From: a virus
Strand: one strand, 5' to 3'
Virus record (IMG/VR): IMGVR_UViG_3300022591_000009
Coordinates: 1 to 59,131 of that record
Length of the DNA stretch: 59,131 bases
The notes under the pieces are model-generated. The model was not told the origin of the DNA. It did no database searches and saw only the letters and a list, made by a program, of their open reading frames with translations. Below, one piece after another: positions 1-59,131 of this stretch. How positions within the stretch are numbered: position 1 is the stretch's first letter; every line of letters begins with the position of its first letter. The translations under genes were made by a program, and so were the position numbers.

Positions 1-1
1 C

Positions 2-1555
2 CTCATTGACTTTGTAGGACAACTTGCTCTTACGGGCGCAGGAAACCACCAAGCAAACTTCTGGCTTGTTAAAAACGGCGCAACCCAAGTATCAACAGCG
101 TTTGACTCTGTTGTTTCATCTACCACTCCAACACTTACTGGTTGGACATGGCAGGTTAACGCAACTGCTAACGACTATTATGAAGTATTCTGGAACGGCG
201 ACAGCACCAACCTCTACCTTAACGCTGTATCAGCCGCATCTCCAGTTCCACAGGCAGCGGGCGCAGTTATCCGCATGTCCCAGATTAACTACCAAGGTAT
301 TCAGGGAACAGTTGGATTACAGGGAGCACAAGGTACGCAAGGAATTCAAGGCACCCAGGGAATCCAGGGTGTACAAGGAATCCAGGGTGTACAAGGAACA
401 CAAGGTATCCAAGTTCAAGGTACTCAAGGTATTCAAGGCGTACAAGGCGTTCAGGGTACTCAAGGCATCCAAGTACAAGGTACTCAAGGTGTCCAAGGAA
501 ACCAAGGAACCACAGGTATCCAGGGAACTACTGGCACTCAAGGTCTTACTGGTACACAAGGTGCGGTAGGAACTCAGGGAGCAACTGGTACACAAGGATT
601 TACAGGAAGCCAAGGAATCACGGGTACCCAAGGACTTACAGGAACGCAAGGAACACAGGGTGTTCAGGGTGTTCAGGGCGTTCAAGGACCTCAAGGTACG
701 CAAGGTGTTCAGGGTAACCAAGGAGTTCAGGGACCACAAGGAACTACTGGTATTCAAGGTCTACAAGGTCTGCAGGGAACTCAAGGATTTACTGGCGCAC
801 AAGGAACTACAGGTACCCAAGGTACAACTGGAACTCAAGGTTTTACTGGTACTCAGGGCGCTGTAGGTTCACAAGGAACCACTGGTTCACAAGGTGCACA
901 GGGTACGCAAGGTTTACAAGGCACTCAAGGTACTCAAGGTACTCAAGGTCTGCAGGGTGTTGCGGGTGACCACTACAGCACTTCCTCTACTACTTCCTTT
1001 ACCCTCAGCTCTAGTGGTACAACAACAATCACTATTGCTCAAAACTATCAGTACTCCACAGGCCAAAACATTGTGGTTGCTTACGACGCAACACATATTG
1101 TTTACGGAACTGTTACCTCCTACACGCCATCTACAGGCTCATTAACATTTAGCAATGACCGTATCGTCGGTACTGGAACATTTGCTACATGGTCAGTTAA
1201 CCTTGACGGCGCTGTCGGTATCCAGGGTGTTGTTGGTCCACAAGGTACAACAGGTGCACAAGGCACCACAGGTACTCAGGGAACTACAGGTACTCAGGGT
1301 CTTACTGGACTACAGGGACTTACAGGCTCACAAGGTACGACAGGCACACAAGGTGCTACGGGTGCTCAAGGAATTGTTGGTTCTCAAGGAACTACGGGTA
1401 CTCAAGGAACCACAGGTTTGCAGGGTACCCAGGGAATCCAAGTACAAGGTACAACAGGTTCTCAAGGTACAACTGGTACGCAAGGACTTCAAGGTATCCA
1501 GGGAACCATTGCTCCAGACTTTACAGTAATGACCTTACTGTTTAACGGTTTCTAG
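2..1555 (+). CDS. Collagen-like tail fibre protein (5' end outside window)
   Basis: The reading frame is open from base 2, so the first in-frame ATG (275) is internal and the true start lies upstream of the window. The first ~90 visible residues are an ordinary Thr/Ala/Asn-rich beta-type region. Then come long Gly-X-Y triplet runs with Gln dominating the third position (GIQ, GTQ, GVQ, GTT), a non-collagenous beta-rich insert of about 80 residues (about 967-1207), and a second triplet block to the C-terminus. Triplet proteins of this kind form trimeric triple helices and in phages are usually fibres or host-binding appendages. Position just before the tail module fits. The stop TAG overlaps the stop of the convergent gene. 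Thr-rich triplets (GTT, GTQ) resemble those O-glycosylated in Bacillus BclA; glycosylation here is inference. Confidence 0.85.
   Translation, partial: LIDFVGQLALTGAGNHQANFWLVKNGATQVSTAFDSVVSSTTPTLTGWTWQVNATANDYYEVFWNGDSTNLYLNAVSAASPVPQAAGAVIRMSQINYQGIQGTVGLQGAQGTQGIQGTQGIQGVQGIQGVQGTQGIQVQGTQGIQGVQGVQGTQGIQVQGTQGVQGNQGTTGIQGTTGTQGLTGTQGAVGTQGATGTQGFTGSQGITGTQGLTGTQGTQGVQGVQGVQGPQGTQGVQGNQGVQGPQGTTGIQGLQGLQGTQGFTGAQGTTGTQGTTGTQGFTGTQGAVGSQGTTGSQGAQGTQGLQGTQGTQGTQGLQGVAGDHYSTSSTTSFTLSSSGTTTITIAQNYQYSTGQNIVVAYDATHIVYGTVTSYTPSTGSLTFSNDRIVGTGTFATWSVNLDGAVGIQGVVGPQGTTGAQGTTGTQGTTGTQGLTGLQGLTGSQGTTGTQGATGAQGIVGSQGTTGTQGTTGLQGTQGIQVQGTTGSQGTTGTQGLQGIQGTIAPDFTVMTLLFNGF
293..966 (+). repeat. Collagen-like triplet repeat, first block
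   Basis: Imperfect 9-bp unit repeat (Gly-X-Gln and Gly-X-Thr codons, for example ggtactcaa and ggaaccaca) filling about 225 codons. It explains the many spurious overlapping open frames here. Codon-level variation suggests expansion and contraction by recombination or slippage. Confidence 0.85.
1208..1506 (+). repeat. Collagen-like triplet repeat, second block
   Basis: A second run of about 100 Gly-X-Y codons with the same Gln/Thr bias as the first block, separated from it by a globular insert. It ends about 16 codons before the stop. Confidence 0.8.
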
Positions 1556-2214
1556 CGAACCCAGCACATCCCCACGTCTGCGGTTGGTCGGAGCCCTGCA
1601 ACCTTCCAGCCGCCGTCTTCCCACTCCGCTTTATTAAACGTCACCCAGTCACAAAGATGAAAAGCAATCGGAAACCACTCTGTGGGCTCTTCAAGGTGGT
1701 TGACAATAAACTGTGGTGCTACCTCTGTATAACCTAAGGAAGCCAGATACTCTAATTGGTCACAGTGCTCAGGCAAGGTAGCCTCAGTCCATTCAAACGT
1801 CAGCATCCCGTGCTTTTGTGTCATCCCTTTAAATACAAGCCACTCCCCACCCTCAACGTCAATCTTCATTAGGTCGGGCTCCCCGTACAAATCAACCAAG
1901 TGCTCAATGGTAACTGTCTTGGCAGTAATTGTTCGGTACTCTTTGCCGTTATATGGCATGTTTGGGTTGGTCAGCCATTGCTTATCTAATGTAGATAGCC
2001 CATCTTCTACGCACTCATAGAACTCAACAACGTTTCCAGTTGTGTCAGATACCGCGTAGCACAGTGGAACAACGGCTGGGTTATATATAAAGTTAGAGAC
2101 CAAAGATTTAAAAACTCTTGGGGCCGCTTCTACAGCAATAATTTTGTCAAACCCCTTGTTAAGTCCAGCAGCTACAGCGTCGCCTCTATTAGCGCCAATA
2201 TCAAACAGTAGCAT
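1552..2214 (-). CDS. FkbM-family SAM-dependent methyltransferase
   Basis: A 220-residue protein opening directly with a SAM-binding motif (LLFDIGANRGD, residues 2-12), followed by a second-strand acidic residue (AVEAAP) and the typical FkbM segment LMKIDVEGGEW near residue 117. FkbM enzymes O-methylate sugars or polyketides. Its start overlaps the end of the upstream gene by 14 bp, and its stop overlaps that of the convergent fibre gene (shared CTAG). In this cassette the substrate could be a glycan on the fibre or a host surface sugar; that is inference. Confidence 0.85.
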   Translation of the reverse strand: MLLFDIGANRGDAVAAGLNKGFDKIIAVEAAPRVFKSLVSNFIYNPAVVPLCYAVSDTTGNVVEFYECVEDGLSTLDKQWLTNPNMPYNGKEYRTITAKTVTIEHLVDLYGEPDLMKIDVEGGEWLVFKGMTQKHGMLTFEWTEATLPEHCDQLEYLASLGYTEVAPQFIVNHLEEPTEWFPIAFHLCDWVTFNKAEWEDGGWKVAGLRPTADVGMCWVR

Positions 2215-2764
2215 CTACGCCAACTCTCTTAAGATTTTCAATAACTGACGCACGGTAATCGTCAGGTAAATCGCTGTCTAACAAAACCTTGAACAACGCT
2301 TTAGACTCCTCAGCACGACCAATCCACCATCCAGCTACAGCCATTTCAAATATAAGCCCTATAGAACCAGGATAATCAAGAAGAGGGTTAGGTGCATCTG
2401 GTACAAGGTCTAACCCCAGCGATGCCCATGTGTAGCACTCTTGCCAGTTGCTTTGGCGTTCATAGAATCTAGACATAAGGAAGTACGCCTCGGGCCGTGT
2501 TTTATCTACGGTCAACGCTTGAAGTATGCAGTTACTAACTGAATGTATGCGGTCGTTTTGACTCTCAAAGCAAATAGACATTCGCAGTAACGACTCGTAC
2601 GCCAAGCTGGGGTGAGTAAGAAACCCGTACTCAGCGGTCCTTAAGTAAAAAGAAACTGCTGAGGCGCTTTGTAGCAAACTGTCGTACCTCTTGGCACAAG
2701 CAAAGTTAAGCTCTGGATTAAACGGGTCATTAGATAGGGCTACTACCAGTTCTTCAATTCCCAT
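2201..2764 (-). CDS. TPR-like helical repeat protein
   Basis: A 187-residue, predicted all-helical protein with tetratricopeptide-like spacing (for example LNFACAKRYDSL, LAYESLLRMSICFE, PEAYFLMSRFYERQ, ECYTWASLGLDLVPD). Such repeats often accompany glycosyltransferases, including proteins where a TPR domain follows a GT2 domain, and act as scaffolds. No catalytic motif is visible. It sits between the propeller gene (11-bp overlap) and the methyltransferase gene (14-bp overlap), so the three are probably translationally coupled. A role as adaptor for sugar modification is inferred. Confidence 0.6.
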   Translation of the reverse strand: MGIEELVVALSNDPFNPELNFACAKRYDSLLQSASAVSFYLRTAEYGFLTHPSLAYESLLRMSICFESQNDRIHSVSNCILQALTVDKTRPEAYFLMSRFYERQSNWQECYTWASLGLDLVPDAPNPLLDYPGSIGLIFEMAVAGWWIGRAEESKALFKVLLDSDLPDDYRASVIENLKRVGVDATV

Positions 2765-3758
2765 AAGACAACGCCTCCAAAATCATATCTTCAACAACGG
2801 CTCGAGGTGTACGCAGTACAAACGCCGCATTGTCTTGAAATCCAAAGCTAATAAGCAAGTCACCATTATGTATAGCGGCACCTGCAGCAAACTCAATACG
2901 GGCATCTAGGAAGGAGAACGGCTCAGGGCTAAGTCCTACTAAGTTGAACTGGTCATCCCAGATACAAAGGCGATGGCGGTAGATGCCGTCTTTTTGACCT
3001 AAGTAATTTTTGAATAGGTTAACCTCGTGTGTGAGAGCAATGTACATGCTGCCCCACTTAATAACTTGAGAACCTCCGCGCTGGTCAGCATTTACAGAAA
3101 GCCCAGACTCTAATGAAACTTGTACACAGCCTGGTTGCAGTGGGTCAGCCTTAACTACCTCAGTAGGAGATGTCCACTTAACGAACTGGTACTCGCGGTC
3201 AAGAATAGGCATCCAGTTTTTCTCGCAATAGGATTTGTTATCCCCTGGGGCGGGGACACGGACTCGTGACACTTCTTTAGCTGTCCAAGCGTTCTTATCC
3301 AGCTCAATCTTAGAAAGCTCCATGCGACCCTCACCGTGAGTAGTTGTATCACGGCGCACGCCAATCGCGTAGTAGTCGCCATCCCATTGAACAAGGCGAC
3401 AATCTTCTTCGCCCGTAAACTCCCAAAGCGGAGCAACGTCTAGTTTAGAGGTGTCTATTAAAGCGTGGTCAGTTAGTTCAAGGTCGGCGTTAAGGCGACA
3501 GATGTAATTAGTAGTTGCCAGCCGCTGGTCTTTTTCTGGATGCAGGTAGGACAGGGGGCCCCAGCGGCTAGGGAAGTGCTGCGTGTTTTCAGAATGGTAG
3601 AGGGTGTAGTTAACATGGCGAAGGTTGACTAAAATATCTCCATCGTCATCTACAAAGACTGATGGGTTCATTAAGCCCGTCATAGACGTAAGGCCTTGCG
3701 AGATAACTATGGGGGCCAGTTTGCCGCCGTTGGCAACAGCTCGCTGGACAAGATTCAT
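2754..3758 (-). CDS. Five-bladed beta-propeller, glycosidase/phosphorylase-like
   Basis: About 334 residues rich in beta strands, with repeated blade-like motifs (MNPSVFVDDDGDILVNLR near the N-terminus, EEDCRLVQWDGDYYAIG, RGGSQVIKWGSMYIALTHE, IEFAAGAAIHNGDLLISFG). This pattern resembles the GH43/GH130 propeller superfamily, which cleaves or phosphorolyses plant and bacterial glycans. I cannot assign a substrate or confirm catalytic acids by eye. ATG 3758 is preferred because a TACACT box lies exactly six bases upstream; a GTG at 3764 is the alternative. It is the first gene of the leftward cassette and is divergent from the structural operon. Confidence 0.55.
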   Translation of the reverse strand: MNLVQRAVANGGKLAPIVISQGLTSMTGLMNPSVFVDDDGDILVNLRHVNYTLYHSENTQHFPSRWGPLSYLHPEKDQRLATTNYICRLNADLELTDHALIDTSKLDVAPLWEFTGEEDCRLVQWDGDYYAIGVRRDTTTHGEGRMELSKIELDKNAWTAKEVSRVRVPAPGDNKSYCEKNWMPILDREYQFVKWTSPTEVVKADPLQPGCVQVSLESGLSVNADQRGGSQVIKWGSMYIALTHEVNLFKNYLGQKDGIYRHRLCIWDDQFNLVGLSPEPFSFLDARIEFAAGAAIHNGDLLISFGFQDNAAFVLRTPRAVVEDMILEALSYGN

Positions 3759-3770
3759 ATGCACAGTGTA
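3759..3770 (-). promoter_or_regulatory. Candidate leaderless promoter (-10 TACACT)
   Basis: On the minus strand TACACT is followed by six bases and then ATG 3758, so transcription would start at or near the start codon. The divergent spacer is only about 40 bp. Confidence 0.4.
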
Positions 3771-3799
3771 TCAGGAACAAATGCCGTACCCTTAAAGCT

Positions 3800-4333
3800 A
3801 TGCGTAGCTACCAGCCTGGCGGTCGATTTGACGCCAACTATGAGACCGATGCCATCCTTGACGGTATTGAGGCTGACCTCACCATACCTGTAGGAAGCTC
3901 GGTTGAGTGGTGGGTATACGACCCAACAACAACGCAGCTAGACGACATCTACGATGTTGGTAGCGTTTCAGGTGGTCGCAGATGGCGCGGACCGTTTCAT
4001 CTCCCTGTCATTAGAGCGGTCATCAATCAAGGCAATGTTCCGCAGGATGTCAAGGGCTTCTACAACTCAGATACGATTCATTTTACGATTGACGCTACTG
4101 ACGTCGAGTCCATCGTCCCTGGGGTTCTCGGCAACCCTGACCTCCAAAACCGCGGCCGCATGATTTGGCTAGGCGAAGTATTCCGCCCATACGGCGTACA
4201 GCAGGCAGGAATTATTGCCGATAGGTTTACCCTTTTACTCGTTGACTGCGTTCAGGTCATGCCTGAAGAAATGGTTAATGACCCACAGTTTGCCGCTTAC
4301 GCTTCTGGCGTACCTGATATGTTTGACCAGTAA
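3800..4333 (+). CDS. Putative neck or head-completion structural protein
   Basis: A 177-residue beta-rich protein with no motif I can assign to a named family. It opens the rightward virion operon ahead of small basic genes and the tail sheath, and contains phrases common in virion proteins (EWWVYDPTTT, GRMIWLGEVFRPYGVQQ). Position suggests a head-completion, neck or head-to-tail role. ATG 3800 has no good Shine-Dalgarno sequence. A better-placed AGGAA at 3773-3777 instead precedes ATG 3781, which opens a four-codon frame. The start is therefore uncertain; the frame is open further upstream without an obvious start. Confidence 0.5.
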   Translation: MRSYQPGGRFDANYETDAILDGIEADLTIPVGSSVEWWVYDPTTTQLDDIYDVGSVSGGRRWRGPFHLPVIRAVINQGNVPQDVKGFYNSDTIHFTIDATDVESIVPGVLGNPDLQNRGRMIWLGEVFRPYGVQQAGIIADRFTLLLVDCVQVMPEEMVNDPQFAAYASGVPDMFDQ

Positions 4334-4335
4334 TT

Positions 4336-4509
4336 ATGCCGTTCAAGTCTAGGCAACAAGAAAAGTGGATGTGGGCAACCCATCCTCAGATGGCAAAGCA
4401 GTGGGAAGAACACACCCCTAAAGATAAACCCCTCCCCAAGAAAGTGAGCAAGACGAATGGCAGCAAAAAAGCCAAAGCTCGGAAGCGGCGCACGCTTCGC
4501 AGCAATTGA
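4336..4509 (+). CDS. Small basic phage protein (MPFKS family)
   Basis: A 57-residue protein beginning MPFKSRQQEKWMWATHP and ending in a Lys/Arg-rich tail. Very similar openings (MPFKS with Q, W/F and M, then HP or KP) recur in small conserved proteins of many tailed phages, usually near structural genes; their function is unknown to me. It starts two bases after the preceding stop and overlaps the next gene by 53 bp in another frame, an unusually long overlap. Confidence 0.65.
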   Translation: MPFKSRQQEKWMWATHPQMAKQWEEHTPKDKPLPKKVSKTNGSKKAKARKRRTLRSN

Positions 4510-4636
4510 AGAAAAGGCTAAGAAGTCTGGCGCCAAGAACCCTGCGGCTGTAGCTGCAGCGGCTGGCGACAAGAAGTACGGAAAAGAAAAGATGGCCAAA
4601 ATGGCCGCTAAGGGTAAGGCGAAAGGTAAAAAGTAA
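4457..4636 (+). CDS. Small Lys/Ala-rich basic protein
   Basis: A 59-residue protein starting MAAKKPKLGSGARFAAIE, with an AAGDKKYGKEKMAKMAAKG segment. The LGSGARF plus KKYGK pattern recurs in small phage proteins encoded beside capsid or neck genes. It is strongly basic and probably binds nucleic acid or is a minor virion component; no direct evidence. Its start lies inside the previous gene, and its TAA overlaps the next ATG (TAATG). Confidence 0.65.
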   Translation: MAAKKPKLGSGARFAAIEEKAKKSGAKNPAAVAAAAGDKKYGKEKMAKMAAKGKAKGKK

Positions 4637-4911
4637 TGACTGACGAAACAACACCAGTAGCAGTAGATGCTACAGATGCAGCTTCTGCTGTAGAAGAGAC
4701 CGCACCTGTTGAGGCACCTGTTGCCGATGACGCTGCGCCAGTAGACGCCCCTGCAGATGACTCAGCTCCTGTAGCTGATGACTCAACAGATTCAGCCGAC
4801 GACTCAGAAGATGACTCAGCTGACGACTCAGATGACGACTGTGATTGCGATGGAGATTGCGATTGCGACGATGCTGATGAGGATGAAGATTCAGACGAGG
4901 ACGCCGAATAA
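4636..4911 (+). CDS. Highly acidic Asp/Ala-rich protein with Cys-Asp cluster
   Basis: A 91-residue low-complexity protein: an Ala/Pro/Val/Asp-rich first half, then an Asp/Ser run and a CDCDGDCDCDD motif around residues 69-79, ending in Glu/Asp. Almost no basic residues. It sits between very basic neighbours, overlapping each by one base (TAATG at both ends), so acidic and basic products are made together. It may be a charge partner of the basic proteins or a divalent-metal binder; both ideas are inference. The composition argues against a globular enzyme. Confidence 0.75.
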   Translation: MTDETTPVAVDATDAASAVEETAPVEAPVADDAAPVDAPADDSAPVADDSTDSADDSEDDSADDSDDDCDCDGDCDCDDADEDEDSDEDAE

Positions 4912-5051
4912 TGTGCGCTACCTGCGGCTGTGGTAAGCCAAAAGACAAGCACGGTCAAAAGACTCTTGCTGCTGCCAACAAGAAGTTTGCCAAGAAGGCA
5001 GCTCCTACCCCTGCTAAAAAAGCTAGCATGAACCGTAAGAAGGGCATGTAA
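4911..5051 (+). CDS. Small Cys-motif basic protein (MCATCGCG)
   Basis: A 46-residue protein with an N-terminal MCATCGCGKPKDKHG (four Cys/His ligands in a short space, suggesting a small metal knuckle) and a Lys/Ala tail. MCATCGCG-type openings are found in small phage proteins near the structural module. TAATG overlaps on both sides show it belongs to the 4336-5248 string of tiny coupled genes. Confidence 0.7.
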   Translation: MCATCGCGKPKDKHGQKTLAAANKKFAKKAAPTPAKKASMNRKKGM

Positions 5052-5248
5052 TGGCTCACAACGACAAGAAGTTTGAAAAAGGCATGGACAAAAACGAGCG
5101 CAAAACCTTTGAAGCTCAAGATGAAAAGAACGACGCGACACTAGCCGCCAAGATTAAGAAAGCAGCTAAGTCCCGTAAAGCAGCAGCTCCTAAGCCAAAG
5201 CCAGAAGAGAAAAAAACAGCCGCTAAGAAAGCAGCTAAAAAGAAGTAA
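5051..5248 (+). CDS. Lys/Ala-rich basic protein
   Basis: A 65-residue hydrophilic protein: an N-terminal half of mixed charge (NDKKFEKGMDKNERKTFEA) followed by an Ala/Lys/Pro tail ending KKAAKKK, similar in style to histone H1 or bacterial HU-like tails. Probably nucleic-acid binding. It is the last of the small coupled genes and is immediately followed by an intrinsic terminator. Confidence 0.65.
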   Translation: MAHNDKKFEKGMDKNERKTFEAQDEKNDATLAAKIKKAAKSRKAAAPKPKPEEKKTAAKKAAKKK

Positions 5249-5253
5249 TGACT

Positions 5254-5277
5254 AAGCCCCCCGCAAGGGGGCTTTTT
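5254..5277 (+). terminator. Intrinsic terminator
   Basis: An 8-bp stem (AAGCCCCC/GGGGGCTT) with a five-base loop and a following T-run. It sits six bases after the preceding stop and inside the structural operon, so it may set expression ratios. Confidence 0.85.
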
Positions 5278-5355
5278 CATTTATCCTTAAAGAGTAGTCC
5301 CGTGCGGGCCTATGGCTTCACCCCTTGCGAACACCCTGCTCACCTAGGAGTTACG

Positions 5356-5493
5356 ATGGCTAATATCGTTAATGGCACACCCGAAGAGTTTGAAAAAAGC
5401 ATCTTCCAGAACCTGCCTGACGCAAGAGATAATCGTAATAACTGGCTTATGGTGACAGCGGCAGTTCTCTTGGGGAAAAAAAGCGCTAAGTGA
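5356..5493 (+). CDS. Small hypothetical structural-region protein
   Basis: A 45-residue protein starting at ATG 5356 with an AGGAG site eight bases upstream; the frame is open further 5' but lacks a ribosome site there. Begins MANIVNGTPEEFEKSIF and ends with a hydrophobic VTAAVLLGKK segment. No family recognised. Its TGA overlaps the GTG start of the next gene. Confidence 0.55.
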   Translation: MANIVNGTPEEFEKSIFQNLPDARDNRNNWLMVTAAVLLGKKSAK

Positions 5494-5810
5494 GCCCATT
5501 CTCAAATAACATAGACATTACCGCTAAGGAAGTAGCTTCAACCCTTACGGGTCTTTTCCGTACCCATGCAACTTCAATGGGCTGGCCTTCAGAATCAGCT
5601 CGACAGGTTCATGTTCGGTATAAAGAGGGAAACTTAGACTACGACGTAAACACTCCTGCTATTAAAGAAGTTGATGACCTAGAGTACGGCTCCCTAGGAA
5701 ACCCACCACTTCCCGCTATGCGCACCTTTAAGGCAACCGCAGACTCAATCGTTAGCGATGTAATGGGCGATGCTTGGAGCACCTACCTCTTCGGAGATGG
5801 GAACCTCTAA
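5490..5810 (+). CDS. Putative head-tail connector or neck protein
   Basis: A 106-residue protein starting with GTG (GTGA overlap with the upstream stop) and ending with a TAATG overlap into the tail-terminator candidate. Contains FRTHATSMGWPSESARQ and LGNPPLPAMRTFKA; no recognised motif. Size and place just before the tail-completion and sheath genes match neck or head-completion proteins of other contractile phages; assignment is by synteny only. Confidence 0.45.
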   Translation: MSPFSNNIDITAKEVASTLTGLFRTHATSMGWPSESARQVHVRYKEGNLDYDVNTPAIKEVDDLEYGSLGNPPLPAMRTFKATADSIVSDVMGDAWSTYLFGDGNL

Positions 5811-6439
5811 TGTTTATCCTACGTGAAGACGCTGCTCTCAAAGCCTGGATTCAAGGGCTAACCGTATCTGACGGCAAGAGCTCTATGCGTCCTGTTCAGG
5901 TCTGGTTCACCATGCCAGATATTGAAGTCCGTAGCCAGACCTACCCTTTTATTACCATTGACCTTGTAGATATCCGTCAAGCAACTGACCGTCAAATGAC
6001 AGGTAACCTCTACGACAACGATAAGAACGGCGCAGTGGCTCCTGAGACAGGCGTTATTTACAGCTACGAGTACCCAGTTACTTATGACCTTTACTATCAA
6101 ATCACTACTTACGCACGTCATCCTCGCCATGACCGCGCAATCCTTAATGCTTTTATGAAGTTCCTAACACCAGGAAAATATGGTCATCTGCCTCTTCCGA
6201 ACGAATATGGCACAGACAACACCAATACAACTTACGAGTGGCGCCACATGTTTGTGGAAGGCTTCGCTAAGCGCGACACCATTGAAGAAGGTCGTCGCTT
6301 GTTTAGAAACACCATAACTGTCCGCGTGCTAACTGAGCTTACTCAGGAAGCTGCAAACAACGCTCTGTACAACGTACAGGAAGTGGACATCACGACAACC
6401 CCATCGAACATCCCGTCCGACTACATCCCCGTCCAATAA
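5810..6439 (+). CDS. Putative tail terminator / tail completion protein
   Basis: A 209-residue protein starting at ATG 5810 (TAATG overlap); an earlier in-frame ATG at 5774 lies within the upstream gene and is unlikely. Composition is alpha/beta with long polar strands, including the ending RRLFRNTITVRVLTEL, a style seen in T4 gp15-like or gpU-like tail-completion proteins. Located directly upstream of the sheath gene. Family membership is inferred from order, not from a decisive motif. Confidence 0.5.
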   Translation: MFILREDAALKAWIQGLTVSDGKSSMRPVQVWFTMPDIEVRSQTYPFITIDLVDIRQATDRQMTGNLYDNDKNGAVAPETGVIYSYEYPVTYDLYYQITTYARHPRHDRAILNAFMKFLTPGKYGHLPLPNEYGTDNTNTTYEWRHMFVEGFAKRDTIEEGRRLFRNTITVRVLTELTQEAANNALYNVQEVDITTTPSNIPSDYIPVQ

Positions 6440-6474
6440 TAGGCCCCACAAGAAAACCCAACTAAGGAGATAAA

Positions 6475-7995
6475 ATGGCAGTTTACCAACGGCCAGGTGT
6501 CTACGTTCAAGAAGTATTGAACGCAGTTCCACCTTCAGCTGGAGCTACCACAACGACTTACGGTGCCTTCCTTGGCGCTATCAATCGTGGTCCGCTCACA
6601 CCAACAGTAATTTCTCGCTGGTCAGATTTCGTAAACCTTTACGGAAACTGGGCATCAGATTCAACCGACACCCTTCGCATGGCAGTGCGCTCATTCCTCA
6701 TTGACAACAATGGCGGAACTTGCGTTGTCCAGCGCGTATTGGGTTCAGGTGCAGTAGCAGCTAACTTGTCAGTTTATGACAGCTCAGGAACCAACGGAGC
6801 AGCTGGTACAACTACAACCCTTACCATCACAGCAGCTAACCCAGGTGCATGGGGTAACAATGTCTACGTAGATATTGTTAAGCCGACACCTACAGCAGCA
6901 ACCTTTACCCTCGTAGTTCACTATGGTGGTTCAACCTCTTCTCAGATTGTAGAGACCTGGCCTGACCTTTCAATGTCAGTATCAGATTCTCGTTATGCTT
7001 TGAAGATTGTTAACAGCGGTTCTAAGTATGTTACTTTAACCAACCTTAACGACAACGCGTCCTCTCCAGCAAACGTACCTGCAACTATCAACGGAGCACC
7101 TTTGTCAAGTGGTGCAGACGCAACAGGTGGTCAAGCTGAAGCTGACATTGTTGCAGCTGTTTCAGCGTTTGATGCTGTTCAGAACTCTTTGGTTCTTAAT
7201 GCCCCAGGAGTTGTTGGAGCTACAAACGTTAACGCTTTGCTTACATATGCAGCAGCTCGTACTGACGTGTTTGTAGTAATTGACCCAATTGTTGACACCG
7301 TTGCTAATCAGCTGACTCGTGCAGCTGCCTACACCGCCTCTTCATTTGGAGCTGTCTACTACCCTCAAATCGTAATCGCAGACCCAACAACAACCTCTCC
7401 AGGAGTAACTCGTTCTATCAATCCTGGCGGAGCAGTAGTTGCCCAGTACTTGGTTACAGATGCTATCGCTGGCCCTTACAAGGCTCCAGCTGGTATCAAG
7501 ACCCGCATCGGCGGCGCAGTATCAGTGTTAGCAATCTCTAACTCTGACCTTGATTCTATGAACAGCGCAGCAGCCCCAGTCAACGCTATCCGTTATGTAA
7601 ACGGCGCTGGCATTGTCATCATGGGTGCTCGTACCCTCAAGCAGGGATACGTTGACCGCTACGTTCCAGTACGTCGTTCTCTTATCTACTTGGAGAAGAC
7701 CCTTACTGACATTACCCGCTTTGCTATCTTTGAGCCAAACGATGCTCGTTTGTATCGTCAGCTCAAGGCAACTGTAGGTAACTTCCTCACAGACTACTGG
7801 CGTCAGGGTGGCCTTCGTGGTACATCAGCTGCTGAAGCCTTCTACGTAATCTGTGACAGCACTAACAACACCATCACTTCAATCGATAACGGCGAAGTCC
7901 ACATCGATGTTGGTGTTTCACTACAGCGCCCATCAGAGTTTGTCGTCATTCGCATTGCGCAATTTGACGGCGGCGTAACAGTCACCACAGCATAA
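6475..7995 (+). CDS. Contractile tail sheath protein
   Basis: A 506-residue protein with the sheath hallmark N-terminus MAVYQRPGVYVQEV, an early AFLGAINRGPL segment, a variable Thr/Ser-rich middle domain, and a conserved C-terminal half (YVPVRRSLIYLEKTLTD, FEPNDARLYRQLK, GEVHIDVGVSLQRPSEF) that forms the handshake core of T4 gp18-like sheaths. It polymerises around the tube and contracts on infection. A good Shine-Dalgarno AAGGAGAT precedes the ATG. This gene establishes that the phage is a myovirus type. Confidence 0.95.
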   Translation: MAVYQRPGVYVQEVLNAVPPSAGATTTTYGAFLGAINRGPLTPTVISRWSDFVNLYGNWASDSTDTLRMAVRSFLIDNNGGTCVVQRVLGSGAVAANLSVYDSSGTNGAAGTTTTLTITAANPGAWGNNVYVDIVKPTPTAATFTLVVHYGGSTSSQIVETWPDLSMSVSDSRYALKIVNSGSKYVTLTNLNDNASSPANVPATINGAPLSSGADATGGQAEADIVAAVSAFDAVQNSLVLNAPGVVGATNVNALLTYAAARTDVFVVIDPIVDTVANQLTRAAAYTASSFGAVYYPQIVIADPTTTSPGVTRSINPGGAVVAQYLVTDAIAGPYKAPAGIKTRIGGAVSVLAISNSDLDSMNSAAAPVNAIRYVNGAGIVIMGARTLKQGYVDRYVPVRRSLIYLEKTLTDITRFAIFEPNDARLYRQLKATVGNFLTDYWRQGGLRGTSAAEAFYVICDSTNNTITSIDNGEVHIDVGVSLQRPSEFVVIRIAQFDGGVTVTTA

Positions 7996-8009
7996 GGAGA
8001 TAGAAAACA

Positions 8010-8675
8010 ATGGCATCAGCAGATATCACTAAAGATGTTACGCGGTGGGGCTCGTACGCAACAGACCCATTACGTAACTTCCGATTCTACGTTGAGTTCT
8101 TGCCTGCTTCAAACGGCGGCACTTACTTCAACTCACAGACCACAGCAGCTACAACAGGCTTCTCAGGAGGCTTTACTAGCGTCTCTGGTCTAACTATCAA
8201 TACCTCGTCAATCGCTTACCGTGAAGGTGGTTACAACACCACTGTTCACCAGATTCCAGGTATGACTACCTTCAACCCTATCGTGCTTAGCCGCGGTATG
8301 GTCTACGGCCAAGACCAAGCAATCACCTGGATGCGTGCGCTTTTCTCAGCGACATCTGGCGGCGGCTTGTCTATCGGTTCAGGTAAGGACTTCCGTCTTG
8401 ACTTGAACATCTACGTCAATGACCACCCAGCATCAGCGTCTGCACCAACACCTGGAGGAACTGGCTCTAACACTCCTCGCGTTATGTTCCGTGTACACAA
8501 TGCTTGGATTTCATCATTGACCTACAACGACCTTAACGGTACTGACAACAACATCTTGTTTGAGGGCATGTCTCTCGTACACGAAGGCTTGTCTGTCTTC
8601 TACACCGATTCAAACGGTGACCCAGTAACAGGTCAAACAGCAGTAGCCGTACCCACCTCAGTAACACTTTCCTAA
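8010..8675 (+). CDS. Tail tube protein (T4 gp19-like)
   Basis: A 221-residue protein immediately after the sheath gene. The early DPLRNFRFYVEFLP motif, a GFTSVSGLTI segment and an EGGYNT/QIPGMTTF region are typical of gp19-type tube proteins, which stack as hexameric rings inside the sheath. A roughly 30-residue Gly/Thr/Ser-rich insertion near residues 140-155 is probably a surface loop. AAGGAG lies upstream of ATG. Confidence 0.9.
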   Translation: MASADITKDVTRWGSYATDPLRNFRFYVEFLPASNGGTYFNSQTTAATTGFSGGFTSVSGLTINTSSIAYREGGYNTTVHQIPGMTTFNPIVLSRGMVYGQDQAITWMRALFSATSGGGLSIGSGKDFRLDLNIYVNDHPASASAPTPGGTGSNTPRVMFRVHNAWISSLTYNDLNGTDNNILFEGMSLVHEGLSVFYTDSNGDPVTGQTAVAVPTSVTLS

Positions 8676-8697
8676 TAGGTAACAAGGAGCAAAACTC

Positions 8698-9495
8698 GTG
8701 ACACAAATTACAGACGCAGCAACAATTAACCGCTTGTCTGAACAGATTGGCTTAGAGTCCCCAGCGGCCCCAGTAGCAGTAGCTACTGAGGCTCCTGCGG
8801 ATAACCGAGTCTTTCTTCCAGGTGGGTACGTTAAAGCTGATGGCACATTAGTCAAGTACGTAGAGGTACGTGAGCTAAATGGTTTAGATGAAGAGGCTAT
8901 TGCCAAATCGGGCGGAACCGCTAAAGCTCTTTTAACAATCTTGTCTCGTGGCCTTGTCGCCATTGACGGAGAGCGTCCTACCAAAGAGGACTTGGAAGCT
9001 CTTCTATCTGGCGACAGGGACGCAATCATGCTGGGTATCCGAAAGGTTACTTTTGGAAACACGGCAGATATGCGCTTCTACTGCCCAACTTGCAACGACC
9101 AACGTGTCTTTAAAGTTGATTTGGCAGCAGACGTAGAGATTAAGGAACTGGAGAACCCAGTAGAAGACCGCTCATGGATTAAAACCATTAAGCAGGGAGA
9201 TGTTCGACTAGCTCTGCCTACTGGTGTTACCCAGCGCAAGGTAATGGAAGCAACCGACAAGACAACAGCAGAGCTCAACACTCTCATCTTGTCAGGCTGT
9301 GTTCTATCTGTTAACGGACTTCCTACAACTCCAGCAACTGTATTGAACTTAGGAATTGCAGACCGTGATGCTCTTATCGTAGACATCATGGAACGTAATC
9401 CAGGACCTCGCCTCATGGAGGTGACAAAGGCCTGTGAGGCATGTGGAAACGACGTAGAACTTCCACTCAGCCTGGCCGCTTTGTTTCGACTATAA
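8698..9495 (+). CDS. Tail assembly chaperone / gp26-like baseplate assembly protein (zero-frame product)
   Basis: A 265-residue GTG-started protein (AAGGAGC upstream) between the tube and tape-measure genes, the usual place of tail assembly chaperones. It has two CxxC pairs, YCPTCNDQ near residue 128 and CEACGND near 244, likely one zinc site, and a central conserved block (EVRELNGLDEEAIAKSGG). Zn-ribbon proteins like this in T4-like phages are annotated as baseplate hub assembly proteins (gp26-like). The last codons TTG TTT CGA CTA TAA precede a +1-frame extension, so a longer 313-residue form is probably made by frameshifting. Confidence 0.7.
   Translation: MTQITDAATINRLSEQIGLESPAAPVAVATEAPADNRVFLPGGYVKADGTLVKYVEVRELNGLDEEAIAKSGGTAKALLTILSRGLVAIDGERPTKEDLEALLSGDRDAIMLGIRKVTFGNTADMRFYCPTCNDQRVFKVDLAADVEIKELENPVEDRSWIKTIKQGDVRLALPTGVTQRKVMEATDKTTAELNTLILSGCVLSVNGLPTTPATVLNLGIADRDALIVDIMERNPGPRLMEVTKACEACGNDVELPLSLAALFRL
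9481..9495 (+). promoter_or_regulatory. Probable +1 programmed frameshift site
   Basis: The sequence TTG TTT CGA CTA TAA ends the zero frame. A P-site tRNA-Phe on TTT can re-pair with TTC, and the slow CGA codon plus nearby stop favour a pause. A -2 shift would also reach the same frame and cannot be excluded by eye. Confidence 0.55.
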
Positions 9496-9640
9496 CGAGT
9501 CGGATTACGAAGCACTGTTAGACCAGTACGAATGGCTAACAAGGGCGTTTGGCGGATGGACACTTAGCGATATACGCGAGATGTCATTCAGAGAACGCAA
9601 GAATTGGATTGAGCGCTCTAATAGATACAGAGGACACTGA
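9488..9640 (+). CDS. +1-frame C-terminal extension of the tail assembly chaperone
   Basis: This frame is open from 9458 to the TGA at 9638-9640 but has no start codon before ATG 9581, while the residues ahead of that ATG (DYNESDYEALLDQYEWLTRA) look like real coding sequence. The end, MSFRERKNWIERSNRYRGH, is typical of second-frame chaperone domains in tailed phages. Slipping +1 on TTT-C at 9484-9487 joins it to the upstream product and adds 50 residues. The TGA overlaps the tape-measure ATG (TGATG). Confidence 0.7.
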   Translation, partial: DYNESDYEALLDQYEWLTRAFGGWTLSDIREMSFRERKNWIERSNRYRGH

Positions 9641-11859
9641 TGGCAAAGATGGACAGCTTAGTCGCTAATATGCGACAGTTTAGTGAATACACTAAACAAG
9701 CTGAAGCCGCCATTGCCAAAATGGTCCGTGAAATGGGTGCTGCCTCTGGAGCTGGTGGCTCTGGTGGCGGTAACAACGGCGCAGTTCCTGAAGGTTCCGT
9801 AGCTGCGTCTCCAAGTTTTTCAACGTCATCGGCGGCAGCAACTGTACTTCGAGGTATGGGTGGCGTTGCTATGTCCTTGCCTGCGGTTGCCTCAGCCGCT
9901 CTTGGTAGCCCTGCAGAAATTGCTGCCTACCAGCTTAGTACTTCTCGCGCTGGATTCTTTTCTGGTCAGTCGTATGCAACTACCGCATCTCAACAGATGG
10001 GTATGTCTCAGCTAGGTACCGCAACTAGCAAGACTGACGCTATTGGTGCACAGGCAGCACTTCAAGCTGGTGGCGTATACAACATCGGCCAGGTAGGCGG
10101 CGGCGTTGCCTCGCTTTCTAACTACGCACCTCAACTAGGTTTAACTGGAACAGCTGCTGCCACCGCAACTTTAAACCAAGGCAAGTCTGTCAATATGTTT
10201 AACATGCTAGGTATTAGCGCCCGCGGTGCTAACGGCATGGCTCTTGACCCTAATACTTTGGTCAATGAGTTTGTACAAAAGATTTTTGATGCTACGCCTC
10301 CTTTAAAGAATGGCTCAAGCACAGAAGCGATGGCTTACCTCATGGGCGCATTACAGCCAGGTAACCAGCTTTACATGATGCTTCAGACATACTTCCAAGA
10401 CGATAATATGCGTAACCTCGTCATAACCAAGTTGTTTGCTAAAGCAAAAGGCCTGCCTGCCAACGCAACTAAAGACCAGCTAAGTAAAGCTGGCATAACT
10501 ACAAAGACCACAGGCTTGATGAGCAACTACAACGCAGCTCAGCTTGGTCTGACGCAAGCTACAACAAATGGAATTCTTGGCGGAACAGATACCGCTCTTA
10601 GCCAGCTTACGACAGCAACCAACGATTTTGCTGGAGCAGCTAAGCATCTCAATGGCCTTCTATCTGCTTACGGTTATGGCAGCACCATGCTGGGCGGATT
10701 TAACGGCGCCGTAGCTTTGCTTGCCTCTTCTATTGCTGGAAACATTCTTGGTCCAGTCCTTGCACTTCTTGGTGGAGGTAAGGGAGGCGGTGGCGGGTTA
10801 GTCGGCGGCTTAGGAAAGATGACTGGTATTGCTGGTGGAGTTGGAGCTACTGTCGCAGGAGGCGCCGCGGCATACAGCGCTGGTAAAAATGGTTCAGGAT
10901 TAAGTGTAGGAACCACATTAGCTACAACTCTTAGTGATGCTGTTTCAGGATTTTTAATTGGTGGTCCGTGGGGTGCTTTAGCAGGAGCTGGAGTTGGTCT
11001 GGCTACTTCTGTTGGTGGTTACTACGCTGGCAAATCAATGGCAGGCACAACCTCTGGACAAGCAAGCGGTGGAAACAGCCACGGAACTACTAGCTATGGC
11101 GGAGCTAATCTAATTGCAGGTGGTACGCCAGCTGGAGCTTCTTCTGTTATTAATATCGCTGCGTCTGTAATTGGAACACCGTATGCATGGGGCGGTGGCG
11201 GAGTTAACGGCCCTACTGTTGGCGTAAACCAAGGAGCAGACGTAGTGGGCTTTGACTGCTCATCTTTGGTTCAGTACGTATTTGCTAAACAGGGTATTAA
11301 CCTTCCTCGCACTACCTACGGACAAGTAAAGTGCGGAAAGGCAATCATGCCTCGCAACGCTGCTCCTGGAGACCTACTCTTCTTTGGTAACCCACTAGCC
11401 CCAGACCATGTTGCTATCTATATTGGAAACGGTCGCATTATTCAAGCACCTCACAGCGGAGGACAGGTAGAAATAGCATCTGTAGATTTAGGAAGTGTTG
11501 CAGCTTGTCGTCGAGTTCTTTCTGGAGCAGCGGGAAGCATGGGTCTATCTACACTCTTTAGCTCTTCAACAATGAGCGACCTAGGACTTGGAAACCAAGC
11601 ACTTGGCGGCGGAGGCGTATCAGCTGTTGCTGGTACAGGAGTTGGTTCTGGTGGAGGGGTTCTTACTTCAGTTGGTTCACATGGCCTTACCGCAGCTGCC
11701 TCAGCTACTAATGGCATGGCTACAACCTCTAGCGGTGGAATCACTATCAACGTCACGGTCCCCGCGTCGTCTAGCCCTAACGCAATAGCCCAAACCACAA
11801 AGACTGTAACTGCAGCCGTACAACAAGCTATGACTCAATCGAATGTGAGAACTAACTAA
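9640..11859 (+). CDS. Tape measure protein with embedded NlpC/P60 peptidase
   Basis: A 739-residue protein in the tape-measure position. It is Ala/Gly-rich with hydrophobic stretches around residues 350-470 typical of tape measures. Residues ~500-630 form an NlpC/P60 cysteine peptidase: IGTPYAWGG, the catalytic Cys540 in DCSSLV, LPRTTYGQ, PGDLLFF, His590 in DHVAIYIG and His605 in APHSGG. The family cleaves D-Glu-DAP bonds of cell-wall peptides, so the domain probably opens the wall during genome injection. At 739 residues it predicts a tail of roughly 110 nm using the usual 1.5 A per residue. Confidence 0.9.
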   Translation: MAKMDSLVANMRQFSEYTKQAEAAIAKMVREMGAASGAGGSGGGNNGAVPEGSVAASPSFSTSSAAATVLRGMGGVAMSLPAVASAALGSPAEIAAYQLSTSRAGFFSGQSYATTASQQMGMSQLGTATSKTDAIGAQAALQAGGVYNIGQVGGGVASLSNYAPQLGLTGTAAATATLNQGKSVNMFNMLGISARGANGMALDPNTLVNEFVQKIFDATPPLKNGSSTEAMAYLMGALQPGNQLYMMLQTYFQDDNMRNLVITKLFAKAKGLPANATKDQLSKAGITTKTTGLMSNYNAAQLGLTQATTNGILGGTDTALSQLTTATNDFAGAAKHLNGLLSAYGYGSTMLGGFNGAVALLASSIAGNILGPVLALLGGGKGGGGGLVGGLGKMTGIAGGVGATVAGGAAAYSAGKNGSGLSVGTTLATTLSDAVSGFLIGGPWGALAGAGVGLATSVGGYYAGKSMAGTTSGQASGGNSHGTTSYGGANLIAGGTPAGASSVINIAASVIGTPYAWGGGGVNGPTVGVNQGADVVGFDCSSLVQYVFAKQGINLPRTTYGQVKCGKAIMPRNAAPGDLLFFGNPLAPDHVAIYIGNGRIIQAPHSGGQVEIASVDLGSVAACRRVLSGAAGSMGLSTLFSSSTMSDLGLGNQALGGGGVSAVAGTGVGSGGGVLTSVGSHGLTAAASATNGMATTSSGGITINVTVPASSSPNAIAQTTKTVTAAVQQAMTQSNVRTN

Positions 11860-13595
11860 TGGCAGCGATAAACATCAGCTGGACTGATGAAATCAAAAAG
11901 TACTACGCCAGTGGCTTGCATAGCCTTGCTCAAAAAGCAGCTCTCTCTGCGATAGTAAATAAGTACCAAGCTGACCTTGAGAAAGCTAATGAGAACGCCA
12001 TTACCTTAAAAGCTATTACTGAAGGCAATATGTACGTTGATAACACGATTAACGGCCGCACCGTAGCTATTTCTAATACTAGCTATAACGCGGGGGACGG
12101 CGTTGATAGCACCCATATCGTAATTCCTTTTTACGCGTTTGCTCAAAACGCATTGGCATTCCACGGCCATAATGACATCAATAACTGGGTAAATTACGAT
12201 GACCCGTTTGGCTATACCGTGCAGGTAGACGCCATACATCAGTCAGCTGGATATTACGTCAGCTTGTGGTGGGCCGCTACTCGTTTTTACAAAGACTATA
12301 ACTTGGGAATTAACAACGTAGTGATTGCCTACTTTACGGCGTTAGGTAGCAAAGGAATTAATCCAGCTGCATGCCAAACAGCAATTGATAACTACGTAGC
12401 TCAGGGCAAGATAGTAGTTGCTAAGTACAATGACTACCTTAAAAAGTTTCAAGTAGCTGAGGATTACATTGACCCAGTTAAGGGAGCTTTATGGATTAAC
12501 TACACAAACGAGCTTAGCAAGATTTTATTTTCAAAATCGTTACCTAGCTCAACTCTTAATGGAATGATTGGTGGAGCAGCTTCTGGCGGAGGGTCCACTA
12601 CAAAAACTAAACCTGGCCCTAAACCAGTAGCTCCACCAACCCCAGACGTACCAACACCTTCGTATCCACCAACGGCGGAGTTTAACCTTCCCCCACACAA
12701 CGCTAGTCTGCCTGTTCGCCCTCAAAAACTTGCTGGCGCGGCCATGGCTGATTACACCGTAGATGATACAAAGCGTCGTGGACGGTTTTGGTTTTACGCA
12801 GATAGTGGGCAGCAGTTTGCAAAAACGCTTACTGATGCAACAACGGCTAACGGTAAGACACAAGCGGCTAATGGTTCAAACTACGGATTCCAATTCTTGT
12901 GGAACCCTAGCGAGTACACTACTAGCGTAACGGTTAACCCTGACGTTACCCCTAGTTCTGGAATGTATTGGTCTACCGCACTTCCAGTATTTCCTAGTGG
13001 TGAAAACATGTCCGTTTCTATCATTCTGGACCGAGTAAATGACTTTGCTTCATTTGGACCACAGGCTCATTTACTAGGTTCAACTCTTGCTGCTTTAGGC
13101 GGTTCGGCTAACGCCTCTTCAGCGTTAACTAACGCTTTAAGCAATAGCTCTAGCTACTTGTTGTCCTTAGAAGCGGCCTTGACGCAGTTAACTGCACAGC
13201 AAGCTAACGATGCAGTAAACCAAAACTTATACGTAATTCTGGACGACCTACTAGCTAACTACGCAAATGCAGGCAGCAACCCATACGACAAGTTAACTGA
13301 CCTGATGCGTAGAGGAACACTAGCTGACCTTGAGTATCTGTACAAGACTATTAACGGCCCTGACTGGGTGCGCCTTGACCAAAACACCTCTGACATTGGA
13401 TTCTTGGCCATGACTCTTGTTGAGATTGAACTAGGTCCTACACGTTACCTGGGCTATCTCAATAACCTTAACATCACTCACAGCATGTTTACTGAGGAAA
13501 TGATTCCTATTAGAACTCAAGTAGACCTGTCGTTTGTATTGATGGCGTCTGCTGCAGTTGCACAATCTAGCAAAGTACCAGGAGCCACATCGTGA
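11859..13595 (+). CDS. Tail tube-initiator / LysM-adaptor-like baseplate protein
   Basis: A 578-residue protein with three parts: an N-terminal helical domain of about 240 residues without recognised relatives, a Pro/Thr-rich linker near residues 255-285, and a C-terminal domain starting near residue 335 (FQFLWNPSEYTTSVTVN) that resembles the CIS-tube/LysM-adaptor proteins of contractile injection systems. The C-terminal motif ending in RTQVDLSFVLM is also typical. It overlaps the tape-measure stop and the next gene by 1-4 bp. Probable role is joining tube and hub. The long N-terminal extension is unusual. Confidence 0.6.
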   Translation: MAAINISWTDEIKKYYASGLHSLAQKAALSAIVNKYQADLEKANENAITLKAITEGNMYVDNTINGRTVAISNTSYNAGDGVDSTHIVIPFYAFAQNALAFHGHNDINNWVNYDDPFGYTVQVDAIHQSAGYYVSLWWAATRFYKDYNLGINNVVIAYFTALGSKGINPAACQTAIDNYVAQGKIVVAKYNDYLKKFQVAEDYIDPVKGALWINYTNELSKILFSKSLPSSTLNGMIGGAASGGGSTTKTKPGPKPVAPPTPDVPTPSYPPTAEFNLPPHNASLPVRPQKLAGAAMADYTVDDTKRRGRFWFYADSGQQFAKTLTDATTANGKTQAANGSNYGFQFLWNPSEYTTSVTVNPDVTPSSGMYWSTALPVFPSGENMSVSIILDRVNDFASFGPQAHLLGSTLAALGGSANASSALTNALSNSSSYLLSLEAALTQLTAQQANDAVNQNLYVILDDLLANYANAGSNPYDKLTDLMRRGTLADLEYLYKTINGPDWVRLDQNTSDIGFLAMTLVEIELGPTRYLGYLNNLNITHSMFTEEMIPIRTQVDLSFVLMASAAVAQSSKVPGATS

Positions 13596-13873
13596 TAGAT
13601 TTTAACTCTCGCTACTACTACTCAGATATCGACTACATCCAGCTTGTTGAGAATGGCGACAACAAAGCTATCGTGTTCTATGAGTTTGATGATATTGGAA
13701 CTATTCAGTTTACTTATCATATCTACACCGAGGGCGAGCGCCTTGATGAGATAGCGGCTGCTTACTATCAGCGCCCTGGACTTTGGTGGGTTATTCCTGA
13801 GTACAACCCAGAAATATCGGACTTCTTAAATATTGCCCCTGGAACAAAGCTAAGAATGCCGCTCAATGTATAA
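13592..13873 (+). CDS. LysM/gp53-like baseplate protein
   Basis: A 93-residue protein with YTEGERLDEIAAAYYQRPGLWWVIPEYN, matching the LysM-like motif of T4 gp53 or tail protein X (dwelling on 'D-I-A..YY..P..WW.I...N'), and ending LNIAPGTKLRMP. These proteins join wedge or hub parts of the baseplate. Starts with GTG in a GTGATAG overlap, and overlaps the hub gene by 8 bp. Confidence 0.75.
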   Translation: MIDFNSRYYYSDIDYIQLVENGDNKAIVFYEFDDIGTIQFTYHIYTEGERLDEIAAAYYQRPGLWWVIPEYNPEISDFLNIAPGTKLRMPLNV

Positions 13874-15197
13874 TTTTATTGACATCCAGTTTCCTGGGTC
13901 AGGCCTGCCATCAGTCCTGTCCTATAGAACTGTTTTTTACCAGTCTCGCTATCAGCACGAGCAGGTAACTATGTATGTTAAGAACTGGGGCATGGAGTAC
14001 TCTCGCGTACAAAATGGCACGCCAATAAGCGTAACCATGAAGTCGCCAAACGGCTCCCGTGAGTTTCAAGGCTATGTTCACAGCGTTACCCCTGATATGT
14101 CGCCAGGTAAAAACTTCATTCAAATTACTGCCTTGGGAGCATCTTATGTAATGAAGCAGGCTAGCCAAAAGGTTTGGTCGCATGTAACCGCAGACCAAGT
14201 AGTCGCAGAGATTGCAAAGAAGTACGGCTTTGCATACCACGCAATGCCTCACCCACGTGTCTACGAAATTCTTAGCCAGCCAGGGCAGACGGACTGGGCA
14301 TTCCTAGTACGACTTGCTCAACAGAGCGGCTACACTCTAAGAGCTGAAAACACTGCCCTTTACTTTGATGAGATGAGCAACGACTACAAGGCAAACATTG
14401 CTTCAGCCCGATACGCAATTCTTCGAGATGCTAACCATCCTCAAGGCATGAGCATGTTTAAGTTCACGCCTGAAATCACCGAGAACTCTGACCACTCAGG
14501 AGCAATGAAGGCTGCAACGGCTGTTGGTGGAGTTAGCTTGACAGATGGTTCAAGCCTTGTGCAGACAAACCAGAAACGACCAATTCCTAGTCGTTCAGTT
14601 GCTAAATCTGAGATGTTTGACCGATTCAACACCTCTGCAGTTATCTCAAACACAAATGTAGCTACAGCGGAAGCAATCGCAGCTGATGCGAGAGCTATGT
14701 ACCCTTATCGCGGGCACGCCACTTTGCTAGGAGATGCAACCCTTCGACCCGACCTACCAATCTATCTAGATGGTTTAGGCAAGGAATATTCGGGCTACTG
14801 GACAATCTTGGGAACTGAGCACATCTTTGAAGAGCACATGTACACCACAGAGTTGTATGTAGGCACAGATTCACTGGGAGGAACAAATACTGGATTTGCA
14901 GGTACGCCTGTAAAAGCCCCATCCCTGGTGCCCCAGCGAACCATTACTCCTAATGTGGCTCAGACAAATAAAAAGCCTGTATCCAAATTGGTTACCAATA
15001 CCAAGATGGTTAACAACAAGACTTCCTCTTTGGGCTTTGGCAAAACTAACAACCGCCCGCAACCTAAAGTTACGCGTACAGCAGCTTCCTCTTCTCCAAA
15101 GTGGCAAAGCCCAAGCGCAAACCTAAGAGCTGTACCTGCTAAAAACAATCTTTCAGCTGCAGCAGTAGCAAAGTTAAGGGGCGCAGGTGTCCGATAA
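13866..15197 (+). CDS. Baseplate hub protein (gpD/gp27-like)
   Basis: A 443-residue protein with the features of phage late-control gpD/VgrG N-domains: SVTMKSPNGSREFQGYVHSV (barrel strand), ALGASYVMKQASQKVW, TADQVVAEIAKKYGFAY and QTDWAFLVRLAQQSGY. It forms the trimeric hub between tube and spike. The last 100 residues are Lys/Thr/Ser/Pro-rich and probably disordered, beyond the normal hub domain. Overlaps the spike gene by 11 bp. Confidence 0.85.
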   Translation: MYNFIDIQFPGSGLPSVLSYRTVFYQSRYQHEQVTMYVKNWGMEYSRVQNGTPISVTMKSPNGSREFQGYVHSVTPDMSPGKNFIQITALGASYVMKQASQKVWSHVTADQVVAEIAKKYGFAYHAMPHPRVYEILSQPGQTDWAFLVRLAQQSGYTLRAENTALYFDEMSNDYKANIASARYAILRDANHPQGMSMFKFTPEITENSDHSGAMKAATAVGGVSLTDGSSLVQTNQKRPIPSRSVAKSEMFDRFNTSAVISNTNVATAEAIAADARAMYPYRGHATLLGDATLRPDLPIYLDGLGKEYSGYWTILGTEHIFEEHMYTTELYVGTDSLGGTNTGFAGTPVKAPSLVPQRTITPNVAQTNKKPVSKLVTNTKMVNNKTSSLGFGKTNNRPQPKVTRTAASSSPKWQSPSANLRAVPAKNNLSAAAVAKLRGAGVR

Positions 15198-15561
15198 ATA
15201 CTACGGCCTCTACCGAGGCATTTGTAAAAACAATCAAGCTCCTGATGGCAGCAACACTATTCAAGTTTCTATTCCTGCGCTTCTTGGAGACTCAGCAGTT
15301 ACTGACTGGATTCCAGGATGCCTTCCTGTGGTTGTGGACTCAGAGCATGGAACCAACGGCGGCTTGAGCATTACGTCCTCAGGAAGCAGTGCCGCTAATA
15401 CGGGTGCGGGAGGCTCGCCTTCTCACACCCACTCAATGGCACACACGCACACTGTCACATTAACCCCGCATGTAAAAGTGCCAGATATTGACCAAGTCGT
15501 CTGGATTATGTTTGAACAAGGCGACCCTAATTACCCTGTATGGATGGGAGTATACGCATGA
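15187..15561 (+). CDS. Baseplate spike protein, OB-fold (gp5/gpV-like)
   Basis: A 124-residue GTG-started protein with an OB-fold pattern: YYGLYRGICKNNQ, IQVSIPALLGD, then VPDIDQVVWIMFEQGDPNYPVWMGV, the classical gpV/gp5 ending. In the middle is a His-rich stretch, SHTHSMAHTHT (about residues 78-88), which could bind metal as spike tips do. No long beta-helix follows, so either this is a minimal spike or another protein tips it. Confidence 0.8.
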   Translation: MSDKYYGLYRGICKNNQAPDGSNTIQVSIPALLGDSAVTDWIPGCLPVVVDSEHGTNGGLSITSSGSSAANTGAGGSPSHTHSMAHTHTVTLTPHVKVPDIDQVVWIMFEQGDPNYPVWMGVYA

Positions 15562-15959
15562 GTGAAGCAGCTATCTCTTTGCCGTTTGGCATTGACGGTT
15601 CTGGCGGTATTGGCGCCTCTACCGACGAGAGCAAGATTTGGGAAGACCGAGTTCGCTTGGTTCTTTTGACAAGTGAAGGCGAAAGAGTAATGCGCCCTAC
15701 CTTTGGCACCCAGATTCGTGCGTTGACCTTTGAAAGTAACTACTCAACCACAGCTGCAGCAGAAAAAGTAGTGGCTGGAGCGTTTACTCGTTGGCTACCC
15801 ACTCTTAAGCTGAAGAGCGTCGTTGCACTTCCAGATGACGTTAACGGGGGTCTAATTATCCAAGTTAACTATAATTTACCTAGTGGGACTCCAGGCGTAC
15901 TTACCACGACTACCCAGACCGCGACCTTTAACCGCTACGGCGACGTAGTTACACAATAG
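15558..15959 (+). CDS. Baseplate wedge protein (gp25/gpW-like)
   Basis: A 133-residue protein with the gp25 signature GERVMRPTFGTQIRALTFE (residues ~46-64). ATG 15558 (ATGA overlap, GGGAG seven bases upstream) is preferred over the in-frame ATG at 15540 inside the spike gene. gp25 nucleates sheath assembly on the baseplate and is conserved in all contractile injection machines. Confidence 0.9.
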   Translation: MSEAAISLPFGIDGSGGIGASTDESKIWEDRVRLVLLTSEGERVMRPTFGTQIRALTFESNYSTTAAAEKVVAGAFTRWLPTLKLKSVVALPDDVNGGLIIQVNYNLPSGTPGVLTTTTQTATFNRYGDVVTQ

Positions 15960-15967
15960 GAGTGTAA

Positions 15968-17449
15968 ATGTCTAACAACTATGTACCACAGGTAGATTAC
16001 ACATCCCGTGACTATTCGGCTATTAGCGCTGACCTAAAGGCGCTTATTCCCAATTACCTACCAGCGTGGACTAACCGCGACCCTTCAGACTTTGGTATCA
16101 CCCTTATTGAGCTCTTTGCATACATGGGCGACATGCTTTCGTACTACATTGACCGCTCAGCTAACGAGGCATTCCTTACCACTGCATCTCAGCGCCAGAG
16201 CGTTTTACAAATCGCTAATCTGCTCAATTACTATCCTAAGAACGTCCGCGCCGCCACTGTAACATTGACCCTAAGCAACAGCGGCTCTTCGGCAGTTGTA
16301 GTTCCTGAGAACACTCAGTTTGCTACCACAACTGTGGTTAACAGCCAAAACGCTCAAATTGTATTTGAGTCGCAAGTAGCTGTAACCGTTCCTGCGGCAT
16401 CGGGCGGAGTTCCTGGAACTGTAACAGTGACATGCCTTGAAGGTTCAAGCGTCACCAACGAGCCAGTTCAAATCTCAGACGGCCTTTCAAATCAAATTTA
16501 TCAGCTTACCCAAAGTCCCGCTATCGACGACTCAATTGCCGTCACAGTCGACGGCACGCCCTATACCCGCGTTGTTAACCTAATTGATGCTGCAGCAAAC
16601 GATGCAGTTTATTCGGGAAGCGTTGATGCAAACGGTAACACATACATCCGTTTTGGCGATGGAATTAGCGGACGCGTTCCACCAGCAAACTCTGAAATTG
16701 TTTTTACCTACCGCGTAGGTAGCGGAGGAGCTGGTAACGTTGCAGCGGGGTCTATTACCAAGATTCTTAATCTTAACGCCTCTGGTATTACAGTTACACA
16801 ACCTTCAGATGCTACTGGTGGTTCAGATGCCGAATCAACAGACTCAATCAAGACAAGCGCAAACGCTAATATTGCAACCCTTAACCGCATTGTGTCTTTA
16901 AAGGATTACATCAATAAGATTCAAGGAGGCGTAACTAACGCCGATAAAGTTAACGCTGTATCCAGTGTCTATACAAGCGTCACTCTTTATGTTGCTCAAA
17001 AAGGTGACCCAGGCGTCGACCCTAATACCGCAGCTTACACTTCAAACTTTGTTGCTCTTCAGCAAAACATCCAAAACTACGTTGTGGACCTAATACCACC
17101 AAATGTTTCTGTAACTGTTCTTCCAGCAACGTATGTACCTTTAGATGTTACGGTGACTATTACAATCCCAGACAAGGTGCGCCAGAGCACGGTAAAGACC
17201 GCGGCCACCTCAGCCATCAACAACCTGCTCACCTTTGATGCGGTTTTGTTTGGCGAAACTGTTAAAGTTGATGATATAAGAAACGCAATATATGGACTAA
17301 ACAGTCAAACGACTCAAGTAACAAACCTCTCTGTAAGCACCTTAGTTCGTCACAACGGCTCTGGCGCTGCGGACGTGGTATGTGCTGCGGGTGAGCTACC
17401 TTCATCGGGAACCATCACGGTTAACATCACGGGCGGAATTACAGGTTAA
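15968..17449 (+). CDS. Baseplate wedge protein (gpJ/gp6-like)
   Basis: A 493-residue protein opening with VDYTSRDYSAISADLKALIP and continuing WTNRDPSDFGITLIELFAYMGDMLSYYIDR, the diagnostic N-terminal block of baseplate J/gp6 proteins. A C-terminal repeat of beta strands (VTVTITIPDKVRQSTV) precedes a second conserved block. gp6 forms the inner ring of the baseplate. TAGGAGT lies just upstream. Confidence 0.9.
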   Translation: MSNNYVPQVDYTSRDYSAISADLKALIPNYLPAWTNRDPSDFGITLIELFAYMGDMLSYYIDRSANEAFLTTASQRQSVLQIANLLNYYPKNVRAATVTLTLSNSGSSAVVVPENTQFATTTVVNSQNAQIVFESQVAVTVPAASGGVPGTVTVTCLEGSSVTNEPVQISDGLSNQIYQLTQSPAIDDSIAVTVDGTPYTRVVNLIDAAANDAVYSGSVDANGNTYIRFGDGISGRVPPANSEIVFTYRVGSGGAGNVAAGSITKILNLNASGITVTQPSDATGGSDAESTDSIKTSANANIATLNRIVSLKDYINKIQGGVTNADKVNAVSSVYTSVTLYVAQKGDPGVDPNTAAYTSNFVALQQNIQNYVVDLIPPNVSVTVLPATYVPLDVTVTITIPDKVRQSTVKTAATSAINNLLTFDAVLFGETVKVDDIRNAIYGLNSQTTQVTNLSVSTLVRHNGSGAADVVCAAGELPSSGTITVNITGGITG

Positions 17450-17458
17450 GGATAGGCC

Positions 17459-17812
17459 ATGACAGCATACTACCCAGGGAATATTGCTCCCTTTGACACC
17501 CACCACAACATCACTGAAATTATCGATGCCTCGCATCCTAATAAGATTCAGACTGAAGTCGTGGCTGTTGAGGCAACTCTCGGCGTTAACCCTAACCTTT
17601 CGGGCGCGTTTAACGGAACGTTGCCTAGCTCGTCAAGCACTACTAACCCCAACGTCAGTTCATACATTTATACAACTACGGGAACAACATTTAACACCGT
17701 TGCAGACCGTATTACCAACGTAGAGAACTTGGCTACAGTTGCTGCAGCGGGCGCGGGGGCTAACCTAGCTATTAACAACCAAACGGTTATCAATTTATTC
17801 GGCGGATACTAA
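17459..17812 (+). CDS. Small baseplate-region protein
   Basis: A 117-residue Ala/Thr/Asn-rich protein with NITEIIDASHPNKIQTEVVAVEATLG, a coiled-coil-like start seen in small proteins that lie between gpJ and gpI genes in other phages, and a short Ser/Thr-rich C-terminal part. I do not recognise a named family. The place between two baseplate genes suggests a fibre-attachment or baseplate role. Confidence 0.5.
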   Translation: MTAYYPGNIAPFDTHHNITEIIDASHPNKIQTEVVAVEATLGVNPNLSGAFNGTLPSSSSTTNPNVSSYIYTTTGTTFNTVADRITNVENLATVAAAGAGANLAINNQTVINLFGGY

Positions 17813-17822
17813 AGGATACTAA

Positions 17823-20060
17823 GTGGCTACATATGGTGTTGACTATTACGGCAGAGCGTTTTACGGAAACGTAAGCCTTGCCGACTTTGACGCAACCCCA
17901 TTTTCAGCCAGTTCAATCGGCTATGGAAAGATTTTTCTCACATGGGCTACACCTACAGGCGATTGGTCGGGCCTTCGTTTAGTAAGAAACGCTTACGGGT
18001 TTCCTCAAACTGCCGATGATGGTCAGGTATTGGTTGATGGTCTTTATGGCGTAACAGCCAACAGTTTTTACGACCCATCGCCTTATGGATTTGATGGAAT
18101 GCTTCCTCAGGGCCAGTACTTTTATTATTCTATTTTTGTTAAACAAACCAACGTAGGAGTATGGGTTAGAGCTGGAAACGCTGCGGGCCTATCAGTAAAA
18201 GACTACGGAACTAGCAGCATGATGTACGGCTATCTGCCAGCTATTTACAAAATGCCTTCGCTGAACTCAGCTGTTGATAATGCCGAAAACTCACAGCTTA
18301 GAGCTTTTATTTCTATCTTTGGTTTTTATTACGACCTGTTCCGCACTGAAACTTCTAGCATCACTTCTCGCTACAATATTCAAAACGTAGCGGGTAACTT
18401 GATTCCAGCGCTCATGCAACAGTTTGGCTTAGAGTTTGAGCCAGAGCTTGGCATCAAGCGTGGACGCGCTCTTCTCTCTAACATAATTCACATCAATCAG
18501 TCCAAGGGCAGCCGCACAGGCATTGTGGACTACATCAAGGCCTTTACAGGTAACTCAGCCACGGTTGCCACTGGCAAAAACTTGATGCTAGATATTAATG
18601 ATTCATCATTTGAACAAAGCATCGGCGGATGGACTGCCACCAATGCTACGTTAGCCCAGCATGTCCCAGCGACTATCACAACATGGTCAGTCAGAGGAAC
18701 CACACTTACTGTAATCGTAAATAGTGCTTCATACCTTTCAGTAGGCAACTCCGTACTTATCTACGGCGGCACTGCCATTGACGGCGCTTACACAATTGCT
18801 ACTTTAAGTGGTACAACCATTACTGCCACTATTGGCAGCGGCTTTGATGGATTGACGGGTACTGGTGGGCGCATATCTCGACACGCCCCTTACTACGAGG
18901 CTTCAAATCCATACGGCGTAGCTAACGCTCGAAACGCTACATTGAAGGTAACCCCAACATCTACAACTGCGATTGTGGCTAGCTGCGTACCCTCTTCTTC
19001 AAGCCCCATCCTTCATGGAATTCCAGTAACTGCAGGGTTCTCCTACACCTTGAGCTTGCGCGTATGGTCTGAGACGAATACCCGCACTGTTCAAGCCCAG
19101 ATTTCTTGGTATGACCGCACAGGCACAATCATCGGCAGCCCGTCTACTTCATCTGGTACCACATCCAGCCTTACAGGGTGGACCTTGGTGTCAAAAAGTG
19201 ACAACGCACCAGCGGGAGCCGTCTACGCTGTGCCACAATTTAAGATTGCCTCGCCGACTACCTCAGAGGCCCACTACTTTGACGCCGTACAGTTTGAGGC
19301 AGGCTCTTCTGCAACCTACTTCCAAGAGTCACGTCAGTTACAGGTTGTTGTTGCGGCTGACCGTGTTAACGAACTTATTAACCCTAACTTCGAAGCCTCT
19401 ACAGCTGCGCCTTGGACAGTCACAGGCGCTACCTTAAACGTACAGGTAGACGAGTTCACGCCAAGCCCTTCTTCTAACGTCCCTGTTAGTAGCGGCGCGG
19501 GAGAAATGTACGCAACTGGTACAACGGCAGCTACCTTAACTTCAGCGACGACAACTGCTGACTACATGCCAATTCTTGCTGGAGACTCTTATACATTTAG
19601 TGGATACGTAAAAGTATCTGCTGACGGCAGTCCAACAGTTCTTGAGCAGTACACAGTGCAAATTGATTGGTACGACAATACCAACACTCTTATCAACAGC
19701 TCCTACAGCGGTTACTTTTCTGCTCCACTAGACCAATACGCTCGCTTCTCATTAACCGCAGCTTCACCAACCAGCGCTGCTACTGCAGTGGTCAAGCTCG
19801 TATGGCCAGCACCAACAGCTTCAGGAATAGGTCTGTTGATTGACTCTTTCATGTTTGAGCGTGCACCTTTTGCCGCAGACTACTTTGATGGAAACAATGG
19901 TTACGCCGATTTGGGCGACGTAGTGTGGGAGGGTACGGCTAATGGAAGCCGTAGCCACTATTACCGCAACCGCAACGCAACGGAAACCCGTTTGATTGCA
20001 ACACTCCCTAACTATCTGACGCTGGGAACAAATTTTGCCATTTACTACGCTCAGCCGTAG
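17823..20060 (+). CDS. gpI-like tail protein fused to carbohydrate-binding-like modules
   Basis: A 745-residue GTG-started protein (AAGGA upstream). Residues ~1-125 form an Fn3-like beta domain (SIGYGKIFLTWATPTGDWS). Residues ~130-245 resemble P2 gpI (GYLPAIYK, LRAFISIFGFYYDLFRTE, ALMQQFGLEFEPELG, SKGSRTGIVDYIKAFTG). Two similar beta-sandwich modules follow, starting near residues 255 (SFEQSIGGW) and 517 (NPNFEASTAAPW), like CBM4/9-type or DUF642-like sugar-binding domains. It probably links baseplate to a receptor or fibre and may bind cell-surface glycan. Confidence 0.7.
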   Translation: MATYGVDYYGRAFYGNVSLADFDATPFSASSIGYGKIFLTWATPTGDWSGLRLVRNAYGFPQTADDGQVLVDGLYGVTANSFYDPSPYGFDGMLPQGQYFYYSIFVKQTNVGVWVRAGNAAGLSVKDYGTSSMMYGYLPAIYKMPSLNSAVDNAENSQLRAFISIFGFYYDLFRTETSSITSRYNIQNVAGNLIPALMQQFGLEFEPELGIKRGRALLSNIIHINQSKGSRTGIVDYIKAFTGNSATVATGKNLMLDINDSSFEQSIGGWTATNATLAQHVPATITTWSVRGTTLTVIVNSASYLSVGNSVLIYGGTAIDGAYTIATLSGTTITATIGSGFDGLTGTGGRISRHAPYYEASNPYGVANARNATLKVTPTSTTAIVASCVPSSSSPILHGIPVTAGFSYTLSLRVWSETNTRTVQAQISWYDRTGTIIGSPSTSSGTTSSLTGWTLVSKSDNAPAGAVYAVPQFKIASPTTSEAHYFDAVQFEAGSSATYFQESRQLQVVVAADRVNELINPNFEASTAAPWTVTGATLNVQVDEFTPSPSSNVPVSSGAGEMYATGTTAATLTSATTTADYMPILAGDSYTFSGYVKVSADGSPTVLEQYTVQIDWYDNTNTLINSSYSGYFSAPLDQYARFSLTAASPTSAATAVVKLVWPAPTASGIGLLIDSFMFERAPFAADYFDGNNGYADLGDVVWEGTANGSRSHYYRNRNATETRLIATLPNYLTLGTNFAIYYAQP

Positions 20061-20063
20061 TAT
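20058..20063 (+). promoter_or_regulatory. Possible -10 box (TAGTAT) for leaderless start at 20070
   Basis: TAGTAT is followed by exactly six bases and the ATG of the holin-like gene, as at 27685, 38786 and 42895. No Shine-Dalgarno is present before that ATG. Weak evidence. Confidence 0.25.
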
Positions 20064-20069
20064 TGCCTT

Positions 20070-20333
20070 ATGGCTACCTTATTTCTAGTTTCAGGATTTA
20101 CGGCGTTCTTCATCGCTGTCATTGAGCAGCTAATTCCACTACGTTCTATGAAAGCACTGCTATCTATCTTGTTTTCAGTAGGTGGGTGTTTGCTTATCTC
20201 GCATATGGACGTTCGAACGTTTGTTCTAACAACCGTGGCAGCGTCATTCTTTGGACCTACGCTAGCACTGGCGGCTGACAGGCTTTCTACCTTTAGACCT
20301 GCCCTAGTTCAGTCAATTCGCCCCAGAGAATAA
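20070..20333 (+). CDS. Small membrane protein, holin-like
   Basis: An 87-residue protein with two to three hydrophobic segments (residues ~3-22, ~29-47 and ~50-70) and a charged C-terminal tail (RLSTFRPALVQSIRPRE). Size and topology resemble phage holins, and it closes the late module. There is no endolysin gene next to it; the only wall peptidase nearby is the domain in the tape-measure protein. Holin function is inferred. Confidence 0.5.
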   Translation: MATLFLVSGFTAFFIAVIEQLIPLRSMKALLSILFSVGGCLLISHMDVRTFVLTTVAASFFGPTLALAADRLSTFRPALVQSIRPRE

Positions 20334-20348
20334 GTCGGGTGTAGGATT

Positions 20349-20371
20349 GCCCTCTTCTTGAAAGGGAGGGC
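20349..20371 (+). promoter_or_regulatory. Hairpin overlapping a ribosome binding site
   Basis: GCCCTC at 20349-20354 can pair with GAGGGC at 20366-20371, which is the Shine-Dalgarno of the next gene (ATG 20374). Six base pairs with an 11-base loop; it could dampen translation or be a remnant terminator without T-run. Confidence 0.4.
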
Positions 20372-20373
20372 CC

Positions 20374-20964
20374 ATGGCCGAACAAACTTATATAGTCGTC
20401 TCTGGTAACGGAGAGACAAGCCGTAACAACGTAGAAGCGCTGATTGGCGATTATGTCATGATGCTAAGACAAGAAAAGAAATCCCCCGTCATTGTGCTTG
20501 TTGGTCAGGGGCGTTTCACCCTGCCTCAAACTTGGTGTTCCCAATATGCCAAAGAGCTCGGCATAGACTGCATAGCCATCGCTAACATTAACCGTGCCGC
20601 AGAAAGTCTGACCCACTCATCGTTCGTATTGGCAGAAGACTCGTTTGACGAAGTAGCCAAGCTTGTACAAGGCTCAGAGGCATACGGCTTTCTGGTCTGG
20701 GAGGACGGGGACGAGGATTCGGCCCTTACCCTTGAGGCCCTGTCTAAGGTTGGCGTTAAGTGCTTTGACCTAACAAACGGGCTTTACGATATTGCGCCAA
20801 GTGGCGAAGCAAAGGCTGTGGAAGCCCCTACAGCCCCCGTACAGACAGAGGTTGTCACAGTCACCCCTCCAGAGGCCTTCATGCCCTCTAAAGACCGCGA
20901 GGCCACGATTCGCAGATTGACCAATGAGTTTGTAGAAGCCTTAATAAAGGCGCTGGATGCTTAG
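20374..20964 (+). CDS. Hypothetical protein, Rossmann-like
   Basis: A 196-residue acidic protein with alternating hydrophobic strands and helices (QTYIVVSGNGETSRNN, SPVIVLVGQGRFTLP, IDCIAIANINRAAE, YGFLVWEDGDEDS), suggestive of a nucleotide-binding or SLOG-like alpha/beta fold, then a Pro/Thr linker and a short C-terminal helix. No family is recognised with confidence. First gene of the replication module; its stop overlaps the start of the winged-helix gene. Confidence 0.55.
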   Translation: MAEQTYIVVSGNGETSRNNVEALIGDYVMMLRQEKKSPVIVLVGQGRFTLPQTWCSQYAKELGIDCIAIANINRAAESLTHSSFVLAEDSFDEVAKLVQGSEAYGFLVWEDGDEDSALTLEALSKVGVKCFDLTNGLYDIAPSGEAKAVEAPTAPVQTEVVTVTPPEAFMPSKDREATIRRLTNEFVEALIKALDA

Positions 20965-21856
20965 TCTTCGGGCTGCTGGGCTCTACGCCTACATCTGCCA
21001 AAACCCTGACGAGTCGCTTTCAGCTGTCTCCATCGCTAAACACTTCAAGGAGGGTGAGAAGGCAATTCGCGCTGCCCTTAATGAGCTTCGTGAAGCAGGA
21101 TTAATCATAACTCGGACAATAAGGACATCCTCAGGACAGCTCATCAAGGTAACTGAGCTAGTAGCTGACTCCCAAAACCGAGCGGCGGAAAACGGCGGAT
21201 ACGTACAGCTGACTGAGCTCTATAGCCAGAACAGCCTAATAACCCAATTAGCTAGTTCTTCTAATAGAGTAAGAAGCTTTGCTAATACAAAAATGGAATT
21301 TTTGGAAGAAGAGACCTTCCAAGAGATTGGAGAAAAGATGGGCTACGACTTTTTTGGCTCAACCTCATCGCCAGACGACGACGCCCTCGCCGAACGCCGC
21401 AAGTTTGAAGCGGCTAAGCAAGCAGAGCTCCTTGAAGCAAAGGCTAAGTACCACGACGAGAAGTTAGAGCTTCGTGACCGTAAGCGTGCTAATCCGATTG
21501 ACTGGACATCGTCAGATGTTGCCCGAGAGTTCGCCAACCAGTTGCACGAACGTTGGGACATCCCGCCATGGCAAGTCGGTAACACTCCGTTTGCCAAAGC
21601 TCTGTACACAGCTCGGGTTAGATTTGAAACCAACGGCGAGATAGAGCTACGGATGATTAAGAACTTCCTAGCTCAGCCAAACGTCAAGGACATGAAAGAC
21701 CCTGACATGATGTGGAAGTACTTCATCAAATCTTTTAGCGCTTTGGCGCAGCGTGCTAAGCTAGAAATGCCTAACGCCGAGAAGGCTGCTAGGGTAGAAG
21801 AACTTGCAGCGAGACTGAACGCCTCGCTCTTCGAAGATTACGGAGACAACGACTGA
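20957..21856 (+). CDS. Winged-helix replication protein (initiator-like)
   Basis: A 299-residue protein. The first 70 residues form a winged helix (AGLYAYICQNPDESLSAVSIAKHFKEG, then AALNELREAGLIITRT). The middle is charged and helical, and the C-terminal half (SSDVAREFANQLHERW, MIKNFLAQPNV, WKYFIKSFSAL) resembles DnaD/phage replisome-organiser style domains. It precedes the DnaC-like loader by a 1-bp overlap, matching the initiator-loader-helicase order of many phages. Probable role is origin recognition or helicase recruitment. Confidence 0.65.
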   Translation: MLSLRAAGLYAYICQNPDESLSAVSIAKHFKEGEKAIRAALNELREAGLIITRTIRTSSGQLIKVTELVADSQNRAAENGGYVQLTELYSQNSLITQLASSSNRVRSFANTKMEFLEEETFQEIGEKMGYDFFGSTSSPDDDALAERRKFEAAKQAELLEAKAKYHDEKLELRDRKRANPIDWTSSDVAREFANQLHERWDIPPWQVGNTPFAKALYTARVRFETNGEIELRMIKNFLAQPNVKDMKDPDMMWKYFIKSFSALAQRAKLEMPNAEKAARVEELAARLNASLFEDYGDND

Positions 21857-22560
21857 TGTACAAACAAGACGACCTCAAGATACGTCGCCGTACATGGCTA
21901 AAGCTTTCGGGCATTCCTGAGCATGCCGCTAACTCTGTAGGCTGGCTACTCTCTGACTGCATCGACCTAGATGAAGACACAGCTCGTTCTGTCAAGAGCT
22001 GGGTCAACCACGTCAAGAACCGTCGAGTCATCCGCGCCTCTGGTGAGAAGCTTTGCGGCAAGGGCGTCATGATTTTTGGTGACCCTGGTTTTGGCAAGAC
22101 CACAGTTGCATCGGCGATGCTCCAAGAAATGATTACGTCGTTCATGATGGATTCATTTGATGCGCCAAACAGCGTCTTGGTTCGTCCTGTCTATTTTGCA
22201 TCCTTCAACAACTTGATTAGCCTTAAGGGCGAGATTATTTCTAACGAAGCTCACGACTCTGATGAGAAGCTGTTTCAAGGGGTTATGGGCGATTGCAAGG
22301 ATGACGCCTACAACATCCGCGTCTTGGTGATTGATGACATTGGTAAAGAGCACATGAGTCAAAGTGGATGGCAACGTAACCTACTCCACGATATCATCCG
22401 CTCTCGACATGGTCGCGGCTTACCAACAATCATTACAACGAACCTAAGTCCTGAAGATTGGGCAGACGTTTACGGAACTGCTACTGGAAGCTTTATTAAC
22501 GAGGCGTTCTATCTTATCGGAGTCAAAAGTAAGGCGGGTGACCTAAGATTAAAGGCATGA
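21856..22560 (+). CDS. DnaC-like AAA+ helicase loader
   Basis: A 234-residue AAA+ ATPase: Walker A GDPGFGKT at residues 75-82, an alpha/beta core with YFASFNNLISLKGE, Walker B RVLVIDDIGKE, and a sensor-1 region (TIITTNLSPEDW). DnaC/IstB-type proteins load the replicative DnaB helicase, and a DnaB gene lies three genes downstream. ATGA overlap with the next gene. Confidence 0.85.
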   Translation: MYKQDDLKIRRRTWLKLSGIPEHAANSVGWLLSDCIDLDEDTARSVKSWVNHVKNRRVIRASGEKLCGKGVMIFGDPGFGKTTVASAMLQEMITSFMMDSFDAPNSVLVRPVYFASFNNLISLKGEIISNEAHDSDEKLFQGVMGDCKDDAYNIRVLVIDDIGKEHMSQSGWQRNLLHDIIRSRHGRGLPTIITTNLSPEDWADVYGTATGSFINEAFYLIGVKSKAGDLRLKA

Positions 22561-22844
22561 CACAGAAGCTGCTCCAAGTCTTTCTTAGCCCTAGCCAGAC
22601 TTTAGGTATCTACGAAGTGACCATGGGAGAGTACGAGTCTTTAAAGTGCACCTGCGCCACTTTTACTTCTAAGGACACTTGCAAGCACACACGCTTTGTC
22701 GATGACCGCATCAAGTCAAACGGCGGAACTTACCCGTTAGAGATTTCTGACAGGGCAAAGATTGAAGACGCAGACTTGGCTCATACGTCCGAAGAAGCTT
22801 TCAGGAGTTTCATTATCAGATTTGGGAAGATAGAGGTTTACTAG
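22557..22844 (+). CDS. Small SWIM-like zinc-finger protein
   Basis: A 95-residue protein with CTCATFTSKDTCKHT (residues ~31-45), a CxC...CxH pattern that matches SWIM zinc fingers, which bind DNA or proteins. No other domain. It is translationally coupled to the helicase-loader gene (ATGA), so a replication role is likely but unproven. Confidence 0.6.
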   Translation: MTQKLLQVFLSPSQTLGIYEVTMGEYESLKCTCATFTSKDTCKHTRFVDDRIKSNGGTYPLEISDRAKIEDADLAHTSEEAFRSFIIRFGKIEVY

Positions 22845-22846
22845 AA

Positions 22847-23272
22847 ATGCAAAAAGGGGACATAAGCAACGCGATGCCTAAGCGGTATCTCGTGCACATC
22901 AACACTATTCGTACAACCACTCCGTATGTAAAGAAAGTTCTAGGTATCATTCCTACCGTAAAGAAGGAACACGCCTACAACAACATGATATTGAGTCGTT
23001 TCTACCTCCATGCCAATAACATTGGCGACACCCTTGAGTTGTTTTCTACCGACGGTAAAACAGATGAGCTAGAAGCAACAATGGAATACCTAGACCGTGT
23101 GGGCACTAACCCATTTAGATACTTCACAGCATATGAGTCTGTTGACCACTTAGTTGCAGAACTTCCGTATCGTCCAGAGTTACGTGGAGTTGTAGATATT
23201 CCAGAACGGCTGTTACGGTACGGCTCTTGGGGCATGGCATACACAGACCTATTTGGAGGACCGCGTGACTAA
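22847..23272 (+). CDS. Conserved hypothetical protein of replication module
   Basis: A 141-residue protein of mixed alpha/beta character with LVAELPYRPELRGVVDIPER and LLRYGSWGMAY near its end. I recall similar ends in uncharacterised actinophage proteins but know no function. It lies between the SWIM-like and helicase genes and overlaps the latter by 8 bp if GTG 23265 is the helicase start. Confidence 0.5.
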   Translation: MQKGDISNAMPKRYLVHINTIRTTTPYVKKVLGIIPTVKKEHAYNNMILSRFYLHANNIGDTLELFSTDGKTDELEATMEYLDRVGTNPFRYFTAYESVDHLVAELPYRPELRGVVDIPERLLRYGSWGMAYTDLFGGPRD

Positions 23273-24491
23273 CGACACTCGCCTATTGCACAAAGCCCTC
23301 GCTAACCGCGACCTGTCGCCTCTGTTCTCACGTGGCGTTACTGACCTATGGTTTAAAGACGATGCCGACCGTCGCCTGTTTTCTTTTCTACGCCGCCACT
23401 TCTCGGAGTACGGCGAGTGTCCAAGTATTCAAGCGGTTCAGGATAACTTCCCTAACTTTGAGCTAGAGCCTGTAGAAGACAGCGTTGAGTACCTGCTGGA
23501 CTACCTGATTAGCTCACGCCGTAAGAAAGCCACCCTTGGCATTATTGAGCGCTCGATGCAAATTATCGAAAAGGAAGACGACCATGAGGCTGTTCTTCTT
23601 GAGATGCAGAGTGGCGTGGCAAAGCTTGACGAAGAGGGCTTTTCATTTAGTACTGACCTAGACCTGACGGCTGACCCTGACGTTCGTTTTCAAGAGTACT
23701 TAAACCGTAAGAACCATCCAGACGGAATCCTTGGGTTCCCAACAGGCTTACCTACAATTGACTCAACCATTAGCGGCGTACAGAACGGGCAGTTCATTGT
23801 TATCGCTGCGTTGCCTAAGACGGGTAAATCAACCCTCCTTATGCAAATGGGTATCAACATGCACAACGCTGGTAACACCATCATGTTCCAAACCTTTGAG
23901 ATGAGTTCCACCGAGCAGGCGTCTCGTTACGATGCTATGCGTTCTCGTCTTTCTCACCAACGGCTTATCACAGGTACGTTGACACCTGAGGAAGAGGCTC
24001 GCTACCGCACTAACTTGAACAACTTGAAGCGCTACAAGGGCTTTCACCTTGTTGACTCTAACGCTGGCATGACCGTAACTGGCGTTGCCAACAAGATTCA
24101 AACTCTGCAACCAGAGATTGTGATTATTGACGGTATCTACCTGATGATTGATGAGAATGGCGAAAAGCCTGGCTCACCACAAGCTATCACTAATATCACT
24201 CGTTCTCTTAAGCGCTTAGCGCAAAAGACTAATAAGCCAATCATTGTTTCAACGCAGTTCCTTGAGAGCAAGACTCGTGGCGGCAAAGCTGACATGTACT
24301 CAATTGGATACTCGTCCTCATTCGGTCAAGACGCTGACGTTGTACTTGGACTTGAAAAAGAAGACGACTCGGTTGACGAGCTTCGTACTCTAAAGATTAT
24401 GGCTTCTCGTAACTCGGGACCTGCTAACGTCACACTTACGTGGGACTGGAACACAGGTATCTTCAAAGAGATGGACGAGACCGACCTATGA
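23265..24491 (+). CDS. DnaB-like replicative helicase
   Basis: About 408 residues from GTG 23265, which has GGAGGA five bases upstream; a TTG at 23253 is an alternative. Small N-terminal helical domain, linker helices, then a RecA-fold core: FPTGLPTIDSTISG, Walker A ALPKTGKST (K188), EMSSTEQASR (catalytic Glu region), EIVIIDGIYLM (Walker B) and ISTQ-like VSTQFLESK. The hexameric helicase unwinds the fork 5'-3'. Stop overlaps the primase ATG. Confidence 0.9.
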   Translation: MTNDTRLLHKALANRDLSPLFSRGVTDLWFKDDADRRLFSFLRRHFSEYGECPSIQAVQDNFPNFELEPVEDSVEYLLDYLISSRRKKATLGIIERSMQIIEKEDDHEAVLLEMQSGVAKLDEEGFSFSTDLDLTADPDVRFQEYLNRKNHPDGILGFPTGLPTIDSTISGVQNGQFIVIAALPKTGKSTLLMQMGINMHNAGNTIMFQTFEMSSTEQASRYDAMRSRLSHQRLITGTLTPEEEARYRTNLNNLKRYKGFHLVDSNAGMTVTGVANKIQTLQPEIVIIDGIYLMIDENGEKPGSPQAITNITRSLKRLAQKTNKPIIVSTQFLESKTRGGKADMYSIGYSSSFGQDADVVLGLEKEDDSVDELRTLKIMASRNSGPANVTLTWDWNTGIFKEMDETDL

Positions 24492-25444
24492 TGATTAAAG
24501 ACTTAGAAGACCTGCTCTCTGACTTAGGTATTGAGGTAACAGGTACTCGTGGCAATGAAGTTCAAGCCAAGTGTCCTGGGCATTTAGAGTTGACGGGAAA
24601 AGAAGACCGCAACCCTTCTTGGTCTATCAATGCTGACACTGGCGCACATATCTGTTTCTCCTGCGGCTTTAAAGGCGGCTTACAGTTCCTTGTTAACTAC
24701 ATGGGCGGAGTCGAGTACAACCCAGAGTCTAAGGAAGAGGGGAACAAGTATCTGCGTCGTGCTTACGAGCAGATGATGAAGTCTCTTAACCATGTTGAAG
24801 AAGAGCAGAAGTTTATAGATGAGTCCATGTTGGCTATCTATACAGCTCCCCCAGTCGAAGCTCTCAAAAGCCGTGGCATTCTTCCCATGGTGGCAGATAT
24901 GTTCGGCATCCTGTGGGACCCACGCGTAGACAACTGGATTATCCCTATCCGCGACCCTAAGAGCCGAAAGCTCATGGGCTGGCAGGAGAAGGGCTATGCG
25001 ACCCGCTTCTTTCGCAACCAACCTAACGGCGTGCAGAAGAGCCGTGCGCTCTTTGGATATTCTGAGTATCGGGGCGGCGACATGATTCTTGTTGAGTCAC
25101 CTTTAGACGTAGCTCGATTGGCCTCTGTAGGGGTCTTTGGAGGCGTAGCAGCGTATGGAGCTATGGTTTCTAGAGACCAGCTCAGATTACTTGAATCATC
25201 CGAACGCCTAGTCATAGCGTTAGATAACGACGAGGCTGGCAGCAAGTCGTCAGAAAGCTTGTTTGATTGGGCAAAAGAGACTAGGATGAGCCCCTGGTTC
25301 TTCAATTACGATGGCATTGACGTTAAAGACGTAGGCGCTATGAGTAAGTCGGAAATTATGATGGGCTTAGAGAATGCTAGGCACATCCTTAGAGGAAAGC
25401 GTGAATGCCTATGGATGACGAGCGAATTAAAAAGGTCGCGCTAG
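24488..25444 (+). CDS. DnaG-like primase
   Basis: A 318-residue protein starting at ATG 24488 (ATGA overlap). An N-terminal CHC2-type zinc finger is visible (C29, H32, C56, C59 in AKCPGH and ICFSCGF), followed by a core with a TOPRIM signature: ILVESPLDVARLASVG (catalytic Glu) and VIALDNDEAGSKSS (acidic DxD-like pair). Shorter than cellular DnaG because it lacks the C-terminal helicase-binding domain. Makes RNA primers for the DNA polymerase encoded at 29517. Confidence 0.88.
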   Translation: MMIKDLEDLLSDLGIEVTGTRGNEVQAKCPGHLELTGKEDRNPSWSINADTGAHICFSCGFKGGLQFLVNYMGGVEYNPESKEEGNKYLRRAYEQMMKSLNHVEEEQKFIDESMLAIYTAPPVEALKSRGILPMVADMFGILWDPRVDNWIIPIRDPKSRKLMGWQEKGYATRFFRNQPNGVQKSRALFGYSEYRGGDMILVESPLDVARLASVGVFGGVAAYGAMVSRDQLRLLESSERLVIALDNDEAGSKSSESLFDWAKETRMSPWFFNYDGIDVKDVGAMSKSEIMMGLENARHILRGKRECLWMTSELKRSR

Positions 25445-25557
25445 CCCTAAGGCTTATCAGTGGACAGTGCCCACACACTAGCAAGTTCCGATTAAAGTCC
25501 GACTGCGTTACCTGTTTAGCAGAACGTGCCATACAAGAACTGGATGAGATGAAATGA
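25405..25557 (+). CDS. Small Cys/His protein
   Basis: A 50-residue protein in the gap between primase and dNMP kinase, with GQCPHTSKFRLKSDCVTCLAE, i.e. a possible zinc site of two Cys/His pairs. Starts at ATG 25405 (AGAGGAAAG upstream; ATG 25411 possible), overlaps the end of the primase gene in another frame, and its TGA overlaps the next ATG. Function unknown. Confidence 0.6.
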   Translation: MPMDDERIKKVALALRLISGQCPHTSKFRLKSDCVTCLAERAIQELDEMK

Positions 25558-26093
25558 TTCTTGGACTTACTGGATTTGCTCAATCAGGCAAAGATACCGT
25601 TGCCAGTATTCTTATAGAGGAGTACGGGTTTCAACGTGTGGCGTTCGCCGACCCTATCCGTGAACTGCTGTACGAGATGAATCCCAAGATAACACTAGGG
25701 TATGACATCCACAGCACTTTACAGCTCTTGGTTGACCAAGATGGCTGGGAGTCAGCAAAGCAAAACCCTGACGTCCGCGCAATGCTTCAGAACTTAGGAG
25801 TAGGTGCTCGAAAGGTCTTTAGTGAGAACTTTTGGGTACAACAAGCGCTTCGCCGTATTCACTTTGAAGAAAACTGGGTCATTACTGACGTACGGTTTGA
25901 GAACGAGGCCAAGGCTATTAAGAAGTACGACAACTCCCAGATATGGCGCATCAAGCGCAACGGAGTTGGCCCTGTCAACGGACACATCTCTGAAAAAGAG
26001 ATGGACGGCTATCCCGTCGACCAGATTTTTATGAACTCAGGCTCTATCGATGACCTACGTGATTTGGTAAAGAGCCGAATGGGTGCAGCATGA
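25554..26093 (+). CDS. Deoxynucleoside monophosphate kinase
   Basis: A 179-residue P-loop kinase: Walker A GFAQSGKDT at residues 7-15, RVAFADPIRELLYEMNP (substrate lid region), LQNLGVGARKVF and WVITDVRFENEAKAI with the DxR motif of phage dNMP kinases. It phosphorylates dNMPs from host DNA to dNDPs for phage replication, complementing the ribonucleotide reductase at 45889. ATGA overlaps on both sides. Confidence 0.85.
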   Translation: MILGLTGFAQSGKDTVASILIEEYGFQRVAFADPIRELLYEMNPKITLGYDIHSTLQLLVDQDGWESAKQNPDVRAMLQNLGVGARKVFSENFWVQQALRRIHFEENWVITDVRFENEAKAIKKYDNSQIWRIKRNGVGPVNGHISEKEMDGYPVDQIFMNSGSIDDLRDLVKSRMGAA

Positions 26094-27679
26094 CCTTTAA
26101 GGGAACTTTACTTCCTTACCAGCCTGAAGCGGTAGACCGTATGGTTGACCGTCAAAAGATGCTGGTTGCCTACGACCTTGGTTTAGGTAAGACAGTCCTG
26201 ACCATCGCAGCTCTAGAACGCATGATGGATGAGGGGAAAATTACCGAGCCAGGCATTATCATTTGCTTATCCTCACTTAAATACCAGTGGGCTAATCAGA
26301 TTGTGAAATTTACCGATGGTACTTCATACCCTTTGGTCATTGATGGAACGCCAAAGAAACGACAAGCCCAGTACGAGCAAGCTTACGATTGGGGACACTC
26401 CCTCGTTGACTACGTCATTCTCAACTATGAGCAAGTTGTTAATGACTGGGAGTACGTATCAAAACTCCCACGAGGATTTGTCGTCCTTGACGAAGCCACA
26501 GCCATCAAGTCATTCCGTTCAAAGCGTTCAAAAGCAGTCAAAAGACTAGGCAACGCTCCAGTCAAGTTTGCACTCACAGGCACGCCTATTGAAAATGGAA
26601 AGCCTGAAGAGCTGTACAGCATTATGCAATTTGTCGACAATGATGTACTCGGACGCTTTGACTTGTTTGACCAAACTTTTATCGTTCGTAACACATGGGG
26701 TGGCGTAGAACGCTACCGCAATCTACCGACACTACATGAGCGTATGAAGACTGCCAGTGTACGTAAAGCGCAGACTGATGCTGACGTGGCTCCTTTCTTG
26801 CCAGAGTCCATTCACCGTGAGCCTATTGAGATTTTCTTTGACCGTAAGTCTGCCAAGCTGTACGAGCGCATTAAGAACGACATCTTGATAGACCTAGATG
26901 AGGCTCAGCAACTATTTGGCGGCTCGTTTAACATTTTGGCTCATTACGGACATGAACAGCAGTGGGGTGGGGCTGCAGATGAGCTACGCGGAAAGCTGAT
27001 GTCTAAGATTGGCGCCCTAAAGATGCTCTGCTCACATCCTGACTTAGTAACAGACAGCGCAATCAAGTTCCATCAAATGAGCGGCGAGGGCTCAGCGTAC
27101 GCAGCCGAGTTGGTAGACGCTGGTTTGTTAGAGGGTATAACCAATTCCCCTAAGATGGACACGGTCATTGAGTACGTTACTAACCATCTAGATTTAAACC
27201 CTGATAACAAGGTAGTTATCTTTGCATCGTACGTCGGCATGCTGGAAAAGCTGGCGGATGCCCTTGGTTCTGAGCGTTGTAAGCTATACTCAGGCCAGTT
27301 AGATGCTAAAACCAAAGAGGAGAACAAAGTTGACTTTAATACAAATCCTGCTACTCGTGTCCTTATTTCTAGTGACGCGGGCGGTTACGGCGTGGATTTG
27401 CCAGCCGCTAATCTCCTCATTAACTACGACCTTCCGTGGTCGTCGGGCGGAGCAATCCAAAGAAACGGCCGAATAAAGAGAGCGTCCTCTACCTGGCCGA
27501 CAATCGTTATTCAAGACGTCATCATGAAGAACTCCATAGAGCAACGCCAGCATGAGGCGTTGATGCAAAAATCATCTATTGCTAACGCTGTTATTGACGG
27601 TATTGGCATAGATGACCAAGGCGGGGTACCCATTACTCTTACCAGCCTTAATAAGTTCTTGCAATCCTCCAACGTATAA
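26090..27679 (+). CDS. SNF2-family helicase (SF2 ATPase)
   Basis: A 529-residue SF2 enzyme: motif I DLGLGKTVLT, motif II VVLDEATAIK (DEAT instead of DEAH), motif III FALTGTPIENGKPEEL, and C-terminal RecA lobe motifs (KVVIFASYVGMLEKL, VLISSDAGGYGVDLP, QRNGRIKRASS). Phage SNF2-like proteins are linked to recombination or replication restart. It ends the first replication operon; a promoter follows directly. Confidence 0.88.
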   Translation: MTFKGTLLPYQPEAVDRMVDRQKMLVAYDLGLGKTVLTIAALERMMDEGKITEPGIIICLSSLKYQWANQIVKFTDGTSYPLVIDGTPKKRQAQYEQAYDWGHSLVDYVILNYEQVVNDWEYVSKLPRGFVVLDEATAIKSFRSKRSKAVKRLGNAPVKFALTGTPIENGKPEELYSIMQFVDNDVLGRFDLFDQTFIVRNTWGGVERYRNLPTLHERMKTASVRKAQTDADVAPFLPESIHREPIEIFFDRKSAKLYERIKNDILIDLDEAQQLFGGSFNILAHYGHEQQWGGAADELRGKLMSKIGALKMLCSHPDLVTDSAIKFHQMSGEGSAYAAELVDAGLLEGITNSPKMDTVIEYVTNHLDLNPDNKVVIFASYVGMLEKLADALGSERCKLYSGQLDAKTKEENKVDFNTNPATRVLISSDAGGYGVDLPAANLLINYDLPWSSGGAIQRNGRIKRASSTWPTIVIQDVIMKNSIEQRQHEALMQKSSIANAVIDGIGIDDQGGVPITLTSLNKFLQSSNV

Positions 27680-27684
27680 AGGGG

Positions 27685-27690
27685 TATAAT
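27685..27690 (+). promoter_or_regulatory. Promoter -10 TATAAT, possibly leaderless
   Basis: A perfect TATAAT ends seven bases before the ATG at 27697, so the transcript would begin at or near the start codon. A TTGCAA at 27659-27664 could be a poorly spaced -35 (20 bp). Confidence 0.55.
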
Positions 27691-27696
27691 AATCTA

Positions 27697-27855
27697 ATGC
27701 CTAATGCACCTAAGACTCCGACTCGTACTATCCGAGTTCCTGACGACCTGTGGAAGGCCGTACAGAAGAAAGCCAAGTCCGAAGGCGTGACCGTCACCAG
27801 CGTTATCATCAAAGCGTTGGAAACCTATCTAGAGGATTTGACAGCCTCCAAATAA
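27697..27855 (+). CDS. Ribbon-helix-helix DNA-binding protein
   Basis: A 52-residue protein: a strand TRTIRVPDDLWKAVQKKAKS and a helix EGVTVTSVIIKALETYL make the classic Arc/CopG/MetJ ribbon-helix-helix fold, which acts as a dimer on DNA. It is the first gene after its own TATAAT promoter, so it is a good candidate for an autoregulated control protein of the downstream operon. Too short for many gene callers. Confidence 0.8.
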   Translation: MPNAPKTPTRTIRVPDDLWKAVQKKAKSEGVTVTSVIIKALETYLEDLTASK

Positions 27856-27891
27856 GTGCTAGAGTCTTCTTTGAACCTAAAGGGGGCTCAC

Positions 27892-28299
27892 ATGGACTTA
27901 ACTCAAGTCAAAAATTACGTACTACAGGCATCTACTCTTAAAGCACAGATAGACGACCTGTCAAAGCTTCATAGCGAAATAAAGTCTCAGCTCACCGAAG
28001 CTATTGATGAATACGGTGAAACTGATGGCCGTGGACATGTCGTCCTAGAGCTAGAAGTAGAGGTAAACGGCATTCGTTCTATCTCTAAGCAACGTCGCGT
28101 TTCTACGTCTATTGATACAGACGCGGCTGAAAGCATTCTTACCAAGAAGGAGCTGTACGAGAAGTGCGTTCGTATGGAGCCTATGCTTGATGAAGACGCC
28201 ATCATGGCGGCTTACTACAAGGGCGAATTAACAGAGGAGGACATCGATACTATGTTCCCTAAGAAAGTTTCCTACGCGTTCCTTATGAATAAGGGGTAA
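27892..28299 (+). CDS. Conserved hypothetical coiled protein
   Basis: A 135-residue protein from ATG 27892 (AGGGGG upstream; GTG 27856 is an unlikely alternative). The N-terminus is a helix of about 40 residues (LTQVKNYVLQASTLKAQIDD), followed by a beta region GRGHVVLELEVEVNGI and a helical C-terminal half. Acidic. Similar proteins precede polymerase or SSB genes in actinophages, but I know no function. Confidence 0.5.
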   Translation: MDLTQVKNYVLQASTLKAQIDDLSKLHSEIKSQLTEAIDEYGETDGRGHVVLELEVEVNGIRSISKQRRVSTSIDTDAAESILTKKELYEKCVRMEPMLDEDAIMAAYYKGELTEEDIDTMFPKKVSYAFLMNKG

Positions 28300-28301
28300 G
28301 T

Positions 28302-28754
28302 ATGGAAAACGATGCCATCGACTCAGCGTTTGCTGGTCTGGATGTTTACTATCCAGGTAGCAAGCGTAAACGTCGTGACCTCGTAAAGCCTGAGCCAAAA
28401 GTTCAGGCGAGCTGGGATGCTAAGCCATACATCAAGACCTTACCTAGCGGTAAGGACATTGAGATGTTCACACTTGGCGCCTTAGCGGACGCGTTGGGTC
28501 GCCCTCTAATAACTATACGTGCATGGTTAAAAGAGGGTTACCTGCCTGCGTCGCCTTATCGGTTACCTACAAAGACCGATAAAAACGGGAAACAGCACAA
28601 CGGTCGTCGGCTTTACACAAGGCCAATGATTGAAGAGGCTGTGAGAATCTTTACGAGCAGTGGCATTATTGCCATGAAACGTATAGACTGGTCTCAGCAT
28701 AAAGCGGTCTCTAAAGAGATTGCCGATGCTTGGGACAAACTGATAGAAGACTAA
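28302..28754 (+). CDS. MerR-like helix-turn-helix protein
   Basis: A 150-residue protein with an unstructured basic N-terminus (GSKRKRRDLVKPEP) and a MerR/excisionase-like winged helix: FTLGALADALGRPLITIRAW followed by LKEGYLPASPYRLP and GRRLYTRPMIEEAV. Likely a DNA-binding regulator or replication accessory. Two bases separate it from the upstream stop. Confidence 0.7.
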   Translation: MENDAIDSAFAGLDVYYPGSKRKRRDLVKPEPKVQASWDAKPYIKTLPSGKDIEMFTLGALADALGRPLITIRAWLKEGYLPASPYRLPTKTDKNGKQHNGRRLYTRPMIEEAVRIFTSSGIIAMKRIDWSQHKAVSKEIADAWDKLIED

Positions 28755-28776
28755 AACATACTAACAAAGGAAAAAT

Positions 28777-29442
28777 ATGGCCATCAGCCGAGAAGCAGAC
28801 AGCTACCTTGTTGACGATTCAAGCGTTGACGAGCGTCCAGCTCAAACAACATCAACACCAGCATCATCCATCGTGCAAGAAGGTTGGGGCGCTGCAGAAA
28901 CAGCATCCGCACCTTCAGAAGGCTACCCAGTAGACTTCAAGCAGTCCGAAACCCCACAGGTCATTAAGTTCATTGACCCAGACGGTCCTTTTGCTGTTTA
29001 CAAGTTGCACTTCCTACAGAACAAGCCAGGCAAGAAGTCATACATTTGCATTGGCGAAAAGTGCCCACTCTGCACAGTGCTTAAGCACCGTCCAGAGGAC
29101 AAGAAGGCATTTTCCATCATCAACTTCAGCGCTCCTGAAGGTCCTACACGTCAGCAACTCGTTGCTACCCCACGTCTGTATAAGACCATTCATGCTGCTC
29201 ACTTCTCCCCACAGGGTCCTCTAAACAAGAACTACTGGGCATTGAGCCGTACAGGTAAGATGCAGACAACCGTCTACCACATGAACTCCGTAAAGGCTCG
29301 TGACCTCAATGAGGATTGGAACCTTAACGAAGCAGATTGTGAAGCTGCAGTTACTACGTTCAAGCCATACGACCGTTCAACCATCAAGGAGAACTCATAC
29401 CAAGAGCTTCTTGAAATTGCACAAGAGTTGGTAAACGAGTAA
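28777..29442 (+). CDS. Putative ssDNA-binding protein with Zn site
   Basis: A 221-residue protein immediately upstream of the DNA polymerase gene. After a low-complexity N-terminus comes an OB-fold-like core: VIKFIDPDGPFAVYKLHFL, a CxxC (GEKCPLCTVLKHRPEDK, residues ~94-97 with a nearby His) and FSIINFSAPEG. The metal site within a DNA-binding core recalls T4 gp32. The end is acidic, as in SSBs. Assignment is by architecture and context, not homology search. Confidence 0.55.
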   Translation: MAISREADSYLVDDSSVDERPAQTTSTPASSIVQEGWGAAETASAPSEGYPVDFKQSETPQVIKFIDPDGPFAVYKLHFLQNKPGKKSYICIGEKCPLCTVLKHRPEDKKAFSIINFSAPEGPTRQQLVATPRLYKTIHAAHFSPQGPLNKNYWALSRTGKMQTTVYHMNSVKARDLNEDWNLNEADCEAAVTTFKPYDRSTIKENSYQELLEIAQELVNE

Positions 29443-29457
29443 TCAGATAATAGCTGT

Positions 29458-29513
29458 CCAGAGGCGTAGTTTTAACCCCTTTCTCTACGCCTCTGGGCCT
29501 TATTAAGGGGTAA
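29458..29513 (+). promoter_or_regulatory. 12-bp stem-loop with possible pseudoknot over the polymerase RBS
   Basis: CCAGAGGCGTAG (29458-29469) and CTACGCCTCTGG (29485-29496) form a perfect 12-bp stem with a 15-base loop. The loop segment ACCCCTT (29475-29481) is complementary to AAGGGGT (29505-29511), the Shine-Dalgarno of the DNA polymerase gene (ATG 29517), so an H-type pseudoknot could block translation. No T-run follows the stem, so a simple terminator is less likely. Confidence 0.6.
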
Positions 29514-29516
29514 TAC

Positions 29517-31493
29517 ATGGGGCTTATTCTTACCAAAGAACAATTAGACGAGATGGTTGCGTACTATCTTACGCAAGACGCTTTTGCTTTTGACGTTGAA
29601 ACTATGGGCGAGCATCGTGGCGATACTCCAATTAACGATGTCGTATGGATTTCATTTGCTACTTATGGTCGCGTGGATGTTATTCCTATGGGCCATCCAA
29701 ACGGAGAGTTCTTACGCTTAGACCGACCACTAACAGGTCAAGGTCAAAAGCGTGTGGATGCAGGATTACCTGCTCGTGATTCCGATTACTCACGTAGTGA
29801 TAAAAAAGCTATTAAGGTATTTACTCCGCCTCCTGAGCAGCTATTCCCTGCTGAGGTGTTCAAGGCGTTAGAGCCGCTGATGTTCAGCGAAACTATTCTT
29901 ACTATCGGCCATAACCTAGCGTTCGACCTTACTTCCGTTGCCAAGTACTTCGGTGGTCGCGTACCTACTGGCCCTTACTTTGACACGATGATTGCATCAT
30001 TCCTTTACGACACCCGCAACAAGGGCAAGTGCGGTCTTGCAGATTGCTTAAAACGTGAGCTTGGCTACGAGATGGTCAAGGGTGTAGGTAAAGAGATTGA
30101 AGCCCACTCGTTCATGGATACTTACAAGTACGCGGCACTAGATGCCAAGTACACATTCTTGCTGTGGAAGGCTGTACTTCCTAAGCTGGCTCAGGCTGGC
30201 GTAGAGAAGGTTATGAACCTAGAGATGGACGTCCTCTGGGTACTTTGCCACATGAAGCTGACAGGGGCTCCGATTGACGTTGCTACCTTAACAACCTTGC
30301 AGGTTACCTTGGAAGCCGAGCTTGAGTTTAAGCGTGCATCCATTTACAAAGAAGCGGGTAAGCAGTTCAACCTTAATTCCATTCCTGAGCGACAGGAAGT
30401 TTTGTACAAACCTAAGGCTGAGGGAGGCCGTGGTCTAAAGACCAAGGTTCTAACGCCTAAGGGACAGGAGCGCAGTGATAATGGTCAGGAGTTGGTCTAC
30501 ACAGACTACTCAACTAATGCCGAGGCGCTAAATGAGAACAAGCTCAAAGACCCACTATGCAAACTGCTCGTGGAGTACTCAGACCTTAACAAGTTGCTTA
30601 CTACCTACGTAGTTCCCTACTTGGGCGGCGATGTGACTACAACTACGGGCGGAACATCCAAGACCGAGTATCGTGAGAGCTTGCTCATCAAGGGACGCAT
30701 CCACTGCGACTTTGTACAGAACGGTGCTGAGACGGGCCGTTTCTCCAGCCGTAACCCTAACCTTCAGAACGTACCTAACCCTGCCACGGCGCACGGTAAG
30801 GCTATCCGTAACCTATTTGTCCCACCTGTCGGTCAGAAGTTGGTCGTAGCAGACTACTCGCAGATTGAACCTCGCATCATTGCTGACTTTTCCCAAGACC
30901 CAATTATGGTGAAGTCGTACCTAGATAAAGAAGATATCTACATGACTGTTGCCAAGACCATGGGCGTAGACCGCGCCGCTGGTAAGACTTTGGTTCTATC
31001 TATGGCGTACGGCGTGGGCCCCGACAAGATTGCCCGCAGTATTGGCTGTACCAACACAGAGGCAAAGAAGTTACTCAACAACTTTGCTGAGGAGTTTTCT
31101 GCCGTTGGTCTATATAAGCTTAAGGTGATTGGTGTTGCCCGTAAGAACAAGTACGTGACTACAGCTACAGGTCGCCGTCGATACCTCCCTGATATCCAGT
31201 CAGGTGACCGCGAGCGCCGTTCTTCAGCGGAACGTCAGGCGTTTAATACCGTTATTCAAGGTACAGCCGCTGATGTGATGAAGATAGCCATGGTACGGGC
31301 TCACGACAGGATTCCAGAAGGTGCTAAGATTCTACTAACCGTACACGATGAACTTGTGACGTCTTGCCCAGAGCATTTAGCTGAACAGACCGCCGAAGCC
31401 ATCAGAGAAGCTATGGAAGGCGTAAAAATGCTAAAGACCATTCCATTAATTGCGGACGTAAAGATTGTTGACCGCTGGGGTGAGGCTAAATAA
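29517..31493 (+). CDS. Family A DNA polymerase with 3'-5' exonuclease
   Basis: A 658-residue PolA-type enzyme. Exonuclease motifs: DVE (D26, E28), GHNLAFDLTSVAKYF, and KYAALDAKYTF. Polymerase motif A VADYSQIEPRI (D446), motif B RAAGKTLVLSMAYGVG (K490, L494, Y498) and motif C TVHDELV (H610-D611-E612). The residue equivalent to E. coli Phe762 is Leu494, a variant reported as common in environmental phage polymerases and linked with more accurate, slower synthesis. No 5'-3' exonuclease domain. Translation may be controlled by the upstream pseudoknot. Confidence 0.95.
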   Translation: MGLILTKEQLDEMVAYYLTQDAFAFDVETMGEHRGDTPINDVVWISFATYGRVDVIPMGHPNGEFLRLDRPLTGQGQKRVDAGLPARDSDYSRSDKKAIKVFTPPPEQLFPAEVFKALEPLMFSETILTIGHNLAFDLTSVAKYFGGRVPTGPYFDTMIASFLYDTRNKGKCGLADCLKRELGYEMVKGVGKEIEAHSFMDTYKYAALDAKYTFLLWKAVLPKLAQAGVEKVMNLEMDVLWVLCHMKLTGAPIDVATLTTLQVTLEAELEFKRASIYKEAGKQFNLNSIPERQEVLYKPKAEGGRGLKTKVLTPKGQERSDNGQELVYTDYSTNAEALNENKLKDPLCKLLVEYSDLNKLLTTYVVPYLGGDVTTTTGGTSKTEYRESLLIKGRIHCDFVQNGAETGRFSSRNPNLQNVPNPATAHGKAIRNLFVPPVGQKLVVADYSQIEPRIIADFSQDPIMVKSYLDKEDIYMTVAKTMGVDRAAGKTLVLSMAYGVGPDKIARSIGCTNTEAKKLLNNFAEEFSAVGLYKLKVIGVARKNKYVTTATGRRRYLPDIQSGDRERRSSAERQAFNTVIQGTAADVMKIAMVRAHDRIPEGAKILLTVHDELVTSCPEHLAEQTAEAIREAMEGVKMLKTIPLIADVKIVDRWGEAK

Positions 31494-31984
31494 TGAGTTG
31501 GAAGTTTTGGGGTCGGGACGAAGAGCCCGAAGTATTTATAGAGACTGTCAATATACCTATGACCACTATTGCTCGTTGGTATTTGTATGACATGGATGCC
31601 GAAGACCCAGAGAAAGTTGCTGCTGCCCTTAACTTAAACCCCATCAGTCCTGAGGGGGCAGAAAAAGAGGCGCAGGACAGCGTTGCTCGTATGACTAGAG
31701 TTCTGCCATTTGAAGAGTTTGTTGGCATTATGGCTGATGTAAACGCACAGGCTATTACGGCTATTCGCAATAAAGCGCTTCGCGGGTTAACCGCCTTGTC
31801 TGAAGACGACGAAGATTTAAGCGAAGACGAGCTAGAGATACTAAACGAGTTAGACGAAGCTACTTACGAGTTGTTTGCACAAGTCTCATATACTGCTATC
31901 CTAGCTACCTTATCAATAGGTTTTGAAACTGGACTATTCAGCCCAGGTACCGCATACGCACACGAGGTGATGAAAGATGAGTAA
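31493..31984 (+). CDS. Hypothetical acidic protein
   Basis: A 163-residue, mostly helical acidic protein starting MSWKFWGRDEEPE, with an Asp/Glu-rich loop (ALSEDDEDLSEDELEIL) at about residues 103-119. TAATG overlap with the polymerase gene suggests coupled translation. No family recognised. Confidence 0.55.
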   Translation: MSWKFWGRDEEPEVFIETVNIPMTTIARWYLYDMDAEDPEKVAAALNLNPISPEGAEKEAQDSVARMTRVLPFEEFVGIMADVNAQAITAIRNKALRGLTALSEDDEDLSEDELEILNELDEATYELFAQVSYTAILATLSIGFETGLFSPGTAYAHEVMKDE

Positions 31985-32357
31985 CGCAAATTGGTGGGCT
32001 AAGCAACTGGGTACACAACCTGCTGCACGCCCCGCACAACCACAAGCTCCACAACAACAGCAAGCTTATCCGCCTACTACTCAACAACCTGCGTACATGC
32101 CGCCTGAGGTACAGCAACACACCCTTCCTGCAAGTGCAACAAGTGCATCACGTTGCCCTGGGTGCGGTAGCGGTAACTACGGCAGTGACGGTCAGACAAA
32201 GCCAAGATGCTATGATTGTGGGTATCCCATTCAACAGTCTGGTAGCGGCGTAGGTAAGGGCATTACTGGTGGTCCACAAGCATCAGGCCCCGCTACACCC
32301 GCTATTCAAGTACAGGCTGGCGGATGGAATCCAACAACTATCATCGGACACCTATAA
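31977..32357 (+). CDS. Zn-ribbon protein with Gln/Pro-rich N-terminus
   Basis: A 126-residue protein: a disordered Gln/Pro/Ala-rich N-terminal half, then a zinc ribbon (CPGCGSGNYG ... RCYDCGYPI, residues ~60-81) and a Gly-rich end. The stop overlaps the recombinase ATG (TAATG). Probably a nucleic-acid-binding accessory to the recombination genes that follow; no specific function known. Confidence 0.65.
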   Translation: MSNANWWAKQLGTQPAARPAQPQAPQQQQAYPPTTQQPAYMPPEVQQHTLPASATSASRCPGCGSGNYGSDGQTKPRCYDCGYPIQQSGSGVGKGITGGPQASGPATPAIQVQAGGWNPTTIIGHL

Positions 32358-33421
32358 TGAAAACATCACCCGCCTTAGAAAAAGTACTAACAAAATATAA
32401 GAAGAAGCTTGGCGACGACATCATTGTCAAGGCTTCAGAGATTCGTGACGACTTCTCAGCTCGCATCACTAGCGGCTCCTTATCCTTGGATGTAATCCTT
32501 GGTGGAGGTTGGCCCGCTAACCAGTGGCATGAGATTGTCGGAGAAGAGAGCAACGGCAAGACCGCTATTGCACTCAAGACTATTGCTGCTAATCAAGCAA
32601 AGGACCCAGACTTTACAGCTGTGTGGGTAGCCGCCGAGCAGTGGGTACCTTCATACGCCATCATGTGCGGCGTAGATGTAACCCGACTACACGTTATTGC
32701 AACTAACATCCTAGAAGATGCGCTGGATGCGGTTTTAGAAATTACTGCTACCAAGGAAGTTGACTGCGTAGTTATTGACTCGCTCCCAGCCCTTGCCCCT
32801 GAGATTGAGGGCGAGAAGGAGATGAACGAGGCAACCGTAGGTCGTATTGCCTTGGCTATGAATAAGTTTTGGCGCAAGATGGGTACCGCTGGCTCACGTA
32901 GCATGCTTCACCCTGACCGCCCATTTGTAGGCATCATGATTAACCAGTGGCGCTCAAAGATTGGCGTCATGTATGGCGACCCACGCACTACCCCAGGCGG
33001 CCTAGGTAAGAACTATGCCTACTTCGTACGCCTTGAGATTAAGCGTGATGAGTGGATTGAAGAAGGCACGGGTCAGGAAAAGCACCGTGTCGGGCAGACC
33101 ATCAAGCTTCGTACAGTAAAGAACAAGACCGCAGCCCCATCACAGACAGCTTTTGTCGACTTTTACTTTGCCGATTGCGAGAACTTTTTTGCTGGCGAGT
33201 ACGACTCAGCTAAAGAGATTGTGGCGTTGGGCATCATCAATAAGGTCATCACTCGTGGTGGCGCTTACTACAGCTATGGCGACCGCAAGTGGTTAGGCGG
33301 CGATGCTATACTTAAGTCATTGAGGGAAGAAATTGACCTCAAAGAAGCACTGGAGAAAGACGTTCTACGCAGCGTCTTGGAGAGCTCTAAGTACGTCGCT
33401 GAGGCCTCAGTTGAGGACTAA
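32357..33421 (+). CDS. RecA/UvsX-like recombinase
   Basis: A 354-residue RecA-fold protein from ATG 32357 (TAATG overlap). Walker A GEESNGKT (residues 62-69), catalytic Glu in AAEQW (E94), Walker B DCVVIDSLPAL (D141), an L1/L2-like stretch (GIMINQWRSKIGVMYGDPRTTPGG), and a RecA-type C-terminal (AKEIVALGIINK, GGAYYSYGDRKWLGGDA). It catalyses strand exchange for recombination-dependent replication and repair. Replaces host RecA. Confidence 0.92.
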   Translation: MKTSPALEKVLTKYKKKLGDDIIVKASEIRDDFSARITSGSLSLDVILGGGWPANQWHEIVGEESNGKTAIALKTIAANQAKDPDFTAVWVAAEQWVPSYAIMCGVDVTRLHVIATNILEDALDAVLEITATKEVDCVVIDSLPALAPEIEGEKEMNEATVGRIALAMNKFWRKMGTAGSRSMLHPDRPFVGIMINQWRSKIGVMYGDPRTTPGGLGKNYAYFVRLEIKRDEWIEEGTGQEKHRVGQTIKLRTVKNKTAAPSQTAFVDFYFADCENFFAGEYDSAKEIVALGIINKVITRGGAYYSYGDRKWLGGDAILKSLREEIDLKEALEKDVLRSVLESSKYVAEASVED

Positions 33422-33752
33422 GGGACAAAAGGAGTCTAGGAAACACGAGGACCGACTCGCAAAGAAGATTGACGGAAAGCGCAACGCTGGGAGCGGAGCT
33501 TTTTGGAGTCGGAAGGGTGACGTCCGTTCAGACGACCTGCTTATTGAGCATAAGTGGACGGGCAAATCCCAATTCACCGTCAAATCGGTGGAGTTGGAGA
33601 AGATTGTCAATGAAGCAATTCTAGACAGTCGGACACCTGTACTTGGTTTCCATCTTAACGGCAACAACTATGTAATGTTGACCGAAGACGATTACCTTGA
33701 GCTCCGCCACTACGTCCAGGAGCATAACCTTTGTACAAAGGAGACCCTATAG
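33411..33752 (+). CDS. Putative Holliday junction resolvase-like nuclease (PD-(D/E)XK)
   Basis: A 113-residue protein assigned to TTG 33411, which has GAGG six bases upstream; the frame is open further 5' inside recA. The core is KHEDRLAKKIDGKRNAGSGA then DVRSDDLLIEHKWT, a D...ExK nuclease motif as in archaeal Hjc or phage endonucleases, followed by a helix TVKSVELEKIVNEAI. It overlaps recA by 11 bp and the WhiB gene by 22 bp. Probable role: processing recombination intermediates. Confidence 0.7.
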   Translation: MRTKGQKESRKHEDRLAKKIDGKRNAGSGAFWSRKGDVRSDDLLIEHKWTGKSQFTVKSVELEKIVNEAILDSRTPVLGFHLNGNNYVMLTEDDYLELRHYVQEHNLCTKETL

Positions 33753-34039
33753 ATAGATGGGAAAATCATGCCAAATGTATCGGCATGGACACAGAGATGT
33801 GGTTCCCACCTAGAGATAAAACAAAGTACAAGCCAATTGCAGATAAGGCCAAGGCTATATGTTTTGGCAAGGACGGTAAGCCCGAGTGCCCAGTGCGTAA
33901 GGAATGCCTACTATCAGCAATAGAGATTGATGAGCAGCACGGTATATTCGGCGGCATGAGTCACCGAGAGCGTAATGCACTTCAGCGCAAGGCAGAGAAG
34001 CACAATATGACCGTAGAAGCGTGGATTAATAAGAAGTAA
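33731..34039 (+). CDS. WhiB-family [4Fe-4S] transcription factor
   Basis: A 102-residue WhiB-like protein with four Fe-S cysteines, C16, C44, C53 and C59 (AKCIG, AICFG, ECPVRKEC), the GIFGGMS turn (residues 71-77; usually G[VI]WGG) and a basic DNA-binding tail RERNALQRKAEK. WhiB proteins are confined to Actinobacteria and their phages and bind sigma-A. Mycobacteriophage TM4 WhiB represses host whiB2 and affects septation and superinfection. The start is TTG 33731 with AGGAG eight bases upstream. Confidence 0.92.
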   Translation: MYKGDPIDRWENHAKCIGMDTEMWFPPRDKTKYKPIADKAKAICFGKDGKPECPVRKECLLSAIEIDEQHGIFGGMSHRERNALQRKAEKHNMTVEAWINKK

Positions 34040-34048
34040 GGGGACACC

Positions 34049-34906
34049 ATGGCTCAAAAGCCAACAGGAGCACTAAAGCAGTTCTTAGATGTAGGTAAGA
34101 AAGATACTCGCGTATTAGGTCGCCTAGAGCGCCACTTCCTTGCCACACCTCGTAAGAACGACCGTCGTACCGACGTGCTCCATCCGTCTGAGATGGCAAA
34201 AGAGTCATGGTGCCACCGAGCTTCGTACTTTCAACTGCTAGGCGAGCCACCTGCCAAAGCAAAGCGCAAGATGACTATGCAGACCGATAACATATTTGAA
34301 GAAGGTCATGCTATCCACCACAAGTGGCAAAACAGATTTAAGGACATGGGTTCGTTGTACGGACTATGGGAATGCCAGCAGTGCGATGAGTCGTTCTGGG
34401 GATTTCCTACAGACCATAACGATAGCCCTGACATGCTGGTTTACAAGGAAGTGCCATTGGTATACGAGCAAATGCGTATCCATGGCCACGCCGATGGCTG
34501 GCTTGTAGGGTTTGACGACCCACTGCTACTAGAAATTAAATCAGTAGGAGAGGGCACCATTCGATGGGAAGACCCATCTATGCTGTACACCCATGACGGA
34601 GATTTTAAGAAGGTCTGGGCTGCCTTGGAATCACCATTCCAAAGCCACATCATGCAGGCACAGATTTACATGAAGTTGATTGAGCTAATCGGCTTTGACC
34701 AACCTGCCCCGCAGGAGGCGGTATTTATTTACGAATCCAAGCCTACGCAAGAATACAAAGAGTTTATTGTACCTAAGAGCGATTTTGGTATTACCCACAT
34801 ATTTGACGCAGCACAGATGATTGTCACAGCGGTTGACAACCTTACCCCACCTGCGTGTAATGTTAAGGGTCCAGAGTTATGCGCTAGTTGCAAGGAGTAC
34901 AAGTGA
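34049..34906 (+). CDS. Cas4/RecB-like PD-(D/E)XK exonuclease
   Basis: A 285-residue protein with HGHADGWLVGFDDPLLLEIKSVGEG (nuclease motifs II/III with D and ExK), a downstream QAQIYMKL (Q of the RecB motif) and a C-terminal Cys cluster ACNVKGPELCASCKEYK. Together with an N-terminal SWCHRASYF these cysteines could hold a Fe-S cluster as in Cas4/AddB. It probably resects DNA ends for the phage recombinase. Not part of a CRISPR locus. Confidence 0.82.
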   Translation: MAQKPTGALKQFLDVGKKDTRVLGRLERHFLATPRKNDRRTDVLHPSEMAKESWCHRASYFQLLGEPPAKAKRKMTMQTDNIFEEGHAIHHKWQNRFKDMGSLYGLWECQQCDESFWGFPTDHNDSPDMLVYKEVPLVYEQMRIHGHADGWLVGFDDPLLLEIKSVGEGTIRWEDPSMLYTHDGDFKKVWAALESPFQSHIMQAQIYMKLIELIGFDQPAPQEAVFIYESKPTQEYKEFIVPKSDFGITHIFDAAQMIVTAVDNLTPPACNVKGPELCASCKEYK

Positions 34907-35379
34907 TTACATTAAACACAGGTGAGGCCAGCTCTAACGCGGTTTCCGAGTTGATTAAGCAGGGCTACGGCCCCGTCACCAAGTATGACGACACTATCCC
35001 TAGTATTCCTGACGACTTGACCGACATTGACGACCAAGAGCTGATGAAACTATTTCAGCATTTCGTTGAGTACAACAACTTCCTATTGCTACAGATTGCT
35101 TGCGCCCGCGCCGATGAAGAGGCCGCTGTAAAGGCTTACGAGCGATTTGAGGCCGAGTTATTGTTGCAGGCGGTAAAGGGTGAGACGGTGTCTCGTACCA
35201 AGGCTAAGGTCACTTCTAGCCCTGATGGTCAGGCATTGGACGACGCTGCTGCCGTATGCCGCAACTACCATTCCCTACTTAAGAGCTTGCAAGATGGGGT
35301 TAACGAGAGCACCAAGGTAATCAGCCGAGAACTGTCACGACGTACTGCGAACCCAGGATTTACGAGCCGTAAGTTCTAA
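34903..35379 (+). CDS. Hypothetical helical protein
   Basis: A 158-residue acidic helical protein starting at GTG 34903 (GTGA overlap, AAGGAG upstream). An amphipathic helix pair is visible (DDQELMKLFQHFVEYNNFLLL and ACARADEEAAVKAYERFEAE), but no recognised domain. It lies between the exonuclease and RuvC genes, so a recombination accessory role is plausible only from context. Confidence 0.55.
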   Translation: MITLNTGEASSNAVSELIKQGYGPVTKYDDTIPSIPDDLTDIDDQELMKLFQHFVEYNNFLLLQIACARADEEAAVKAYERFEAELLLQAVKGETVSRTKAKVTSSPDGQALDDAAAVCRNYHSLLKSLQDGVNESTKVISRELSRRTANPGFTSRKF

Positions 35380-35915
35380 TGCCCATTAAAGTATTTGATG
35401 GTGGTTTGCGCGGTAACACGGTACACGTAGGAATAGACCAGTCCTACAGTGGCTTCGCCATAACCATGCTCAACCAGTCTGGGCACTACACCACCGTCTA
35501 TAAGCCTGACTCCAGAGGCATACAGCGTTTAGCAGACCTGCGTACACATTTAATATCCAGTTTGATTGACTACAACATCCTAGACATAGCCATTGAGGGC
35601 TACGCCTTTGGTTCCCAGATGGCTAACATGCTGGGAGAGCTGGGCGGAATGGTTAAGTTAACCTTGCATGATTGGGGCATGTATCCCTTGATAGTTCCAC
35701 CCACCAGCCTCAAGAAGTACGTGGCAGGTAAGGGCAACGGCGTAAGTAAAAGCCAGATGCTACTGCAGGTATACAAGAACTGGAACGTAGAGTTCACCGA
35801 TGACAACGCCGCAGACTCGTATTCATTGGCTCGTGTCGTGTCCGCGTCGCATACATTTGCTTACCAAAAAGAGGTGTACGATAAGCTCCAAGACCCAAAG
35901 TTCAGGGAGCGGTAA
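35379..35915 (+). CDS. RuvC-like Holliday junction resolvase
   Basis: A 178-residue RNase H-fold resolvase: first Asp in HVGIDQSYSG (D20), Glu in LDIAIEGYAFG (E73), and the C-terminal acidic helix TDDNAADSYSLAR (D142 and D146). The conserved mid-region GQ-like PPTSLKKYVAGKGNGVSKSQM matches phage RuvC proteins. It resolves branched DNA before packaging. Second resolvase-type gene in the module, after the one at 33411. Confidence 0.85.
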   Translation: MPIKVFDGGLRGNTVHVGIDQSYSGFAITMLNQSGHYTTVYKPDSRGIQRLADLRTHLISSLIDYNILDIAIEGYAFGSQMANMLGELGGMVKLTLHDWGMYPLIVPPTSLKKYVAGKGNGVSKSQMLLQVYKNWNVEFTDDNAADSYSLARVVSASHTFAYQKEVYDKLQDPKFRER

Positions 35916-36106
35916 TGGACGAGCTATACCTGCCTAAGCCAAAGGATATTAACTTTGGCGAGCTTAGGCGGAAGGAGCAGACCAAGTACTACCAAGAACG
36001 GGTTAGAGAAGTAATCAGTGCCATCCTAGAATCTGATGACTTGCCTGAGAAATTCCGCCGTGCCTTGGAAATAATTGACGACTACACCTTCTACCTAGGA
36101 GACTAA
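35915..36106 (+). CDS. Small hypothetical protein
   Basis: A 63-residue charged helical protein (KEQTKYYQERVREVISAILE) coupled to the RuvC gene by a TAATG overlap. No recognised family. Ends one base before the next ATG. Confidence 0.5.
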   Translation: MDELYLPKPKDINFGELRRKEQTKYYQERVREVISAILESDDLPEKFRRALEIIDDYTFYLGD

Positions 36107-36247
36107 ATGACAGACGAAGACTTCAACCCAGAGGACTTAGACGAAGACCTGATTGACTGGGAAGATGATTGGGAAGACCTTGAGCCTTTTGATGAGGACG
36201 ACTTTGACGATTTAGATGACGAAGAAGAAGACGAAGATGACGAATAG
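36107..36247 (+). CDS. Small extremely acidic protein
   Basis: A 46-residue protein with about 60 percent Asp/Glu and not one Lys or Arg, except for Trp/Phe/Leu anchors (DWEDDWEDLEPF). DNA-mimic inhibitors such as Ocr, gam-like or Ugi-like proteins are acidic but larger; a mimic or an electrostatic partner is only a guess. It overlaps the next gene by 11 bp. Confidence 0.6.
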   Translation: MTDEDFNPEDLDEDLIDWEDDWEDLEPFDEDDFDDLDDEEEDEDDE

Positions 36248-36413
36248 CAATGAGATAGAGTTTGAAATCTGGTTGCAAAACGGCATAGACCGTGGTTGGA
36301 TATCAGAGCCATTTTGCTGTACTCATGACGGAGGTCCCCTTAGCGATGAGGAGTCCGCAGAGTTTGATGAGTTTGGCGAAGCCTGCATTGGTCACGTTAA
36401 GTTGCTACTGTGA
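36237..36413 (+). CDS. Small hypothetical protein
   Basis: A 58-residue acidic protein (MTNSNEIEFEIWLQNG ... FCCTHDGGPLSDEES). ATG 36237 is used; ATG 36216 would add seven Lys-rich residues. The WxxEPFCCTHDGGPLS pattern resembles short actinophage proteins of unknown role. GTGA overlap with the next gene. Confidence 0.55.
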   Translation: MTNSNEIEFEIWLQNGIDRGWISEPFCCTHDGGPLSDEESAEFDEFGEACIGHVKLLL

Positions 36414-36619
36414 GAGCAATACGTGAACTAAAGCCCGACTACACTGGCAACATGGACCACGCAGATGAGGTGCGACATGAATGCCAGTGTGGGTCGTTTG
36501 TCTGGAACTTAAAGGTCAGTTTCGATGACTATGAGATATCCAGTTATTTTATAGACATGGAGTGTGCCGTTTGCGGTAGTTTTGCCAAAGCCCCTACCCC
36601 TTTAGATAGGCTTGTTTAA
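36410..36619 (+). CDS. Small Zn-finger-like protein
   Basis: A 69-residue protein with CQCGSFVWNL and ECAVCGS, two CxC/CxxC pairs about 25 residues apart, probably one zinc ribbon. GTG start in a GTGA overlap. Last gene of the replication/recombination operon. Function unknown. Confidence 0.6.
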   Translation: MRAIRELKPDYTGNMDHADEVRHECQCGSFVWNLKVSFDDYEISSYFIDMECAVCGSFAKAPTPLDRLV

Positions 36620-36620
36620 G

Positions 36621-36680
36621 CTGACATATAACCAGCCTGTTGTAATACTTATTAGACCGTAGCACTACTCGTCTAATAAG
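36621..36680 (+). promoter_or_regulatory. Promoter and inverted repeat upstream of spoVS-like gene
   Basis: Candidate -35 CTGACA (36621-36626) and -10 TAATAC (36643-36648), spacer 16 bp. Overlapping the start point, CTTATTAGAC (36648-36657) and GTCTAATAAG (36671-36680) form a perfect 10-bp inverted repeat with a 13-base spacer, ending at the ribosome binding site. It could be an operator or a 5'-UTR hairpin. Confidence 0.45.
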
Positions 36681-36688
36681 AGGTAACC

Positions 36689-36976
36689 ATGACTGAAGCA
36701 ACACCTGTATCAGAAGACAACTTCCTCCGCGTTTCTGCGGGAAGTAACCCCCAAGCCGTAGCGTCAGCTATCGCCCACAGCATTTATGAAACCCGCAGTG
36801 CCAAGCTTCGTGCTGTAGGCGCTGGAGCAGTAAACCAAGCCGTTAAAGCTATTGCCATCGCCAGCGGATACACCGCTCCACGAGGTATTAGCCTTGTTTG
36901 CATCCCAGGATTTGCCAGTATTGAGAGCCATGACGGCACTATCTCAGCTATCGTCCTGACTGTAGAGGCGCGTTAA
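36689..36976 (+). CDS. SpoVS-like protein (Alba-fold)
   Basis: A 95-residue protein that matches stage V sporulation protein S along nearly its full length: FLRVSAGSNPQAVASAIAHS, AVGAGAVNQAVKAIAIASGY, RGISLVCIPGFASIES and a C-terminal strand AIVLTVEAR. SpoVS-family proteins are short, have an Alba-like nucleic-acid-binding fold and influence sporulation or cell division. In a phage it may bind DNA or RNA or act on host development; not established. It has its own promoter and operator-like repeat. Confidence 0.88.
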   Translation: MTEATPVSEDNFLRVSAGSNPQAVASAIAHSIYETRSAKLRAVGAGAVNQAVKAIAIASGYTAPRGISLVCIPGFASIESHDGTISAIVLTVEAR

Positions 36977-36986
36977 GCCATTATTT

Positions 36987-37004
36987 ATAGGGATATTGCC
37001 CTAT
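36987..37004. repeat. 18-bp palindromic element between genes
   Basis: ATAGGG and CCCTAT flank a 6-bp centre, a perfect inverted repeat in the 60-bp gap before the gene at 37037. Operator or short hairpin. Confidence 0.4.
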
Positions 37005-37036
37005 CGTTGTTTAACCCCCCTTTGCAAAGGACAATT

Positions 37037-37351
37037 ATGAAGACAAACTCACTCAAGAACCCAGCGCCAATCGCGTCTGAGCATAAGCCAGACTTCGCTA
37101 ACGCGTCTGCGCCAGCCCCTGAAATGGGCAAGCTCATGAAGAAGAAGGGTGTACAGGCTGCCGACCCTTCAATTAAGGACGCTGCAGTCCGTGGACACGG
37201 CAAGGCAACTTCAGGCGCTCGCTATGGAATTACTGTAAAGATGCCTGGTGGCGTAGCCCCAGAAGCAGGTTTGACACAGTCAAACGGCCGCATCATCCCA
37301 TCAGCAGTAAACCGCTCACGTGCCAACTTCTCGTCAGGCATGGCTGAATAA
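37037..37351 (+). CDS. Hypothetical basic Gly/Ala-rich protein
   Basis: A 104-residue low-complexity protein (KNPAPIASEHKPDFANASA, KLMKKKGVQAADPS, SGARYGITVKMPGG), basic and probably partly disordered. ATG 37037 has AAAGGA upstream. The composition resembles the small structural-region proteins at 4457 and 39201-41789, so a virion or DNA-associated role is possible. Followed by a strong terminator. Confidence 0.55.
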   Translation: MKTNSLKNPAPIASEHKPDFANASAPAPEMGKLMKKKGVQAADPSIKDAAVRGHGKATSGARYGITVKMPGGVAPEAGLTQSNGRIIPSAVNRSRANFSSGMAE

Positions 37352-37367
37352 CACTAAGTAGTACAGA

Positions 37368-37395
37368 AGCCCCTCAGGTAACTGGGGGGCTTTTT
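37368..37395 (+). terminator. Intrinsic terminator
   Basis: A 10-bp stem (AGCCCCTCAG/CTGGGGGGCT, one G-T pair) with GTAA loop and a following T-run. Ends the spoVS-37037 unit. Confidence 0.88.
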
Positions 37396-37447
37396 GCTTT
37401 CCATAGAAGTACACCGATGTACACAGATTAAAACACGTTCGCAAATG

Positions 37448-37476
37448 TTACAAATGTCATAAAGATGTGTTAGGCT
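37448..37476 (+). promoter_or_regulatory. Promoter (TTACAA-17-TAGGCT)
   Basis: TTACAA at 37448-37453 and TAGGCT at 37471-37476 with a 17-bp spacer, directly after the terminator and about 35 bp before the next ATG. Confidence 0.55.
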
Positions 37477-37511
37477 ATGTATGTACCTGTTCATTACTAG
37501 AAGGAAACTAC

Positions 37512-37769
37512 ATGGACGCAAAAGTAAAAGCGGAGTTTGAAAGCCTCATTGGCTCAGGACGTCAGTGCCAGACAGCACGTTGGTTAGACAGCCTGCCAAA
37601 AGACGAAAGGTCGTTTTTTGAGGAGCATATGTTTACGGACAACGTACGACGCAAGGCACTATTTGAAAAGATACAGAAAGTATACAAAGTAACCTTCAGC
37701 ATCAGCTCCCTGCGCCTTCACCTGTTGAAGGAATGCGGTTGCTACAAAACATTGGAAAAGAGCGAATGA
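37512..37769 (+). CDS. Small hypothetical protein
   Basis: An 85-residue protein starting at ATG 37512 (AAGGAAAC upstream); the in-frame extension to 37467 lies over the promoter and is rejected. Helical, with SISSLRLHLLKECGCYK at the end, which might be a short HTH or zinc-type motif. ATGA overlap with the phosphoesterase gene suggests a joint role. Confidence 0.5.
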   Translation: MDAKVKAEFESLIGSGRQCQTARWLDSLPKDERSFFEEHMFTDNVRRKALFEKIQKVYKVTFSISSLRLHLLKECGCYKTLEKSE

Positions 37770-38773
37770 CATTATCTGCCGATATCCGCGAGGAGTTCAT
37801 GCGTCTACTGACGACTGACGCCGAGCGACCCATTGACTTCCGACAGGTAGTACCAACTACCATGAAGGCGTCATTAAAGGAAAACAAGAAAAAGACTACT
37901 GACATGAAGGTAGCCTTACTTGTTCCCGATACCCAGTTCGGATTCCGAATTGATGAGAACGGCGTCGCTGACCCGTTTCACGACGAGCGGGCATTAGACG
38001 TGTACCGCCAAGTCATGACGTACGTTCAAGAGACCTACGGTATTGATAAGGTCGTTAACCTCGGAGATACGATTGACATGCCGTCAGTCAGCAAGCACCT
38101 CCAAGAGAGCGCGTTTCAGAACGCGTTTCAAGCATCCCTGCAGACAGGATATATATTTCTTGCAGAGCAGCGTGCACTTGCCCCAAATGCCGAAATAGTA
38201 TTTCTAGAGGGCAACCATGATTGCCGTCTATATAAGTATTTGCTTAACAACGCTCCACAAGCCGCAATGTTAAAGCGGGCTGGGGATATTGACCGTTGGC
38301 CAGTAAATAGCCTCCCACACCTATTGCGTATGGACGAGCTAGATGTTATCTATGCCAGTGGCTATCCAGCAGGCGAGTACCGCATCGTGGGCGACCTTAT
38401 TGCCAAGCATGGTGATATCGCTAAGTCCAATGGTTCAACCGCTAGCCAACACCTAAATAAGAACCATACTATTAGTACCGTCTTTGGACATACACACCGT
38501 ATGGAGATTGCCTATCACACCAGTCATCATCCAGATGAACCCAAGCGCAGTGTTGCCTTTAGTCCAGGCTGCTTGTGCCGTGTAGATGGAGCTGTACCTA
38601 GCGTCAAGGGTGGAGTTACCCCAAACGAAAAGGCAGTCCAATACTGGGAAAACTGGCAGCAGGGATTGGGCGTTTGCTTTTACACAGAAGACGGTAGATT
38701 CGATATCAAACCTATCCATATCCTAGATGGTTGGGCCTTCTTTGAGGGAATTGAGTTTAGAGCTTCAAAGTAA
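37766..38773 (+). CDS. Calcineurin-like metallophosphoesterase
   Basis: A 335-residue enzyme from ATG 37766. After about 55 Lys-rich residues come the metal motifs of the family: LVPDTQFG (D of motif I), VVNLGDTIDMPS (GDxxD), FLEGNHDCRLYKY (GNHD), LIAKHGD and STVFGHTHRM (GHxH). Phage members act on nucleic acids or nucleotides, for example trimming DNA ends or cyclic nucleotides; the substrate is unknown here. Confidence 0.85.
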   Translation: MTLSADIREEFMRLLTTDAERPIDFRQVVPTTMKASLKENKKKTTDMKVALLVPDTQFGFRIDENGVADPFHDERALDVYRQVMTYVQETYGIDKVVNLGDTIDMPSVSKHLQESAFQNAFQASLQTGYIFLAEQRALAPNAEIVFLEGNHDCRLYKYLLNNAPQAAMLKRAGDIDRWPVNSLPHLLRMDELDVIYASGYPAGEYRIVGDLIAKHGDIAKSNGSTASQHLNKNHTISTVFGHTHRMEIAYHTSHHPDEPKRSVAFSPGCLCRVDGAVPSVKGGVTPNEKAVQYWENWQQGLGVCFYTEDGRFDIKPIHILDGWAFFEGIEFRASK

Positions 38774-38785
38774 GCTAGTTAAGAG

Positions 38786-38791
38786 TATCCT
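38786..38791 (+). promoter_or_regulatory. Promoter -10 TATCCT, possibly leaderless
   Basis: TATCCT is followed by six bases and ATG 38798, with no Shine-Dalgarno between, as seen at 27685 and 42895. Confidence 0.4.
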
Positions 38792-38797
38792 GTACTA

Positions 38798-39208
38798 ATG
38801 CAGGATATTCAAACCAAAGAGTGCAAGTCATGTAATCAGCTGTTGCCCGTCGAGAAGTTTAAGTTTAGAAGCCAAGGCGGGCGACAAGCTGGTCAGCGTA
38901 ACAGTATGTGTAACAGGTGCCTGTATGTTAGGTACACGCGGCCCAACGTAGAAAGAAAGATGGCCGCAATACACGCGTATCAAGTAGAGCACGGCTGCGC
39001 CGATTGCGGCTTCAATAAACATCCCGCAGCGCTTGAGTTCGACCATTTGCCAGGTACTAAAAAGCTTTTTAATATAGGCGAAGAAATCGGCAATAGAAGC
39101 GTAGAATCGTTATGGTCAGAGATAGCCAAGTGCGAAGTTGTTTGCGCCAATTGTCACGCTATCAGAACAGCTGAGCGAAGAGAGCGGGTTACGATAATAA
39201 ATGCCTAG
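38798..39208 (+). CDS. HNH endonuclease
   Basis: A 136-residue protein with an N-terminal Cys pair (KECKSCNQLLP and MCNRC, a zinc knuckle) and a C-terminal HNH: CADCGFNKHPAALEFDHLPG, then CEVVCANCHAIRTAERR. Free-standing HNH proteins in phages are often homing nucleases or packaging nucleases; without a terminase nearby, homing is more likely. It may be a late insertion with its own promoter. Confidence 0.8.
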   Translation: MQDIQTKECKSCNQLLPVEKFKFRSQGGRQAGQRNSMCNRCLYVRYTRPNVERKMAAIHAYQVEHGCADCGFNKHPAALEFDHLPGTKKLFNIGEEIGNRSVESLWSEIAKCEVVCANCHAIRTAERRERVTIINA

Positions 39209-39741
39209 CACTCACCAAAATACCCAAAACCTAGGAGCCAGTGGTCTGTATGGTACATATACAAACTACGGCGGAGGCGGCCAACCTGTCGCCAGAGGTG
39301 AACTTGATTTCTTACGCTTAGGCGTAGGTCGTCAACCCTCTGCGGAGTATCCCTGACGGCTATTTAGGCACGATTCGTTCACGTCGTGATGACCGAGGCC
39401 GTCCATCAAGTACATCCGACACAATGTTGGATAGCCTTAAGCAACGAACAGGTCAGCGTTCCTACCAGCGTGGTGTTCACCGCGGTGAGCGCGTAGACCC
39501 AGGCGATTACTATTACCCATCATCACTGCAACCTGACCGTGGCATCAAGCGTCAGATGCGTGGAAAGCGCGATGGAAATGTTATTCGTACACGTAAGAAC
39601 GTCGAAGACGTTACGCTTGTACCAGCACCACACTTACCTAACGATGGTAAGGCGGGCCCAACTGCTAAGAGCACATCACCAGGGATTATTAACAACCAGC
39701 GTGTAGACCAATTCGCACGCGTACGTCCAAACTGGAAGTAA
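39201..39741 (+). CDS. Basic protein made by +1 frameshift at CCC-TGA
   Basis: ATG 39201 opens a 51-codon frame ending in GAG TAT CCC TGA. Slipping +1 at CCC (39351-39353) skips T39354 and continues with GAC GGC TAT TTA to the TAA at 39739-39741, joining EYP to DGYLGTIRSRRDDRGR. The downstream frame has no start before ATG 39424, so 20-odd codons of clearly coding sequence would be unused without the shift. The joined product has 179 residues and is rich in Arg/Gly. Function unknown; it heads a block of basic proteins. Confidence 0.65.
39348..39357 (+). promoter_or_regulatory. +1 frameshift site TAT-CCC-TGA-C
   Basis: CCC followed by TGA is a known efficient +1 shift context (Listeria phage PSA capsid and tail genes use CCC-UGA). 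A sequencing deletion could mimic it. Confidence 0.6.
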
Positions 39742-39742
39742 C

Positions 39743-40102
39743 GTGCCTAATACACCAGATGGCGTCTATGCACGCAAGCCTTGGGTAGCCGCACCGCAGG
39801 CAGCTTATCCCCCTCAAGAATACTTGGGGCCGTTTGCGTCTAATCAAGAGCGCTTATTAAGCCAAGCACTATCCTCACAAACCATGCCAGGCCCAGATTT
39901 ACAGCAATGGGTACGTCCAAACATCCCTCAGATTGAGCTATTCCCAGAGAAATACGGGTATACCACCACAGAGATTGGTATTCGGGACATAATTGACTTA
40001 CCTGGAAGAGGCCCAGTTCCACAGCGTGTTGAGTCTGATTACAGTCAAACACCAAATAGTACTGAGTCTAGTAGCAGAAACGATTTAGGATACGGAGTTT
40101 AA
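39743..40102 (+). CDS. Hypothetical Pro/Gln-rich protein
   Basis: A 119-residue GTG-started protein with low-complexity composition (PNTPDGVYARKPWVAAPQAAYPPQ) and a Ser-rich end. Predicted disordered. One base after the stop of the preceding gene, so cotranscribed. No family recognised. Confidence 0.5.
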   Translation: MPNTPDGVYARKPWVAAPQAAYPPQEYLGPFASNQERLLSQALSSQTMPGPDLQQWVRPNIPQIELFPEKYGYTTTEIGIRDIIDLPGRGPVPQRVESDYSQTPNSTESSSRNDLGYGV

Positions 40103-40103
40103 C

Positions 40104-40337
40104 TTGGCCATTAACGACCCTGGCTTTTTTACAGACTCCACAGGCGATGGCATGGCTGCCGCTACTGACGTTCGTTTAGCTACTCAGAACGCAATGAAAG
40201 AAACAATGTACAACGGCTCAGGTTCATGCAAGAACTGCGGTTACACACTAACCCCCGTAGAAGCGTTGTATTCAGAACTTTGCCCTACATGCACCCGTCG
40301 TAAGGCAGTCCAACAAGTGAAAGGCAGAATGGCATGA
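40104..40337 (+). CDS. Small Zn-ribbon protein
   Basis: A 77-residue protein starting with TTG 40104. It carries CKNCGYTLTP and LCPTCTRRK, a two-pair zinc ribbon, with a preceding polar N-terminus (NDPGFFTDSTGDGMAAATD). ATGA overlap with the next gene. Confidence 0.6.
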   Translation: MAINDPGFFTDSTGDGMAAATDVRLATQNAMKETMYNGSGSCKNCGYTLTPVEALYSELCPTCTRRKAVQQVKGRMA

Positions 40338-40540
40338 CCGTTCGCAAAGCAATGTCCGAGAACTCAGCCCTCCTTGAAGGCGCAACAGACGGCAAGTATC
40401 GCAAGCGTCGTCCAAATACAACAGTTGCCCCAGGAATGGGAGACCAGACTGTAGTTAAAGAGCGTGCAGGGTTGCACCCATACATGAATTACGGCTTCAT
40501 CAACTCTGAAGAGCCTAACAAGGTTAATCCAGGAGAGTAA
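40334..40540 (+). CDS. Small hypothetical basic protein
   Basis: A 68-residue basic protein (TVRKAMSENSALLEGATDGK, KRRPNTTVAPGMGDQTVV) without recognisable motifs. Coupled to the Zn-ribbon gene by ATGA. Confidence 0.5.
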   Translation: MTVRKAMSENSALLEGATDGKYRKRRPNTTVAPGMGDQTVVKERAGLHPYMNYGFINSEEPNKVNPGE

Positions 40541-40542
40541 CA

Positions 40543-40899
40543 ATGAGAGACCGTGCTAAAGACCCCAAGCGTACTATTGCCGCTTATCAAGACAGTGTGG
40601 CAGCCCTAAGAAAAGCTACTGGATGGTACCACGTCGCCTCAGATTCACGTGGCGGCGTAATTGCAAAAGTTGGGTCAGGCCGTGTTGCATACACTGGAGA
40701 GCCCCACGTTACATCAGATGTTTACATGAGTGACGAGCGTCTTGGACCTTCAAAGTCTAGCCAACCCACAGCACAACCAGTTGCTGCAAGAAGTGCTGCA
40801 GAGCGTACCGCTGCAAAACGTATTGCTGCAAAGCCCGCAATTCGCAAAGTTGCAAAGCGTGCCGTAGGTACCAAAAACAACCAAGAGGGAGTTAAGTAA
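40543..40899 (+). CDS. Lys/Ala/Arg-rich protein
   Basis: A 118-residue protein whose N-terminal half may be folded (AAYQDSVAALRKATGWYHV, GGVIAKVGSGRVAYTGE) and whose C-terminal half is a basic Ala/Arg/Lys tail (AAERTAAKRIAAKP), like small nucleic-acid-binding proteins. TAATG overlap with the following gene. Confidence 0.55.
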   Translation: MRDRAKDPKRTIAAYQDSVAALRKATGWYHVASDSRGGVIAKVGSGRVAYTGEPHVTSDVYMSDERLGPSKSSQPTAQPVAARSAAERTAAKRIAAKPAIRKVAKRAVGTKNNQEGVK

Positions 40900-41789
40900 T
40901 GGCCTATACATTTGGTAAGAAAGCAGAAGAGTTAGCTAAACGTAAGGCAGAAGCTAAGTCCCAGCGTGAAAGCGCTAAAACTGTTGAAGGTAAGACCACT
41001 GAGCCTAAGCCTGTTGTCCCAGCTGGCAATATCGAGCAAGTACCTTTTGCTAAGACAACTGCCAAAGCAAAGGGCGTATCATCACTTGGTAAGGCTATTA
41101 AGAAGGATACCAACTCACGCGTTGAGCGCATGATTGAAGAGTCACCAGACCCAGAGGCAGCACGCCGCGGAGTCCAAGCTGGCAATGAAATTGAAGAAGC
41201 CACTGTACTTAAAGGTGGTCGCAAAAACCCAATGTTCAAGAGCGCTAGCTTGACACAAGACCGCAAGAATTTTCCAAACCATGCAGACGAGATTCCTACT
41301 GGAGTACGCGCACCAAAGAGCGGCTCAGGTGTAGGTGGCGGACGTGCTGCTCGCGGAGGCAAAGCTGCTGCATCGGTAGAGCATATTTCAGAGAACGCTA
41401 ACGCTGGCGTACGTTTTGCTAAAAATAAGCTGATTACTGAGGCTTACCGCAAGACCCAGAAATTTACAGCTCACATGGCAGGTTCAAGCTCACGAGATTT
41501 GAGCCATGCAAATGCCCTAAAACAGGACATCCACGACTCATTAGCAGGTGTGCCAGTAGCTGACCTTAAGGGTTTGCAGGTTCCTTGTATTGGTAATAAC
41601 TGTAAGCGTACCGTACCAGCCGATTCCCACACTTTGCAGTGCGAAGGCGGGAATTGTGCCCCACATTCATCGACCACAGTCAATAACCTTGGACGTTCAA
41701 ATGACAATGGAACCAGCAAAAAGCCTGTTCCAAACAACTTGAAGGTTCCAACTGGCCGCGGCGCTCCGTGGGGCGAGGCTACGTTCTAA
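40899..41789 (+). CDS. Long basic low-complexity protein with C-terminal Cys cluster
   Basis: A 296-residue protein, Lys/Ala/Gly/Ser-rich and predicted largely disordered, with a Cys-rich C-terminal part (VPCIGNNCKRTVPADSH, LQCEGGNCAPHS) that may hold a metal. Family unknown. With its neighbours it forms a run of basic proteins from 39201 to 41789 that could be capsid-internal DNA-binding or decoration proteins. Confidence 0.5.
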   Translation: MAYTFGKKAEELAKRKAEAKSQRESAKTVEGKTTEPKPVVPAGNIEQVPFAKTTAKAKGVSSLGKAIKKDTNSRVERMIEESPDPEAARRGVQAGNEIEEATVLKGGRKNPMFKSASLTQDRKNFPNHADEIPTGVRAPKSGSGVGGGRAARGGKAAASVEHISENANAGVRFAKNKLITEAYRKTQKFTAHMAGSSSRDLSHANALKQDIHDSLAGVPVADLKGLQVPCIGNNCKRTVPADSHTLQCEGGNCAPHSSTTVNNLGRSNDNGTSKKPVPNNLKVPTGRGAPWGEATF

Positions 41790-41796
41790 AACCTGT

Positions 41797-41802
41797 TATA
41801 CT
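41797..41802 (+). promoter_or_regulatory. Promoter -10 TATACT
   Basis: TATACT in the gap before 41838, predicting a leader of about 30 nt that includes the TAGGAG ribosome site. Confidence 0.5.
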
Positions 41803-41837
41803 ATTTGTACTAACTAACTACTTATTAGGAGCAAAAC

Positions 41838-42371
41838 TTGGCGGTAGACCTTAAAGCCCTTGCAGAAAAAGAAAAGGGTGAACAGCAGATTCGTTTGCTC
41901 GTTTGCCGTACTTGCAAGTCAATTGACGAACTTCCCGATTTTGATGGGCCAGAGGACTACGACACCGTACTTCAGGTAGCGGTAGAAAAGCACCAAAAGC
42001 CGCAGCCTCATATTGGCTTGCTTATTAAGTTCCCGCTTAAGTACTGGGCACGTCCAGACGTTAAGACCGAAGTGATGAAGCAAATCAGCGAAGGTTCGTC
42101 TGGCCTTGATGTATTCGGCACAGACTTCTACGCCACCAAGTCCACCTTCCACGAAGACGCGATGAAGTGTTACAACTTGCACCTACGACCATCTGTGTCA
42201 TGTGGCGACTACAAATCAGATGCTAAAGAGCTTAAGCCTGGAACCGCTAATGAGCGTAAGGCTGAAGGCCTTAGCGAACATCGTGGCCCTAAGGTATACT
42301 TATGTGACTTCTGCCCCTACAAGATGATGGTTCAAAAGAAGGCTTTTGACCAGAAAGGTCTATACAAGTGA
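41838..42371 (+). CDS. Hypothetical protein with two CxxC sites
   Basis: A 177-residue protein starting with TTG 41838 (TAGGAG eleven bases upstream). CRTCKSIDELPDFDG near residue 23 and VYLCDFCPYKM near 155 give two distant CxxC pairs that could form one zinc ribbon. The middle is acidic/basic mixed (KEKHQKPQPHIGLLIKFPL). Unknown function; I recall similar actinophage proteins. Confidence 0.55.
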   Translation: MAVDLKALAEKEKGEQQIRLLVCRTCKSIDELPDFDGPEDYDTVLQVAVEKHQKPQPHIGLLIKFPLKYWARPDVKTEVMKQISEGSSGLDVFGTDFYATKSTFHEDAMKCYNLHLRPSVSCGDYKSDAKELKPGTANERKAEGLSEHRGPKVYLCDFCPYKMMVQKKAFDQKGLYK

Positions 42372-42643
42372 CCAACGAAGATACTATTGAGACAGCGTTT
42401 GTTATCATGCGCCACAACGATGGCTCGTATTCAGCGACGACCGATATGTCCGCTTTGCCTGAAGCTCCCCGTAAGGCTAATATCTACGACATCAAGCAGG
42501 GCTGCGCTGAGATTATCGAAACTATCCAATTGCAGGCAGTTCGTAACGTTTTGTCATCTGTCGTTACACAAAATAACGCCTCGGATAGTGACAAAGTAAG
42601 CGAAGCCGTGAGACAATCGTTAGTAGAAAAAGGTCTATTGTAA
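42368..42643 (+). CDS. Hypothetical protein
   Basis: A 91-residue GTG-started protein (GTGA overlap) with an N-terminal beta region (ETAFVIMRHNDGSYSATTD) and C-terminal helices. No family recognised. Confidence 0.5.
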   Translation: MTNEDTIETAFVIMRHNDGSYSATTDMSALPEAPRKANIYDIKQGCAEIIETIQLQAVRNVLSSVVTQNNASDSDKVSEAVRQSLVEKGLL

Positions 42644-42658
42644 CGACAGGGGATGGAC

Positions 42659-42889
42659 ATGGCAGCCAGCAAGAAGAAAAAAGTAGAGCCCACTAGCGAC
42701 ACATACAACAAGCTAGAGGAGTACTGCATCTGGCTTAATGAGTTCTACACTTCGCTGCTTAGAGCTGGCTTCAAACACGACATTGCGCTAGCGATAATGC
42801 TCGATAAGGATTCGTTTCCTGACTGGGTACAGTTCGGCACCATCACCGACAAAGACGTATCTGACTATCTAGAAGATGAAGACGACTAA
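42659..42889 (+). CDS. Small hypothetical protein
   Basis: A 76-residue protein; ATG 42659 has AGGGG six bases upstream, ATG 42653 overlaps that site. Helical with an acidic end (KLEEYCIWLNEFYTSLLRAG, DVSDYLEDEDD). Unknown. Confidence 0.55.
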   Translation: MAASKKKKVEPTSDTYNKLEEYCIWLNEFYTSLLRAGFKHDIALAIMLDKDSFPDWVQFGTITDKDVSDYLEDEDD

Positions 42890-42894
42890 TACAC

Positions 42895-42900
42895 TATACT
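42895..42900 (+). promoter_or_regulatory. Promoter -10 TATACT, possibly leaderless
   Basis: TATACT followed by six bases (GACTAG) and the ATG at 42907. No Shine-Dalgarno. Clearest leaderless-type arrangement along with 27685. Confidence 0.55.
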
Positions 42901-42906
42901 GACTAG

Positions 42907-43833
42907 ATGGATTACTACGCAGCGTTGGCAAACATCGCTAGCCCTATTGAGCAGCAACCTGGCTCAACATCCTACTTTAGCCGTCCAAGTGACATACTAG
43001 ACCCACGACTTATTAAAAATAACAGGGTCATCGGTCACGTGCGGTCGGCTATCCTATCTACCTTGTTTACATATCTTGGCAAGTCATTCCAAGACCCAGA
43101 AGCATGGTGCAACGTCTGGTTGGCTGGTTCAGGGGTGTCCTATCAGTGGGCAGCTGCTAGAGAGCCAGCAGACCTTGACTGCTTGATTGGCGTGGACTAC
43201 ATCAAGTTCCGCCAGTCAAATAGCAGGTACGTAGGACTTAGCGACCAAGAGATTGCGTCTATGCTAAACGAGGGATTTAGCCAAGAGTTAAACCCATCAA
43301 CTGCACAGTTCATGGACGTATTTGAGCTTACATTTTACGTAAACGTACGTAGCAACATTACCGAGATTAAGCCTTACGCAGCCTATTCATTGACCGCAGA
43401 TGACTGGACAGTTCAGCCTGTTATTGAAACCCCATACCGCTCTAAGGATTGGGAGACACGTTCCCAGCGAGACGAAGTTCTGACTAAGGGTATTCTGAAC
43501 CGTTACCAAAAAGCATTGAACGATTTGAGCGCCGCTCAAAACGATGCGGCTAGAGTAAACGCAGAGTCAGCCCTACATTTAGCAGTTATGCAAGGTGCGG
43601 CATTGTTTGATGATATTCACGAAGGACGTAAATACGCCTTTAGTCCTGTAGGTCAGGGTTATATTGACTATGCTAACTACCGCTGGCAGGCAGGCAAGTC
43701 GTCTGGTATCGTGCCAGCACTAAAGAGGTTAAAAGAAGTTTCTAAGCAGTCAAAGCAAGAGTTCGCAGCGCAGACATATGGTGTAGAGTTGCCAGATGCA
43801 AGCGTGCTGATTCGTCGCGCTGCTACCCGCTAA
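42907..43833 (+). CDS. Nucleotidyltransferase-fold protein
   Basis: A 308-residue protein with WLAGSGVSYQWAAAREPADLDCLIGVDY (residues ~71-98), which matches the GS...(D/E)hD signature of the polymerase-beta/MNT nucleotidyltransferase fold. A third acidic residue may be in the FMDVFELTFYVN strand. The C-terminal half is helical. Substrate unknown. It opens a unit with a HAD-like and a TGT-like gene. Confidence 0.65.
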   Translation: MDYYAALANIASPIEQQPGSTSYFSRPSDILDPRLIKNNRVIGHVRSAILSTLFTYLGKSFQDPEAWCNVWLAGSGVSYQWAAAREPADLDCLIGVDYIKFRQSNSRYVGLSDQEIASMLNEGFSQELNPSTAQFMDVFELTFYVNVRSNITEIKPYAAYSLTADDWTVQPVIETPYRSKDWETRSQRDEVLTKGILNRYQKALNDLSAAQNDAARVNAESALHLAVMQGAALFDDIHEGRKYAFSPVGQGYIDYANYRWQAGKSSGIVPALKRLKEVSKQSKQEFAAQTYGVELPDASVLIRRAATR

Positions 43834-43856
43834 CTTTCTACATTACGGAGCATTAC

Positions 43857-44315
43857 ATGGCAATACTTCTATCTGTCGACGGCGTTCTCAGAAACCCACG
43901 CAACAACGCGCCGATTCGTGAAGGCTTGCATTTCTATAATCACCTTAATCAAACTAACAAGGTACTGTTGATTTGCGAAGACCGCGAAGTAACAGACAAC
44001 TGGTTGCGCCAGCAGAAGCTACATAAGTACGACGACATCCTTGACCACAAGATGGTTCCACCTGGCGATGATATGTTCCTACGTATGGCGCAATACGTAC
44101 GGGCGCAAGGCCCCGTAGACCTAGTAGTTACAGCTGACCTAGACATTGTCAAGGATTTGATTGAGGTCGGAATTACTGTTTTAGCATTTTGCCACCCGAC
44201 CTATTTAGATTACAAGTTCCGTCCAGATGGCCGCGAAGGGCGTCAGACATGGCAAGAAATTACGGATGAGATTGACCGCCAGCAAGAGCTTCTTGCAAAC
44301 GATGGTCGTCTATGA
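43857..44315 (+). CDS. HAD-like protein, nucleophile apparently missing
   Basis: A 152-residue alpha/beta protein with ILLSVDGVLRNP at the N-terminus. HAD phosphatases have DxDG(V/T) here; the first Asp, the nucleophile, is Ser7, so either it is catalytically altered or it is not a HAD enzyme. Later segments (LLICEDREVTDNWL, VDLVVTADLDIVKDLIE, TVLAFCHPTYLD) fit a HAD core. Coupled by ATGA to the next gene. Confidence 0.55.
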   Translation: MAILLSVDGVLRNPRNNAPIREGLHFYNHLNQTNKVLLICEDREVTDNWLRQQKLHKYDDILDHKMVPPGDDMFLRMAQYVRAQGPVDLVVTADLDIVKDLIEVGITVLAFCHPTYLDYKFRPDGREGRQTWQEITDEIDRQQELLANDGRL

Positions 44316-45769
44316 AGTTAATTTTTATGGGAGCGGAAGTTCCCAGCAACCGCACCATTTTGGAATCAGCGGGCGCTACATTTATGGGAGTCAGCTATTA
44401 CCGATTGACTAAACGCGGGCTGCCCAAGAATAAGGCGTACCTGCTTGATAACTATTTTGACCCTAGCGCTGACATATTCGTCCACGCAGGATTGCCCCAT
44501 GACACTCAGCTATCCCAAAGAGAGCTTGAGGAGTTCGCCGCAGATTACGAGGAGTTCGTGGTTGCCAACATTGACCGCATAACCCTATTTACAGAGTTCG
44601 ACCACCCGACTTTAACTCAGGAGTTCATAGAGCTGCAGCGGAAGACCGTCTGGGCCTCTATGCCACCGAGCAAGTTTCTACCCGTCTGGCGGCCTGCTAC
44701 GGGCTTTGAGGGGCTAGCTACGCTGGTTGATAACTACCTAGATATTGGTATTACGGGAGACGCGATTGAGGAGTATACCCAGCTTGCTCAGGCAACCCGT
44801 ACATACAACCGCACCCATGGAACGCGTTTTCACGCTATATCCTGCGCTCGCCCTGACAACCTGCGCCAAGTAGAAGTCGCCACAACTAGCACAATGTCAT
44901 GGCTATCCCCTATGATGCGCGGAGAGACTATAGTGTGGGATGGTCACCGAATCGTCCGTTATCCCAAGAAGATGAAAGACCAAGCCCGACCCCGCTATAA
45001 AGCGGCTTATGAAAAGGCTGGTTTAGATTACGACCTCATTATGGAGGACGACAACAAAGAGGTTTCTAAATTAGCAATATGGGCTTACCGACAGTTAGAG
45101 CAGAGGTTAAACAACATGGACATATCTAATAACAACGAAGATTCTAGTCTGGTTAGTTATGAGGAAACACCCCTGCCCGATGCTGATAAGAAGGGTGCTG
45201 GGATGCGGAAATTTGAGCCGCGAAATCCAGATGAAATGTCCAATTTGCCCGTCTTTGGATATGACCTAAAGACTGTTGTTGAGACGGATGAAGATGGCAA
45301 TGATGTCATCAAAGATGTGCCTGTTGTACGTACTCAATCGTCCTCATTACGTCAATGCGATACCTGTTTTGTAGCTGCTAACTGCCCTGCTTTTAAGCCA
45401 TCAAACGCCTGTGCCTTTAACTTGCCCGTTGAGGTAAAGACTAAAGAACAACTCAAGGCTTTGATTAACGCAATCATCGAAATGCAGGGTCAAAGAGTAG
45501 CTTTCATGCGATTTACAGAAGAAATGAACGGTGGATACGCAGACCCGAACGTGTCACAAGAAATTGACCGCCTGTTCAAACTTATCAAAACTACCAAGGA
45601 ATTGGATGACTCCTCATCCTTTATTCGCATGACAGTAGAAGGTAAATCTGCGGGTGCAGGTGTGCTGTCAGCAATCTTTGGAGACAAGGCTCAAGCACTG
45701 CGTGAACTGCCCAACGGAGGGCTTACTGAGAACGAAACTACCCGAATAATCCAGCAAGCAACCGAGTAG
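44312..45769 (+). CDS. TIM-barrel tRNA-guanine-transglycosylase-like protein (DpdA-like?)
   Basis: A 485-residue protein. The N-terminus MGAEVPSNRTILESAGATF and the region from HAISCARPDNL through EVATTSTMSWLSPMMRGETI to WDGHRIVRY resemble phage TGT/DpdA proteins, where a DSTSWL motif carries the nucleophilic Asp. Here the aligned position reads Ser-Thr-Met-Ser-Trp, so the Asp seems replaced. The C-terminal part adds CDTCFVAANCPAFKPSNAC, four cysteines like the TGT zinc site or an Fe-S cluster. Assignment is tentative. No queC/D/E or folE genes are in the window. Confidence 0.4.
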   Translation: MKLIFMGAEVPSNRTILESAGATFMGVSYYRLTKRGLPKNKAYLLDNYFDPSADIFVHAGLPHDTQLSQRELEEFAADYEEFVVANIDRITLFTEFDHPTLTQEFIELQRKTVWASMPPSKFLPVWRPATGFEGLATLVDNYLDIGITGDAIEEYTQLAQATRTYNRTHGTRFHAISCARPDNLRQVEVATTSTMSWLSPMMRGETIVWDGHRIVRYPKKMKDQARPRYKAAYEKAGLDYDLIMEDDNKEVSKLAIWAYRQLEQRLNNMDISNNNEDSSLVSYEETPLPDADKKGAGMRKFEPRNPDEMSNLPVFGYDLKTVVETDEDGNDVIKDVPVVRTQSSSLRQCDTCFVAANCPAFKPSNACAFNLPVEVKTKEQLKALINAIIEMQGQRVAFMRFTEEMNGGYADPNVSQEIDRLFKLIKTTKELDDSSSFIRMTVEGKSAGAGVLSAIFGDKAQALRELPNGGLTENETTRIIQQATE

Positions 45770-45815
45770 TTTTATATCTAATAATAAGGGGGGTTTAATA
45801 CAAGGACAAAGGCAT

Positions 45816-45843
45816 TTGTAACAAGGTGTGTTTCAGTTAAACT
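45816..45843 (+). promoter_or_regulatory. Promoter upstream of nrdJ (TTGTAA-16-TAAACT)
   Basis: TTGTAA (45816-45821) and TAAACT (45838-45843), spacer 16 bp, start site near 45850, about 40 nt before the ATG. No cobalamin riboswitch fits the 120-bp gap. Confidence 0.45.
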
Positions 45844-45888
45844 ATCAGACTCGCCTCACCACGGGGGCACGGACAAACAGAGGAAATA

Positions 45889-47922
45889 ATGGCCTTAACA
45901 TTTAAGTTGGCAGATGACTTTATCAACTCCTACAAGGGAAAGAAAGTACCTTGGGGCTATCAAGACGCGGCAGGTAATTCGGTGGGAGAGATTACTTTTC
46001 TTCGCACCTACTCCCGCCTAAAAGAGGATGGCACAAAGGAGACTTGGACGGATGTATGCGCCCGAGTCATCAACGGTATGTATTCCCTGCAAAAGGACTA
46101 CTGCAAAACCAATCGCCTTCCGTGGAACGACTCAAAGGCTCAGGCTTCTGCTAAAGAAGCTTTCGACCGTATGTGGAATCTCAAGTGGACGCCGCCAGGC
46201 CGCGGCCTATGGATGATGGGTACTCCCCTCGTCAATGAGCAAAAGAACTCAGCCGCTTTGCAGAACTGCTCATTTGTATCCACCCTAGAGATGACTAAAA
46301 ACAATCCTGCTAAGCCATTTGCTTTCCTCATGGAAGCATCCATGCTTGGCGTGGGCGTCGGCTTTGACGACAAGGGCGCAGACAAGGACTTTACAATCTA
46401 TGCCCCAACCGAAGGAGATACTTATGTCATTCCCGACACCAGAGAAGGCTGGGTGGAGAGCACAACCGCCCTCATCAACAGTTACCTTAAGCCAGATACG
46501 AAAAGCCCTGTCTTTGACTACTCAGAAATCCGTCCAGCAGGTACTCCGATTAAGACCTTTGGAGGAACGGCAGCAGGGCACGAGCCACTCCTAAGACTTC
46601 ATAAGGCGATAGTTAAGATGTTCTCTGGGCGTGAAGGTCAAAAGCTAACCAGAGTGGATATTGCAGACATTGGCAATCTCATGGGCGTCTGCGTAGTATC
46701 AGGCAACGTCCGTCGTTCAGCCGAGCTTCTCATGGGTCGTTTGGATGACCAAGACTTCCTCAATCTCAAAAACCCAAAAGTCTTTCCAGAGCGCAACTCT
46801 TACTCAGCTAAGAATCCAGGCTGGGGCTTCATGTCTAACAACTCGGTAGAAGTTACTGTGGGGCAAGACCTCTCTGGCATCGTCGAAGGCATTTCACGCA
46901 ACGGTGAGCCAGGTGTTATCTGGATGGATATGACCCGCAAGTATGGTCGCTTGGCTGACCCTGTGAACAACAAGGACTGGCGTGCATCTGGCTACAATCC
47001 ATGCGCCGAGCAATCATTGGAGTCCTTTGAGTGCTGCACATTGGTCGAGACGTATCTGAATCGTCATGAGTCACTCGAGGATTTTAAGCGCACGCTTAAG
47101 TTCGCCTATCTTTATGCCAAGACAGTTACTCTTATCCCTACCCATTGGGAGGAGACTAACGCAATCATGCAACGTAACCGCCGAATCGGTACATCCATGT
47201 CAGGCGTAGCAAACTTTGCCGACAATCACGGCCTACCCAAACTCCGTGAGTGGATGGGCGAGGGGTATGCAACGGTTCTCTCTTATGACAGAGGCTACTC
47301 AGAGTGGCTAGGTGTTCGTGAGTCTATTAAGACAACTACTATCAAGCCTAGTGGCACAGTCTCTATTCTTGCAGGAGAGTCGCCAGGCGTGCATTGGACG
47401 GTTGGGGGACAGTACTTCCTACGTGCTATCCGCTTTAGTAATAGTGACCCTATGTTGCCTCTGTTTAAGATGGCTAACTATCGCGTAGAGCCAGCGTCAG
47501 AATCTCCTGAAACTACCTCAGTAGTATTCTTTCCTGTTAAATCTCTTGCTCTCCGTTCAGAGAAAGATGTCTCTATCTACGAGAAGATGGCTCTCGCTGC
47601 TACGGCTCAACGGTATTGGTCGGACAACTCTGTGTCAGTAACCGTCTCTTTTAATCCAAAGACGGAGGCGTCTTCTATCGGTACGGCTCTTCATATGTAC
47701 GACGGACAACTAAAGACCGTCTCGTTTCTACCTATGGATAACGGCTCTTACCCTCAAATGCCATACTCTCCCATCACAGCAGAGGAGTACGAGAGTTACA
47801 CAATGACTCTATTCCCAATAGACTTGGTAGGAGTTTACGAAGGTATGGCTATGGACGCAATCGGTGAGGCTTACTGCACCACGGACGCGTGTGAGGTCAA
47901 GCTAATTAAGGACAACAAGTAA
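45889..47922 (+). CDS. nrdJ: Adenosylcobalamin-dependent (class II) ribonucleotide reductase
   Basis: A 677-residue monomeric-type class II enzyme. The active-site block NPCAEQSLESFECC holds the radical cysteine C372, with N370 and E374 (N406/C408/E410 in the Lactobacillus leichmannii enzyme) and the redox cysteine C383; its partner is C127 in LQNCSFVST. The C-terminal CTTDACEVKL provides the swinging thiol pair. Other landmarks are TPPGRGLWMMG, VCVVSGNVRRSAE and KPSGTVSILAGESPG. Reduces ribonucleotides to dNTPs without oxygen dependence, using host B12. It has its own promoter and ends at a bidirectional terminator. Confidence 0.95.
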   Translation: MALTFKLADDFINSYKGKKVPWGYQDAAGNSVGEITFLRTYSRLKEDGTKETWTDVCARVINGMYSLQKDYCKTNRLPWNDSKAQASAKEAFDRMWNLKWTPPGRGLWMMGTPLVNEQKNSAALQNCSFVSTLEMTKNNPAKPFAFLMEASMLGVGVGFDDKGADKDFTIYAPTEGDTYVIPDTREGWVESTTALINSYLKPDTKSPVFDYSEIRPAGTPIKTFGGTAAGHEPLLRLHKAIVKMFSGREGQKLTRVDIADIGNLMGVCVVSGNVRRSAELLMGRLDDQDFLNLKNPKVFPERNSYSAKNPGWGFMSNNSVEVTVGQDLSGIVEGISRNGEPGVIWMDMTRKYGRLADPVNNKDWRASGYNPCAEQSLESFECCTLVETYLNRHESLEDFKRTLKFAYLYAKTVTLIPTHWEETNAIMQRNRRIGTSMSGVANFADNHGLPKLREWMGEGYATVLSYDRGYSEWLGVRESIKTTTIKPSGTVSILAGESPGVHWTVGGQYFLRAIRFSNSDPMLPLFKMANYRVEPASESPETTSVVFFPVKSLALRSEKDVSIYEKMALAATAQRYWSDNSVSVTVSFNPKTEASSIGTALHMYDGQLKTVSFLPMDNGSYPQMPYSPITAEEYESYTMTLFPIDLVGVYEGMAMDAIGEAYCTTDACEVKLIKDNK

Positions 47923-47940
47923 CGACTCTCCGAATAAAAA

Positions 47941-47968
47941 AAGCCCCTAGCTTAATTGCTAGGGGCTT
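47941..47968. terminator. Bidirectional intrinsic terminator
   Basis: A perfect 11-bp stem (AAGCCCCTAGC/GCTAGGGGCTT) with TTAATT loop, A-run before and T-rich after, so it can end transcription from both sides: nrdJ rightward and the small-gene arm leftward. Confidence 0.92.
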
Positions 47969-47973
47969 ATTTA

Positions 47974-48075
47974 TTACTTCTGCCTACTGTTGTATTTATC
48001 AAGGAGGGCTTGTAGTCGAGCACTCTCCTCAGGTGTTAATTGGTCTTTGATAAGTACCTTGTCCTCGTCACTCAT
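47974..48075 (-). CDS. Small hypothetical protein
   Basis: A 33-residue charged helical peptide, MSDEDKVLIKDQLTPEESAR..., with a GGAG site upstream and the last gene of the leftward operon before the terminator. The start overlaps the preceding stop region by 8 bp. Too short for family calls. Confidence 0.5.
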   Translation of the reverse strand: MSDEDKVLIKDQLTPEESARLQALLDKYNSRQK

Positions 48076-48175
48076 CATCTTCTCCATAATCGTCCTCGTC
48101 GTCTCCGAATCCTGTAAAAGGTTCGGTAGCGCCCCAATCCTCATCGGGCACAATCGGGTCTTTCTCGAAACCCAT
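48068..48175 (-). CDS. Small acidic protein
   Basis: A 35-residue peptide ending in an Asp/Glu run (FGDDEDDYGEDDE). It fills the gap between 48075 and 48177 exactly, in the same orientation as the neighbours. Reading frame is clean but coding support is only from context. Confidence 0.45.
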   Translation of the reverse strand: MGFEKDPIVPDEDWGATEPFTGFGDDEDDYGEDDE

Positions 48176-48176
48176 T

Positions 48177-48368
48177 TTAACGAGTTGCCTTAACGTTGGG
48201 ATTAGGGATTAGTTTGCAATATGTTGAGCCGTTAAACGCGTCTTGCCATAAGTGGTGAACACCGTGTTGGTCTACGCAGATATAGCCTGAAAGTTTGGGT
48301 TGGTTGGCTTGTGCTGACGGTGCGAATACGACACCTGCAACAACTACTAGGGCAGTTATTATTTTCAT
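48177..48368 (-). CDS. Small secreted protein
   Basis: A 63-residue protein with a signal peptide (MKIITALVVVAGVVFAPSAQA, cleavage after AQA near residue 21) and a short mature part with two cysteines (YICVDQHGVHHLWQD, STYCKLIP) that could form a disulphide. Together with the subtilase at 49140 it is part of an arm with several exported products. Function unknown. Confidence 0.65.
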   Translation of the reverse strand: MKIITALVVVAGVVFAPSAQANQPKLSGYICVDQHGVHHLWQDAFNGSTYCKLIPNPNVKATR

Positions 48369-48655
48369 GCTTCCACCTTGTAGACAAGCTCTCCTGTAAT
48401 GGATGTTGGCTTGCCATTTGCGTCTAGCTTGGTATCAGCAAACTTAATACTCTTGCGGGGAGTGTTCTCTACAACAATCTTTTTAGTCCAATTCTTAGCC
48501 ACGCGAGCGTTAGCCCATGCGGTCACTTGATTAAAGACAGGCTTGTCAGAGCCGTCCTCTAGAATTGTAATCTCTAGAAGCCACGCGCCACCTTTTTCTA
48601 GTAGCAAGTTCTTTTCTAGATTTACCTTCATGGTCTGTCCGATTTTCTTTGCCAT
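48365..48655 (-). CDS. Hypothetical protein, beta-rich
   Basis: A 96-residue basic protein with alternating strands (MKVNLEKNLLLEKGGAWLLE, TAWANARVAKNWTKKIVVE, TSITGELVYKV). ATGA overlap with the secreted protein gene. Unknown. Confidence 0.5.
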   Translation of the reverse strand: MAKKIGQTMKVNLEKNLLLEKGGAWLLEITILEDGSDKPVFNQVTAWANARVAKNWTKKIVVENTPRKSIKFADTKLDANGKPTSITGELVYKVEA

Positions 48656-48671
48656 TGGTTATCTCTCTCTG

Positions 48672-48965
48672 TTAGAAGTCGCCCTCTTGGTGGCGCTTTT
48701 GTAGTTCCTCTAGTAGTTCAGGGATGGTGGATTCAGTTATGTTATCAGTATTGACACCCATAAGTCCAGCAGTTTCTTCGGCAAGGCTAGTTGCGCCTTC
48801 GTCTCCTATGAGTTCAGTAGTAACTGACCCCATAGTAATTGCGATAGCAAGCATATAAACAAGCCTGCTTTCTTTTCCGAATAGCGGGTCTATGACATCC
48901 TCGCAGCGGGTCTCTGCACGTTTTATTGCATTGGCAACCTGTATGGCGCTGATACTAATACTCAT
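48672..48965 (-). CDS. Hypothetical helical protein
   Basis: A 97-residue protein with an amphipathic helix start (ISISAIQVANAIKRAETRC) and a hydrophobic middle (LVYMLAIAITMGSVTTEL). No family recognised. Start has GGTAACTAA just upstream, overlapping the end of the next gene on this strand. Confidence 0.5.
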   Translation of the reverse strand: MSISISAIQVANAIKRAETRCEDVIDPLFGKESRLVYMLAIAITMGSVTTELIGDEGATSLAEETAGLMGVNTDNITESTIPELLEELQKRHQEGDF

Positions 48966-49067
48966 TTAGTTACCACCGCAGATTACGCAACGCTCGGTCG
49001 CAACGGTTTCTCCGTAGTGTGGGGTACGGTCGTCACAGTTGAGGCAATCTCTCATACTCCAACTCAT
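48966..49067 (-). CDS. Small zinc-ribbon peptide
   Basis: A 33-residue peptide with DCLNCDDRTPHYGE and ERCVICGGN: two CxxC pairs 18 residues apart, a minimal zinc ribbon. AGGAGATAAC precedes the ATG. Too short for most gene callers. Confidence 0.6.
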   Translation of the reverse strand: MSWSMRDCLNCDDRTPHYGETVATERCVICGGN

Positions 49068-49130
49068 TTAGTTATCTCCTAGTCGTTTCCGTAGGTCGTT
49101 GTCAATACCGCCCTTGTATCCTTGTGCCAT
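49068..49130 (-). CDS. Very small peptide
   Basis: A 20-residue frame (MAQGYKGGIDNDLRKRLGDN) with a perfect AAGGAGAT Shine-Dalgarno in the gap between the subtilase and zinc-ribbon genes; the stop meets the next gene's ribosome site. Real translation is plausible but unproven. Confidence 0.4.
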   Translation of the reverse strand: MAQGYKGGIDNDLRKRLGDN

Positions 49131-49139
49131 GTTATCTCC

Positions 49140-50030
49140 TTATGAGTTGATGAATAGGTAGCGACCCGTGAGCCATTGGTTACTTGTAGGTGTGGTACTT
49201 GATATTAGTGCATTGTAGGTATCTGACCAACTAGACTTTCGGTTGGTAAGCCACCATGTTGCAACTGCTGGCGTAGCAAAAGACGTGCCTAGAGCAAATA
49301 CACTAGCGCCTGTCAGCGTGGTTACATAGTAACGACCATTGGAATAGACGGTGGTTTGAGCGTTACCATTACTGTAAGTAGCAATAACAGGCTTAGCTTT
49401 AGAATCCCATGATATTCCTGACGTTCCAGCATTGGGGTTATCAGTTGCGCCCACCGAGATAGCGTTAGGGTCACACGCTGGACTATTCATACTCGTTCTA
49501 TTATAGTCGTTGCCTGTCGCCACAACTGTCGCCACGTTCTCTGCTTTAAGCGTAGCAATATCAGCAGATAGACCGTCAGGCATGGAACACGCAGCAAATA
49601 CGCCACCGACAGATATGCTAACAACGCCGATATTAAATCTCTCTTTATTGGCTATTACCCAATCCATAGCGTTCTTAATATCAACCTGCGAGTAGAGAAG
49701 CGGTAATCCTGTGGGACTAGCACCTGTAATTCGGATAGGTATTAGTTTGATAGTAGGGTTTTCTTTGACCATGACAGACAATACCTCCTCGCCGTGATTA
49801 AATACGGCAGAAGCATTGGCGGGTACATTTGCAGACCCCGCGCCTTCCATAGTCTGATTACCATTGAGGCAATACCCGAAGTGGAGAGTGCAATACTCAG
49901 CCACGATATTAGACTTATAGAGCGAATCATTAAATCCCATGTCTATAACAACTGCGCTCGGTGCGGTGTCTGCATGAGCAGGCGATACCAAGCTCATTGT
50001 TAGTATTAGAGCAAGTATTACTTTTTTCAT
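49140..50030 (-). CDS. Secreted subtilisin-like serine protease (S8)
   Basis: A 296-residue subtilase: signal peptide (cleavage after AHA, residue 20), then the catalytic set D30 in VVIDMGF, H79 in FNHGEEV, N174 in VVATGND and S250 in LGTSFATPA, with GVVSISVGG near residue 135 as substrate-binding strand. Four or more cysteines (C47, C54, C148, C186) may form disulphides. There is no long propeptide, so it may fold without one or be autonomous. Exported by the host Sec system. A secreted protease in a phage is rare; targets could be surface proteins or competing phage and host factors. Confidence 0.88.
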   Translation of the reverse strand: MKKVILALILTMSLVSPAHADTAPSAVVIDMGFNDSLYKSNIVAEYCTLHFGYCLNGNQTMEGAGSANVPANASAVFNHGEEVLSVMVKENPTIKLIPIRITGASPTGLPLLYSQVDIKNAMDWVIANKERFNIGVVSISVGGVFAACSMPDGLSADIATLKAENVATVVATGNDYNRTSMNSPACDPNAISVGATDNPNAGTSGISWDSKAKPVIATYSNGNAQTTVYSNGRYYVTTLTGASVFALGTSFATPAVATWWLTNRKSSWSDTYNALISSTTPTSNQWLTGRYLFINS

Positions 50031-50194
50031 TAGTCCTCAATCTCATCTGCGATATAGTTTGCCCATTTGAGCAGGTCATATTGGGTTTCTTGCATAGCCA
50101 ACGAGCTTGCCATGTCCATAGCTTCGTCCTCGTTGTTAGCCTCAATCTCATAAGTAATTGAGTTGATGTTTACGGTAACTTCGTATTTAGGCAT
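50030..50194 (-). CDS. Small protein, paralogue of 50671 gene
   Basis: A 54-residue protein (PKYEVTVNINSITYEIEANN...) starting at ATG 50194 with AAGGAG upstream. Shares the pattern YEV-V...I...A...DEA with the gene at 50671. Acidic C-terminal. TAATG-type join to the subtilase gene. Unknown function. Confidence 0.55.
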   Translation of the reverse strand: MPKYEVTVNINSITYEIEANNEDEAMDMASSLAMQETQYDLLKWANYIADEIED

Positions 50195-50204
50195 AATTAA
50201 CTCC

Positions 50205-50669
50205 TTAGCATATCTCGAAGCCACCACAGGCTTCTAGAAACTCGGCAAATTGTTGTACGTTCTCTACGCTGAACGGGTAGTTTGCTTCCGCAGGGCTGGT
50301 AGTGCCCTCGCCATGACATGAGTTGCAACCCTTCTGCTTCCACTCTACGCCGTAGAGTCCGTCAGGTCGTTGTCCTGTACCTTCACAGATACGACAGGTT
50401 GGTCGTTCTATAAGACTAATAATTAGTTCTCTAGCAGTTGCGTATTCAGCAGTACGACCCGACTCAATCTCGGCTTTTAATACTTGGCTCAGTTGTAGCG
50501 CGTGAGCTTCACCGAAGCCGTCACCGTCGTTGGTATGACCGCTTATCTCTTTGCACTTGGGATACACCTCCTCGCAGTAATCCCATAGTGGTCGCCACCA
50601 CCACACGTTGTTGCGGAAGTATTCGCCTGAATCATTGGCGGGCTTTGTGCCATAAACGTCCATGCCCAT
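50205..50669 (-). CDS. Phage protein with two CxxCxGxG-type Zn motifs
   Basis: A 154-residue protein opening MGMDVYGTKPANDSGEYFR, an opening common in an uncharacterised phage family, then a helical middle, and CRICEGTG and CNSCHGEG (residues ~92-123), a DnaJ-like zinc pair. It likely binds nucleic acid or protein partners. Function not known. Confidence 0.65.
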   Translation of the reverse strand: MGMDVYGTKPANDSGEYFRNNVWWWRPLWDYCEEVYPKCKEISGHTNDGDGFGEAHALQLSQVLKAEIESGRTAEYATARELIISLIERPTCRICEGTGQRPDGLYGVEWKQKGCNSCHGEGTTSPAEANYPFSVENVQQFAEFLEACGGFEIC

Positions 50670-50670
50670 A

Positions 50671-50829
50671 TTACAATCCCACTTTCTTACTTGTATAGTT
50701 AGCTTTATCGCCTAGTCGTCCATAATCCTTTTCTACCCACTCAACGGTCTGCATGATAGCTTCGTCATGCGACTCGGCTTTGACCGTATGGGAGATGTTT
50801 GCACTTACTATAACCTCGTATGTTGCCAT
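50671..50829 (-). CDS. Small protein, paralogue of 50030 gene
   Basis: A 52-residue protein (ATYEVIVSANISHTVKAESH...) from ATG 50829 with AAAGGTGG upstream. Related in sequence pattern to the 50030 gene, so the pair probably arose by duplication around the gene at 50205. Unknown function. Confidence 0.55.
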   Translation of the reverse strand: MATYEVIVSANISHTVKAESHDEAIMQTVEWVEKDYGRLGDKANYTSKKVGL

Positions 50830-50858
50830 GATATTCCACCTTTTTGTTTGGGTTGAGC

Positions 50859-50890
50859 CTCGCAAGGCTAAGGGAAGGTAGCCTTGCGAG
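50859..50890 (-). terminator. 12-bp hairpin downstream of VWA gene
   Basis: CTCGCAAGGCTA and TAGCCTTGCGAG form a perfect 12-bp stem with an 8-base loop, between VWA gene stop and next start. No T-run on the minus strand, so termination may be weak or aided by Rho. Confidence 0.6.
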
Positions 50891-50901
50891 AATCTATTGA
50901 G

Positions 50902-52890
50902 TTAGTGTCTAACTGATAACTGGTCTTTTACTACACGGCGAGCGACACCAACTAGGTCGGCTGGCTTTGCAACCGCCGTGAAGTGGGTCGCACCATGACC
51001 GAGGCGCTTAATCTCGTTGTCAAGGTACTGTCGCTTATCGTTCAGGTCTGTAATATGGTCGGTATAAATACTACCTAGATACACAATACAGACGACAACG
51101 CCTTCGTTCATAAGGGTCTTGACCAACAGGTCGTTGTCCTTCTCGTTGCCCCACGTACCGTCAGTTACAATAAAAAGTAACTTGGTAGGCTTTGCCGAGG
51201 CGCGGAATAGTCGGAGGCTGGTACGCAACCCCTCAATCGGGTCAGTACCGCCTGACGACTTGAGAGACTTATACTCATTTGGTTTAGCCTTCTCGTCACT
51301 CATATATACGTTGCGCGAGACATGGTTAAACGTCATGGCAGTTACGTTGGCGTTGATACGCTCTAGCCCACGCTTGATAGCCCACACCGCTTGGCTTGCT
51401 TGGTCAATCTGACCACCCATTGAGCCTGAACGGTCAAGCATAATAACTGACTCAATATCACAGTTATCGTTGCCTTGCGACCACTTATCGAACAGGCGAG
51501 GCAGGTCGTTAATACCTGCGTTCATGGTGCGTGGGATATTTAACTTACCGCTAGGGCGTTCCTTCTCCCACTCAGGGTCATTGTCCACGCGTAGGCGCTC
51601 TAACTCTGTACCGAACATATTAGAAGCGTGACGAAACGCGGGGTCAATATTAGAGTAGTAGGTGAACGCCGTATCCTTGCGGAGGTTATTGCCTACACCG
51701 TCACCGTTAATAGCCTTCATAACAGTTTTAGTCTCAGCCTTAACTTGTGGCAGTTTAGATATAGCTTCTGCACGCTCGTTGATAAGTGCGACAATATCGT
51801 CAAGCCCGCTAAAGTCTTTCTGCGGTACAACTACGTCAGGTGTATCTGAATCGCCAGCACCTTTACTAGGCTTGTCATTATCTTTATCCTTGTTGTCAGG
51901 CTTGTTATCACTTGGCTTGATAGGCTCGCTTTCGCCTTCGCCTTCACGTGCTTCGGCTTGGAGACGTGCCTGCTCTGAACCTTTGGCAGGACGACCGCCA
52001 CGCATAACCTTACGACCACCGCAACCGCCGTTCTTTGGCGGGGTTGAGCCTACGTACTCATACATACGCATAATTAGCTCTTTAGCACGTTGGCTATCGT
52101 TAGGGAAGGCTAGAGTACGGTACTCGTCAATAATCTCAGCCACGGCTAACGCTTGCTCTACACCATACTTATCTACGTATAACTCCGCGATACGTTGGCG
52201 CAAGTCCATGTCAAGATGACGGCGACCGCGAGTGATATAGAAGGCATTAGGAATAGAATCAGGGTCTTTAGTATCTATGGCATAGGTACTGACGGCAGAC
52301 TCTAGAAAGTAACGCGTACTAGGATACTTAGTAGTTAGCAGGGTTTCGATACGACCTTCCTCTAGCGTATTAAACGCGAGCTGATAGCGTGGAGTGACCA
52401 TGCGCCCAAAATGGACGACATGGGTGGCTACCCACTTGCCGAGTTCGCTACCCGACCGTGGAGAGTAGAGAGCATGAGCGAGTTCGTGATAGTTCACGCC
52501 GTTCATAGCGACCACGCTCGTATCGTTGATATTGTCGAGCAACTTAGGGTTCATAGCAATAACAGAGCCGTTATTACTTGCAACCGAATCCATGTCACGG
52601 TTGGCAGGACTAATAACTACCTCAATATCTTGGTTAGCAAGAATCCTATCTGCCTTAGTATAGATATTAGCCACGCTATCGTATTGGGAGGCAAGGTCGG
52701 AGAGCGAATCCTGATAGATAGTATTCGCCTCCTCCTCTAAATCCCACTTGATACGGTAGTTAGTGCCCGTGTTCCAATACTCCGAGGTTGCCACGCTATC
52801 GGTAGGGTCAATACCCATGCTGATAAGGTGGTCGTTACGTACCTGCTCAACTAGGTCATGCCACTTAATAGGCTCATTATTATTTGACAT
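50902..52890 (-). CDS. VWA-domain protein with zincin-like HELAH motif
   Basis: A 662-residue protein. The N-terminal half contains NYHELAHALYSPRSG (H135-E136-H139), a HExxH zinc-protease-type motif, and a FNTLEEGRIET helix about 40 residues on that could give the third ligand, as in DUF2201/CobT-like putative metallopeptidases. A Pro/Lys/Asp-rich linker follows (about residues 300-350). The C-terminal half is a von Willebrand A domain with MIDAS LDRSGSMGG (D486), GGTDP and VTDGTW. One-base overlap with the upstream MoxR-like ATPase gene marks them as partners. Confidence 0.85.
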   Translation of the reverse strand: MSNNNEPIKWHDLVEQVRNDHLISMGIDPTDSVATSEYWNTGTNYRIKWDLEEEANTIYQDSLSDLASQYDSVANIYTKADRILANQDIEVVISPANRDMDSVASNNGSVIAMNPKLLDNINDTSVVAMNGVNYHELAHALYSPRSGSELGKWVATHVVHFGRMVTPRYQLAFNTLEEGRIETLLTTKYPSTRYFLESAVSTYAIDTKDPDSIPNAFYITRGRRHLDMDLRQRIAELYVDKYGVEQALAVAEIIDEYRTLAFPNDSQRAKELIMRMYEYVGSTPPKNGGCGGRKVMRGGRPAKGSEQARLQAEAREGEGESEPIKPSDNKPDNKDKDNDKPSKGAGDSDTPDVVVPQKDFSGLDDIVALINERAEAISKLPQVKAETKTVMKAINGDGVGNNLRKDTAFTYYSNIDPAFRHASNMFGTELERLRVDNDPEWEKERPSGKLNIPRTMNAGINDLPRLFDKWSQGNDNCDIESVIMLDRSGSMGGQIDQASQAVWAIKRGLERINANVTAMTFNHVSRNVYMSDEKAKPNEYKSLKSSGGTDPIEGLRTSLRLFRASAKPTKLLFIVTDGTWGNEKDNDLLVKTLMNEGVVVCIVYLGSIYTDHITDLNDKRQYLDNEIKRLGHGATHFTAVAKPADLVGVARRVVKDQLSVRH

Positions 52891-54269
52891 TACGCGCTCA
52901 CTTCGTCTGCGCTGGCAGAGGTCACGAAGGTCTTAACGCCGAGTTCGTCAGCGATACGAGACTTGTAGGTATCCATGACCAACTTAACTGCGCCACGTTC
53001 GCCTGACTTATCATCAAACCCATTTAGATAAGAATACATAGCGTAATCCAATCCAAGCGAATTGACGTTAGTAACGAAGCCAACGAGTGCGCGGGTAGAG
53101 ATAGGCGTGTTAATTTCCTCAAGGTCGTAACGCTTACGAAGCGCCTCAGCCATTTCGAGGAGAGCCTTACTCTTAACTAGCTTAGTCTCAATAGTCTTGT
53201 CGTATGGAAACTCTAGGATATGACCCTTCATAAATCGGTCGTGCCATGCTTGGTTCATAGGGCGCGTGCCACGATAGTCGGGGTTCATGTCTGCAATAAT
53301 AAGCAGGTCTTTATGAGCCTTGATAACTTCGCCACCATTGGCAAGCAACTGAATCTCACGGCGGTCGTCCAAAAGTCCAAACAGGACAGTTGTTACTCGC
53401 TCAGGGATAAAGTTCACTTCATTTAGGAGAAGCACACCACCGTTGCGTACCATGTCGGTAACTGCGCCGTCTTGCCACTTGTAGTGACCGTCTGCGGTAG
53501 GAATCCATTGACCAAACAGTTCAGAAGGTTCTAACCCATTATGACTAGATACGTTGTAGTAGCGGTGACCACGTGAGCCAGCGTAAGCAAGGGCGCACAT
53601 AGTCTTACCCGAGCCAGCATGACCTTTGATAAGGACGTTCTGCTGGTTCTTAAACGCAACGTCTAGAATATCGAAATCTTTGACACCACTAACAGTTCGG
53701 TTAATATAAGTATCTGCCCATTTGCGGTCAGGTACGGTAGCCATAGCTAGGCTGATAGAAGGTGCGGATACAGTAACAGGCTCTTTAATAGCCTCAGTAA
53801 TAACAGGCTCAGTAACAGAAGCAGAGGTGACCACCGTAGAAAAATCGGGGGTTGGAGACTCTGCTAATGGGCTAAGTACGATAGGAGAGTTACGGCGCTT
53901 ATCGGCAATATAATCGTTAAGCGAGTTATCCCCAAGATAGAGACGGCGAGCCACGTTAGAGGCTAGTGTCTTGTGATTACCTGCGAACGAGAGTTCGGGT
54001 AATGGGTCACTCATAAGTGCCTTAGTAGCAATACCGCCGACCTGACCTTGGCTAATCATTTCGTAATCACGCAAGGTAAGGACAACTGCAATAGGGCTGG
54101 TTAGTGTTGTGGTAAGTGGCAAGACGTTAAAGTCTGTCTTGTGCCACGCTTGACCCGCACCGCGCTCGCCTGTAGCGATACGGTGATAGACAACGGCTTC
54201 GTTGCCGTCAGGTACAACGAGACTTTGCTCGCAAGCATTGTCTCCGCTAGTGATAAGTATTCCGAGCAT
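52890..54269 (-). CDS. MoxR/CobS-type AAA+ ATPase
   Basis: About 459 residues from ATG 54269; ATG 54290 and 54335 in the same frame are alternatives. An N-terminal domain of about 180 residues is followed by an AAA+ core: Walker A IKGHAGSGKT (residues ~216-223), Walker B VLLLNEVN (~279-286), sensor-type IIADMNPDYRGTRPM and an arginine-finger region WHDRFMKGH. MoxR ATPases act with VWA proteins as metal-centre or protein-complex chaperones; the partner gene follows directly. Confidence 0.85.
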   Translation of the reverse strand: MLGILITSGDNACEQSLVVPDGNEAVVYHRIATGERGAGQAWHKTDFNVLPLTTTLTSPIAVVLTLRDYEMISQGQVGGIATKALMSDPLPELSFAGNHKTLASNVARRLYLGDNSLNDYIADKRRNSPIVLSPLAESPTPDFSTVVTSASVTEPVITEAIKEPVTVSAPSISLAMATVPDRKWADTYINRTVSGVKDFDILDVAFKNQQNVLIKGHAGSGKTMCALAYAGSRGHRYYNVSSHNGLEPSELFGQWIPTADGHYKWQDGAVTDMVRNGGVLLLNEVNFIPERVTTVLFGLLDDRREIQLLANGGEVIKAHKDLLIIADMNPDYRGTRPMNQAWHDRFMKGHILEFPYDKTIETKLVKSKALLEMAEALRKRYDLEEINTPISTRALVGFVTNVNSLGLDYAMYSYLNGFDDKSGERGAVKLVMDTYKSRIADELGVKTFVTSASADEVSA

Positions 54270-54294
54270 AATATATGACTTCCCTTTCATATCT

Positions 54295-54315
54295 GAATAG
54301 GCGCTTTGCCTATTC
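54295..54315 (-). promoter_or_regulatory. 5'-UTR hairpin upstream of MoxR gene
   Basis: GAATAGGC and GCCTATTC form an 8-bp stem with a 5-base loop just upstream of the start, followed by GAAAGGGAA. May influence translation or start choice. Confidence 0.45.
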
Positions 54316-54449
54316 GTAGTTACACCTACACCCACTCAACATATATAGCCTCCGATATATTCCCGCCTTCATAAAAAAAGTCGGGGTTGGCTATCTAAGT
54401 AGGTAGCAGATATAGAGAGAACAGTAATAGAGAGAGAGATAGAAGGATA

Positions 54450-54476
54450 CTCAGGCGGTGCTCAGCTAACTCTCAG
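54450..54476 (+). repeat. Phased CTCAG array A, three copies at 11-bp period
   Basis: CTCAG at 54450, 54461 and 54472, each followed by a six-base spacer, so copies fall on the same face of the helix. Upstream of the MoxR-VWA operon. A degenerate fourth (CTCTC) sits at 54483. Confidence 0.85.
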
Positions 54477-54687
54477 GAATCTCTCTCTGCTCTCTGGCTA
54501 GTTATTAGATACTCTCCAGCCACTTATCACCTAGTACCCAACCGAATAGCTGTTTAATCTGGTCGCTCTCCTACTCAGCCTATTAGCACTCTCCGACAGT
54601 AGCCGAAACTGCCATTTGGCTGGTTATTAGTTGCTAATTGGGCAGGTATTAGCTGTAGCTCATAGCTGGCTGGGCAGGAATTGTCAA

Positions 54688-54725
54688 TTCAGCCTGTGCT
54701 CAGCTGGCTCTCAGGATTCTCTCAG
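54688..54725 (+). repeat. Phased CTCAG array B, four copies at 11-bp period
   Basis: TTCAG at 54688, then CTCAG at 54699, 54710 and 54721, all 11 bp apart. Largest of the five arrays, about 75 bp from the parS site. Confidence 0.85.
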
Positions 54726-54785
54726 CTTGACAGGCAGGCTTTCCTAGGGAACAAGTTCCTTATGCCTTAACCCAATGCCACAAAT

Positions 54786-54795
54786 GTTTGGGTTG
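54786..54795 (-). promoter_or_regulatory. GTTTGGGTTG motif (CAACCCAAAC on minus strand)
   Basis: One of seven copies in the leftward arm (50846, 54786, 55207, 56210, 56341, 57643, 58669), nearly all in intergenic or leader sequence. See findings. Confidence 0.5.
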
Positions 54796-54801
54796 GGCAT
54801 G

Positions 54802-54815
54802 GTTTCACGTGAAAC
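54802..54815. other. Perfect parS (ParB-binding) site
   Basis: GTTTCACGTGAAAC, the 14-bp palindrome that is the chromosomal parS consensus in Streptomyces and Mycobacterium. A chance exact match in 59 kb has probability about 2 in 10,000. No ParA/ParB gene is in the window, so host ParB would have to bind it. Confidence 0.75.
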
Positions 54816-54821
54816 AGGCAT

Positions 54822-54860
54822 AAAAAAAGCCCCACCAGCACGTGGCTGGCAGGGCTTCTT
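54822..54860 (-). terminator. Intrinsic terminator after 54873 gene
   Basis: On the minus strand AAGCCCTGCCAGC and GCTGGTGGGGCTT pair, followed by a run of seven T. Ends transcription between the gene at 54873 and the parS/array region. Confidence 0.85.
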
Positions 54861-54872
54861 CTCTATATCTAG

Positions 54873-55184
54873 CTACATACTAGATACTGATTGCTTCCAG
54901 AGCTCAAATAGCTCGCGCTCGCTCTTAGCTGGCTGGTTTTTGTTCTCCAGCAGGGCTTCGAGGTGCTTTAGCTCAGCTACGAGCTTGTTGATACGGTCTT
55001 GCTTCTTACGCAACTTAGCTGATTTGGACTTGGAGTGGTGGTTGATATCTAATCCAGCCTCTTTGCAGAAGCCTTCATAGAGCTTTAGGTATTCAGCGCG
55101 ATAGGTTTTTGCCAATTCGCGCATAGCTTTCTGGCGACATACATTTACTGCGGTCGCTTTCTGACGTGGTGTGAGTGTTGTCAT
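54873..55184 (-). CDS. Hypothetical coiled-coil protein
   Basis: A 103-residue basic protein from ATG 55184 (AAAAGG upstream); longer in-frame starts lie in the promoter region. N-terminal helical segment (TPRQKATAVNVCRQKAMREL), then a heptad coil KLRKKQDRINKLVAELKHLEALLEN. Monocistronic with its own upstream element and a strong terminator. Could be a DNA- or partner-binding coiled coil; function unknown. Confidence 0.6.
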   Translation of the reverse strand: MTTLTPRQKATAVNVCRQKAMRELAKTYRAEYLKLYEGFCKEAGLDINHHSKSKSAKLRKKQDRINKLVAELKHLEALLENKNQPAKSERELFELWKQSVSSM

Positions 55185-55223
55185 GCCTTTTCTTTCTCTA
55201 GTGTGGGTTTGGGTTGTGAATAC

Positions 55224-55249
55224 ATGGTGTAACGCCCCCGCTACACCAT
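55224..55249. promoter_or_regulatory. Inverted repeat in promoter region of 54873 gene
   Basis: ATGGTGTA (55224-55231) and TACACCAT (55242-55249), 8-bp arms, 10-base spacer. The arms contain the GTTACACC-type motif found also upstream of the MoxR and DUF932 genes, so it may be an operator. Confidence 0.4.
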
Positions 55250-55281
55250 ATATTCCGAACAGAACGGATGGGAAAGTACCC

Positions 55282-55599
55282 CTACTGTTCCTCAGTAAAA
55301 CCTTTCGTTGCATCAACAATAGAGTCGTATTCCTCTATCTCCGCCAGCATGGACTCCTTGTCCCGTTCTGATAATAGCTCTGCTAGTAGTCTGACCTGTG
55401 ACTTGTTGATAACATCCACAATGAATGTCATTACATTGTTCACAACGATACCTCGAGCCTCATCATCAAATGGGTGGTCGGTACATGATTCTAACCAGCC
55501 TATAAAGTCTGAAGCGTCATGCGCCACATCATACATAGTCTGTTTTAAGATGTCTGGCAGGGTAATTGGTGCAATTACCATGGGGTCTTGGGTAATCAT
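55282..55599 (-). CDS. Hypothetical helical protein
   Basis: A 105-residue acidic helical protein (ITLPDILKQTMYDVAHDASDF, SQVRLLAELLSERDKES). ATGA overlap with the upstream gene on the same strand. No family recognised. Confidence 0.5.
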   Translation of the reverse strand: MITQDPMVIAPITLPDILKQTMYDVAHDASDFIGWLESCTDHPFDDEARGIVVNNVMTFIVDVINKSQVRLLAELLSERDKESMLAEIEEYDSIVDATKGFTEEQ

Positions 55600-55745
55600 T
55601 TGTACTCCTTCGTTACTTCATCTACTGGCAGACTCCATATGTCACACCAGCCTGCCTCTTTGGTCTTTAGGACAACTCGCCCACTCTCATAGGTTTCTAC
55701 GAGATAGAAGCGTTCTCCCTCTTGGAATATATGTTGCCTTACCAT
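55596..55745 (-). CDS. Small hypothetical protein
   Basis: A 49-residue protein (MVRQHIFQEGERFYLVETYE... AGWCDIWSLPVDE) that overlaps the next gene by four bases (ATGA) and the upstream gene by seven. Beta-rich, SH3-like in style. Small and missed by length filters; reading frame is fully consistent with the operon. Confidence 0.6.
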   Translation of the reverse strand: MVRQHIFQEGERFYLVETYESGRVVLKTKEAGWCDIWSLPVDEVTKEYK

Positions 55746-56047
55746 TCTTTATCCTCCTGTCCGACGATGTCGTAGAAACCTGAACCTAGTTCTACGGTCT
55801 TTACTGTGGATATGAAACGTAGCCCGCAAGAATTGTCATACCAATCTCTTAACAGGTTAAACATTTCTTCTGGTGTAGAGTCCGTGGCTTTGATGAGTGG
55901 GTCGTAACCATACTCAGCCGTTTTCTCCATTTGCTCATCATCCATGAGGATGTAGATTTTGTGGCAGGTGTCCCACGCAATACCTGAGGCATTGTGCAGG
56001 GCGGTGCGAATTGCTTCGTCGTACTGACTTTTTACTTTGGTACTCAC
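55739..56047 (-). CDS. Hypothetical protein
   Basis: A 102-residue protein from GTG 56047 (GTGA overlap). Helical first half (DEAIRTALHNASGIAWDTC) and an acidic C-terminal part (ELGSGFYDIVGQEDKEW). Longer in-frame starts would run into the upstream gene. Unknown function. Confidence 0.5.
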   Translation of the reverse strand: MSTKVKSQYDEAIRTALHNASGIAWDTCHKIYILMDDEQMEKTAEYGYDPLIKATDSTPEEMFNLLRDWYDNSCGLRFISTVKTVELGSGFYDIVGQEDKEW

Positions 56048-56223
56048 TTGCGGAACCCCCTTACATACCATGTCGTCCATTTTGGGCGCATGGTCTTGAT
56101 GTCTATATAACGGACGGCTAGGTTGCCATTAGGCTTGGTATCAACTCTGATAACTAGCCCCTTATGATTATTGAGTTGTGTCTTGATGAGGCGCCCACGG
56201 CGCGGTAATGTTTGGGTTGGCAT
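56044..56223 (-). CDS. Small beta-rich protein
   Basis: A 59-residue protein from ATG 56223, which has a strong GGAGG seven bases upstream; GTG 56256 with AAAGGGAAAGC upstream is an alternative giving 70 residues. Sequence LIKTQLNNHKGLVIRVDTKP...VRYIDIKTMRPKWTTWYV suggests a small SH3-like or KOW-like barrel. First gene downstream of array C. Confidence 0.55.
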   Translation of the reverse strand: MPTQTLPRRGRLIKTQLNNHKGLVIRVDTKPNGNLAVRYIDIKTMRPKWTTWYVRGFRK

Positions 56224-56313
56224 TACTCCTCCTCCTTCATAGCGTTTTACTAGCACTTGCTTTCCCTTTCTAGTCTGTGTGTATATCTTATGGGTATGGC
56301 TGATAACGAGCTT

Positions 56314-56340
56314 CTCAGCCCGTGCTCAGGTAGTTCTCAG
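56314..56340 (+). repeat. Phased CTCAG array C, three copies at 11-bp period
   Basis: CTCAG at 56314, 56325 and 56336, directly abutting GTTTGGGTCG (56341) and the DnaA-box inverted repeat (56350-56387). Confidence 0.85.
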
Positions 56341-56349
56341 GTTTGGGTC

Positions 56350-56387
56350 GAGTTATCCACAGGCTGGGGATAACCTGTGGATAACTC
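56350..56387. other. Two DnaA boxes in a 14-bp inverted repeat (candidate origin)
   Basis: GAGTTATCCACAGG (56350-56363) and its perfect reverse complement CCTGTGGATAACTC (56374-56387) flank 10 bases. Each arm holds a consensus DnaA box, TTATCCACA (56353-56361) and TGTGGATAA (56376-56384), in opposite orientation. It is in a 140-bp gap also holding array C. It could be a replication origin element, or a hairpin terminator for the DUF932 gene (no T-run). Confidence 0.65.
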
Positions 56388-56399
56388 TTACCTAGTTAG

Positions 56400-57401
56400 T
56401 TATGCGAGAGCCTTGACGGCTGAGAGGATACGTGCCTTCTCGGCAGTAATCTGTGGGTCGAAGCCACTCGCAGCTGCCCAGACATTCTCGTTCGTACCCT
56501 TGCGGGCGAAGCGGTAATAATCTAAGCGCTCGGTGAGGGCTTGGAATGTTCCCCACGCAGTACCTTTGATATTGGTATTGGTAGGAGAGGTGTGGTACAG
56601 GTCGTTGAGAATGTTAATCTTATTTTCCCATTTAGTGACTGTGACCTTGGCTGAGCCAGACTCTGGCTTAGGATAGAGAGCCAAGATAATCTCATTAAAC
56701 TTGGCGTCTGATACGGCGGTCTCGAACAAGGCGCGAGCCTCATTCTCGAAGGCGTCCATATGGTTGAAGGTGAGCCCTAGGACTCGGCGAGCTTCATCAA
56801 CCCGTCCTGCAACCGTTGAGGTGTGGCGAACCTTAAAGCTCTGCTTAGAGCCTCGGAGCGCCATGTTGAGTGTGTTCTGGCACACAACTCTCACGGGTGT
56901 GATATTGGCTTGGATAGCAGCTGAACCGTCATGGCTCGTTGTTACTAGGAGATAAGTCTTAGTAACATCGTTAGCGCCGTCAGGGTCTAGGACAAACTCT
57001 CTCGGCACTACTAATGAGCCGAATACTACTTTGCCGTCCTTGATAGAGCCAGCGCTCTCCCATGAAGCACCGCCGTCGAGCACGCCGTCACCGAAGGAGA
57101 ATAGCTCCTCGTTCTGGAATACCTTGTAACGGTCACCGACAACGGAGAGCACGTCGGTGCCACCGTCAAACGGATTGGTTCTAACAACCAGCTGGTTATT
57201 AGCGTGAGAGCGATAGCCCTCGGGTACGGGCAAGGATTCCAAACGGACATCCCATGCGTTGAGCTTGGCAGCTTCGAGCATATCTGCCGTGGTTACGTGC
57301 GCGTCCTCGTCGAATAGGACGTTAGCGAGGTTGTGCCACGCTGGTGCACCGCGGAGAGCGAATGCAACTTCGCCGTCCTGCATTTCTAGGTTGTGAGCCA
57401 T
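56400..57401 (-). CDS. DUF932-type phage/plasmid-like protein
   Basis: A 333-residue protein matching the phage/plasmid-like DUF932 group: AFALRGAPAWHNLANVLFDE at the start, GDRYKVFQNEELFSFGDGV in the middle, and TPVRVVCQNTLNMALRG, KVRHTSTVAGRVDEARRVLG. These proteins occur in phages and plasmids and in defence or replication islands, but their function is not known. AAAGGGAAAGC upstream of the ATG. It lies between two array-bearing intergenic regions. Confidence 0.8.
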   Translation of the reverse strand: MAHNLEMQDGEVAFALRGAPAWHNLANVLFDEDAHVTTADMLEAAKLNAWDVRLESLPVPEGYRSHANNQLVVRTNPFDGGTDVLSVVGDRYKVFQNEELFSFGDGVLDGGASWESAGSIKDGKVVFGSLVVPREFVLDPDGANDVTKTYLLVTTSHDGSAAIQANITPVRVVCQNTLNMALRGSKQSFKVRHTSTVAGRVDEARRVLGLTFNHMDAFENEARALFETAVSDAKFNEIILALYPKPESGSAKVTVTKWENKINILNDLYHTSPTNTNIKGTAWGTFQALTERLDYYRFARKGTNENVWAAASGFDPQITAEKARILSAVKALA

Positions 57402-57459
57402 GCTTTCCCTTTCATGTCGTATATAAGCGCGGTGTTGCGGTTATATGCGGTAACTCTTG

Positions 57460-57473
57460 GTTACAGGTGTAAC
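57460..57473. promoter_or_regulatory. Palindrome GTTACAGGTGTAAC
   Basis: GTTACA and TGTAAC flank GG, a perfect 14-bp palindrome about 60 bp upstream of the DUF932 start. The half GTTACACC/GGTGTAAC recurs at 54319-54326 and 55226-55233, so it may be an operator shared by leftward promoters. Confidence 0.45.
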
Positions 57474-57500
57474 TTTATAGGTGGTTAGGTATTAGTGCCT

Positions 57501-57527
57501 CTCAGGTGGTGCTCAGGTGATTCTCAG
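57501..57527 (+). repeat. Phased CTCAG array D, three copies at 11-bp period
   Basis: CTCAG at 57501, 57512 and 57523. About 100 bp upstream of the DUF932 start. Confidence 0.85.
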
Positions 57528-57568
57528 CTAATCAACACGCCCGAGCGCGTGGTAACTCTCTCTAGCAA

Positions 57569-57595
57569 CTCAGCCTGTGCTCAGTTAATTCTCAG
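57569..57595 (+). repeat. Phased CTCAG array E, three copies at 11-bp period
   Basis: CTCAG at 57569, 57580 and 57591; a degenerate CTCTC at 57558 continues the phase. Confidence 0.85.
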
Positions 57596-57687
57596 GAAAC
57601 TTTAGGCTCAAGGGCTCGTTTGCCTATACCCATATGCCAAATGTTTGGGTTGGCCCACCCTCCCCATTTCTCTAACGGGGAATAGGA

Positions 57688-57728
57688 ATAGCCCGCCACC
57701 TCGACATGTCAACGAGGCAACGGGCTAT
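57688..57728 (-). terminator. Composite hairpin, probable terminator
   Basis: Nested pairing ATAGCCCG/CGGGCTAT and CCTCG/CGAGG around GACATGTC, just downstream (minus strand) of the gene at 57748. Only a weak T-rich stretch follows. Confidence 0.6.
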
Positions 57729-57747
57729 CTTTCCTAGCGAAGGAAAT

Positions 57748-57873
57748 CTATTTGGCTGGGCAATTCATGTGAAAGTATTGGATGTACCGTGAAGCGGGGT
57801 CGGTTGTTACCTCACCGCAATCTTTGCAGTACCACATCATTACTTTCTTTATCGGGTTTTGCTCGTCCAGCAT
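57748..57873 (-). CDS. Small zinc-finger peptide
   Basis: A 41-residue peptide with WYCKDCGEVTTDP and FHMNCPAK, i.e. CxxC plus HxxC, a probable zinc ribbon. GGAGTAG precedes the ATG. Ends the operon of tiny Zn-finger genes before the terminator. Confidence 0.6.
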   Translation of the reverse strand: MLDEQNPIKKVMMWYCKDCGEVTTDPASRYIQYFHMNCPAK

Positions 57874-57875
57874 GG

Positions 57876-58085
57876 CTACTCCTTATCTCTGCAGTTGCAG
57901 GTGTTAAGTGGATAGAGACAATCTCCGCAAATCGGTTGTGCAAATACTTCCAGTACGTGGTTGAGCTCTTTAATAGCTCCCTCGTACCATTCTTCGTGTC
58001 CTTGACTCATGCCCGAGTAGACGGCTGTTTCCAGCCCGACTACTTGGTTCTCGATAAACTTGATGACTTCACTTGCGCTAGTCAT
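57876..58085 (-). CDS. Small Cys-rich-tail protein
   Basis: A 69-residue protein: helical first 50 residues (ASEVIKFIENQVVGLE, YEGAIKELNHVLEVFAQ) and a Cys cluster PICGDCLYPLNTCNCRDKE (four Cys). Likely metal-binding. Overlaps the next gene by 8 bp. Confidence 0.6.
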   Translation of the reverse strand: MTSASEVIKFIENQVVGLETAVYSGMSQGHEEWYEGAIKELNHVLEVFAQPICGDCLYPLNTCNCRDKE

Positions 58086-58305
58086 GGCATATCCAGCCTT
58101 TCTTTATGTCAAAGCCAATCGTGTGAGATGGCTCACCTTTGGTGATTACCTTACCGCAGAGGCAAAGATACTGGTCTTCCTCGTCTGCAATCAGAGTGAC
58201 ATCGTCCACTTGTTCTTCCTTCCATGTCGTAACTACTTGGGCAATATATACGCCTTCGGGGCGTGTGACCGTAATCTTCGTGGTCTTGGTATGTGTTAGC
58301 GCCAT
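58078..58305 (-). CDS. Small hypothetical protein with CxC motif
   Basis: A 75-residue protein (TKTTKITVTRPEGVYIAQVVTTW, then YLCLCGKVITKGEP ... GWICHD). Two cysteine clusters suggest a zinc or treble-clef-like site. Unknown. Confidence 0.55.
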   Translation of the reverse strand: MALTHTKTTKITVTRPEGVYIAQVVTTWKEEQVDDVTLIADEEDQYLCLCGKVITKGEPSHTIGFDIKKGWICHD

Positions 58306-58433
58306 GAGTAGCCTTCTAACACGCAGGTCGTGCCTTCAGGTGTCTTCTGGCACTTGCCGTAATGCGGGGTGAAGCAGGTTGCCATGATTACCGCGCCTAT
58401 TACTAGGGCTAGTAGTGCTGTGAGAGCTTTCAT
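58296..58433 (-). CDS. Small exported or membrane-anchored peptide
   Basis: A 45-residue peptide from ATG 58433 (GGAGGAAG upstream) with a hydrophobic N-terminal segment (ALTALLALVIGAVIMA) and three cysteines (ATCFTPHYGKCQ, TTCVLEG). Could be a signal peptide or single transmembrane helix. ATGA overlap with the upstream gene. Confidence 0.5.
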   Translation of the reverse strand: MKALTALLALVIGAVIMATCFTPHYGKCQKTPEGTTCVLEGYSWR

Positions 58434-58552
58434 TCTTCCTCCTCTTGGTGACAGGCGCAGGCACATGGTGACCATGTGTCGCCTCCCCATAGCCCATTGC
58501 ATGAGCTATGTTCTACGAATACGCAGTTTGCGCTTACGCCGACGCCGTTCAT
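58430..58552 (-). CDS. Cys-rich microprotein
   Basis: A 40-residue peptide with five Cys and one His in SPCACACHQEEEE plus C10 and C18; GGGGAG precedes the ATG. Metallothionein-like spacing (CxCxCH). Its stop overlaps the next ATG. Small-gene evidence: exact fit in the operon and good ribosome site. Confidence 0.55.
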   Translation of the reverse strand: MNGVGVSANCVFVEHSSCNGLWGGDTWSPCACACHQEEEE

Positions 58553-58647
58553 TGGCACTCCCCACATTGTGGGTAGTAGTACTCGCCGTCATCTGTTGTC
58601 CATGAGCTCGTTACCTTGCCACATGAGACGCACTTGTTATTGTTCAT
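58549..58647 (-). CDS. Tiny zinc-ribbon peptide
   Basis: A 32-residue peptide, MNNNKCVSCGKVTSSW... ending PQCGECQ: two CxxC pairs 18 residues apart, a minimal zinc ribbon. AAAGG upstream. Overlaps the next gene by four bases (ATGA). Confidence 0.6.
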   Translation of the reverse strand: MNNNKCVSCGKVTSSWTTDDGEYYYPQCGECQ

Positions 58648-58691
58648 TTTGTACCTTTCGCTAGGTTTGTTTGGGTCGGGCGACCCGCACA

Positions 58692-58715
58692 GCGGAGAGA
58701 GCGAACCCTCTCCGC
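58692..58715 (-). terminator. 8-bp hairpin between small genes
   Basis: GCGGAGAG and CTCTCCGC flank an 8-base loop, after the stop of the gene at 58725. No T-run, so possibly a processing or weak termination site. Confidence 0.4.
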
Positions 58716-58724
58716 CATACGCAT

Positions 58725-58865
58725 CTACCGTCCGAAGTCGCTTTGCTGTCCACAATCAGGACAGATATAAGTGACCGCGTTCGCTTGTACTAGGTTCTTG
58801 ACGTCTTCCTTGTCCTCTTCGCAGTGGTCGCAGAAGAAGTCGCCTACGCTCTCGTAGTCAATCAT
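58725..58865 (-). CDS. Small zinc-ribbon protein
   Basis: A 46-residue protein from ATG 58865 (AGGAG upstream): FFCDHCEEDKED and TYICPDCGQQ, two CxxC pairs, 21 residues between. Acidic. ATGA overlap with the gene at the window edge. Confidence 0.65.
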   Translation of the reverse strand: MIDYESVGDFFCDHCEEDKEDVKNLVQANAVTYICPDCGQQSDFGR

Positions 58866-59131
58866 GCTCGTTCTCCTGTCCAGACGTAGTGGTTCTCGGA
58901 TACTTTCTTGATGTTGGGGTTGCCCATCTCTACCTGAAGCGCCTTGATTTTGCGCTCTAGGGCGGTGAGCTTCTGAATCTCTTTCCAGAGGTAAGTCTTG
59001 CGGTTTGTCCATTGAGCGATAGCGTGCTCGCTGGCGCCGTTAGGGTCGAAGCCAATCATGTCTGATAAGTCAGAAACTAGGCGGTTAGCAGTTTGTGCGA
59101 CAGAGGAGCGCAGAAGCGCGACCTCGTCGTG
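58862..59131 (-). CDS. Hypothetical helical protein (5' end outside window)
   Basis: The reading frame is open to the right edge of the window: 24 codons precede the first internal ATG (59059), and they continue an amphipathic helix (VALLRSSVAQTANRLVSDLSD). So the start most likely lies beyond base 59131, though ATG 59059 remains possible. Visible part 89 residues, ending with TALERKIKALQVEMG coil and VSENHYVWTGERA. No family recognised. Confidence 0.55.
   Translation of the reverse strand, partial: HDEVALLRSSVAQTANRLVSDLSDMIGFDPNGASEHAIAQWTNRKTYLWKEIQKLTALERKIKALQVEMGNPNIKKVSENHYVWTGERA

Follow-up and report, generated by a model that had tools for sequence, protein, structure and literature searches.

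Five arrays of a short direct repeat lie in a viral DNA sequence of 59,131 nucleotides (IMG/VR record IMGVR_UViG_3300022591_000009; the whole stretch is termed the window here). Judged from sequence, and with a probability of roughly 0.78, these arrays are multimerized operators of the host regulator PhoP, which would couple an accessory or early phage module to the host PhoPR system, most likely by activation. The virus is probably one of small actinobacteria from an aquatic habitat. Phages of small actinobacteria are known mostly from their sequences, and their hosts and control of expression are obscure.

Arrays in the window

The arrays read CTGAGA-N5 in the direction of the leftward genes. 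The arrays, adjoining elements and genes are listed below.

50902–52890 (−): VWA-domain protein gene (Pfam VWA, 1.9e-5), in the same operon as the AAA-ATPase gene
52890–54335 (−): AAA (MoxR/dynein-related type) ATPase gene (Pfam AAA_5, 2.9e-21), first in the operon behind arrays 1 and 2
54450–54476 (−): array 1, three CTGAG units with an 11-bp period; the AAA-ATPase gene starts 115 bp on; matrix score 20.5
54688–54725 (−): array 2, three CTGAG units and a degenerate fourth (CTGAA) in register; matrix score 23.9
56044–56256 (−): small gene behind array 3, with no function assigned
56314–56340 (−): array 3, three units that precede the gene at 56044–56256 by 58 bp; the boxes of the next line are just upstream
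56353–56384 (strand not given): two DnaA-box-like nonamers (TTATCCACA and TGTGGATAA), which adjoin array 3
56400–57401 (−): DUF932 gene (Pfam DUF932, 5.2e-54), behind arrays 4 and 5
57501–57527 (−): array 4, three units that precede the DUF932 gene by 100 bp; TATAAA is found 21 bp further on
57569–57595 (−): array 5, three units; array 4 lies 42 bp downstream

The array coordinates given by the first-pass annotation are all confirmed. There are five CTCAG(N6)CTCAG(N6)CTCAG arrays, and array 2 has an additional in-register TTCAG unit (54688–54692, next to the exact triplet at 54699–54725). A TTGACA-like hexamer comes after array 2. The five arrays are on a single strand and, as had been described, all are in gaps separating leftward genes, with ends 58–364 bp from the next open reading frame. 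That annotation also considered the pentamer and its 11-bp phase to be conserved and the spacers to be free. The pentamer and phase are indeed conserved, but the spacers are not free. Read in the gene direction, four arrays have CTGAGCAC as their middle unit, and the third unit of the four-unit array 2 is the same; in the wider family, the constant half of the unit is followed by an AT-rich half.

Comparison with coding and shuffled sequence had been proposed as a control, and it does not yield equal numbers of phased triplets. Windows simulated from Markov models (orders 1, 2 and 4) give 0 triplets each and the reversed letters of the window also give 0, compared with 5 in the real sequence. 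The sole further CTCAG triplet in the window has a 12-bp period and is within a repetitive coding stretch (4803–4831). In addition, a matrix trained solely on the arrays of other phages scores the five arrays (17–24) above every other two-unit site in the window; the reversed sequence peaks at 5.9.

The same repeat at host phoP-type promoters

The repeat is also found in bacterial promoters. TCTCAG-N5-TCTCAG is present 5′ of an OmpR-family response-regulator gene, with a kinase gene downstream, in 24 of 24 orthologues from small actinomycetes. Up to two mismatches in 12 positions were allowed on the gene strand, and the orthologues are 79–100% identical. Controls show 0/24 on the opposite strand, 42/4800 in shuffles, 0–6/24 with other spacings and 0/5 in paralogues. 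The repeat is oriented oppositely, relative to the gene, in the phage arrays and the host phoP promoter. The phoP-type regulator is present in 24 of the 36 small actinomycete genomes searched, which were selected by size within a single class.

An unbiased search of 53 small genomes found 16 exact CTGAGA-N5-CTGAGA pairs, 6 of them just 5′ of this same regulator–kinase operon. Arrays are rare across bacterial genomes in general (16 vs 9 in the control; 5/395), and such counts do not by themselves establish a regulon. Sites inside ctaG-like genes (L342 and L343) are coding sequence and were left out of the operator count. Triplets of CTGAGCAC also occur in 77 bacterial contigs; these are mostly GC-rich, and the triplets are often perfect tandem repeats or begin where the preceding gene ends, at its TGA stop.

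By sequence comparison the small-actinomycete regulator is of the Mycobacterium tuberculosis PhoP type. Its best match in the PDB is M. tuberculosis PhoP (291 bits), followed by PrrA (182), MtrA (157) and RegX3 (156). MprA, which has the motif TKTTAAGAAM in Corynebacterium glutamicum, had also been entertained as the regulator, and was dropped once the PhoP match appeared.

The sites of M. tuberculosis PhoP are direct repeats in which 7-bp motifs are separated by a strict 4-bp spacer, and the third base of the motif TCACAGC is read by Asn212 and Ser216 (PMC4832192). Three and four tandem motifs give tighter binding than two (PMC4832192), and the protein is known to bind as a dimer, trimer or tetramer. 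The small-actinomycete PhoP has Gly and Thr at positions 212 and 216, and its third operator base is T (TCTCAGG). Among 47 actinomycete promoters, residue and base covary: Gly212 occurs with TCTCAG in 24 cases vs 1, and Asn212 with TCACAG in 7 vs 0 (Fisher p = 2e-6, kinship being ignored).

Arrays in other phages

Strict CTGAGA-N5 triplets are found in 102 IMG/VR contigs that represent several phage types with a GC content of about 45–50%. They are mostly intergenic: 92 of 127 triplet arrays lie outside called open reading frames, in loci that are 84% coding. The unit consensus of the wider family is CTGAGA(G/A)TTTC, and the reversed pattern occurs 0 times among 47 records. Phage arrays run to 3–6 units, compared with about 2 in host promoters. 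When all phages are taken together, the distance from array to −10 element varies and no fixed spacing was found. A DNA similarity search of phages gave no match.

The AAA-ATPase has a homologue in the relative G019 that is 52% identical and is itself encoded behind a 4-unit array. G019 has four arrays, uniform in orientation and upstream of genes, each 5′ of a different open reading frame and ending 90–105 bp before it. Loss in relatives, which the first-pass annotation had proposed to look for, does occur: none of 15 records that are wholly or partly related has even a pair, but the same promoters there have another conserved element. The DUF932 and AAA relatives L007–L013 and L025–L029 are likewise without arrays. 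In relatives without arrays, the DnaA-box-like nonamer seen beside array 3 is present in the module's promoters. In five of them, co-oriented TGTGGATAA elements occur with TGAAC or GTTATA repeats, where the window, G019 and G037 have arrays instead.

A further prediction is that phages with the Asn-type version exist. This is borne out in part, as CTGTGAGTTTC repeats are present in L417 (GC 62%) and in L419, a 120-kb phage with WhiB.

Proposed mechanism and alternatives

Phosphorylated host PhoP is proposed to bind the arrays head to tail, with one protomer per 11-bp unit, so that each array would take three or four protomers. The sensing by host PhoR/PhoP would thereby be coupled to the promoters of the AAA–VWA operon, the DUF932 gene and the small genes; in relatives the coupled module would include an ECF-sigma-like gene. 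The earlier suggestion of a cooperative phased array stands in kind, with one protomer per helical turn. We infer binding by host PhoP, an activating effect and membership of the host in this small-actinomycete clade. Bound PhoP most likely activates the phage module; activation is favoured because the arrays of the window and G019 are all upstream of genes in a single orientation.

This orientation, and the distances to the next open reading frames given above, argue against repression, in which bound PhoP would keep the module off while it is phosphorylated. Repression is unlikely but deserves consideration. In some phages of about 40 kb, arrays come shortly after a TTGACA-N17-TATAAT element of the opposite strand and overlap the expected start site of that consensus promoter. 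M. tuberculosis phoP, moreover, is autoregulated via repeats downstream of +1 (PMC3413638).

It is improbable that the arrays are operators of a phage regulator that shares the specificity of host PhoP by chance, for example the MerR/BldC-like protein encoded at 28302–28754 or another small helix-turn-helix (HTH) protein. The MerR-like protein is common to the window, G019 and G037, and BldC-type proteins bind head to tail on direct repeats (PMC5859096). This binding is cooperative, as is proposed for the arrays, and the number of units per site varies in both. Among relatives, only the array-bearing ones encode a small protein whose C-terminal stretch is HTH-like (G019 38021, G037 87132). However, the MerR-like protein is missing from array-bearing phages of other types; confined as it is to the window family, it was rejected as a general reader. 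The BldC consensus is AATTNNNNC (PMC5859096), whereas the conserved part of the phage arrays is CTGAG. An OmpR-type reader encoded by the phages was also rejected, since PF00486 proteins are absent from the 47 array-bearing records; nor was a PhoP homologue found in the window, G019 or G037. Among the candidates compared, the only near-universal one is WhiB, which is equally common without arrays and was rejected as the array reader, although its presence in nearly all these phages means that it may contribute. Since the identical repeat fronts the host phoP-type gene, the phage itself very probably does not encode the reader.

The first-pass annotation included replication-initiator iterons among its options, which here would mean an initiator that binds the arrays jointly with nearby DnaA boxes. 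The two nonamers beside array 3 are consistent with this, as are the CTGTGA arrays that alternate with DnaA boxes in L419. The option is nevertheless unsupported and most improbable, because the arrays precede different operons and are divided among several promoter regions, and those of G019 likewise precede four different open reading frames. A single origin cluster beside an initiator gene is not seen: the five window arrays occupy three intergenic regions within 3 kb, with DnaA boxes near only one, and no DnaA boxes are close to the arrays of G019 and G037. It should be pointed out that the DnaA-like boxes of relatives number one or two per promoter and are co-oriented with the gene. Equally hard to sustain is a role as decoys that titrate host PhoP off its own genes: the greater number of tandem units in phage arrays would favour tighter binding, but five sites per genome are few relative to usual regulator copy numbers, and the arrays are gene-proximal, in promoter positions by particular operons and not in one cluster.

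Comparison with known systems

The SARP/AfsR heptamer repeats are 11-bp direct repeats bound by OmpR-type winged-helix proteins. In Amycolatopsis (L180) a SARP-like gene has a CTGAG triplet 31 bp upstream, but no SARP or other PF00486 protein is present in the 47 array-bearing phage records or in the window.

The M. tuberculosis PhoP boxes share several features with the arrays considered here. The 11-bp direct repeat (7-bp motif, 4-bp spacer) is also present in the window arrays. The boxes are sited 5′ of the regulator's own gene, a position where all 24 orthologues carry the repeat, and tandem arrays of three or four units are the tighter-binding form; the host protein here is also PhoP-type. 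The arrays differ in their core, which is TCTCAG(G/A), as at the PhoP orthologues of the small actinomycetes, and not TCACAGC; this is matched by Gly/Thr in place of Asn/Ser at helix positions 212/216, and the sites are carried by phages.

In marine cyanophages, Pho boxes that the host PhoBR system reads provide a precedent for control of phage genes by a host two-component regulator of the OmpR/PhoB family (PMC10976474). These boxes respond to phosphate starvation, and the genes at which they lie are phosphate-related or concerned with replication (PMC10976474 and work cited there). In contrast, the phages here are actinophages with long exact arrays, and phosphate-scavenging genes are absent behind the window arrays, where AAA, VWA, DUF932 and small genes are found; the regulator is closer to M. 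tuberculosis PhoP than to RegX3.

Implications

A broader proposal, which we hold tentatively and at a little under even odds, is that unrelated phages converge on arrays of host PhoP operators, with the envelope/stress sensor PhoPR serving as an infection or host-state switch for the early module. The same promoters would have been rewired between host DNA-binding proteins within one family, and the operator letter that goes with PhoP residue 212 would be a host-clade signature for orphan phages.

Should the arrays be operators of host PhoP, the phage genes tied to a given host sensor could be recognised from a short DNA pattern, as could the PhoP clade of the host. Phage genes under host two-component control, a situation known for phosphate in marine cyanophages, would then be found also in actinophages and with a regulator of the PhoP type that M. 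tuberculosis has. The operator base and the recognition residue, which change as a pair, provide a specificity rule that is directly testable. The virus seems to let a bacterial sensor guide part of its programme.

Phased arrays in the window

The first-pass annotation described five CTCAG arrays phased at 11 bp, placed between leftward genes, and both observations hold. The window, an IMG/VR record of 59,131 bases, has exactly five CTCAG triplets at 11-bp steps, on a single strand and all within 54.4–57.6 kb, with a degenerate fourth unit in one of them; simulated sequences gave no CTCAG triplet arrays, and the letter-reversed pattern has no match in the window. The arrays lie in gaps between leftward genes of the module, which comprises an AAA-VWA operon, a small-gene operon and a DUF932 gene. 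Read towards the genes, the unit is CTGAG(A/C)N5. A CTCAG triplet at a 12-bp period (window 4636–4911) is a coding repeat in an acidic low-complexity ORF and no operator.

Two other features of the window are:
54801–54816, parS-like site GGTTTCACGTGAAACA, matching the ParB-binding parS consensus at 15 of 16 letters, in the gap of arrays 1 and 2
33731–34039, gene of a phage WhiB-family protein

The parS-like site is absent from the relatives G019 and G037, which have arrays, and from five array-lacking relatives. A further repeat, GTTTGGGTTG, is found at window positions 1959, 48293, 50845, 54785, 55207, 56209 and 57642, mostly near gene ends or starts; relatives carry TTTGTTTGTGTTGG at similar places, followed by inverted repeats.

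A candidate regulator in the presumed hosts

No array-bearing record examined encodes a PF00486 (OmpR-type) protein. Strict CTGAGA-type triplets occur in five of 395 sampled genomes of the class, with no small genome among the five. The 53 small genomes contain 16 pairs, compared with 9 in the control, and six of the 16 are 5′ of one operon, which encodes an OmpR-family response regulator and then a histidine kinase. Judging by size (1.0–1.9 Mb) and GC, our guess is that these genomes are Nanopelagicales-like; their setting is probably aquatic.

Among proteins of solved structure, Mycobacterium tuberculosis PhoP matches the regulator best (291 bits; next protein, 182), and the regulator is closer to it than to the phosphate regulator RegX3. 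TCTCAG-N5-TCTCAG (two mismatches at most) is on the gene strand of all 24 orthologue promoters and on the other strand of none; it is absent from all five paralogue promoters, and other spacings occur in 0–6 of the 24. The phage consensus CTGAGAGTTTCCTGAGA, exactly reverse-complemented, is TCTCAGGAAACTCTCAG, from which promoters such as the phoP-type promoter L360 (TTCTCAGGAAACTCCCAG) differ by one letter.

In the PhoP–DNA structure, a tandem dimer covers two 7-bp motifs with a strictly needed 4-bp spacer; the recognition helix reads the motif, the wing enters the minor groove of the spacer, and binding is tighter with three and four consecutive motifs (PMC4832192). Asn212 and Ser216 contact the third base of TCACAGC (PMC4832192). 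In the 24 small-genome orthologues these residues are Gly and Thr and the third motif base is T. As fits a PhoP-type reading, the phage arrays switch in turn between an unvarying half (CTGAG) and one rich in AT. Among 47 promoters of wider actinomycetes, Asn212 goes with TCACAG (7 : 0) and Gly212 with TCTCAG (24 : 1), counting only promoters with a better fit to one of the motifs (P = 2e-6, uncorrected for relatedness). Under this rule phages with CTGTGAGTTTC arrays are expected, and such phages exist: L417 (GC 62%) and L419 (120 kb, WhiB-bearing). Arrays of this type amount to only a handful of CTGTGA matches.

Phage contigs L417, L415 and L440 (GC 48–63%) have CTGTGA-N5 arrays, the version expected for hosts with an Asn212-type PhoP. 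At about 8.7–9.0 kb of L419, CTGTGAGTTTC arrays alternate with dense DnaA boxes, an arrangement that resembles a compound control region or an origin.

The pattern CTGAG(N6)CTGAGCAC(N3)CTGAG is present in 77 mostly high-GC bacterial contigs (L149–L225). Many copies begin at the TGA that terminates the upstream gene, giving stops in all three frames; in L180 the pattern precedes a SARP-like gene by 31 bp.

Relatives with arrays

G019 (95.8 kb) and G037 (87.6 kb) are larger relatives, the window being an incomplete member that lacks their head and terminase part. All three share genes that we take to encode DNA polymerase, RecA, WhiB, tail sheath and baseplate proteins. Four G019 arrays, all co-oriented, are 90–105 bp 5′ of four ORFs, one of which encodes an ECF-sigma-like protein; the 4-unit array stands 276 bp upstream of the gene homologous to the window's AAA gene. 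Read by eye, GGGAATAAAT is found 10 or 20–23 bp past the last CTGAG-like unit in G019 and G037, and in three promoters a promoter-like element, CCGTTATACAG, follows 14 bp beyond it.

ECF-sigma-like genes directly behind arrays:
G019 35617–36111 (locus L285)
G037 84444–84992 (locus L293)

The window lacks the matching part, so the module may work as a cascade.

Relatives without arrays

G447, G448, G449, G457 and G458 have AAA, VWA, DUF932 and other module genes, and no CTGAG pairs anywhere. Instead, their module promoters have one or two copies of a DnaA-box-like nonamer, TGTGGATAA, as a rule about 25–150 bp 5′ of genes and nearly always in gene orientation. ORF-free DNA, 8–10% of the sequence, holds 33 of the 37 boxes.

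TGTGGATAA elements:
G447 5.0–11.7 kb (locus L310)
G448 4.0–11.2 kb (locus L323)
also in G449, G457 and G458

By eye, TGAAC repeats at 11-bp steps come after the nonamer in G447, and GTTATA repeats come after it in G457 and G458. The top pattern of an unbiased scan in G447 is GTTCA at 11 bp; for G457/G458 the scan shows only a weak signal, of ATAAC at the same spacing. The window itself has two TGTGGATAA-type nonamers beside array 3. With arrays or TGTGGATAA elements in front of one module, its control elements appear, from these sequences, to be exchangeable.

Spread among phages

Scanning IMG/VR for CTGAG triplets gave at least 120 stretches, and scanning for strict CTGAGA triplets gave 102; the letter-reversed control was zero in every one of 47 chosen array-bearing records. 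The consensus of 249 units is CTGAGA(G/A)TTTC. Among triplet arrays with unequal spacers, 92 of 127 are outside called ORFs, in loci that are 84% coding. At least three phage types are among the carriers: the window family, phages of about 40 kb whose arrays occupy a non-coding region close to a terminase-like gene, and others.

Many array-bearing phages have palindromes near the arrays that resemble the actinobacterial LexA box. Together with WhiB, carried by nearly all of these phages (and likewise by nearly all array-lacking records), this points to actinobacterial hosts. In the 40-kb group, LexA-like palindromes GAACANNTGTTC are near the arrays of L045, L059, L065, L094 and other phages.

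Proposed function

Pho boxes of cyanophages are read by host PhoBR (PMC10976474). Searches of the open-access literature turned up no account of such PhoP arrays in phages of actinobacteria.

Host PhoP might repress through the arrays, above all in the 40-kb group, where a TTGACA-N17-TATAAT element on the opposite strand has the arrays immediately downstream of it. In the window family, activation of the module is favoured, since the arrays are upstream of genes, co-oriented and phased. As operators of a PhoP-type regulator, the arrays would have host PhoP sitting on phage promoters as trimers or tetramers, and through this occupancy the module would answer to the host PhoR sensor.
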